From assembly GCA_027019785.1 (NCBI GenBank), contig JALUWF010000325.1:1-34909 (forward strand): a stretch of 34,909 nucleotides of DNA. Reading direction: 5' to 3'. The translations under genes were made by a program, and so were the position numbers. Below are positions 1 through 34,909 of the stretch, piece after piece (positions within the stretch are counted from its first letter, which is position 1; each line of letters opens with the position of its first letter). The DNA comes from Mariprofundus sp. (GTDB lineage: Bacteria; Pseudomonadota; Zetaproteobacteria; Mariprofundales; Mariprofundaceae). The notes below the pieces were generated by a model that was not told the origin of the DNA, ran no database searches, and saw only the letters and a list, made by a program, of their open reading frames with translations.

Positions 1-155
1 GGGGGCCTTTGTGCTTGGTGGAGGCGTTAAGGACGAGTTCCCTGTTCGACAAATTCGCAGGAGCAAGTAGCGGCGCTCCCGCTACGCGATAGTTGAAACC
101 TTGTGAGGCTGTCGATTTAGGCGGCCCGTTGGGAGAGGGGCAGAAAGCCCCCGAG
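1..155 (+). ncRNA. Candidate rod-like structured RNA (6S-like layout)
   Basis: No open frame crosses this stretch. GGGGGC at 1-6 can pair with GCCCCC at 147-152. A perfect 7-bp hairpin (GTAGCGG at 67-73, CCGCTAC at 79-85) sits at the exact middle of the enclosed segment. TCGAC near 46-50 can pair with GTCGA at 111-115. A terminator-like hairpin follows. A closed outer stem, an interrupted long arm and an apical hairpin are the general architecture of 6S RNA, but I cannot match a diagnostic 6S sequence. It lacks the SRP RNA core (GGAAG and GCAGC loops) and any tmRNA tag. The 5' end may lie outside the window. Confidence 0.35.
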
Positions 156-165
156 TCATCCCGCC

Positions 166-191
166 GCTCAGGTTGCTTGAGCCTAAATTTT
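166..191 (+). terminator. Terminator-like hairpin after the RNA candidate
   Basis: GCTCAGG at 166-172 pairs with CTTGAGC at 176-182 around a 3-nt loop, giving 7 bp with one G-U pair. It is followed by CTAAATTTTAT, a short and interrupted T-tract. It could end transcription of the upstream RNA before the nuo operon. The weak T-run keeps confidence moderate. Confidence 0.45.
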
Positions 192-227
192 ATAAGGGTT
201 TAATGGCTTCATGATGCCTTCATAAAC

Positions 228-256
228 TTGACCATGAAGGCTGCCGGTGGTAGCAA
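228..256 (+). promoter_or_regulatory. Weak candidate sigma-70 promoter for nuo operon
   Basis: TTGACC at 228-233 is separated by 17 nt from TAGCAA at 251-256. The -35 is good and the -10 poor, with three of six consensus bases. It is the best-spaced pair I see in the 192-310 leader; nothing else in that leader is recognisable. Confidence 0.2.
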
Positions 257-310
257 GCGCAACCAGTTTTAGGCTTTGGGTTCAGGGTGGTCAGTTCAGG
301 AGGGGTTTTG

Positions 311-682
311 ATGGGCGCGGAGTATCTCGCCAACGAATATACACCAATTTTCATTTTTATATTGATTGCCTTGGGCATGGGCGCTGTGCCTTTGGTGCTG
401 ACACTCTTTGTTGCCAAACAGAATCCGGATGATGAAAAACTTTCATCCTATGAGTGCGGTTTTGAAGCCTTTGAGGATGCGCGTTTGCAGATTGACGTGC
501 GTTTTTATCTGCTGGCGATTCTCTTTGTGATCTTCGATCTTGAAAGTGCGTTTCTGTTTCCATGGGCTGTTGTGCTCGACAAGATCGGCCTGTTCGGATT
601 TGTTGAGATGGTGATGTTTCTGGTGATCCTGCTGGTTGGATATATCTATGCGTGGAAGAAAGGAGCCTTGCAATGGGAATAG
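311..682 (+). CDS. nuoA: NADH-quinone oxidoreductase subunit A
   Basis: NuoA is a small membrane subunit of complex I that helps join the peripheral arm to the membrane arm near the quinone channel. The 123-aa product has three predicted transmembrane helices (about residues 10-32, 60-82 and 88-112). The loop between helices 1 and 2 carries the family signature SYECGFEAF with its conserved Cys. I chose the ATG at 311 because AGGAGG at 298-303 lies 7 nt upstream; an in-frame GTG at 287 would add eight residues but has no such site. It is the first gene of the operon and overlaps nuoB by 10 nt, suggesting translational coupling. Length is normal for the family. Confidence 0.97.
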
Positions 683-1149
683 AGGGCGTTCTTGAAAAAG
701 GTTTTATCACCACCACTGCGGATAAGCTGATCAACGGCGCCCGCGCCGGTTCGCTATGGCCGATGACCTTCGGGCTGGCTTGCTGCGCGGTGGAGATGAT
801 GCATGCCGGCGCTTCGCGCTACGATCTGGATCGTTTTGGAATCGTTTTTCGTCCGTCGCCACGCCAATCCGATGTGATGGTTGTGGCCGGTACGTTGTGT
901 AACAAAATGGCACCGGCGCTGCGCAAGGTGTATGATCAGATGTCCGAGCCGCGCTGGGTGATCTCCATGGGGTCGTGCGCCAACGGCGGCGGCTATTATC
1001 ATTATTCCTACTCGGTGACGCGCGGTTGTGATCGTGTGGTACCGGTGGATATCTATGTGCCCGGCTGCCCGCCGACCGCCGAAGCGCTGTTGTACGGATT
1101 TATTCAGCTGCAGGAAAAAATAAAACGCACCAACACCATTGCGCGGTAG
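673..1149 (+). CDS. nuoB: NADH-quinone oxidoreductase subunit B (cluster N2)
   Basis: NuoB carries the terminal [4Fe-4S] cluster N2, which hands electrons to quinone at the NuoB/NuoD interface. The 158-aa product shows the expected ligands: adjacent C37 and C38 in [11 protein letters not shown]102 in GSCANGGG and C132 in VPGCPP. The adjacent-cysteine pair is diagnostic for the family. The ATG at 673 follows AAAGGAG with good spacing; an upstream in-frame start at 652 lies inside nuoA and has no support. It overlaps the nuoA end, and its stop abuts the nuoC start. Confidence 0.97.
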
Positions 1150-1821
1150 ATGGACAAGACGATGACAGACGCCACTCTCCATGATGAAAAAAGCCATGAC
1201 GCTAAACTTCAGGCCGCAAAACTTCAGGACGACATAGGCGTGAGCGCGGATGTGGACAACAACGCCATTGCCGGACTGCGTCAAAGGTTCGGCGAGCAGG
1301 TGCTGGAATCGCACGACGGACTGGATTGCCCGGTGGTGACGCTGGCGCGTGAGTGCATCGTTGAAGCCAGCCACTATCTGAAAAATGAACACCAGTTTGA
1401 GCAGATGGTAGATCTCTGTGGCGTGGATATGCTGGAGATGCCTGACTGGCCTGCGCATGCGCCCCGTTTTGAGGTGGTGTATAATCTGCTGTCGATCTCG
1501 GCAAACAAACGTATGCGTGTGAAAATTGGTGTGGATGATCGGCAACTGGTTGATTCAGTCACGGAAGTGTGGTCAACGGCCAACTGGTTTGAACGGGAAG
1601 CATTTGATATGTATGGCATCATCTTTAATCACCATCCCGATTTGCGCCGTCTGCTGACCGATTACGGTTTTGAAGGTCATCCGTTGCGTAAGGATTTCCC
1701 GCTTACCGGACGTGTTGAGGTATTTTTTGATGAGGCGCAATGGCGTTGCGTCTATCGCCCCAATAAACTGGAGAATCGCGTCTTGATTGAGCGGACATGG
1801 CCGGGGGTTGATCGTGGCTGA
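1150..1821 (+). CDS. nuoC: NADH-quinone oxidoreductase subunit C
   Basis: NuoC is a peripheral-arm subunit that scaffolds NuoD and NuoI. The 223-aa product has the 30-kDa-subunit signature [10 protein letters not shown] at residues 148-157, then [20 protein letters not shown]. It is a separate gene here, not fused to nuoD as in E. coli. The first 30 or so residues are a charged extension beyond the conserved domain and contain an AKLQ-AAKLQ mini-repeat. The start is uncertain: ATG 1150 directly follows the nuoB stop with no clear Shine-Dalgarno site, and ATG 1162 is also possible. It overlaps nuoD by 8 nt. Confidence 0.95.
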
Positions 1822-2992
1822 GATTAAGAATTATACGCTGAACTTTGGCCCGCAACATCCGGCAGCGCATGGCGTGCTGCGTCTGGTGCTGGAGTTGGAC
1901 GGCGAAGTGGTCGAGAAGGCCGATCCGCATATCGGATTGCTGCATCGCGGTACTGAAAAACTGTTCGAGTACAAAACCTATCTGCAGAACGTACCCTATT
2001 TTGATCGTTTCGATTATGTCTCGATGATGTCCAACGAGCATGCCTATGCGCTCGGCGTCGAGAAGATGGTGGGCATCGAAGCGCCGGAGCGGGCGCAGTA
2101 TATCCGCGTGATGTATGCCGAGCTGACCCGTATTCTCAATCACTGCATGTGGCTGGGGGCGGTGGCGCTGGATATTGGTGCCATGACGGTATTTCTCTAC
2201 TGTTTTCGTGAACGTGAGGATATTTTTGATTTTTACGAAGAGGTGAGCGGGGCGCGCATGCATGCGGCCTATTTCCGTCCCGGTGGCGTATCCAAGGATC
2301 TGCCTGCCGGCCTGCTGGATAAAATCAAGGCTTTTACCCATACCTTCCCGACCTATGTGGGCGAGTATGAAACCCTGCTGACGGAGAATCGTATCTGGAA
2401 GCAGCGCAATGTGGATATTGCTGTGGTTGATAAGCAGGCGGCGCTGGACTGGGGTTTTAGCGGCCCGATGATTCGCGGTTCGGGCATTGAGTGGGATCTG
2501 CGCAAGACGCAGCCTTATGATGTCTATGATAAAATGGATTTCGATATTCCGGTGGGTGTGACCGGCGACTGTTATGATCGCTACCTGGTGCGTATCGAAG
2601 AGATGCTGGAATCCAACCGTATTATTGTGCAGTGCATTGAGTGGCTGGAGAATAATCCCGGCCCGATCAAAGTGGATGATTATAAATTCTCCAGCCCGAA
2701 ACGGGCTGAGATGAAAGCGGATATGGAAGCGCTGATTCACCACTTCAAGTATTTTCAGGAAGGCTATCATGTGCCGAAAGGCGAGATCTATCAGGCGGTG
2801 GAGCATCCGAAGGGCGAATTTGGCGTTTATATTGTCTCGGACGGCTCCAACAAGCCGTATCGCATGAAAGTGCGCGCGCCGGGCTTTGCCCATATTGAAG
2901 CGCTGGATTATATGGTGCGCGGCCACATGATTGCCGATGTGGTGGCGATTATCGGCACGCAGGATATTGTTTTTGGGGAGGTTGACCGATGA
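1814..2992 (+). CDS. nuoD: NADH-quinone oxidoreductase subunit D
   Basis: NuoD (49-kDa subunit, related to NiFe-hydrogenase large subunits) forms most of the quinone pocket next to NuoB cluster N2. With GTG 1814 as start the protein is 392 aa and begins [10 protein letters not shown], as typical homologues do. [10 protein letters not shown] at residues 11-20 is the quinone-site motif. A GGGGG run ends 6 nt before this GTG. An earlier TTG at 1787 would add nine residues with no better ribosome site. The C-terminus [12 protein letters not shown] is family-typical. The last codons share an ATGA overlap with nuoE. Confidence 0.96.
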
Positions 2993-3531
2993 GTGCGGAT
3001 ACGGTTGTCCCGGAAATGGTTCGTGTGGAAAAAGACCATTCAGAAAAAGCCTGTTTCAGCGACGATCGCCTGGCAGAGATTGAGGCGTTGGTGAAGCGCT
3101 ATCCAAGTGTGCAGTCCGCCCTGATGCCTGTATTGTATATGGCGCAGGAAGATTACGGTTATCTTTCCATGGATACGCAGCAGATGATTGCCGATGTGCT
3201 GGGTTTGCGTCTGATGCAGGTGCGCGAAGTGGTGACCTTTTACACCATGTTTCGTGAACAGCCGTGCGGCTCTTACCTGCTGGAAGTCTGCACCAATGCC
3301 GGTTGCATGCTTAACGGAGCCAATGAACTGGTGGCGCATATGTGTGAAACCCTGCAGATCAAAATTGGCGAAACCACGCCGGATGGCATGTTTACGGTGA
3401 TCGAGGTGGAGTGTGCCGGGGCCTGTGGTGGCGCGCCGGTGGTGCAGGTGAACAATGTTTACCATGAAAAGGCGACAGCGGAGTCGATGGATGCATTGAT
3501 TGCCGAGTGTCGTACGGCAGGAGGTCAATAA
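2989..3531 (+). CDS. nuoE: NADH-quinone oxidoreductase subunit E
   Basis: NuoE is the 24-kDa thioredoxin-fold subunit that binds [2Fe-2S] cluster N1a beside the FMN-bearing NuoF. Ligands are visible as C101 and C106 (CTNAGC) and C142 and C146 (CAGAC), the standard spacing. The 180-aa length is usual, with an N-terminal helical region before the fold. The ATG overlaps the nuoD stop (ATGA) and follows a GGGGAGG site. The stop overlaps the nuoF start by one base. NuoE, NuoF and NuoG together form the NADH dehydrogenase module. Confidence 0.96.
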
Positions 3532-4811
3532 TGGCCATTCCTTCTGATCCCAAACAGGTCAAGCAGATCTGTTTCGATCGCATCAATATTCCCGATGTGA
3601 ACAAACTGGCCGTGGCGCGCAAGCATGGCGCTTATGAATTTCTACCAACGGTATTGAGCGAGTTTGATTCGGCTCGAATCGTTGATGAGATGAAAACCTC
3701 CGGTCTGCGCGGGCGCGGCGGCGCCGGTTTCCCGACCGGTTTGAAATGGTCGTTTGTGCCGCGCAATACCGGCAAGCCAACCTATCTGTTATGCAATGCC
3801 GATGAGGGTGAGCCAGGTACGTTCAAGGATCGCGATATTATGCGCTTTGATCCGCATCTGCTCATTGAAGGCATGATTATGTCCGGTTTTGCGCTGGGTG
3901 TGCATGACGCCTATATCTATGTGCGGGGTGAATTTTTACATGAAGTGAATGTGCTCAATGCCGCTATTGCCGAAGCCTATGCGGCTAATTTGCTGGGTGA
4001 GGATATTCTCGGTAGCGGTTATGACATGCATCTGACCGTGCATCGCGGTGCCGGTGCCTATATTTGTGGGGAAGAGACCGCTCTGATTGAGTCGCTTGAA
4101 GGCAAGCCTGGCCGTCCGCGTTTCAAGCCGCCGTTTCCGGCTGTGGAAGGTTTTTACCGTTCGCCGACGGTGGTAAACAATGTTGAAACACTGGCTACGG
4201 TGCCTGCCATCCTGAAATTTGGCGGCGACTGGCATGCTGCCATCGGTGTTCCGAATAATACCGGTTGCAAAATCTTTTCAGTCTCCGGTCATGTCAACAA
4301 AGCTGGCAACTATGAAGTGCCAATGGGTACTTCGCTGAAGACGTTGATTGAGGAGCAGTGCGGCGGCTTGCAGCATGGGTCGGTTCCCAAAGTGGTCATT
4401 CCGGGCGGCTCATCGACACCGTGGCTGACTGCCGAACATTATGATACGCCGTTGACTTATGATGCTATGATGAAAGCAGGTTCGATGCTCGGTTCCGGCG
4501 CTATTATTGTCATGGATGAAACGGCGGATGTGGTGGCGATGACACGTCGATTAGCACATTTTTATGCGCATGAGTCTTGCGGCCAGTGTACGCCGTGCCG
4601 TGAAGGCACCGGCTGGCTGGAGCGGGTGATGACGCGTGTCGAAAATGGGCAGGGGACAGAAGAGGATATGAGCGTATTAAGCGAAGCTGCGACGCATATG
4701 GCCGGACGCACGATCTGTGCGCTGGCTGACGGTGCGGCGGCGCCGATTTTGTCGATGCTGGAGCATTTTCCTGAAGATGTGCGTGCCCGACTGCTGGAGA
4801 AAGCCGCATGA
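3531..4811 (+). CDS. nuoF: NADH-quinone oxidoreductase subunit F (FMN, NADH site)
   Basis: NuoF oxidises NADH through FMN and passes electrons to cluster N3. The 426-aa product has the glycine-rich GLRGRGGAGFPTG at residues 58-70, CNADEGEPGTFKDR at 88-101 for nucleotide and FMN binding, and N3 ligands C350, C353 and C356 (ESCGQCTPC) plus C396. The ATG at 3531 sits behind GCAGGAGG and overlaps the nuoE stop as TAATG. Its own TGA overlaps the ATG of a small repeat-containing frame that separates nuoF from nuoG, an unusual insertion in an otherwise compact operon. Confidence 0.97.
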   Translation: MAIPSDPKQVKQICFDRINIPDVNKLAVARKHGAYEFLPTVLSEFDSARIVDEMKTSGLRGRGGAGFPTGLKWSFVPRNTGKPTYLLCNADEGEPGTFKDRDIMRFDPHLLIEGMIMSGFALGVHDAYIYVRGEFLHEVNVLNAAIAEAYAANLLGEDILGSGYDMHLTVHRGAGAYICGEETALIESLEGKPGRPRFKPPFPAVEGFYRSPTVVNNVETLATVPAILKFGGDWHAAIGVPNNTGCKIFSVSGHVNKAGNYEVPMGTSLKTLIEEQCGGLQHGSVPKVVIPGGSSTPWLTAEHYDTPLTYDAMMKAGSMLGSGAIIVMDETADVVAMTRRLAHFYAHESCGQCTPCREGTGWLERVMTRVENGQGTEEDMSVLSEAATHMAGRTICALADGAAAPILSMLEHFPEDVRARLLEKAA

Positions 4812-4882
4812 CAATTTATCAGGACAGAGAAATTGCACGCGCCATGGCGCGCCTGAAAGGTGACGCACCAGGAGGTCGTGGC
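4808..4882 (+). repeat. Tandem element copy 1 (75 bp, two inverted repeats)
   Basis: First copy of the nuoF-nuoG element. It contains inverted repeat A (4812-4819 against 4828-4835, 7 of 8 positions paired, 8-nt loop CAGGACAG) and inverted repeat B, the perfect palindrome CGCGCCATGGCGCG at 4838-4851. An AGGAGG ribosome-site sequence follows at 4870-4875. GCATGAC occurs at both boundaries of the unit, consistent with a tandem duplication. Confidence 0.9.
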
Positions 4883-4960
4883 ATGACAATTTTGCAGGAC
4901 AGCAAAATTGCACGCGCTTTAGCGCGCCTGAAAGGTGACGCACCAGGAGGTGCGGCATGA
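4808..4960 (+). CDS. Small two-repeat peptide between nuoF and nuoG
   Basis: A 50-codon frame begins with an ATG overlapping the nuoF stop (ATGA) and ends in a TGA overlapping the nuoG ATG (ATGA). The product is two copies of a 25-residue unit: MTI-x-QD-x-x-IARA-x-ARLKGDAPGG plus two residues. The second copy has its own ATG at 4883, preceded by AGGAGG 7 nt upstream, so each unit could also be translated alone. I recognise no domain. Most DNA differences between copies preserve inverted repeats, so the RNA or DNA structure may be the selected feature and the peptide incidental. The frame has good coupling signals, but expression is unproven. Confidence 0.5.
   Translation: MTIYQDREIARAMARLKGDAPGGRGMTILQDSKIARALARLKGDAPGGAA
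4883..4956 (+). repeat. Tandem element copy 2 (74 bp, two inverted repeats)
   Basis: Second copy, differing from the first at 7 of the first 69 positions plus a one-base deletion near the end. Inverted repeat A is perfect over 8 bp (CAATTTTG at 4887-4894, CAAAATTG at 4903-4910) with the same loop. Inverted repeat B is CGCGCT-TT-AGCGCG at 4913-4926. The AGGAGG at 4945-4950 is the ribosome binding site for nuoG, 6 nt from its ATG. Confidence 0.9.
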
Positions 4961-7338
4961 CCTCTTTATTCATTAATGACCAGGAAGTTGAAGTAACGCC
5001 CGGCACCAGTATTCTGGAGGCATGTCGTCAGAACGGCGTCAATGTACCCTATTTCTGCTATCATCCCGAGTTGTCTGTTGCAGCCAATTGCCGGATGTGT
5101 CTGGTCGAAATAGAGGGCTGGAAGAAACCGGCCGCATCCTGCTGCACTCCTGTATCTGAAGGCATGAAGGTGAACACGGCATCGCAATCTTTGCAAAAAG
5201 ATCGCCAGATGGTGATGGAGTATCTGTTGATTAACCACCCGCTGGACTGCCCTGTATGTGATCAGGGCGGCAGTTGTAAATTGCAGGATTATTCTGTTGA
5301 ATATGGCGCCTCCAGAGGTCGTTTTGCCGAGCACAAGCGCGCTGCCATCAATTACGATCTCGGCCCGTTTGTGAATACCTGTATGACACGCTGTATCCAC
5401 TGCACGCGCTGTGTGCGTTTTGCGGATGAAGTGGCAGGCACCGGCGACATCGGTATTTTGAATCGCGCCGATCATATGACCATTACAGGTATTGTTGAGG
5501 ATGCGCTGGAATCGGAGTTATCCGGCAACCTGCCGGATATCTGCCCGGTAGGCGCACTGCTTGATAAGCCGTCGCTGGATGTGTCGCGTCCATGGGAAAT
5601 GACTCGTCATCACAGCACCTGCACGCAGTGCCCGAATGGTTGTGATATCCAGATTGAGTCGCGTGGTGATGAGGTGATGCGCATTGCCCCGGTGGAGGGC
5701 AGTCCTGAGCCATGGATTTGTGATCGTGGTCGTTATGTTTATGACGCCTTCCGTTCCAGCCATCGCATTCTCGAGCCCAAAGTGCGCAGCAATGATGAAC
5801 TGGTCGGTACAGACTGGAATGATGCCTTCGCCAAAACAGCATATCTGTTGCAAGGCAAACGCGTCGGTATTCTGTTCTCTCCGGACTGGAGCGTGGAGGG
5901 GCAGACTGCCATTCGTCTGATGCGTGATGCGCTATTCCCGGATGCGCATGTGGCCTATGATCTGCACCGCCGTGATATGCGCCCGTTCGCTTTTGAAGAG
6001 GGATTGAGCATGACCACGGCGCAGATTGCCGAGGCCGATCAGGTGGTGGTGCTGGGTTGTGATCTCAGACAGCGTCTGCCACTGCTGATGCAGCGGTTGC
6101 GCAAGCGTGGCAGAGCCGGTAAGCCGGTGTCGCGTATCGGCGCCATGAATTATCGTACCAATATGGAGATTAGCAACGATGCTACCATTCGTCCGCGCGA
6201 TTGGCCGGCGGTGATTGCCAGAGCTATGGAGCAGGTGCGTGATCTGGGTAAAACTGCGGCTGGATTCGATGCGTGGATAGCAGCAGTGCCAGATCGCCAT
6301 GAGGCGGGCAAGGTATTGGCCGATGCGCTGATCGCCGATTCCTGCGCGCTGCTGGTGGGTGAAGAGATTCGTGGCCATGCGGACGCCGCAGCATTGATCT
6401 ATGGACTGGATCTGCTGATGCGCGCTTGCGGCCATGCAGAAGCGGGCAATGATGGACGCAACCTGATTCCGGAAGGCATGAATACACAGGTGTTGGCTGC
6501 CACGTTTGGCGATGTGCGCGTTTCTGCTGGCGATCTGTTTGCTGCGGCTACAGCGGGCGAGCTGGATGCGCTGGTGCTGGTGGGTAGTGACCCGGTCGGC
6601 GACGGCCTGTTTCCATCAGCCGCTAAAGCGGCGCTGGTAAATGTGCCGCTGGTGCAGGTGGGCTCTATTTCCGGTCAGATTAGTGAATATGCCGCAGTGC
6701 AACTGCCGGCTGCCGCCTATGCCGAAATCGAAGGCACCTTTGTGAATATGGAAGGTCGTATCAGGGTGGCAGATAGTCCGATCCGCTCCCTTGGCGATGA
6801 GCGGCCACTGTGGAAAGTGATGATGCGCCTGATTCAGGTGATGGGCGGCGAGGTGCCAGTAGTGAATCTGGTTGAACTGCGTGAGGCGACGCAGCGCATC
6901 ATGCCGGCGCTGGCCGAGGCTGTGGATGCGAGCGAGCAGGATAGCGTGCTGATTGCTCCGGCGCGCAACAGAGATGCAATCACGCTGCCTGTTGATCTGT
7001 CGGATCATTTTGATCTGGATGTGGTGAGTCGCTACTCCCTCTATCGCGAAGGCATGTGGGCGCGCGCCTCTGAACTGCTTAGCGAAGCGGGCAGGATTCA
7101 TGCGCTGGACGAAGTGCTGGTGCATCCTGATACGTTGAAGAGCAGAGGCCTGGTCGCGGGTGAATTGACCGTGCAGACATTCCTTGGCGATCATACCTAT
7201 CAGGTTGGCCTGCGCGATGATGTGAGTCCCGGTGTGCTGTTTGTAGCCAAACGTGGCGTGGCCGGCGATATCTCAGATGTGTCTGCCGCATCGATTGACA
7301 CACCGGTTGTTACGCCTTTGGCCGGAGGTGCATCATGA
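4957..7338 (+). CDS. nuoG: NADH-quinone oxidoreductase subunit G
   Basis: NuoG is the large iron-sulfur subunit of the NADH module. In the 793-aa product the N-terminal domain has [2Fe-2S] N1b ligands C34, C45, C48 and C62 or C63, N5 ligands H94, C98, C101 and C107, and N4 ligands C146, C149, C152 and C196. A further set C222, C225, C229 and C255 (CTQCPNGC ... PWICDRGR) matches the N7-type site found in only some bacteria. The remaining residues form the degenerate molybdopterin-oxidoreductase domain. The start is fixed by AGGAGG in the preceding repeat. It overlaps nuoH by ATGA. Confidence 0.96.
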   Translation: MTSLFINDQEVEVTPGTSILEACRQNGVNVPYFCYHPELSVAANCRMCLVEIEGWKKPAASCCTPVSEGMKVNTASQSLQKDRQMVMEYLLINHPLDCPVCDQGGSCKLQDYSVEYGASRGRFAEHKRAAINYDLGPFVNTCMTRCIHCTRCVRFADEVAGTGDIGILNRADHMTITGIVEDALESELSGNLPDICPVGALLDKPSLDVSRPWEMTRHHSTCTQCPNGCDIQIESRGDEVMRIAPVEGSPEPWICDRGRYVYDAFRSSHRILEPKVRSNDELVGTDWNDAFAKTAYLLQGKRVGILFSPDWSVEGQTAIRLMRDALFPDAHVAYDLHRRDMRPFAFEEGLSMTTAQIAEADQVVVLGCDLRQRLPLLMQRLRKRGRAGKPVSRIGAMNYRTNMEISNDATIRPRDWPAVIARAMEQVRDLGKTAAGFDAWIAAVPDRHEAGKVLADALIADSCALLVGEEIRGHADAAALIYGLDLLMRACGHAEAGNDGRNLIPEGMNTQVLAATFGDVRVSAGDLFAAATAGELDALVLVGSDPVGDGLFPSAAKAALVNVPLVQVGSISGQISEYAAVQLPAAAYAEIEGTFVNMEGRIRVADSPIRSLGDERPLWKVMMRLIQVMGGEVPVVNLVELREATQRIMPALAEAVDASEQDSVLIAPARNRDAITLPVDLSDHFDLDVVSRYSLYREGMWARASELLSEAGRIHALDEVLVHPDTLKSRGLVAGELTVQTFLGDHTYQVGLRDDVSPGVLFVAKRGVAGDISDVSAASIDTPVVTPLAGGAS

Positions 7339-8396
7339 GTGTGATGGATATGGTGATTCAGGCGGTGATATGGGCGCTTGAGGTTCTGGCTATTACCGTG
7401 CCGATTGCACTATCGGTGGCCTACATTACCTATGCGGAGCGGCGCGTGATCGGCTGGATGCAGGTACGCAAGGGTTGCAACAGAGTCGGGCCGGCAGGTT
7501 TGCTGCAACCGCTGGCGGATGGTTTGAAACTGTTTTTGAAGGAGACCATTATTCCGGCCAAGGCCAACAAGCTGCTGTTTGTCGGCGCGCCGGTTCTGGC
7601 GCTGGTGCCGACGCTGGCCGCCTTTGCGGTGGTGCCCTTTGGTGAAACATCGTTATTTGGACTGTGGAAGGTACCGCATGTGATGGCGATCTCCAATCTG
7701 AATGTCGGTCTGTTGTATCTGATGGCGATCTCATCGCTGTCGGTGTACGGCTTTTTGATGGCGGGCTGGGCGTCCAACTCGAAATATCCGATTATGGGCT
7801 CGATTCGTTCCACCTGTCAGATGATCTCCTATGAAGTTTCCATGGGCTTTGGTCTGGTGACGGTGATGATGCTCTCAGGCTCTCTGAACCTGTCTGATAT
7901 CGTGCATGCGCAGGCTGGCGGTCTGCTGCACTGGTACATGATTCCGCTGTTCCCGATGTTGCTGGTCTTTTTCATTTCCGGCTGCGCTGAAACCGGGCGC
8001 ACGCCATTTGATCTGACTGAAACTGAAGAACTGGTGTCCGGCTATAATGTGGAATATTCCGGCATGTGGTTCGCCACCTTCTCGCTGGCCGAATATGGTG
8101 CCATGATTCTGATCAGTCTGATGACCTCGATTCTGTTTCTGGGTGGCTGGTATGCGCCGATTCCGGCGCTGGATATTATCCCCGGCATAGTTTGGTTGTT
8201 GGCCAAGACTTCGTTCCTGATATTCACCTTCATCTGGTTCCGCGCCACATTTCCTCGCTATCGTTATGATCAGATGATGCGGCTGGGCTGGAAAATTTTC
8301 CTGCCGTGGACGCTGGGCTGGATCTTTGTGGTCGGCCTGTTCATCTATACGCCGGGGCTGGATCACATCATTAATTTCTGGCTGGCGTGGAGGTGA
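7335..8396 (+). CDS. nuoH: NADH-quinone oxidoreductase subunit H
   Basis: NuoH is the membrane subunit that builds the quinone entry channel at the base of the peripheral arm. The 353-aa product has about eight hydrophobic helices and the family segments [19 protein letters not shown] and [16 protein letters not shown] near residues 35-72. [20 protein letters not shown] in the middle is the conserved acidic quinone-facing loop. It overlaps nuoG by ATGA, with GGAGG upstream. A GGAGG at its own 3' end serves nuoI. Confidence 0.97.
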
Positions 8397-8400
8397 TGGT

Positions 8401-8883
8401 ATGCTGAAACGTGCGTTGAAGACATGGTTCCTCTGGGAATTACTGATCGGTTTATCGGTGACCGGCAAGTATCTGTTCAAAAAGAAAATAACGGTGGAGT
8501 ATCCGGAAGAGAAAACGCCGCTGTCACCGCGTTTTCGCGGTCTGCACGGGCTGCGCCGTTATGAGTCGGGCGAAGAGCGCTGTATCGCCTGTAAATTGTG
8601 TGAAGTGGTCTGTCCGGCACTGGCGATCACCATTGAGTCGGAAGAGCGCGACGATGGCTCTCGCCGTACCACCCGTTACGATATTGATATGAGCAAGTGT
8701 ATTTATTGCGGTTTTTGTCAGGAAGCGTGTCCGGTGGATGCGATTGTCGAGACGCAGGAATTTGAATATGCAACAGAAACACGCAGCGGATTGTACTATA
8801 ACAAGGACATGTTGTTGGCCAATGGTAAACGCTACGAGGTGCAGATTGCGGCGAATATCGCTGCTGATGCGCCGTACAGCTAA
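8401..8883 (+). CDS. nuoI: NADH-quinone oxidoreductase subunit I (clusters N6a/N6b)
   Basis: NuoI carries two [4Fe-4S] clusters that relay electrons from NuoG to N2 in NuoB. The 160-aa product shows C61, C64, C67 and C71 ([12 protein letters not shown]) and C100, C103, C106 and C110 ([12 protein letters not shown]), the classic paired ferredoxin pattern. The ATG at 8401 follows the nuoH stop by four bases with GGAGG at 8389-8393. An upstream in-frame ATG at 8326 lies inside nuoH and would add 25 unrelated residues, so I rejected it. The C-terminal [11 protein letters not shown] is family-typical. Confidence 0.97.
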
Positions 8884-8921
8884 CATGAAAGAAACAACAT
8901 ACGTTAATTCAGGGAGGCACG

Positions 8922-9506
8922 ATGCTGGAAAGCGCATTTTTTAACCTGTTTGCCGGACTATGCGTCCTCTCCGCGCTGGGCGTGGTGACGGCGCGCAACA
9001 CCATGCATTCGGTCATGTTTCTGGTGTTCTGCTTCTTCAATGCGGCCGGGCTGTTCTTTCTGCTCGATGCGGAGTTCCTCGGGGTGATTCTTATTCTGGT
9101 GTATGTGGGCGCGGTCATGGTTCTGTTCATGTTTGTCATTATGATGCTGGAACAGAAGAAGGATGAGTTGAAGAGTTCTGTGCGCCAATATCTGTCACTG
9201 GGCGGTGTGATTGCCGTGTTGCTGCTGATGGAGTTTGTGGCGGCGGCAAGCTCGGGCGTATTTGTACACGGAGCGCATGCGACAGCGGCGCACCTGGGGC
9301 AGCAGATCAATAATACCGAACAGATCGGGCAGGTGTTGTATACCAAATATCTGCTCGGCTTCGAGATTGCGGCGATAATTCTGCTGGTGGCGCTGATTGG
9401 CGCAGTGGTGCTGACGATTCGCAAACGCAAGGATGCAAAATATCAGAATATTTCAGCACAGGTAAAGGTGCGGCGTGAAGATCGTGTGCGCAAGGTGAGG
9501 ATGTAA
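8922..9506 (+). CDS. nuoJ: NADH-quinone oxidoreductase subunit J
   Basis: NuoJ is a membrane-arm subunit with five helices; its third helix changes conformation during coupling. The 194-aa product has the conserved segment [19 protein letters not shown], typical of NuoJ/ND6. The C-terminal tail of about 25 residues is unusually basic and soluble (KRKDAK ... [12 protein letters not shown]). An AGGGAGG site precedes the ATG after a 38-nt gap, the longest gap so far in the operon apart from the nuoF-nuoG element. The stop overlaps the nuoK ATG by one base. Confidence 0.96.
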
Positions 9507-9811
9507 TGGTTGGATTATCCGGGTACCTGATTGTTGCAGCTATGCTGTTCGCCATCGGCGTGGTAGGTCTGTTTCTCAATCGCAAGAATGTGATCACCAT
9601 CCTGATGAGTATTGAGCTGATGTTGCTGGCCGTGAATATCAATCTGGTCGCATTTTCGCATTTTCTCAACGACCTGGGCGGCCAGGTGTTTGTCTTTTTT
9701 GTATTGACAGTGGCGGCCTGTGAAGTGGCGATTGGACTGGCGATTCTGGTGGATTTCCATCGGCTGCGCGGCTCGATCGAGACCGACGACATCAATACGT
9801 TGCAAGGCTAG
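9506..9811 (+). CDS. nuoK: NADH-quinone oxidoreductase subunit K
   Basis: NuoK is a three-helix proton-channel subunit related to MrpC. The 101-aa length is standard. Conserved glutamates lie in [16 protein letters not shown] (helix 2) and [12 protein letters not shown] (helix 3), both on the membrane proton path. The ATG overlaps the nuoJ stop as TAATG. The C-terminal DDINTLQG is characteristic of the family. Confidence 0.97.
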
Positions 9812-9823
9812 GGGAGGGTTAAG

Positions 9824-11821
9824 GTGCAAGAGAGCGCAATGATGCTGAATACGACCGAACTGCTGGCTATCCCGCTGCTGCCGTTGCTGGCGGCGATCAT
9901 CGTCGGCATATTCGGATGGGCCCTGAAAGAGAAACTGTCGCATTGCATCACCTCGGGCAGCGTGATTCTGGCCGCCCTGTTATCCGTCCATGTGTTTGTG
10001 CAGGTGCTGGGCGGTGCCAGTTTTTATGGCAACTTCTGGACATGGATGGTGTCGGATCAGTTTATCGTACCTGTCGGCATGATGATTGATCGTCTGACCG
10101 CTATAATGATGATTGTGGTGACGATTGTGTCGGCCTGCGTACATATCTACACCATCGGCTATATGCATGGCGATCCGGGCTATTCGCGCTTCTTCTCCTA
10201 TATTTCGGGCTTTACATTTTCCATGCTGGTGCTGGTGATGGGTAATAATTTCTTCACGCTGTTTTTTGGCTGGGAAGCGGTGGGGCTGGTCTCCTACCTG
10301 TTGATCGGCTTCTGGTTTAAGCGAGAGAGCGCCATTTTTGCTTCGCTCAAGGCATTTGTAGTCAACCGAGTCGGCGATTTCGGTTTTCTCATCGGCGTGC
10401 TGGCTATCTGGTACTACTTCGGCAGTTTCGATTACAGAACGGTCTTTGATATGGTGCCTGCCTTTGTGGAGAAAGGCATGACGCTGAGCTTTATGGGTTG
10501 GCAGATGACTGCCATCACCTTTATCTGCCTCTCCTTGTTCGTCGGTGCCATGGGTAAATCCGGTCAGGTGCCACTGCACGTCTGGCTGCCCGATTCCATG
10601 GAAGGCCCGACGCCGATCTCCGCTCTGATCCATGCCGCCACGATGGTGACTGCCGGCGTATTCATGGTGGCGCGCTGTTCGCCCATGTTTGAATATTCCG
10701 ATACGGCGCTCGCGGCGGTGACGCTGGTGGGCGCGATTACCGCCTGGATGTGCGCCACCATCGGTCTGGTGCAGAACGATATCAAACGCGTCATCGCCTA
10801 CTCCACCTGTTCACAGTTGGGCTATATGTTTGTGGCCTGTGGCGTATCAGCCTATTCCATCGGTATTTTTCATCTGATGACGCACGCCTTCTTTAAATCT
10901 CTGCTGTTCCTGGCAGCAGGGTCGGTGATTCATGCCGTCATGGCCGATCAGGATCTGCGCCGCATGGGGCAGTTGAGAAAATATATGCCGGTGACCTATA
11001 TCACCATGCTGATTGGAGCACTGGCGTTGTCCGGTGTGCCTCCCTTTGCCGGCTTCTGGTCGAAAGATCTGATTATTGAAGCGACTATGGTGCGTGACAT
11101 GGGCTGGGTTGGCAACTTCGCCTCATTTGCAGTGCTGTCAGCCGTGTTTATGACGGCATTTTACACATTCCGTATGTTCTTTTTGACCTTCCATAATTCT
11201 GATCGCGTGCCGGCAACCACCAAGCCGCATGTACACGAGTCACCCAGGGTGATTACCATTCCGCTGATGATTCTGGCTTTTGGCGCACTGGCGGCCGGCG
11301 CATGGGGTGCGCTGGGGCTGGATATGGCCAATCCGGATGTCGCTGCAGGTTATTTCGGACACGCCCTGTTTGTGCTCGATGCACATAATCCGCTGATGAT
11401 GATTGCCGAGGAGGGTGGTGGTGACGAAGCCTGGTATCACTTTATCTTCACCATGCCGTTCTGGTTGGCCATGGGTGGTATTGGTCTGGCCTATGCGATG
11501 TATTTCAAGGAAACTGCCATGCCGGCTAAACTGGCGGAAGTTGCCAAACCATTGCACGCATTTCTGCTCAATAAATGGTATTGGGATGAGCTGTTTGAAC
11601 GCACCCTGATGCTGCCAGCGCAGTGGATGGGTAACACTTTATGGCAGAAAATGGATCTGGCGGTGATTGATAAAGGGCTGATTCATGGCGGCATCGTCAA
11701 TTCGATTCGGGTAGGCGCGGCGCGTATGCGTCAGCTACAAACCGGCATGGTTTATCACTACGCATTTGCGATGGTGATCGGTGTGTTCGGCTTGCTCTCC
11801 TATCTGTTGCTGAAGGCGTAA
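9824..11821 (+). CDS. nuoL: NADH-quinone oxidoreductase subunit L
   Basis: NuoL is the distal antiporter-like proton pump of complex I, with a long lateral helix at the C-terminus. The 665-aa product has the family core, including GWEAVGLVSYLLIGFW, KAFVVNRVGDFGF and MEGPTPISALIHAATMV, which carry the pump Glu, Lys and His residues. It starts at GTG 9824 behind GGGGAGGG; the ATG five codons later has no good site. NuoL, NuoM and NuoN are homologous and lie together at the operon end. Confidence 0.96.
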   Translation: MQESAMMLNTTELLAIPLLPLLAAIIVGIFGWALKEKLSHCITSGSVILAALLSVHVFVQVLGGASFYGNFWTWMVSDQFIVPVGMMIDRLTAIMMIVVTIVSACVHIYTIGYMHGDPGYSRFFSYISGFTFSMLVLVMGNNFFTLFFGWEAVGLVSYLLIGFWFKRESAIFASLKAFVVNRVGDFGFLIGVLAIWYYFGSFDYRTVFDMVPAFVEKGMTLSFMGWQMTAITFICLSLFVGAMGKSGQVPLHVWLPDSMEGPTPISALIHAATMVTAGVFMVARCSPMFEYSDTALAAVTLVGAITAWMCATIGLVQNDIKRVIAYSTCSQLGYMFVACGVSAYSIGIFHLMTHAFFKSLLFLAAGSVIHAVMADQDLRRMGQLRKYMPVTYITMLIGALALSGVPPFAGFWSKDLIIEATMVRDMGWVGNFASFAVLSAVFMTAFYTFRMFFLTFHNSDRVPATTKPHVHESPRVITIPLMILAFGALAAGAWGALGLDMANPDVAAGYFGHALFVLDAHNPLMMIAEEGGGDEAWYHFIFTMPFWLAMGGIGLAYAMYFKETAMPAKLAEVAKPLHAFLLNKWYWDELFERTLMLPAQWMGNTLWQKMDLAVIDKGLIHGGIVNSIRVGAARMRQLQTGMVYHYAFAMVIGVFGLLSYLLLKA

Positions 11822-11831
11822 GGGGACGCGA

Positions 11832-13409
11832 ATGGAATTGAATAATATCATGAACTTTCCGATTCTCAGCCTGAGCATCTTTCTGCCGACGCTTGGTGCG
11901 CTTGTTATCTGGCTGTTTGTGCGTGGTGATCGTGCCGTGCGCTGGGCCAGCCTGGCTGTTTCGATCGCAACATTCCTGGTGACGCTGCCATTGGCACTCA
12001 GCTTTGATACCAGCACGGCGCACATGCAGTTTGAAGAGTTCGCGCCATGGATACCCACCTTCAATGTGAATTATCAACTGGGCGTGGATGGTATTTCCAT
12101 GCCGTTCGTGTTGCTGACCAGTCTGCTCACCATCATCTGTATCGTGTCGGCATGGGAGTGTATCCAGAGCCGCGTGAAAGAGTATATGATCGCCTTCCTG
12201 GTGCTGGAAACCACGCTGATCGGCGTGTTCTGTGCGCTCGATGCAATCCTGTTTTACTTCTTCTGGGAAGCGATGCTGATTCCGATGTATCTGATCATCG
12301 GCGTATGGGGCGGCAAGAATCGTGTGTATGCCACCCTGAAGTTCTTCCTCTATACACTGGCCGGTTCAGTGCTGATGCTGGTGGCTGTATTGGTTATGTA
12401 TTTCAAGGCCGGGCATACCTTCAGTGTGCTGGCCTTTATGGATTATCCGTTTGATTTCACCTGGCAGTTCTGGTTGTGGATTGCCTTCTTTGTCGCCTTT
12501 GCTGTGAAGGTACCGATGTGGCCGGTTCACACCTGGCTACCTGATGCGCATACGGAAGCGCCAACGGCAGGTTCGGTGATTCTGGCAGGTATTCTGTTGA
12601 AGATGGGTGCTTATGGATTCCTACGCTTCTCGCTACCCATTCTGCCGGATGCGTCGCAGTATTTTGTGCCGTTTATGGTGGCGCTGAGCATGATCGCCAT
12701 TATCTATATCTCGCTGGTGGCCATGATGCAGCGCGATATGAAACGGCTGATCGCCTATTCGTCGATTGCCCATATGGGGTTTGTGACGCTGGGTACGTTC
12801 ATGTTTTCCACGCTGGCGCTGGAAGGCGCGGTATTTGGCATGATTTCGCACGGCTTTGTGGCCGGTGCGCTGTTCCTCTGCGTGGGCGTGATGTATGACC
12901 GTTTGCATACGCGTGAAATTGGTGATTATGGCGGCGTGGCCAATGTCATGCCGATTTTTGCCGCTGTGATGATGTTGTTTTGCATGGCCAATGTGGCATT
13001 GCCGGGCGCGTCGGCCTTTGTGGCCGAAGCGTTGGTGTTACTGGGTACGTTTAACGCCCATCCTGCTGCTCAGGCTGCCATGTCGGTTTCCACCAAGTGG
13101 GTGGCGATTGGCGCCGCAACCAGCGTAATTCTGTCGGCCTGTTACACTTTATGGATGTACAAGCGCGTGATACTGGGTGATCTGGTCAAGGATTCGGTAA
13201 AATCCATGCAGGATATGACAGTGCGCGAAATCAGCTATTTCGTGCCGCTGATTTTACTGGTGCTGTGGCTGGGTTTTTACCCTGTGCCGGTGCTCAATGT
13301 GATTCATGAATCGGTTACCCATCTGGTCGCTCAGGCGACCACCACGAAACTGGTGGCGGCGCATGCTCTGGCGCAGGCTGCTCCCATACTGGATGCGGTG
13401 CGCCCGTGA
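11832..13409 (+). CDS. nuoM: NADH-quinone oxidoreductase subunit M
   Basis: NuoM is the middle antiporter-like proton-translocating subunit. The 525-aa product includes FFWEAMLIPMYLIIGVWGG with the helix-5 Glu, a central Lys in AFAVKVPMWPVHTWLPDAH, and APTAGSVILAGILLKMGAYG. Around 14 hydrophobic helices can be counted. An AGGGG site lies just after the nuoL stop. The C-terminus, rich in Ala and Gln, extends slightly past the last helix. Confidence 0.97.
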   Translation: MELNNIMNFPILSLSIFLPTLGALVIWLFVRGDRAVRWASLAVSIATFLVTLPLALSFDTSTAHMQFEEFAPWIPTFNVNYQLGVDGISMPFVLLTSLLTIICIVSAWECIQSRVKEYMIAFLVLETTLIGVFCALDAILFYFFWEAMLIPMYLIIGVWGGKNRVYATLKFFLYTLAGSVLMLVAVLVMYFKAGHTFSVLAFMDYPFDFTWQFWLWIAFFVAFAVKVPMWPVHTWLPDAHTEAPTAGSVILAGILLKMGAYGFLRFSLPILPDASQYFVPFMVALSMIAIIYISLVAMMQRDMKRLIAYSSIAHMGFVTLGTFMFSTLALEGAVFGMISHGFVAGALFLCVGVMYDRLHTREIGDYGGVANVMPIFAAVMMLFCMANVALPGASAFVAEALVLLGTFNAHPAAQAAMSVSTKWVAIGAATSVILSACYTLWMYKRVILGDLVKDSVKSMQDMTVREISYFVPLILLVLWLGFYPVPVLNVIHESVTHLVAQATTTKLVAAHALAQAAPILDAVRP

Positions 13410-13457
13410 TGATGGTTGTCATCATCTCACCCGGACAACAAGGAGAAGGATAATTCC

Positions 13458-14921
13458 ATGGCCAATGTAGTATTCCCGTATCCCTTCCCCGAGCATCTGA
13501 CTTCCTTGATGCCAGAGATATTCGTGGCAATCGCCGCTATGGCGCTGCTGTTGATCGATCTGTTTATTGCGCAGGATAAAAAGTCCATCACCGCCTGGCT
13601 GGCCATTACCGTATCGCTGATTGCAGCGCTGCTTAGTGTTAATGTGATGCAGTCGGAAGCGGTAACCGCTTTTTACGGCTTTTTCCTGCTCGATCACTTC
13701 GCAGTGCTGGCCAAGGTGCTGATCTGTCTGGGTACCGCGTTTGGAATGGTATTGTCCATTCAGTATATGAAAGATGAAGAGCATCTGGGCGAATATTATG
13801 TGCTGATGCTGTTTGCCACGCTGGGTATGATGCTGATGGCCTCGGCCAATAACTTCATCATCATGTATCTGGGTCTGGAATTGATGGCCTTGTGCATTTA
13901 TGTGCTGGTGGGTTATCAGCGCAAGGTGCTGCGTTCGAGTGAAGCGTCATTGAAATATTTTATTCTGGGCGCGCTCTCCTCCGGCATGCTGCTCTATGGC
14001 GTCACCTTTTTGTACGGCGTCTCCGGTAGTTTTAATTTTGCCGGCATTGGTACAGGACTGGCCGCTGCGGGCGCGGATGCGCATACAGCGATTATGCTGG
14101 GTCTGGTATTTGTTATTGCCGGTCTTGCTTTCAAGGTCTCCATGGCGCCATTCCACATGTGGACGCCGGACGCCTACGAGGGCGCGCCAACACCGATCAC
14201 GGCATTTATGTCGGTTGGCCCCAAGGTGGCGGGATTTGTCGTCTTTATCCGCATTCTGGCTGATGCATTGCCGAGTTTGCAGAACGAATACACCATGATC
14301 CTGACCGGCCTGGCCGTGCTGACCATGGCTGTGGGTAATCTGGCTGCCATCGCACAACGCAATATCAAACGTATGCTGGCCTATTCAACCATCGGTCATG
14401 TCGGCTTTATCATGCTGGGTCTGATTGCAGCCAATACCGATGGTTATGCCGCTATCATGGTCTATATGACCATATACATGTTCATGAATATGGGCGCATT
14501 CGCAATTATTATTCTGATGAATCGTGAAGGTATTCCGGGCGAGCTGATTGATGACTTCGCCGGCCTATCGAGAGTGAGACCCGTTTATGCCATGGCTATG
14601 GGGCTGCTGATGTTCTCGCTGGCCGGTATCCCGTTTTTGGGTGGCTTCTGGGCCAAATATGCAGTATTCATGGCGGCTATCGAAGCAGGCCACTTGTATC
14701 TAGTGCTCTACGCGCTGTTGTTCTCAGCAGTTGGTGCGTTTTATTATATTCGCATCGTCAAATACATCTATTTTGATGAAGAGCGCGTGGCCTTCAATTT
14801 TGAAGAGAGCAGTCCCATGCAGTTGACCGTGTTGGTGACAACGATTGCGATTGTCGTGCTGGGTATTTTCCCCGGCCCGTTAATGGATATTTGCAAACAG
14901 GCATTGGCCGGGTTGCTGTAA
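13458..14921 (+). CDS. nuoN: NADH-quinone oxidoreductase subunit N
   Basis: NuoN is the proximal antiporter-like subunit of the membrane arm. The 487-aa product contains LGLELMALCIYVLVGYQR, FKVSMAPFHMWTPDAYEGAP and RNIKRMLAYSTIGHVGF, all standard for the family. I chose ATG 13458 because AAGGAGAAGGA ends a few bases upstream; an in-frame GTG at 13416 would add a hydrophilic 14-residue stretch that lacks family resemblance. This is the last nuo gene. I see no intrinsic terminator in the 146 bases between it and the atp promoter, so read-through into atp is possible. Confidence 0.96.
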   Translation: MANVVFPYPFPEHLTSLMPEIFVAIAAMALLLIDLFIAQDKKSITAWLAITVSLIAALLSVNVMQSEAVTAFYGFFLLDHFAVLAKVLICLGTAFGMVLSIQYMKDEEHLGEYYVLMLFATLGMMLMASANNFIIMYLGLELMALCIYVLVGYQRKVLRSSEASLKYFILGALSSGMLLYGVTFLYGVSGSFNFAGIGTGLAAAGADAHTAIMLGLVFVIAGLAFKVSMAPFHMWTPDAYEGAPTPITAFMSVGPKVAGFVVFIRILADALPSLQNEYTMILTGLAVLTMAVGNLAAIAQRNIKRMLAYSTIGHVGFIMLGLIAANTDGYAAIMVYMTIYMFMNMGAFAIIILMNREGIPGELIDDFAGLSRVRPVYAMAMGLLMFSLAGIPFLGGFWAKYAVFMAAIEAGHLYLVLYALLFSAVGAFYYIRIVKYIYFDEERVAFNFEESSPMQLTVLVTTIAIVVLGIFPGPLMDICKQALAGLL

Positions 14922-15067
14922 GCAGGCTATAAGTAAACTGAAAGCAGGGATATTGATGCAGCACATTAGCAATATTGACACAGTAAAAGCTGCACATCCA
15001 ATGGCTGCTGAAACAATTACAAAGCAGGATTGGCTGGCGGGCTGGAAAAACCGGCGTCAAAAAGTGG
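14922..15067 (+). other. nuoN-atp intergenic spacer, no gene or terminator seen
   Basis: The segment carries an open frame upstream of and in phase with atpI (from 14953), but its residues look unlike any protein and it crosses the promoter, so I treat it as non-coding. No convincing hairpin with a T-tract is present. Only scattered short inverted repeats, such as GCAGC with GCTGC, can be found. Confidence 0.5.
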
Positions 15068-15103
15068 TTGAAAAGTCAGGCGCATGCCGCTATAATGCGC
15101 CTG
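15068..15103 (+). promoter_or_regulatory. atp operon promoter with inverted repeat around -10
   Basis: TTGAAA at 15068-15073 and a perfect TATAAT at 15091-15096 are 17 nt apart, the best sigma-70 promoter in the window. CAGGCGCAT (15077-15085) and ATGCGCCTG (15095-15103) form a perfect 9-bp inverted repeat with a 9-nt spacer that overlaps the -10. A protein bound there would block RNA polymerase, so it is a candidate operator. Transcription would start near 15103, leaving a leader of about 54 nt before atpI. Confidence 0.75.
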
Positions 15104-15156
15104 GATTGCATCAGGGGGCGGTTCGAGGATTCAAAGTTCGATGCTCTGAGGGGTTC

Positions 15157-15528
15157 ATGAAGCAGGAGGGTTTGGTTGCAGTAGGCGGAAGCGTTCGACT
15201 GCAACTGTGGTCAGGAATTACTGGCATTCTTCTTCTGGTACTGTTCGGTCAAGCTGCCTATGCGTTCGCCTATGGATATGGCGTGTTATTAATGGTAGTC
15301 AACGGTATTTGGCTGGCAGCCAGGCTCGGCAAGGTACGGGGTCTTGACGTAAAGTCGGGGCAAAGTTCACTGTTCGCCGGAGCTGCCATAAGGTTTGTCG
15401 CGTTGATTGCAGGATTGTTTTTGGCACATTTTCTGGGGCTTCATCTGTTGGTTGTTGCTGCCGGTATGTTTGTTGCTCAAATGGCGCTGTTCGTGTTCGC
15501 GCTGGTTGATAGCGGAGAGGCGGCGTGA
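15157..15528 (+). CDS. atpI: ATP synthase protein I
   Basis: AtpI is a small membrane protein that assists assembly of the c-ring and is usually the first atp gene. The 123-aa product has four hydrophobic helices (about residues 17-35, 38-55, 72-90 and 93-115) in the AtpI arrangement. Sequence conservation in this family is low, so position upstream of atpB is the main evidence. The ATG at 15157 follows GAGGGG; a longer frame from 14953 would run through the promoter. Confidence 0.8.
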   Translation: MKQEGLVAVGGSVRLQLWSGITGILLLVLFGQAAYAFAYGYGVLLMVVNGIWLAARLGKVRGLDVKSGQSSLFAGAAIRFVALIAGLFLAHFLGLHLLVVAAGMFVAQMALFVFALVDSGEAA

Positions 15529-15591
15529 GCTGTGCCTACCGGGATAGTAAAACGTGGTTCCCCTGGTGGAAATCGGGAATAAAAGGAGAGG

Positions 15592-16416
15592 GTGTTGGCA
15601 GAACAGGGTCATGAAGGCGGCATCGCAGGTCATCTGCATTACTGGACGTTTAAAATTGATGAGTCCAATCCGTTCATGCAAATCCATCTGGATACCATGC
15701 TGATTTCGATAGTTGTGGCTGGTGCCATGCTTGCATTTGCGCTGTGGTTAAAGGGTAAACTTGTTGATGGTGCGCCATCCGGAGCACAAAACTTCATGGA
15801 GTCCGTTGTTGGCTTTGTAGAAGACACTGTGAGTGATAATTTCCCGGTTCATAATCCACTCATAGCTCCACTGGCATTTACTATATTTATCTTTATTGCT
15901 TTGGTTAATACTATCGATGTTCTACCGGTTTTTTTGATTGGTAATATTGCGCACCTGTTTGGTGTGCATCATTTCCGTCCAGTGCCAACCAATGATCTGA
16001 ACCTGCCTGCAGCCATGGCGATTTCAGTATTTGTGTTGGTGTTGTATTATGAGTTTAAGCTTAAGCCTCTACATTTCTGCAAAGAGTTGCTATTCGAGCC
16101 GTTTACGAATTTGGTGCCCGTCTATCTAAAGCCATTTGTCATGCCGATCAATCTTATTTTGAAACTGGTAGAAGAAATCGCCAAGCCGCTCAGCCTGTCG
16201 TTTCGACTGTTTGGCAATATGTTTGCCGGCGAAGTCATCTTCTTGCTGATTTCATTCCTGCTGCTTAGCGGTGGCCCGGTCGGCATGATTTCCGGCTTCT
16301 TTGTCGGATTAGGCTGGTCAATATTCCACTTGTTTATCGGTCTGTTGCAGGCATTTATTTTCATGATTCTGACTGTGGTGTATTTATCTATTGCACACCA
16401 GCCAGTTGAACACTAA
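15592..16416 (+). CDS. atpB: ATP synthase Fo subunit a
   Basis: Subunit a forms the two proton half-channels beside the c-ring. The 274-aa product has the essential stator Arg at about residue 205 in LSFRLFGNMFAGEV, and conserved polar residues near the C-terminus in GLLQAFIFMILTVVYLSIA. Five to six helices are visible. The start is GTG 15592 or TTG 15595, both near AAAAGGAGAGG. The latter has the better 7-nt spacing, a one-residue difference. Confidence 0.95.
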   Translation: MLAEQGHEGGIAGHLHYWTFKIDESNPFMQIHLDTMLISIVVAGAMLAFALWLKGKLVDGAPSGAQNFMESVVGFVEDTVSDNFPVHNPLIAPLAFTIFIFIALVNTIDVLPVFLIGNIAHLFGVHHFRPVPTNDLNLPAAMAISVFVLVLYYEFKLKPLHFCKELLFEPFTNLVPVYLKPFVMPINLILKLVEEIAKPLSLSFRLFGNMFAGEVIFLLISFLLLSGGPVGMISGFFVGLGWSIFHLFIGLLQAFIFMILTVVYLSIAHQPVEH

Positions 16417-16444
16417 TTATTTATAAAAAAAGGAGTATATAAAT

Positions 16445-16699
16445 ATGGATCCACACACTATCATCACAGCTGCATCGGCAATTTCAGTCGGTGTTATTCT
16501 TGCCGCTGCAGGTCTTGGCTCTGCTATCGGCTGGGGTTTGATCTGCTCTAAAACATTGGAAGGTATTTCTCGTCAGCCTGAAATGCGTCCGCAGTTGATG
16601 TTCAATATGTTCATCTTTGCAGGTCTGATGGAATCATTCCCTTTTATCATCATGGCATTCGCTCTGTGGTTCCTGTTCGCTAACCCGTTCCTGGGCTAA
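16445..16699 (+). CDS. atpE: ATP synthase Fo subunit c
   Basis: Subunit c forms the rotating ring. The 84-aa hairpin has helix 1 at about residues 10-38, the polar loop with RQPE at 43-46, and helix 2 at about 52-78 with the ion-binding carboxylate E63 in LMESFPF. At the helix-1 position where Na+-type rings have Gln, this protein has W30, so proton use is more likely. A bulky Trp there is unusual to my knowledge. An AAAAGGAG site precedes the ATG. Confidence 0.96.
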   Translation: MDPHTIITAASAISVGVILAAAGLGSAIGWGLICSKTLEGISRQPEMRPQLMFNMFIFAGLMESFPFIIMAFALWFLFANPFLG

Positions 16700-16741
16700 T
16701 ATCACAAAAACGAACAGTAAACGAACTATTGAGGAGGTCGT

Positions 16742-17224
16742 ATGAGTATTGACCTGACATTTATTGGTCAGATTATTGTTTTCCTGGCGCTGGTGTATCT
16801 GATGAAGAAACACCTGTTTGGTCCTATGTCCGAACTGATGGAAGCTCGATCCAAAAAAATTGCTGAAGGGCTGGCTGCTGCTGATGCTGGACTGGATGCA
16901 AAAGCCAGGGCTGAAGCCGAGATTGCAGAACAGTTGAAAGATGCGCGCAGCAAAGCTGCTGAAATTGTCGCTTCTGCCGAAAGGCGTGCTGCAGAGATTG
17001 GCGAAGAGGCGGTCAACAGATCACGCACTGAGGCTGAAGGTATTGTTGATGCGGCTCGCGAAGAAGTGCATGCTGAACTGGGTCGCGCTCGTCAGGCGCT
17101 GCGTAATGAGGTGGCAGATATCGCCCTGATTGCAGCTGAACGCGTTATTGAATCAGAACTGGACGCCAAGCGTCATGCTGCCTTGATTGATGGCATCGTT
17201 AGCAGTGGATTTGGTCACGCATGA
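16742..17224 (+). CDS. atpF: ATP synthase Fo subunit b
   Basis: Subunit b is the peripheral stalk dimer. The 160-aa product has one N-terminal helix (about residues 3-22), then a long Ala/Glu/Lys/Arg-rich coiled coil through residue 145, as expected. GAGGAGG lies immediately upstream. The stop overlaps the atpH ATG by four bases, linking stalk and delta translation. Confidence 0.95.
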   Translation: MSIDLTFIGQIIVFLALVYLMKKHLFGPMSELMEARSKKIAEGLAAADAGLDAKARAEAEIAEQLKDARSKAAEIVASAERRAAEIGEEAVNRSRTEAEGIVDAAREEVHAELGRARQALRNEVADIALIAAERVIESELDAKRHAALIDGIVSSGFGHA

Positions 17225-17745
17225 GCACATCACGGATTTCACGGCGTTATGCACAGGCTCTGTTTGAATTAAGCCGAGAGGGTGTTGTGCTACATGATGA
17301 TCTCGCTGCTGTGGCCGCAGTGGTCGGTAACGAAGAGGTCACAGCGTTGCTGGACTCTCCGCAATATCCGGTACCGATAAAGCAACAGGTTGTTACCAAG
17401 GCTGCTGGCGGCAAGGTTTGCAGTGAGATTGATCGTCTTGTAGCGATGTTGGTTGCCCGCAACAAGGCTTGCCTGTTGCCTGAAATTGCAGCGCTGGTTG
17501 ATGAGTTAATTCATCAGTCTGAAAGTGAACTGGATGCAGATGTGACAGTTGCAACTGCGATGAGTCATGCTGTCCAGGCCAAACTATCTAAAGCGCTGGC
17601 TGCTTCTACCGGCCAGACGGTTCGATTATCTGTAAATCAAGACAAGTCAATCCTGGGTGGCATGGTGGTTCGCATTGGTGACAGAAAAATAGATTATTCG
17701 TTGCGTACGAAGCTGGCCGGCCTGCGCCGCGCTCTGACATCATAA
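17221..17745 (+). CDS. atpH: ATP synthase F1 subunit delta
   Basis: Subunit delta (OSCP-type) joins the b stalk to the top of F1. The 174-aa product has the N-terminal helical bundle beginning ISRRYAQALFELS and the C-terminal motif GGMVVRIGDRKIDYSLRTKL, both diagnostic. It overlaps atpF by ATGA. A 32-nt gap with GAGGAAA separates it from atpA. Confidence 0.96.
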   Translation: MSTSRISRRYAQALFELSREGVVLHDDLAAVAAVVGNEEVTALLDSPQYPVPIKQQVVTKAAGGKVCSEIDRLVAMLVARNKACLLPEIAALVDELIHQSESELDADVTVATAMSHAVQAKLSKALAASTGQTVRLSVNQDKSILGGMVVRIGDRKIDYSLRTKLAGLRRALTS

Positions 17746-17777
17746 GCAACAGACTAGAGTATTAGAGGAAATAAAAC

Positions 17778-19319
17778 ATGAAGCTCGATACCGCTGAAAT
17801 TAGTTCAATTATCAAAGAGCAGATCAAAGGCTTTGAAGCCAGTGCTGCAGATGCCAATGTTGGCCGAATTATATCTGTCGGTGATGGTGTTGCCAGCGTA
17901 CACGGTCTGTCCAGTGCCATGTCAGGTGAGATGCTGGAATTCACGCATGGCATTTTGGGCATGGTGTTGAATCTGGAAGAGGATAGCGTCGGCGCGGTCA
18001 TCTTCGGTGAGTGTACTGAATTGTCTGAAGGCGATGAAGTCAAATGCACAGGCAAGATTTTTGAAGTGCCGGTTGGCCCTGAACTGAAAGGTCGCGTGGT
18101 TAATTCACTGGGGCAGCCGATTGATGGCAAAGGTCCGATCAATGCAACTACGACTGATGCGGTGGAGAAAATTGCACCGGGTGTGATTGAGCGTAAATCG
18201 GTTGATCAACCGCTGCAGACAGGTATCAAGTCGATTGATTCGATGGTACCCGTCGGACGCGGCCAGCGCGAGCTGATTATCGGCGACCGCCAGACCGGTA
18301 AGACCGCCATTGCTATTGATACGATCATTAATCAGAAGGATACTGGGGTTACCTGCATCTACGTTGCAGTGGGCCAGAAAGCATCCACGGTGGCCAATGT
18401 GGTGCGCACGCTGAAAGAACATGGCGCGCTTGATAATACGATTATCGTTGCAGCTTCAGCCTCCGAGGCTGCTGCGCTGCAGTATATTGCGCCGTACGCC
18501 GGCTGCACCATGGGCGAATATTTTCGTGACCGTGGTGAAGATGCGCTGATTATTTATGATGACCTGACCAAACAGGCGTGGGCCTATCGTCAGGTTTCCC
18601 TGATTCTGCGTCGCCCTCCGGGCCGTGAAGCATATCCGGGCGATGTGTTCTATCTACATTCCCGTCTGCTTGAACGTGCATCACGTGTTGATGCATCCTA
18701 TGTCGAGAAATTCACCAATGGTGAAGTGACCGGCAAAACAGGTTCACTGACTGCCCTGCCGATTATTGAAACGCAGGAAGGCGATGTGTCTGCATTCGTG
18801 CCGACCAACGTGATCTCCATTACTGATGGCCAGATTTTTCTTGAGACCAGTCTGTTCAATGCCGGTCAACGCCCGGCCATCAATGCGGGTCTGTCCGTAT
18901 CCCGAGTGGGTGGAGCGGCGCAGACCAAAGCGATGAAGAAAGTTGGCGGCGGTTTGCGTCTGGATCTGGCCCAATATCGCGAACTGGCTGCATTTGCTCA
19001 GTTTGCATCCGATCTGGATGCCGCTACTCGTCAGCAGATTGAGCGAGGCAAGCGTGGTATGGAAATCCTCAAACAGGATGAGAATAGTCCACAGTCTGTG
19101 GCAGAAATGACGGCAGTGCTGTACGCTCTGAATAACGGTGATCTCGATGATATTGACGTGGACAAGGTTGTAGCGTTTGAAAAAGCATATCTGGCGTATC
19201 TGAAGTCAGACCACAGCGCATTGATGGATGGTCTGAATACCAGTCCAGCCTTGAATGAACAGGTTGAAGAAGGCTTTAAAACTGCCATTGCGGGCTTTAA
19301 GTCCACTGGCACATACTAA
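17778..19319 (+). CDS. atpA: ATP synthase F1 subunit alpha
   Basis: Subunit alpha forms the regulatory nucleotide-binding half of the F1 hexamer. The 513-aa length is the family norm. The P-loop GDRQTGKTA lies at about residues 169-177. The alpha signature [17 protein letters not shown] and the beta-facing Arg region [15 protein letters not shown] are present. GAGGAAA precedes the ATG. Confidence 0.97.
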
Positions 19320-19337
19320 GGCTAGAGGAAATTAGAT

Positions 19338-20189
19338 ATGGCTTCAGCCAAGGAAATTCGCAGCCAGATCAAGGCGATCCAGAACACTGGTAAAATCACC
19401 AATGCCATGCAGATGGTGGCGGCAGCGAAAATGCGCAAGGCACAGGATAGCGTGCTGGCCGCTCGCGCCTATGCCGAAGGTATTCGCCGCGTGGTCGGCC
19501 ATCTGATGAGCGCCCATCCTGAATACAAACACCCATTTCTGGTTGAACGTGAAACGGTTAAAAAAATTGGCGTGATTGTCGTCACTACGGACAAAGGGCT
19601 GTGTGGGGGCTTGAATACCAATGCTCTAAAGGTTGCGCTGGGTCTGATGAAAGAACAGGAAGCAGATATTGAGGTGTTCACCATAGGTCGACGTGCGGGC
19701 ATGTTTATGCGCCGTGTCGGCGCTACAGTTGCCGGCGTGGCCGAAAACGTACCGGACAGTCCTGAAATGGCAGATGTTCTTGGTCTGATTACGCTGGTGA
19801 TTGACAAGTATATTGCCGGCGAGGTGGATGCCGTTCATCTGGTCTATTCCGAATTCGTCAACACCATGACCCAGTCGCCAACGTCTATGCGACTGTTACC
19901 GTGTCCATTGCCGGAGCAGCAGAAGTCCGGTTATTGGGATTATTTGTATGAGCCGGAAGCAAAAGAAGTGCTTGAAGGCGTGTTGCGCCGTTACGTTGAA
20001 TCTATTGTTTACCATTCACTACTGGAAAACAAGGCATGCGAACAGTCCGCTCGCATGGTGGCGATGAAAGCCGCAACAGATAATGCCAAAGATATCGTTA
20101 AGGATCTTAGTATTACCTACAATAAAGCTCGTCAGGCTGCGATTACGCAAGAACTGGCTGAGATTTGCGCGGGTGCTTCAGCCGGTTAG
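19338..20189 (+). CDS. atpG: ATP synthase F1 subunit gamma
   Basis: Subunit gamma is the central rotor shaft. The 283-aa product begins MASAKEIRSQIKAIQNTGKI and ends with the helix TDNAKDIVKDLSITYNKARQ and AITQELAEI, the two ends that form the coiled coil inside F1. TDKGLCGGLN near residue 76 is the conserved family segment. A GAGGAAA site lies upstream. A hairpin overlapping its stop codon follows. Confidence 0.96.
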   Translation: MASAKEIRSQIKAIQNTGKITNAMQMVAAAKMRKAQDSVLAARAYAEGIRRVVGHLMSAHPEYKHPFLVERETVKKIGVIVVTTDKGLCGGLNTNALKVALGLMKEQEADIEVFTIGRRAGMFMRRVGATVAGVAENVPDSPEMADVLGLITLVIDKYIAGEVDAVHLVYSEFVNTMTQSPTSMRLLPCPLPEQQKSGYWDYLYEPEAKEVLEGVLRRYVESIVYHSLLENKACEQSARMVAMKAATDNAKDIVKDLSITYNKARQAAITQELAEICAGASAG

Positions 20190-20210
20190 CGCACATGGTT
20201 GCATCTGCGC
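20189..20210 (+). promoter_or_regulatory. Hairpin at the end of atpG, in the atpG-atpD gap
   Basis: GCGCA-C-ATG pairs with CAT-C-TGCGC around GTTG, giving eight pairs with a central C-C mismatch. The first base is the last base of the atpG stop. TTCTTTTT follows 6 nt later, so it could be a partial attenuator or an RNA-stability element affecting the gamma:beta ratio. It is not a full terminator by eye. Confidence 0.35.
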
Positions 20211-20277
20211 CTGATTCTTTTTGATCGTGCAGATAATGACGTAAGTGCTTTGTTTGTTATATGTTTAAGCAGTTTAG

Positions 20278-21689
<1,412 letters not shown>

Positions 21690-21690
<1 letters not shown>

Positions 21691-22103
21691 TGACTGCTAC
21701 GATGCAAGTATTGGTTGCCACAGTTGAACGTGAGGTTTATCGCGGCGAGGCCAGTTTTCTGGTCGCCCCCGGTGCTGCTGGCGAACTGGGTATTTTTCCC
21801 AAGCATACGCCATTGATCAGTTCACTGGCAGCTGGTGAACTGCGTATTACCAATGGCGATACTGTTGATGAAGTATTCGTTTCCGGCGGCTTTATGGAAG
21901 TTCAGCCGGACATGATTACCATCTTGTCCGATTCGGCTGAGCGGGCCGCTGATATTGATGAGGCGGCAGCTATGGAAGCGCAGCGCAGAGCCAAAGAAAT
22001 ACTCGATACCAAGCAGGGTGATGTGGATTATGCCCTGGCTGAGGCTGATCTTGCTATGACAACAGCGCGTCTAATGTGGTTGAAAAAGAAGAAGAAATCG
22101 TAA
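21690..22103 (+). CDS. atpC: ATP synthase F1 subunit epsilon
   Basis: Subunit epsilon couples the rotor to the c-ring and can inhibit ATP hydrolysis. The 137-aa product has the N-terminal beta sandwich (GAAGELGIFPKHTPLIS, about residues 27-43) and a C-terminal helical hairpin ending in a lysine-rich tail. The ATG overlaps the atpD stop (TAATG); an internal ATG four codons on is possible. A strong terminator follows. Confidence 0.95.
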
Positions 22104-22123
22104 TAACGCATGTGATGCGCTAT

Positions 22124-22154
22124 GAAAAAAAGGGCCGCATTGCGGCCCTTTTTT
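22124..22154 (+). terminator. Strong intrinsic terminator of the atp operon
   Basis: GGGCCGC (22132-22138) and GCGGCCC (22142-22148) form a perfect 7-bp GC stem with an ATT loop, flanked by a 7-A tract and a 6-T tract. It is symmetrical and could work in both directions. Confidence 0.93.
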
Positions 22155-22388
22155 GTTGCTTGTAATATTTGATGTTCAGGGTCGGTGCTGTTCAATAATC
22201 GCGCTGGCTGGTTTATCTGCTATAATGCACTGGATGTGCGGCTCAAGGTGAATGCTGCTTGCAGCAGAGAGGGTACTCTGGAGTATCTGTCGCGTATCTT
22301 TGTGGTGTTTGCACGACTGAAGTCGCGCCATCTTGGTTTTTGCGATGTGACGCCATAGCCTGAATCGTTATCATGAGGAGAGCAAAGC
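22155..22388 (+). promoter_or_regulatory. glmUS leader with extended -10 promoter
   Basis: TGCTATAAT at 22218-22226 is an extended -10 element with a perfect TATAAT; no good -35 lies 16-18 nt upstream. The 160-nt leader after it holds short hairpins: GCTGC-TT-GCAGC near 22252, GGTACTC with GAGTAT near 22271, and CGACT-GA-AGTCG near 22313. No glmS ribozyme core is recognisable, and glmS is in any case second in this pair. GAGGAGAG before glmU is its ribosome site. Confidence 0.5.
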
Positions 22389-23786
22389 ATGAGTAAACTT
22401 CATTATCCTGACCTGCAGGTATGCGTCTTGGCTGCGGGCAGAGGCAAACGGATGCGATCGAACCTGCCCAAGGTATTGCACAAGGTGCTGGGCAGGGCCA
22501 TGATCGATCATATTTTGCACACGGTCGAATCCCTCAGGCCTAAGGGCATTGCCGTGGTGACCGGGCATGCGTCCGAGATGGTGCGTGAACATGTCGGTCA
22601 GCCGGTGAATCTGGACTGGGTGATTCAGGATAAACAGTTGGGCACCGGTCATGCCGTCAAACAGTGCGAGCAGGTGATTCGCGATGTGCGCGATGTGTTG
22701 ATCGTATGCGGCGATACACCGCTGTTGCAAGCTGAGACATTGGCCAGACTGGTCGATGAACATCGGCAATGCGATTCGGATGTCACTGTGCTTACAGCAC
22801 AACCTGATAATCCGTTCGGCTATGGGCGCATCGTTCGTGATGCTGATGGCCATGTCAGTAGTATTGTCGAAGAGAAGGACGCTAGCGATGATCAGCGTCA
22901 GATCACTGAAGTGAGCAGTGGTATCTATTGCGTGCGCTATGAGGTGTTGTTTGATCTGTTGCATGCTATTGGCAATCGAAACGCTCAGAGTGAATATTAT
23001 CTGCCGGATATTGTGCCGCTGGCACTTGCTGCCGGTCAGTCTGTTGAAGCGGCACTGATGGATGATTCTGACGAAATGCTGGGCGTGAATGACCGTGTGC
23101 ACCTGGCCCATGTCGAGGATTTGATGCAGAAACGTATCATTGAGGAGTGGCAGCGACGCGGTGTCACGGTAGAGAAGCCGGATACGGTGCGCATTGAGGC
23201 CAGCGTCAAAATCGGCATTGATACGGTGATTCAGGCGGGTTGTTACCTGATCGGTGCTACTCAGGTGGGCGATGAGTGCCGTATCGGCCCCAATGCCGTA
23301 CTGGTGGATGCATGGCTGGATGACCGGGTGAATGTCTACGCCTTTAGTCATATTCATGGCGCTGCTGTGGGTTCTGATACGCTGGTGGGCCCGTATGCAC
23401 GTTTGCGTCCCGAAGCACGTTTGGATGAACATGTCCATGTCGGTAATTTTGTCGAGATCAAAAAATCCGTGGTGGGCGAGGGTAGCAAAGTCAATCACCT
23501 CACCTATATTGGTGATACCAATATAGGTGTTGGATGCAATATCGGCGCCGGCACCATTACCTGCAATTATGATGGCGCCAACAAATTCCTTACCGAGATT
23601 GGCGATAACGTATTTATTGGTTCCGATACCCAGTTGGTGGCGCCTGTTCGTGTTGGTGATGGCGCGACCATAGGCGCCGGTAGCACGATCACGCGTGATG
23701 TGGATGCGGGTGGCCTGACTCTGACTGAACGCAATGCGCAACAGCATGTTACTAACTGGAAGAGACCTGTGAAGGTTAAACGCTGA
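22389..23786 (+). CDS. glmU: Bifunctional UDP-GlcNAc pyrophosphorylase / GlcN-1-P acetyltransferase
   Basis: GlmU acetylates glucosamine-1-phosphate and then makes UDP-GlcNAc, the precursor of peptidoglycan and lipid A, in the cytoplasm. The 465-aa product has the N-terminal uridylyltransferase signature LAAGRGKRMRSNLPKVLHK from about residue 14, GTGHAVKQ, and a C-terminal left-handed beta helix of hexapeptide repeats with GAGTITCNYDGANK near the acetyltransferase site. Length is normal. It is followed with a one-base overlap by glmS, so both ends of the pathway are co-expressed. Confidence 0.96.
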   Translation: MSKLHYPDLQVCVLAAGRGKRMRSNLPKVLHKVLGRAMIDHILHTVESLRPKGIAVVTGHASEMVREHVGQPVNLDWVIQDKQLGTGHAVKQCEQVIRDVRDVLIVCGDTPLLQAETLARLVDEHRQCDSDVTVLTAQPDNPFGYGRIVRDADGHVSSIVEEKDASDDQRQITEVSSGIYCVRYEVLFDLLHAIGNRNAQSEYYLPDIVPLALAAGQSVEAALMDDSDEMLGVNDRVHLAHVEDLMQKRIIEEWQRRGVTVEKPDTVRIEASVKIGIDTVIQAGCYLIGATQVGDECRIGPNAVLVDAWLDDRVNVYAFSHIHGAAVGSDTLVGPYARLRPEARLDEHVHVGNFVEIKKSVVGEGSKVNHLTYIGDTNIGVGCNIGAGTITCNYDGANKFLTEIGDNVFIGSDTQLVAPVRVGDGATIGAGSTITRDVDAGGLTLTERNAQQHVTNWKRPVKVKR

Positions 23787-25606
23787 TGTGCGGTATCGTA
23801 GGAGCCATTGCACATAGAGACGTGATTCCTCTGCTGCTTACGGGGCTGCAGCGACTTGAATATCGGGGCTACGATTCCGCCGGTGTTGCTGTCAGGAGTG
23901 CCGACGGCGCATTGAGACGATTCCGGTCGCTGGGTAAGGTCGCGGCGCTCAAGGGACTGGTCGAACAGTCCGATGTGACTGGTGAACTGGGTATCGCCCA
24001 TACCCGCTGGGCGACACATGGTGTGCCTGCCGAACGCAATGCACATCCCCATGTCAGCGGTGTGCGCGTGGCGGTAGTACACAATGGTATCATTGAGAAC
24101 CACGTTGCCTTGCGCGATCAGTTGATTGCCAAAGGTTATGTGTTTACATCCGAAACGGATACCGAAGTCATTGCACACTTGATGGCCGATAAACTGGAAT
24201 CCGGCGTGGATCTGTTGACGGCTGTGGTGGAAGCAGCCGCTGAACTGGATGGTGCCTACGCGTTGGCGGCGGCCAGTCCGGAAGACGCGAATCGGATTAT
24301 TGTGACCCGGGCGGGCAGTCCGCTGGTCATCGGGATCGGCGAGGGTGAGAATTTCATTGCATCGGATGTGACTGCGCTATTATCGGAAACCAGCCGGTTT
24401 GTTTTTCTGGAGGAAGGCGATGTCGCTGAAGTTCGACGTGACGGCATCACGATATTTGATGCGCAGGGAGCCACGGTGGAACGCCCGCTTAAGGTCTCCC
24501 GACTGGCTGGAGGCAGTATCGAAAAGGGGCCATACGCTCATTATATGCTCAAGGAGATCTATGAGCAGCCGGGTGTGATTGCCGAAACGCTGGAAGGGCG
24601 AATCCATCATGGTCGCCTGCTAGAAGCCAGTTTTGGACACGAAACATCCGCATTGCTGGATCGTACCCGGCATGTACAGATTATCGCCTGCGGCACCAGT
24701 TATCATGCTGGCCTGGTGGCGCGTTACTGGCTGGAAGAGATTGGCATTCCCTGCAGTGTCGAAGTGGCCAGTGAATATAGATATCGCCGTGTTGTAGTGC
24801 CCGAAGGTTCACTGCTGTTGACTATTTCACAATCGGGCGAAACAGCGGATACGCTGGCGGCCCTGCGAGGCAGCAAGGGATATATTGGCAGTTTAACCGT
24901 CTGTAATGTTCCAGAGAGTTCGTTGGTGCGCGAATCCGATGTCTGTTTTATGACCCGTGCAGGCACCGAGATCGGTGTGGCATCGACCAAGGCGTTTACC
25001 ACGCAACTGGTGGCGCTGCGACTGTTGATGATCGCCCTGGCTCGCCGCAAGGGGCTGACGGTTGCACAGGAAGCGGCGATGGTGAATGAGTTGCATGGCC
25101 TGCCGCGTCAGGTGGAGGTGGTGCTCAATCTGGATGATGCTATTCAAATCATGGCTGAGCATTTTTCAGACAAGCAGAACGCCCTGTTTCTCGGTCGCGG
25201 CCCGTTCTATCCGGTGGCCATGGAAGGGGCGCTGAAACTAAAGGAGATATCCTATATTCACGCCGAGGCTTATCCGGCCGGCGAATTGAAACACGGCCCG
25301 CTGGCACTGGTGGACGAGAGCATGCCGGTGGTTTGCGCTCTGCCCGATGACCCACTGCTGGAAAAAGTGCTATCCAACCTACAGGAAGTCCGAGCTCGCG
25401 GCGGCGAACTGTTTCTGTTCTCCGACCAGAAAATCAAGATCCAGCTGGATCGTTTCCAGAGCTTGACCCTGTCTGACATTTTTCCCGGCACAGCGCCGAT
25501 TGTTTACAGTATTCCGATGCAATTGCTGGCCTATCATGTTGCTGTCATCAAGGGCACCGATGTCGATCAACCGCGCAACCTGGCAAAATCCGTGACGGTA
25601 GAATAA
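23786..25606 (+). CDS. glmS: Glucosamine-6-phosphate synthase, isomerising
   Basis: GlmS makes glucosamine-6-phosphate from fructose-6-phosphate and glutamine, the first committed step to UDP-GlcNAc. The 606-aa product has the N-terminal nucleophile C2 (MCGIVGAI), the glutaminase segments HTRWATHG and NGIIEN, then two SIS sugar-isomerase domains (CGTSYHAGL and SQSGETADTL; EGALKLKEISYIHAEAYPAG). It ends with the family C-terminus DQPRNLAKSVTVE, which closes the ammonia channel. The start overlaps the glmU stop. Confidence 0.97.
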   Translation: MCGIVGAIAHRDVIPLLLTGLQRLEYRGYDSAGVAVRSADGALRRFRSLGKVAALKGLVEQSDVTGELGIAHTRWATHGVPAERNAHPHVSGVRVAVVHNGIIENHVALRDQLIAKGYVFTSETDTEVIAHLMADKLESGVDLLTAVVEAAAELDGAYALAAASPEDANRIIVTRAGSPLVIGIGEGENFIASDVTALLSETSRFVFLEEGDVAEVRRDGITIFDAQGATVERPLKVSRLAGGSIEKGPYAHYMLKEIYEQPGVIAETLEGRIHHGRLLEASFGHETSALLDRTRHVQIIACGTSYHAGLVARYWLEEIGIPCSVEVASEYRYRRVVVPEGSLLLTISQSGETADTLAALRGSKGYIGSLTVCNVPESSLVRESDVCFMTRAGTEIGVASTKAFTTQLVALRLLMIALARRKGLTVAQEAAMVNELHGLPRQVEVVLNLDDAIQIMAEHFSDKQNALFLGRGPFYPVAMEGALKLKEISYIHAEAYPAGELKHGPLALVDESMPVVCALPDDPLLEKVLSNLQEVRARGGELFLFSDQKIKIQLDRFQSLTLSDIFPGTAPIVYSIPMQLLAYHVAVIKGTDVDQPRNLAKSVTVE

Positions 25607-25669
25607 ATCCAAAGCTACGTTGAACCTTTGAAGGTTGAAAATAGCGGGATGATAGAAAAGGAGCGTAGT

Positions 25670-26224
25670 ATGGCGAACCCCAGATCAATGGCGTGGTTCA
25701 GTGGCTTGGTTTATGGATCAATTTTCGCTGTAGTGGGATATTTTATAGTAGCCCACCTTGCCATGGCACCTTACCACCTGGGCCAAGCCAGTAAATCATG
25801 GCCCACAGTTCAAGGCAAAGTCATTCATTCCGCAATGGCGAGCAGCACGTCATCCCAAGGAAAAACCACATATTCTGCGGATATTCAATTTACCTACCGG
25901 GTGGATAGCCGAGATTATAAATCGAGCCAGATAGGTGTCGAGCCGGGTCCGGGCGCGTCGTCCAGTTCCGATCCCTCTGACGCCTCCGAAACTGTGGCTC
26001 GCTATCCCGTGGGGAAGAATGTTACCGTTTATTACAAATCGTCCAAACCCATTCTGGGCGTATTGCAGCCCGGTGTATCGAACATGACGTGGTGGCTATT
26101 AGGCGCCGGCGGCTTCTTTATATTCATCGGTGCATGCTTTGTGCTGACGGGCATTACCCGTACGTTTTTTGGTGTTGGAATGTTAGGTATGCTGACGTTT
26201 GCATGGCTAAGAAAAAATAATTGA
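25670..26224 (+). CDS. DUF3592-like membrane protein
   Basis: The 184-aa product has an N-terminal helix (about residues 11-32), an extracytoplasmic domain of roughly 100 residues beginning SWPTVQGKVIHS, and two C-terminal helices (about 130-150 and 153-176). A W-x-x-V-x-G-x-V start, a YSADIQFTYRV strand and a late GKNVTVYYKSSKP strand ahead of paired helices fit the DUF3592 pattern. The function of that family is unknown to me. A Ser-rich linker (ASSSSDPSDAS) is unusual. ATG 25670 follows AAAGGAG; a longer frame from 25628 lacks support. Confidence 0.7.
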   Translation: MANPRSMAWFSGLVYGSIFAVVGYFIVAHLAMAPYHLGQASKSWPTVQGKVIHSAMASSTSSQGKTTYSADIQFTYRVDSRDYKSSQIGVEPGPGASSSSDPSDASETVARYPVGKNVTVYYKSSKPILGVLQPGVSNMTWWLLGAGGFFIFIGACFVLTGITRTFFGVGMLGMLTFAWLRKNN

Positions 26225-26230
26225 GTGTGC

Positions 26231-26245
26231 GGCCAGCACCTGGCC
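26231..26245. terminator. Hairpin between convergent genes
   Basis: GGCCAG-CAC-CTGGCC is a perfect 6-bp stem seven bases after the DUF3592-like gene, facing the end of the convergent lipoprotein gene. There is no T-tract on either side, so it would be a non-canonical terminator or a 3' stabiliser. Confidence 0.3.
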
Positions 26246-26292
26246 TGGATAGGCTGTCGCATCAGGGTAATCGCATTAAACAGACTTGGGCG

Positions 26293-26673
26293 TTATTTTT
26301 CCGAGCGGTGAAAGTTGAGTTTTTTATCTTTAGTGTCGTTATGGAACACCAGTTGCAATGCATGACTATCTTTGCTGAGTGCAACATCGACGGGGCCATT
26401 CCAGCGGTCGCCGACGCCAAAACCGATATTGCCATTTTTGAAGGCTTCGAGTGACGACACCAGGCGCAATGGCGGGTGCTCATCGGGCATCGTGAGTTTG
26501 ACAGATTCATCGGCATAAAAGCGGACGGTAGTCTGGCCATCATTCTGTTGCCATATACCTTTCAATTGACTTATTTTACTGGCAGAAACTGGCTGGCTTG
26601 AATCCATACATGCGCTTAATATGAGTAGCAGAACCAAGGCTGTTATGCGGCTGATCAGGGGTGATAATTTCAT
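26293..26673 (-). CDS. Small predicted lipoprotein, unknown function
   Basis: On the reverse strand a 126-aa product begins with a lipoprotein signal: MKLSPLISR, a hydrophobic run and lipobox LSAC with C22. The mature part of about 105 residues is polar and beta-rich (GIWQQNDGQTTVRFYADESV and GDRWNGPVDVALS), resembling small lipocalin-like or copper-resistance-type lipoproteins only in general layout; I recognise no family. A start 32 codons upstream is in frame but spoils the signal peptide. The ribosome site is weak. It is the only clear reverse gene of the first 29 kb. Confidence 0.6.
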   Translation of the reverse strand: MKLSPLISRITALVLLLILSACMDSSQPVSASKISQLKGIWQQNDGQTTVRFYADESVKLTMPDEHPPLRLVSSLEAFKNGNIGFGVGDRWNGPVDVALSKDSHALQLVFHNDTKDKKLNFHRSEK

Positions 26674-26802
26674 GTTGTCAGACTCGTTTCTGCTTGTATT
26701 TTCGGAACGTGTTTTCAATGTATAAAAAGCAGCGGAATGTGTGCCGATATATGAATAGTCCGGCTTCACAACTCTCCGGTGGCCGTGACTCTAAAGGGTG
26801 CA

Positions 26803-26831
26803 TTGTTGATGACAAGCCCCTGCTCTATAAA
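26803..26831 (+). promoter_or_regulatory. Candidate promoter for the cytochrome cassette
   Basis: TTGTTG at 26803-26808 and TATAAA at 26826-26831 are 17 nt apart, a good sigma-70 match. The predicted start lies about 30 nt before the cytochrome c gene, in the gap between it and the divergent lipoprotein gene. Confidence 0.5.
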
Positions 26832-26869
26832 AACCTTGCCCTTGATGCTTGACTTCTCATAATGCGGCC

Positions 26870-27496
26870 ATGTCCAGTCAATCTACCTCCAATCAAAAAT
26901 CCCCGGTAAAAAGCGGCGAGCGCGTTATCTTTATTGTGACGACCATTTTTATAATCCTTGCAGTTATCGCCTTTGGCGGTATGGAATATGTCCGGCACCA
27001 TTCCGCCAAGCCCATGTTCTCCATTACGACAAACTATCAGTTCAGTCCTGAGGCCAAGCGAGGCATGGATCTGTTTTTTCGCAAGGGCAGTTGTACAGAT
27101 TGCCATCGCGCCCTGAACAGCGGCACCAATATGGGGCCTGGCACCGATCTGGACGGCGAAGGAACCAAGCGCGGCATGGCGTGGATCTATAATTTCCTGC
27201 GCAGGCCGGAGCAGACATACAACGGCCAAACGCTGGATCACGGTCCGGGCAAGGCAGCGGCTTTTGTATCTGACTGGAAGGCAAAGGATTTGCACGCTAT
27301 TGCCGCCTTTCTTACTGCCTTACAGGCCAAAAGTGGCTCCAGTGTATCTCCGGTTCCGCCCTCCGAGCGATCCCCTTTTGTTGATTCGATGGTCAAAAAG
27401 TTTGCACCGGAAAGCTGGAAAACGGGAAAATATAAAGATATGAGAGATGACTCACGCGTGTCCAGGAAATCAGACCAACCGCAGGAGAAGCAATAA
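26870..27496 (+). CDS. Membrane-anchored monohaem cytochrome c
   Basis: The 208-aa product has an N-terminal anchor helix (about residues 18-38) and a periplasmic domain with one haem c site, C75-T-D-C78-H79, followed by GPGTDLDGEGTKRG and WIYNFLRRP, a pattern common in NorC- and CcoO-like c-type cytochromes. The usual distal Met-Pro is not obvious; H at DHGPGK lies in that area, so the sixth ligand is unclear. The charged 45-residue tail is low-complexity. ATG 26870 has no clear ribosome site, and TTG 26849 is an alternative. It overlaps the next gene as TAATG, so the pair is probably co-translated. Confidence 0.85.
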   Translation: MSSQSTSNQKSPVKSGERVIFIVTTIFIILAVIAFGGMEYVRHHSAKPMFSITTNYQFSPEAKRGMDLFFRKGSCTDCHRALNSGTNMGPGTDLDGEGTKRGMAWIYNFLRRPEQTYNGQTLDHGPGKAAAFVSDWKAKDLHAIAAFLTALQAKSGSSVSPVPPSERSPFVDSMVKKFAPESWKTGKYKDMRDDSRVSRKSDQPQEKQ

Positions 27497-28005
27497 TGAG
27501 TGGTCCAGCATGGGAGACTGACAAGGAGTTTATTCGCTACACGCTATGGTTTGTGTTCGCTTGCGTTATCTACAGTTTGATTGGATTCTCATGGGGTGCA
27601 CTGATGGGCGGCATCGCCGATTTTCGTCACTTTGTGGATCAACGTATGTTCGGCAAGCTGATTGTACGCGCCCACACCCATATTAATCTGCTGGGCTGGG
27701 TTGAGATGGCTATTTTTGCTGCGATCTATTATATCATTCCACGGCTGGTTCAGCGTCCGATTTACAGTGTAAAGCTGGTAAAAATTCATTTCTGGACGCA
27801 CAACCTCGGCCTGATCGGTATGGTGGTGTTTTTTACCATGGCGGGCGTGATCGGCGGCAATGCCAGCATGCATATTCCCCCCAATGAAGTGGAGGCGATG
27901 GTGCATCCGTGGCTGGCTCTGGTGGGCATTTTTGGCAGTATTGTGCTGCTGGCCAACTGTATCTGGGCCTACAATATTTTCCGTACGGTGCGGGGCTGGA
28001 ATTGA
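27496..28005 (+). CDS. Short haem-copper oxidase subunit I-like membrane protein
   Basis: The 169-aa product has four helices (about residues 14-37, 55-82, 98-121 and 138-160). RAHTHINLLGWVEMAIFAAI at 58-77 resembles the haem-binding helix of CcoN/NorB and NnrS-type proteins, with H60 and H62. Further histidines are H98, H102, H126 and H137. It is about one third of a normal subunit I and lacks the adjacent His pair of the copper-B site, so it cannot be a complete oxidase. With the cytochrome c in front it may form a two-subunit haem b/c quinol or electron-transfer complex. That is inference. Confidence 0.75.
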   Translation: MSGPAWETDKEFIRYTLWFVFACVIYSLIGFSWGALMGGIADFRHFVDQRMFGKLIVRAHTHINLLGWVEMAIFAAIYYIIPRLVQRPIYSVKLVKIHFWTHNLGLIGMVVFFTMAGVIGGNASMHIPPNEVEAMVHPWLALVGIFGSIVLLANCIWAYNIFRTVRGWN

Positions 28006-28565
28006 AAGCCTTGCAACGGCAATTCGTTTTAACGTGCAGTATCTTCATCGGGGTCTTTTTACTGGCCGGATGTGATCAGTTTATGATGGGCAGTGGCACT
28101 ATCCACCGTGGTCAAAAAGCGCCCGCTGTGCATACCAAGAAACTGGCCGATGTGGATGGTGATATGGGCAAGATCACCAGTTATCATTTTCCTATTCCGG
28201 GCATGTATCGTTATTCCGAAGATGAAGCGCTCAAGCTCAAGAAGCCGGTCGTGCTCGAGTTTGCTACGCCGGCACACTGCACACAGTGCGACAAGCAACT
28301 ACAACTGCTCAAGATGCTTATGCGCAAGTATGGTGACAAAATTGTTGTTGTACATTTTGATGAATATTATAATCCTGAAGCATACCGCGCCTTCAAGGTG
28401 CGCGGAGAGCCGTGGACAGTATTGCTGGATCGTTGGGGCACTGTGCGCCGCCTATACCCAGGCCGCACCCTGCGTGGAGAGCTTGATCCCGAGTTGGAGC
28501 AACTGGTGGCAGAAAAAACACCACCGGTCAAACCAGCTGTTGACGGCAAGGGTACAGGGCAATAA
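28002..28565 (+). CDS. Thioredoxin-fold lipoprotein
   Basis: With TTG 28002 as start, overlapping the previous stop as TTGA, the 187-aa product begins MKALQRQFVL and has a lipobox LLAGC with C24. The periplasmic part has KPVVLEFATPAHCTQC with the redox pair C93 and C96, then YGDKIVVVHFDEY and GEPWTVLLDRWGTVRR, a thioredoxin-like core. Such proteins reduce haem-binding or copper-binding cysteines during cytochrome and oxidase assembly. The partner here is inferred from neighbours. The start is uncertain because the ribosome site is weak. A Pro-rich tail follows. Confidence 0.75.
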   Translation: MKALQRQFVLTCSIFIGVFLLAGCDQFMMGSGTIHRGQKAPAVHTKKLADVDGDMGKITSYHFPIPGMYRYSEDEALKLKKPVVLEFATPAHCTQCDKQLQLLKMLMRKYGDKIVVVHFDEYYNPEAYRAFKVRGEPWTVLLDRWGTVRRLYPGRTLRGELDPELEQLVAEKTPPVKPAVDGKGTGQ

Positions 28566-28567
28566 TT

Positions 28568-29032
28568 TTGGCCAGACCTGTTGAAAAAGTTATTTTGCAA
28601 CCGGACAAGCGCGGCGTCGTCTGGGATCTGGTGCTATATATTCCTACGGTCAGCATACTGGCATTTTACGGTCTGACGCTCTGGTATGGTGAAAAATACA
28701 TGCCGGTGGCCTATCTGTTGTGGTTTATGGCCTGTTTTTTCACGATTGCCGGGGCCAAGCGAATTATGGGGCGTCTGTTGCTGTTGGCGCAGACGCCGGT
28801 AGCAATCGCCGTGGATAAAAAACGCAAGGCGAGCATCTACCTAAAAAACAATAAAACCATTTCGCTGATGAGTGACTTGCGATATTTCAAGGATCACGCT
28901 GGAAAGAGTTTTGGTCTGACAGGGCAGGATGCTTCAGGAAAGCAGTGGCAGTTCGTGTTTCATAAAGGGCAATTCGCATCAGAATCCGATTTTTCGCAGT
29001 TAGTCAGGGTACTGGAAGCGTTTGGTCGCTAG
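28568..29032 (+). CDS. Unknown two-helix membrane protein
   Basis: The 154-aa product has two hydrophobic helices (about residues 19-40 and 43-62), then a soluble domain of about 85 residues with AIAVDKKRKASIYLKNNKT and WQFVFHKGQFASESDF, reminiscent of small PH-like photosystem-assembly or YcxB-type membrane domains; I cannot assign a family. It starts at TTG 28568, two bases after the previous stop, and ends the four-gene cassette. No terminator hairpin is visible directly after it. Confidence 0.65.
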   Translation: MARPVEKVILQPDKRGVVWDLVLYIPTVSILAFYGLTLWYGEKYMPVAYLLWFMACFFTIAGAKRIMGRLLLLAQTPVAIAVDKKRKASIYLKNNKTISLMSDLRYFKDHAGKSFGLTGQDASGKQWQFVFHKGQFASESDFSQLVRVLEAFGR

Positions 29033-29073
29033 TTCCTTGCGGATATTATTTTGCATAAAATGCAGAAGTTTTT

Positions 29074-29170
29074 ACCACAGAGGACGCAGAGTTTCACAGA
29101 GTAAAAACAAATCAGACGGAAGTATGTTGACTTTACTTCTTATCTGCGTTCATCTGTGTTTATCTGTGGT
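29074..29170. repeat. Palindromic intergenic repeat, CCACAGAG type
   Basis: The left arm from 29074 (ACCACAGAGGACGCAGAG with CACAGAG) and the right arm ending 29170 (ATCTGCGTTCATCTGTG with TCTGTGGT) are imperfect inverted copies around a 40-nt AT-rich centre. Similar ACCACAGAG ... CACAGAG sequences are a widespread dispersed palindromic family in bacteria. The centre contains TTGACT, which might supply a -35 to the next gene. Confidence 0.7.
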
Positions 29171-29201
29171 TCCGGACTGTAGTATGTAAGTGGAGGTACG
29201 T

Positions 29202-29519
29202 ATGTTTATTACCATGAACCGTATTCCGGTTAATCCTGAATTCAGTGAGGCGTTTGAAGAGCGATTTGCGAGCCGTGCCGGGTTGGTAGATCACGCACCA
29301 GGCTTTGTTCGCAACCTGGTGATGCGACCGGAAAAAAATAGCAGTGACCGTTATATTGTCATGACACTGTGGGAATCTGAAGCAGATTTTGTCGCATGGA
29401 CGAAAACCGATGATTTTAAAAAAGCCCACTCCGGTGTCCATCAGGCCCCCGAAGGGATGTATCTCGGCCCAGGTAAAATTGAGGTGTACGAGACGGTGCT
29501 GGACTCTCTGACAGAGTAG
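29202..29519 (+). CDS. IsdG-type haem-degrading monooxygenase (ABM fold)
   Basis: The 105-aa product fits the antibiotic-biosynthesis-monooxygenase dimeric ferredoxin fold: FITMNRIPVN, APGFVRNLVM and YIVMTLWESEADFVAWTKTD. N6, W66 and H76 fall exactly where the catalytic Asn-Trp-His triad of IsdG/IsdI lies, so haem cleavage with iron release is plausible rather than generic monooxygenase activity. ATG 29202 is 5 nt after GGAGG; a GTG at 29190 would swallow that site. It stands alone between a palindromic repeat and an FNR-type site. Confidence 0.8.
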   Translation: MFITMNRIPVNPEFSEAFEERFASRAGLVDHAPGFVRNLVMRPEKNSSDRYIVMTLWESEADFVAWTKTDDFKKAHSGVHQAPEGMYLGPGKIEVYETVLDSLTE

Positions 29520-29584
29520 GTCAAAAAGGTTCTTAAACAGGTTCGACATTGTTGATAAAATAACCATATTGGCACTGATATCAA

Positions 29585-29598
29585 TTGATTGACATCAA
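29585..29598. promoter_or_regulatory. FNR/ANR-type oxygen-responsive site
   Basis: TTGAT-TGAC-ATCAA is a perfect match to the FNR/CRP-family consensus TTGAT-N4-ATCAA. It lies about 76 nt before a 26-residue membrane-peptide gene. TGTGATAAA at 29635-29643 is a possible extended -10, placing the site near -58, a usual class I distance. Confidence 0.7.
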
Positions 29599-29667
29599 GC
29601 GGGCCGGTGGCTAGAGTCTAGGCCGTTTTGGAGATGTGATAAACAGTTCAATAAGGAGGGTTTAAAA

Positions 29668-29748
29668 ATGAGAGAGATGATGCCAATAGTTTTTCTGGCG
29701 CTGTTCGCTGCAGCTGCGATTGTTCCGCTGATGGTTTTTAGCATGTAA
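29668..29748 (+). CDS. 26-residue single-helix membrane peptide
   Basis: An unusually strong AAGGAGGG lies 7 nt before ATG. The peptide starts MREMMP, followed by about 20 hydrophobic residues (IVFLALFAAAAIVPLMVFSM). Such peptides often stabilise terminal oxidases (CydX-, CcoM- or CtaM-type roles), but the sequence itself matches none that I recognise. Its position just after an FNR-type site and upstream of the cbb3 operon favours an oxygen-limited function. The short length makes chance possible, but the ribosome site argues against it. Confidence 0.65.
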   Translation: MREMMPIVFLALFAAAAIVPLMVFSM

Positions 29749-29767
29749 GAATGCAACTTGATCGGCT

Positions 29768-29818
29768 GCTAAGCAGATAACAGGTACAGTGTTTATCAAT
29801 ATACTTGATTCCTGTTTA
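29768..29818 (+). other. Imperfect stem-loop downstream of the membrane peptide
   Basis: GCTAA-...-AACAGG can pair with CCTGTTTAGC across an AT-rich loop containing ATCAA and TTGAT half-sites in everted order. There is no direct T-tract. It may be a 3' structure of the small-peptide transcript. Confidence 0.25.
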
Positions 29819-29892
29819 GCACCGGCTCGATTGGCAACAATATAGCAAGAAAAAAGCAAGAAAAATTTTAATGAGAATGTAATATGTCAAAT

Positions 29893-29920
29893 AAAAAAAG
29901 ACCTGAGCGGGTCTTTTTTT
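29893..29920. terminator. Bidirectional intrinsic terminator
   Basis: AAAAAAAGACC and GGTCTTTTTTT flank the loop TGAGCG. A- and T-tracts on both sides allow termination of the rightward peptide gene and of the leftward 61-codon gene whose stop lies at its edge. Confidence 0.85.
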
Positions 29921-30104
29921 ATTTACGATGAAGAATATCCCATGTCATCCAGCCGATCACCACCGCACCAATGCCGACGGTAGATGCAATGGCCAGGCGT
30001 TCTGTGAACCCTGAAACCAGCCCGCCGACGAACATGTGTACCGTATAGCCCAGGATAAATAGTGATGCGGTAGCGCCAATGGTGTAAGCAATAAATTTTC
30101 GCAT
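29919..30104 (-). CDS. Small two-helix membrane protein, unknown
   Basis: On the reverse strand a 61-aa product, starting MRKFIAYTIGATASLF, has two hydrophobic helices (about residues 4-25 and 36-57) and a basic end (LHRK). No Shine-Dalgarno site is evident before the ATG, which lowers confidence, but its end coincides with a bidirectional terminator and its composition is coherent. It is divergent from the cbb3 operon, sharing the upstream region. Confidence 0.5.
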   Translation of the reverse strand: MRKFIAYTIGATASLFILGYTVHMFVGGLVSGFTERLAIASTVGIGAVVIGWMTWDILHRK

Positions 30105-30356
30105 AGGTGTATCATGCGGATGAAGCCGGGAGCAGTCAACCGCCTGTAAATTCCAGGTCAGTAAAATCTCTTCCAGATGGCACTGATGAGCTCCTTACGG
30201 AAAATAAATCTGTGTACTCTATGGGTCAAGATTTTCCTGATTGTTTCCGGCCATAAAGGGTTGGGAAAATTTTAAAATGAAAGAAGGTGCAGCTATAGCA
30301 GCGCATTGTTGCAGGGTTTGCGCGACTGAAGTATTGGCGCACGTTAACATTAAGGA
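30105..30356. other. Upstream region of the cbb3 operon, no gene seen
   Basis: No frame with a ribosome site is present. It includes an inverted TTTCC ... GGAAA pair (near 30246-30269), an AAAATTTTAAAAT tract, and GTTTGCGCGACTGAAGT at 30316-30332, which nearly repeats a 17-mer in the glmU leader. It may hold a short RNA or regulator sites, but nothing is decisive. Confidence 0.4.
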
Positions 30357-30377
30357 ATAGTGAAGTGATAGTGAAGT
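30356..30377 (+). promoter_or_regulatory. Two 11-bp direct repeats upstream of cbb3 promoter
   Basis: AATAGTGAAGT and GATAGTGAAGT are back-to-back with a period of exactly 11 bp, one helical turn. That is the layout of OmpR/PhoB-family response-regulator boxes. They end 17 bases before a TTGACA hexamer. Confidence 0.55.
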
Positions 30378-30445
30378 AATGCTTTAGAAAGCATTTGACA
30401 TGGCTTCATGCAGGGTAGTAGCGTGCGGCTGTTGCTTGATATAAA
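30378..30445 (+). promoter_or_regulatory. Palindrome and candidate promoters of the cbb3 operon
   Basis: AATGCTTT-AG-AAAGCATT (30378-30395) is an 18-bp palindrome that runs into TTGACA (30395-30400). No good -10 lies 17 nt after it: TAGTAG at 30416 and TAGCGT at 30419 are weak. A separate extended -10, TGATATAAA, is at 30437-30445 and would start RNA just before the ribosome site. The weak core favours activator dependence. Confidence 0.45.
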
Positions 30446-30466
30446 CTGGCACCAGAAGGAGGGAAT

Positions 30467-30769
30467 ATGAACAAAACGCAATTGTTATCATTTACAGTAG
30501 GAATGATCACAGGCGCTGGCAATGGTTCGGTGTTTGTGGTGTGTATGAACGATTTTATGGGGCGTGGCCCATACAGTACGGCTGGGATGTGGGGCTTTGA
30601 CGCTTACAATCCGGCTACATTTGCAGGCTTTCAGAATTTTGTAATGCTGCTGTTCGGTGTTGCATTCTGGGTGATTATGATGCTTGGCTTGAAAGGCGCG
30701 GCAGATGCCGAAGGCCAGCCGGTCATTGGTCATGATTTCGAAGCAGTTCACGATGCGACAGGGAGGTAA
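30467..30769 (+). CDS. Two-helix membrane protein of the cbb3 operon
   Basis: The 100-aa product begins MNKTQLLSFTVGM and has two hydrophobic helices (about residues 6-27 and 54-75) joined by an aromatic and glycine-rich loop (GRGPYSTAGMWGFDAYNP). I recognise no standard Cco subunit. It follows a strong AAGGAGGG and is the first gene of the oxidase operon, so an accessory or assembly role in the oxidase is likely. A polar tail of 25 residues ends the protein. Confidence 0.8.
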   Translation: MNKTQLLSFTVGMITGAGNGSVFVVCMNDFMGRGPYSTAGMWGFDAYNPATFAGFQNFVMLLFGVAFWVIMMLGLKGAADAEGQPVIGHDFEAVHDATGR

Positions 30770-30772
30770 GAG

Positions 30773-30934
30773 ATGGCACTAGTAGCTGGGTTAATGGGAA
30801 TATTACTTGCTTTTGCATCCATGTGGGTGGGCTGGTATATCATGGCACAATATCCTGCATTAAGAGATAAGAATATGGCGGAGTATGAGCGCCGCCAGGT
30901 TGAAGTCAGAAAGATTCTGGCGGGCGGAAAATGA
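30773..30934 (+). CDS. 53-residue single-helix protein of the cbb3 operon
   Basis: GGGAGG precedes the ATG, three bases after the previous stop. The peptide has one N-terminal helix (about residues 3-24, ending WVGWYIM) and a charged amphipathic tail (RDKNMAEYERRQVEVRKIL). This layout resembles CcoQ/CcoS-type small oxidase proteins but without a clear sequence signature. It is too short for many automatic gene callers. Confidence 0.75.
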   Translation: MALVAGLMGILLAFASMWVGWYIMAQYPALRDKNMAEYERRQVEVRKILAGGK

Positions 30935-30982
30935 ATTTGATCTTTGTAGAAACAAATCAAAGTAAGGAGGAAGGATACTACA

Positions 30983-32395
30983 ATGGGTGCATTTAAATAT
31001 TTATTTGGCAAAGAGGAGGAGATTCCGCAGGGAACTGCGGCCATCCTCTTTGGTTTTGGTTCCATCGTGTGGTTTATTATCGGCACGGGATTGGGATCTT
31101 TCAACGCGGCCAAGCTGGCGTTTCCCGATTTTGTGACGGGTAACTACGCCTTTGCATTTGGTCATATGCGTCAGGTACACGTGATGACAGTGATCTTCGG
31201 CTGGATCTGGGGTGCGTTTTGCATGGCGTTCATGTATATCACGCCGGCGCTTGGTAATACCAAGCTGTGGAGTGAGAAACTGGGCGTGTGGAATGTGCTA
31301 ACCTGGAATGTTGGGTTGGCGCTGGGTCTCTCTACACTGTGGTGTGGTATGACATCCGGTCGCGAGTATTCAGATTTTATCTGGCCGATTGATCTGTGGA
31401 TAGCATTTTTGATTGTGCTTCCGACCGGTATTAATGTCTGGATGACGATTATCAATCGTCGTACGCAGGGCATCTATACAACCAACTGGTTCTTTGCCGC
31501 TGCATCCTTTATGACAATTATCGTATTCCTGATTGGTAATCTGCCGGAGTTCTTTCATCTGACTGGTCTGAATGAGGCTTATATGACATGGTGGTTCGCC
31601 CATAATATTCTGGGCCTGCTGATCACGCCGGTGGCAGCTGCAATCAGTTATTACATTATTCCGAAGATTACTGGTAACCCGCTCTATTCTCACCGCGTGG
31701 GTCATCTGCACTTCTGGTCTCTGGTGGTATTCTACTCCACACCTGCAGCGCATCATCTAATGGGTTCGCCACTGCCGGAATGGCTGAAGTCATTCGCGTC
31801 AGTGGAAGGTGTGTTGATTTTGATTCCGGCTATGGCCTTTGTGTGTAACATCACACTAACCATGCAGGGGCGCTGGCGCATGTTTGTTGAGAACATTGAG
31901 ATTCGTTATGCGGCGACATCCAGCTTGCTGGCTATTCCGCTGAACATGCAGGGCGGCTTCCAGCAGACCCGTGCTATTAACTGGTACGTGCATGGCACCG
32001 GCTGGATTGTGGCGCATGATCACCTGGCGCTGCTGGGCTTCTCTACCTTTGCTGAGGTTTCCGCTGTGGTGTATGGCATGCAGACGCTGATGAAACGCAA
32101 ACTGTGGTCCTATTCGCTGCAAAACTTCCACTACTGGATGCTGCTTGTTGGCTTCGGTATCTACTGGACGACCATGACTATTGCCGGTCTGATTCAAGGT
32201 GCAGGCAAGGTGTTCGAGGTGCCTTATATTGACGTGGTCATTGCAGAACACCCTTATATGATCGGACGCTGGTTTGGTGGTACGATGGTGTTCATCGGCA
32301 ACATCGTATGGTTGTATAATATGTATATGACAGCCAAGTCTGGAGCCGAGGTTCCGGAAGGCTTGCTGCCGCAAGAGATTGCTTACGATCGTTGA
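30983..32395 (+). CDS. ccoN: cbb3-type cytochrome c oxidase subunit I (CcoN)
   Basis: CcoN reduces oxygen at the haem b3-copper centre with high affinity. The 470-aa, twelve-helix product has copper-B ligands H207 (WWFAHN) and H257-H258 (AAHHLM), the cross-linking tyrosine Y251 six residues before that pair, haem b3 and b ligands H345 and H347 (AHDHLAL), and the first low-spin ligand H66 in HMRQVHVMT. This numbering is the same as I recall for the Pseudomonas stutzeri enzyme, so the active site appears complete. TAAGGAGGA lies before the ATG. Confidence 0.96.
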   Translation: MGAFKYLFGKEEEIPQGTAAILFGFGSIVWFIIGTGLGSFNAAKLAFPDFVTGNYAFAFGHMRQVHVMTVIFGWIWGAFCMAFMYITPALGNTKLWSEKLGVWNVLTWNVGLALGLSTLWCGMTSGREYSDFIWPIDLWIAFLIVLPTGINVWMTIINRRTQGIYTTNWFFAAASFMTIIVFLIGNLPEFFHLTGLNEAYMTWWFAHNILGLLITPVAAAISYYIIPKITGNPLYSHRVGHLHFWSLVVFYSTPAAHHLMGSPLPEWLKSFASVEGVLILIPAMAFVCNITLTMQGRWRMFVENIEIRYAATSSLLAIPLNMQGGFQQTRAINWYVHGTGWIVAHDHLALLGFSTFAEVSAVVYGMQTLMKRKLWSYSLQNFHYWMLLVGFGIYWTTMTIAGLIQGAGKVFEVPYIDVVIAEHPYMIGRWFGGTMVFIGNIVWLYNMYMTAKSGAEVPEGLLPQEIAYDR

Positions 32396-32405
32396 TTATT
32401 GATAA

Positions 32406-32433
32406 GCGGAGGCTGAATCCGTTCAGCCTCCGC
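32406..32433 (+). promoter_or_regulatory. 12-bp intercistronic hairpin after ccoN
   Basis: GCGGAGGCTGAA and TTCAGCCTCCGC form a perfect 12-bp stem with loop TCCG, 10 nt after the ccoN stop. It lacks a T-tract, so it is more likely an RNA-stability or processing element than a terminator. It would protect upstream ccoN mRNA and could set different levels of CcoN and CcoO. Confidence 0.75.
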
Positions 32434-32476
32434 CCTTCAACGGTTCATGTGCAGGTTTCACGGTATTATTACCAGA

Positions 32477-32524
32477 TTAATGCAATAAAGAATTGATGTA
32501 ATAAAGAAATGATGCAATAAAATA
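32477..32524 (+). repeat. Three 16-bp AT-rich tandem repeats before ccoO
   Basis: TTAATGCAATAAAGAA, TTGATGTAATAAAGAA and ATGATGCAATAAAATA follow one another directly. They end seven bases before the GGGAGGAG ribosome site of ccoO. An unstructured A/U-rich leader could enhance ribosome loading or hold an RNase E site. Confidence 0.8.
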
Positions 32525-32544
32525 GCAGAAAGGGAGGAGTTACA

Positions 32545-33504
32545 GTGGCATTTAGAGAATATAAGATGGGTGGGATGTTCTTCGGGTTTGCATTGGGTTT
32601 TTCAATGTTGATTACGATCTTCTTTCCAACAATCTACATTACAAACCATGGTGCACCGAATGATTATGGCCTGGATAAGACCATGACCTACGGTCATAAT
32701 AACGGTTTTACGTATAGTGATCCGTTTCTGAAACAGTGGCATAAGCCGATTAAGGCTGTGCTGAGCAAAGATCCAGTCACAGGCCAGGCGTTTGCCAAAC
32801 CGATGACAGTCTATGTGTACAGGGCAGGTGACCCATTCCCTAGTACAATCACGCATCCGCGTGTGCTGGCTGGTGAAGGTGTGATCGCTTTGAGTAAGTC
32901 AAAAGGCAAAATCGAAGCGGCTGACGATTCCAAAGGTGCCGTGTTTACATTAGCCAATGGTGCTTATAAGGGCAAAGAGCTCTCATATATTGTCGACCTG
33001 ACCGCTACACGTAACTGGACACCTACCCAGGTGCTGGCTGCAGTGCCTGTAGCACAGCAGTCCCATGCTTCACAGGGCCGTACGCTGTATATGCGTGAGG
33101 GCTGCTGGTGGTGTCACACATTGCTGCCTGAAGAGACTCAGGACTGGGAGACATTTGGTCGTCCCCCACTGGTTGGCGATTTGAATGGTCAGTCGCCGAC
33201 GACATTTGGTTCCGACCGCAAGGCCCCGGATCTGCTGCATGTGGGTAGCCGTAACTCTTCGCGTGAATGGATTACTATGCATCTGTTTAATCCGCGTTTG
33301 GTACAGCCGCACTCCATCATGCCTCGCTTTGATTATTTGTGGGGCGACAAGGATGCCAACGGTAAAACTATCAACTATACCAAGTGGCGTAAGGATTATC
33401 TGGAATATGCTGCCGGCAAAACGATTTACCCGCCTGAGGTTCCAACCCCGGCCAAGAGCAGTGAAGCATCGCATCTGATCGAATACCTGCTCGATCTGAA
33501 ATAA
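32545..33504 (+). CDS. ccoO: cbb3-type oxidase monohaem cytochrome c subunit (CcoO-like)
   Basis: The 319-aa product has an N-terminal anchor (about residues 9-33) and one haem c site C187-W-W-C190-H191 (REGCWWCHTL), the axial Met259 in HSIMPRF, and KAPDLLHVGSRNSSREW, which all match CcoO. It receives electrons and passes them to CcoN. It is longer than usual CcoO (about 200-240 aa) because of a segment of over 100 residues between the anchor and the haem motif (about 60-170). It starts with GTG behind GGGAGGAG. Confidence 0.93.
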   Translation: MAFREYKMGGMFFGFALGFSMLITIFFPTIYITNHGAPNDYGLDKTMTYGHNNGFTYSDPFLKQWHKPIKAVLSKDPVTGQAFAKPMTVYVYRAGDPFPSTITHPRVLAGEGVIALSKSKGKIEAADDSKGAVFTLANGAYKGKELSYIVDLTATRNWTPTQVLAAVPVAQQSHASQGRTLYMREGCWWCHTLLPEETQDWETFGRPPLVGDLNGQSPTTFGSDRKAPDLLHVGSRNSSREWITMHLFNPRLVQPHSIMPRFDYLWGDKDANGKTINYTKWRKDYLEYAAGKTIYPPEVPTPAKSSEASHLIEYLLDLK

Positions 33505-33519
33505 GGGAGGACAAATAAA

Positions 33520-34170
33520 ATGGGATTGAGACTGGATCGACCACTATACTCGCTCACCACGCATGACGAGAACCTGTCAGCTCAGCATATCTGGGAATAT
33601 GAAAGCCTGGGTGGCATTAAAGAGAACAATAACCCGGTGCCGGCACCAATTGCCGTGTTGCTGGTGCTTATTGTAACTACTGCCTTCATGCTGACATTTC
33701 CGCTTTGGGGGCAACGGCCTACTGCGGCCATTTATTCAGATTATGTTGATCTGCTGAAGTCGCCCGAAGTACAACAGGTGCTGGACAACAAGGATCTGAC
33801 GCCCTATCAGTCGGACGCACAAGCCATGAAGCTGATTGAAGATCGCCTGAGCCATTTTCCATCGCCGTATGCATTTCAGCGTAAACAGCATATTATGACA
33901 ATGGATCACCTGCGCTACCTGGCACCGAAGATCACTAAACTACGTGAATCAGGTGCTGATATGGAGCAGTATTCTATCATTGGGCCTAATATTGTGCGGC
34001 AGAACTTCTTCCGACTGGTTGATGGAAAAATCGTGGCCAAACAACCATGGTGGGATGCTGGCTATACCATTGATATCTTCTATGTGATCTATTTCTTTGC
34101 TGTTGTGTTCTGCCTGATTAAGGGGCTGCCGCCAACATCATGGGAACCGGATCACACCAAAGCACATTGA
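33520..34170 (+). CDS. CcoP-like subunit without haem-binding motifs
   Basis: The 216-aa product has HIWEYESLGGIKENNNPVPA at residues 23-42, recalling the CcoP N-terminus (HxWDG-x-IKELNNPLP), then a helix at about 43-63, a periplasmic region of about 115 residues, and a second helix at about 183-202. There is no CXXCH and only one cysteine (C198), so it cannot carry the two haems of normal CcoP. It could be a structural replacement. GGGAGGA precedes its ATG, 15 nt after ccoO. Confidence 0.8.
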   Translation: MGLRLDRPLYSLTTHDENLSAQHIWEYESLGGIKENNNPVPAPIAVLLVLIVTTAFMLTFPLWGQRPTAAIYSDYVDLLKSPEVQQVLDNKDLTPYQSDAQAMKLIEDRLSHFPSPYAFQRKQHIMTMDHLRYLAPKITKLRESGADMEQYSIIGPNIVRQNFFRLVDGKIVAKQPWWDAGYTIDIFYVIYFFAVVFCLIKGLPPTSWEPDHTKAH

Positions 34171-34215
34171 TCTGAAATTGAATAGAACAACTATAAAATA
34201 TACAAGGAGAATTAT

Positions 34216-34350
34216 ATGATTGATTTGGATATGCCGACTGCAGCTGGATTTGGTGTGATTTGTATTGCCTTCTTTGCACCCTATTTTTATGCATTTTTTC
34301 TTGATAAATGGAAAAAGGACACACCTGATCCAAGACGTCGTACATTTTAA
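34216..34350 (+). CDS. 44-residue single-helix protein ending the cbb3 operon
   Basis: AAGGAGA lies 5 nt before ATG. The peptide starts MIDLDMPTAAGF, then a helix (about residues 12-29, rich in Phe and Tyr) and a basic tail (KWKKDTPDPRRRTF). Layout and position fit a CcoQ/CcoM-like small oxidase subunit, but no sequence signature proves it. A strong terminator follows. Confidence 0.75.
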   Translation: MIDLDMPTAAGFGVICIAFFAPYFYAFFLDKWKKDTPDPRRRTF

Positions 34351-34399
34351 TAACGTCCTGGTTGCCAGTATCTGATATTGGTGGTGGTTCATTTTAAAT

Positions 34400-34437
34400 A
34401 AAAAAACGCGGCATCATTCTGATGTCGCGTTTTTTTA
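34400..34437 (+). terminator. Strong intrinsic terminator of the cbb3 operon
   Basis: ACGCGGCATCA and TGATGTCGCGT pair over 11 positions (one G-U) around TTC, flanked by 7-A and 7-T tracts. It could act in both directions. Confidence 0.93.
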
Positions 34438-34564
34438 TGCTTTCAGGTGACAAACGTATCATGCAATGTGGTGTGGAACCCATGTGTAGCTGTACAACAA
34501 TTAAATTGGTGGTGATCCACTTTGTTGGATTAAATCAAAATACTGAACAGAAAAAGATATTTTC
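34438..34564. other. Spacer before the group II intron, no gene seen
   Basis: 127 bases without a credible frame or ribosome site. It ends in AGAAAAAGATATTTTC, the presumed 5' exon of the intron. Confidence 0.4.
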
Positions 34565-34909
34565 GTGCGGCCGAGCAAGGTCGTTTATTTTGGTGGGTGA
34601 GATTCCCGCTCTGGTAAGGATTAGCCATCTACCAGGAAGTGAACCTTGGGTCGGCGGAAGAGATTTCAAAGATTAAGCACAGGGGGAACGAGTCAATAGG
34701 CCGTAAGCGTAAGCTGAAGTGATTGAGCCTCGAAATATTTAAGATAGGAGAGGGCGACGGACTGGAAATTTCGGAAGCCAAGTAGTGAGTCAAGGCGCGA
34801 CTGAAGTCGCACTTCGTACGCTCGTAGCGTACTACAATCAGCATGGTGCAAGTCCATGTCGGGGTATGCTATAGACCCCGTAGCCGAAAGAAACTGCGTC
34901 ATCGTGAGG
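34565..34909 (+). mobile_element. Group II intron, 5' part, cut by window end
   Basis: The 5' boundary GTGCG (34565) starts a hairpin CGGCC-GAGCAA-GGTCG, with the same layout as the first stem of known group II introns (GUG-CGCCC-AGAUA-GGGUG in Ll.LtrB). GGCCGTAAGCGTAAGCTGAAG further in resembles the domain I CCGAAAAGCGAAAGCUGA segment. GCGACTGAAGTCGC, TACGCTCGTAGCGTA and GGGGTATGCTATAGACCCC are further strong stems. No reverse transcriptase frame is reached before the end, and domains V-VI lie outside. The class cannot be assigned. Confidence 0.72.

Follow-up and report, generated by a model that had tools for sequence, protein, structure and literature searches.

A haem-free homologue of CcoP in the operon of a divergent cbb3-type oxidase from Mariprofundus

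Gene content of the locus

The window considered here, meaning the whole stretch of DNA that was analysed, comprises 34,909 nucleotides from a genome of the genus Mariprofundus. Near the end of the contig, between positions 30467 and 34350, the forward strand carries six genes in the order X100 - X53 - ccoN - ccoO - P3 - Q44 (Table 1). The subject of this work is P3. It begins with an ATG 15 bases past ccoO and has a good ribosome-binding site (GGGAGG) upstream. It is a real gene and not a chance open reading frame. A scan for promoters and terminators returned counts close to those expected from shuffled sequence and was uninformative.

Table 1. Features of the window around and upstream of the P3 gene
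Feature	Position	Strand	Remarks
Membrane-anchored monohaem cytochrome c, upstream module	26849..27496	+	Candidate electron donor
169-aa four-helix protein, homologous only to the last third of COX1/CcoN	27496..28005	+	HxH haem-ligand motif kept; COX1 56.2 bits, profile 309-434
Thioredoxin-fold protein, upstream module	27909..28565	+	Weak thioredoxin-family matches; in 37/54 upstream neighbourhoods; true start probably after 28005
Conserved membrane protein, upstream module	28568..29032	+	In 39/54 upstream neighbourhoods
60-aa small membrane protein	29919..30104	-	Opposite strand; conserved at the same place
X100, small two-helix protein upstream of ccoN	30467..30769	+	Conserved; 62/62 loci with room upstream
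X53, small single-helix protein directly upstream of ccoN	30773..30934	+	Conserved; 52/66 loci with room upstream
CcoN, catalytic subunit	30983..32395	+	Haem/CuB His and Tyr251 retained; Gln in place of Glu323
CcoO, monohaem	32545..33504	+	One CXXCH; conserved MP motif; extra beta-rich domain of ~105 residues
P3, 216 aa	33520..34170	+	Haem-free CcoP homologue
Q44, 44-aa single-helix protein	34216..34350	+	CcoQ-like position; tblastn match in 63/79 loci with room downstream (misses expected for so short a protein)

The oxidase cluster continues downstream on another contig of the same genome, C232. The genes 3' of the oxidase (C232:2235-7151) include those for a protein similar to the formylglycine-generating enzyme and a large spermidine-synthase-like membrane protein, and their synteny is kept in several Zetaproteobacteria. 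The same contig holds a second copy of the 169-residue relative of COX1 (C232:11090-11599). Nearly all of 11 genomes checked have two such genes, in most cases close to the cbb3 cluster. Between distant genomes the upstream copy retains 66-84% identity, more than P3 does. The protein is possibly a haem b protein or an assembly factor.

Distribution and conservation of P3

P3 was found in 18 of 120 genomes drawn from the phylum, with the same gene order in all of them. An alignment of P3 from these 18 genomes was then used to scan GTDB species genomes, yielding 150 relatives. The best 80 of the 150, which are about 40-57% identical to the window P3, make up the orthologue set used here. They come from Zetaproteobacteria (Mariprofundaceae), Gallionellaceae (Gallionella and Candidatus Nitrotoga fabula), Ferrovum and uncultured gammaproteobacterial MAGs. 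Not one of these best 80 has a CXXCH motif, and it is also missing from 18 P3 orthologues that partly overlap the 80. A search of plasmids with P3 gave no match.

The neighbourhood is conserved as well. Where the contig is long enough to tell, P3 is preceded by ccoO in 74/74 loci and by ccoN in 67/67. The accompanying proteins are about 72-82% (CcoN) and 50-60% (CcoO) identical to those of the window. A monohaem cytochrome c gene lies about 0.9 kb downstream of P3 in 69 of 72 loci. There are loci (L089, L091 and L095) in which P3 is present and this gene is missing together with the next two. A survey of neighbourhoods in Zetaproteobacteria had been proposed with the initial annotation. It reveals P3 as a regular member of the branch and not an oddity. 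About half of the Zetaproteobacteria with P3 also have a separate, ordinary ccoNOP operon. The operons of an entire branch of cbb3 oxidases regularly include a haem-free P3, which is therefore no peculiarity of a single genome.

P3 and the membrane segment of CcoP

The initial annotation described P3 as a CcoP-like subunit devoid of haem, in which a second helix and a periplasmic domain of about 115 residues had been added. Both parts of that description hold. P3 contains the sequence IKENNNPVP without any CXXCH. It consists of a FixP_N-like segment (residues ~25-64) that includes Glu35, a helix at 42-63, a periplasmic domain (~65-177), a further helix at 180-200 and a short cytoplasmic tail. 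Hydropathy indicates two helices, at 44-62 and 182-200. The AlphaFold model (mean pLDDT 86.5) agrees, with a helix at 42-63 followed by a periplasmic helix bundle, beta hairpins and a helix at 180-200. In the periplasmic domain pLDDT reaches 98 in blocks, and most of the periplasmic helices exceed 90.

How closely is P3 related to CcoP? In Pfam the window P3 matches only FixP_N, a family that covers the membrane segment of CcoP, and at 14 bits this match falls under the curated cut-off of 24.9. On its own, then, the window protein does not pass the HMM search against CcoP that had been suggested as a check. However, all 67 aligned orthologues match FixP_N when scanned singly (E up to 1), and those from several genomes (G104, G080, G048, G033 and others) lie above its gathering cut-off. 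TIGR00782 (ccoP) is matched by 48 of the 67 and the next commonest family by three. FixH is not among the families that these 67 members match. When P3 is compared with eight dihaem CcoP by hhalign, the P3 motif GGI-x-E-NNN-P-x-P aligns with GI-x-E-L-xN-P-x-P of CcoP (E 0.0016). The hhalign probability is only 16%, because the shared stretch is short.

The acidic residue within this stretch is conserved throughout. Glu35 is invariant in 67/67 P3 members, and its counterpart is equally invariant among the aligned CcoP. The two share column 14 of the FixP_N profile (P3 residue 32 corresponds to column 11, CcoP residue 14 to column 4). We take the counterpart of Glu35 to be Glu49 of the Vibrio cholerae and Pseudomonas stutzeri CcoP, where protons enter the KC channel. 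Because it has the FixP_N segment and lacks the two CXXCH haem domains, P3 is a haem-free homologue of CcoP rather than a CcoP.

A Foldseek search of the PDB with the P3 model gave no match. As a control, the CcoO model retrieved cbb3 subunit O chains at ranks 1-5 with probabilities of 0.99-1.00, so the approach works on such material. Sequence searches of the PDB, whether with the single P3 protein or with a P3 profile, gave no real match either. With no PDB match for the fold, the resemblance to CcoP rests on about 35 residues of sequence. A lack of structural similarity had been named as a reason to abandon the CcoP assignment, and the outcome is divided: the periplasmic domain has no PDB counterpart, but sequence comparison shows the membrane segment to be homologous.

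Two other proteins deserve mention here. A free-standing protein of 121 residues combines a P3-like periplasmic domain with a helix of its own, and adjoins a 1959-residue CHAT-domain protein (L019 = G048:C27:10528-10902; L055:6493-6858). On the Paraburkholderia plasmid pBN2 (L152:7994-8581) a monohaem protein follows a divergent ccoNO pair. Its entry segment looks CcoP-like by eye and has no FixP_N match. This protein may represent a step from dihaem CcoP towards P3.

The partner subunits CcoN and CcoO

The initial annotation credited CcoN with a full set of ligands. This is true of the residues that bind haem b, haem b3 and CuB (His66, His207, His257, His258, His345 and His347) and of the cross-linking Tyr251 in helix VII, all of which are invariant in P3-type and canonical enzymes. 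However, all of the P3-type clade has Gln in place of Glu323 (P. stutzeri numbering), a conserved residue of canonical cbb3 CcoN. Gln at this position is also found in two other non-standard CcoN. Ser240, presumably a residue of the KC channel, is Gly here, a point against the role proposed for P3 below.

P3-type CcoN is 25-31% identical to the canonical enzymes. The window protein scores 218.8 bits against TIGR00780 (ccoN), where the equivalog cut-off is 583.15, and is therefore a divergent relative and not an equivalog of canonical ccoN. In a CcoN tree the P3-type clade is separated from canonical CcoN, to which the distal type found in these organisms belongs, in all bootstrap trees (100/100), with branches long enough that the exact neighbours of the clade are unsure.

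CcoO, which had been called monohaem, does have a single CXXCH. It matches FixO with 66.1 bits (cut-off 29.6) and lies under the equivalog cut-off of TIGR00781. The FixO match is confined to residues 176-270. Its limits and the structural model show an extra, conserved beta-rich domain of about 105 residues, placed after the N-terminal helix and ahead of the haem domain, that is absent from canonical CcoO. Nearly all complete orthologues have 311-321 residues and one CXXCH. With the new domain of P3 and the extra domain of CcoO, both donor-facing subunits have an altered periplasmic face.

Other oxidases in genomes with P3

A normal dihaem CcoP encoded elsewhere had also been named as a reason to abandon the assignment, but none was found in this genome or in eight more Zetaproteobacteria with P3. 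A search for the FixP_N of canonical CcoP in this genome, which is 94.6% complete, came back empty. Among 18 Zetaproteobacteria with P3, nine have a separate canonical CcoP (68-77 bits) and nine, including this one, do not; the latter include genomes that are 95-99% complete. Canonical FixP_N was not found in Ferrovum myxofaciens P3G or Nitrotoga fabula either. Wherever it was inspected, the canonical CcoP of a genome with P3 is dihaem and belongs to its own ccoNOP operon.

This genome, Nitrotoga fabula and three further genomes each have a single full-length COX1 gene, the P3-type ccoN. A cytochrome bd gene is present in the Mariprofundus genome as well. As the only haem-copper oxidase found in this Mariprofundus and in Nitrotoga fabula, the P3-type enzyme is likely to be the main respiratory enzyme of iron and nitrite oxidisers.

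A proposed role for P3

In a canonical cbb3 oxidase CcoP holds both the electron entrance, in the form of two haems, and the proton entrance, in the form of one Glu. What if only the second of these has been retained? From the missing haem motif, the homology, the conserved Glu, the operon, the active-site ligands and the lack of any other CcoP in many genomes, we infer that P3 would belong to the complex and occupy the CcoP site. The reading that we favour, and consider fairly probable, is that P3 descends from CcoP and serves as a subunit in a separate branch of the C family. It would have lost its haems, kept the membrane segment for proton entry and left electrons to pass directly to the haem of CcoO.

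The steps might be as follows. Both c-type haems would have been lost and the haem domain exchanged for an unrelated periplasmic domain of about 115 residues and a second helix, while the membrane segment by which CcoP packs against CcoN would remain. The protons consumed in O2 reduction would reach CcoN by way of Glu35 of P3. Electrons would travel from cytochromes encoded at the locus to the single haem c of CcoO, then to haem b and finally to b3/CuB. The putative donors are two membrane-anchored monohaem cytochromes, one in the upstream module and one downstream (C232:1320-1838), and a dihaem cytochrome of the c4 type (C232:12495-13244). A V. cholerae cbb3 cut down to the membrane part of CcoP reportedly still assembles and uses the KC channel, and is said to have lost activity with cytochrome c4, its natural donor.

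A more specific version is that the two jobs of CcoP have been split. P3 would provide the proton entrance and a new docking domain for donors, and cytochromes specific to lithotrophy would deliver electrons to the single haem of CcoO. This version could equally well turn out right or wrong. An enzyme that drops the electron entrance and keeps the proton entrance would allow the two roles to be studied apart, and reading P3 as a proton entrance gives it a testable mechanism.

Alternative explanations

Perhaps the complex still has a two-haem input. The c4-type dihaem cytochrome, which is Cyc1-like, might be held permanently on the periplasmic domain of P3 and act as a detached CcoP haem domain. 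As regards P3 itself this is compatible with the explanation given above. The cytochrome is encoded in the same cluster, about 12.5 kb into C232, and in the PDB it is related to cytochrome c-552 and to cytochromes c4, one of the latter solved with a P. aeruginosa bc1-cbb3 supercomplex. In Sideroxydans ES-1 a Cyc1 homologue is linked to a cbb3 cluster and goes up after addition of Fe(II) (PMC8788666). However, the cytochrome is nearer to soluble c4 than to CcoP (23% identity over 92 residues), and its gene is several genes away from ccoNO-P3. We consider a permanent association rather doubtful. Descent of this cytochrome from the haem domain of a CcoP is not supported, given its closer relation to cytochrome c4.

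Another possibility is that P3 is not a permanent subunit. It could serve solely in assembly, as CcoH does, with a helix that resembles that of CcoP and replaces it transiently. CcoH is a small protein that lies beside CcoN when bound to cbb3 and forms cross-links with CcoP (PMC7876108), and PDB entry 9g6b is titled as a cbb3-2 NOH complex. FixH, the assembly factor CcoH, is absent from 11/11 tested genomes that have P3 alone, including this one, and present in 4/4 tested genomes that have both P3 and canonical CcoP. Its role in the former may therefore have been taken by something else. However, P3 matches the FixP_N and ccoP models and not FixH, and its gene sits between ccoO and the CcoQ-like gene. 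A better candidate for the CcoH counterpart in genomes without FixH may be a smaller two-helix relative of P3 that has no periplasmic domain (L020-L024; C232:8421-8831; hhalign probability 94.8% to P3). Its gene comes directly after that of a FixG-like polyferredoxin, which is the position of FixH in Sinorhizobium meliloti. That P3 itself is an assembly factor thus appears unlikely.

Could P3 be unrelated to CcoP, with GIxENNNPxP arising by convergence as an amphipathic entry to a membrane helix? The match is confined to some 35 residues, hhalign gives full-length P3 a low probability and the fold has no counterpart in the PDB. However, convergence is very improbable in view of the FixP_N and ccoP matches without a comparable competitor, the same place in the operon and the invariant Glu in register.

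Lastly, the idea that the operon encodes a C-family reductase for NO or another substrate rather than for O2, which the low identity of CcoN to canonical enzymes, the replacement of Glu323 and the remote clade might suggest, is hardly credible: this is the only full-length haem-copper enzyme of aerobic lithotrophs such as Nitrotoga, and NO reductases are known to lack the cross-linking Tyr, so that we reject an NO reductase on the invariant Tyr251.

Relationship to described cbb3 oxidases

The P3-type enzyme shares with canonical CcoNOQP/FixNOQP (P. stutzeri, 3mk7; P. aeruginosa, 8smr) the CcoN ligands and Tyr, a monohaem CcoO whose haem domain is conserved, and a FixP_N segment with its Glu. 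It differs in that its CcoP homologue is haem-free and has another periplasmic domain and a second helix. Further differences are the additional CcoO domain, Gln in place of Glu323, the small proteins X100 and X53, and the lack of FixH in genomes with P3 alone. The fused CcoNOP of the Nitrospina type was considered as the same thing and rejected, because the c-type haems are kept there (PMC3578206).

Proximal and distal types of cbb3 have been described in Zetaproteobacteria (PMC7029218), Gallionellaceae (PMC10734462) and Sideroxydans ES-1 (PMC8788666), the last of these papers reporting that the two types differ in subunit composition and that the proximal ccoNO reaches higher levels in culture with Fe(II)-citrate. 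The proximal subtree (Ducluzeau et al., 2008, as applied in these papers) is likewise a second, divergent type of ccoN/ccoO within the same organisms. The P3-type branch is probably this published proximal cbb3, our own tree showing only its separation from canonical CcoN. A haem-free CcoP homologue is not mentioned in the accessible parts of the three reports named above, and in the open-access literature we found no description of P3 as a haem-free CcoP.

P3 nevertheless seems to have left traces in published annotations. In Ferrovum strain JA12 only subunits I and II were found, and co-localised c-type cytochromes were proposed as substitutes for subunit III (PMC4725956). The available sections of that account contain no mention of a P3 orthologue, but P3 is present in other Ferrovum genomes (L120 and L124 among them) and accounts for the subunit III missing from the published operon annotation. 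The ccoNOP genes of strain PV-1 were listed as SPV1_10291, 10301 and 10306 (PMC3179512). Judging from the gene order, the CcoP of this list is most likely the monohaem cytochrome encoded downstream, with P3 passed over as 10296, so P3 probably accounts for the locus tags skipping the gene after ccoO. The iron and nitrite oxidisers that have the P3-type enzyme are ecologically important.

An artificial analogue is the engineered V. cholerae cbb3 from which the CcoP haem domain was reportedly removed (Ahn et al., 2015). P3 differs from that truncation in being natural and in having a new periplasmic domain.
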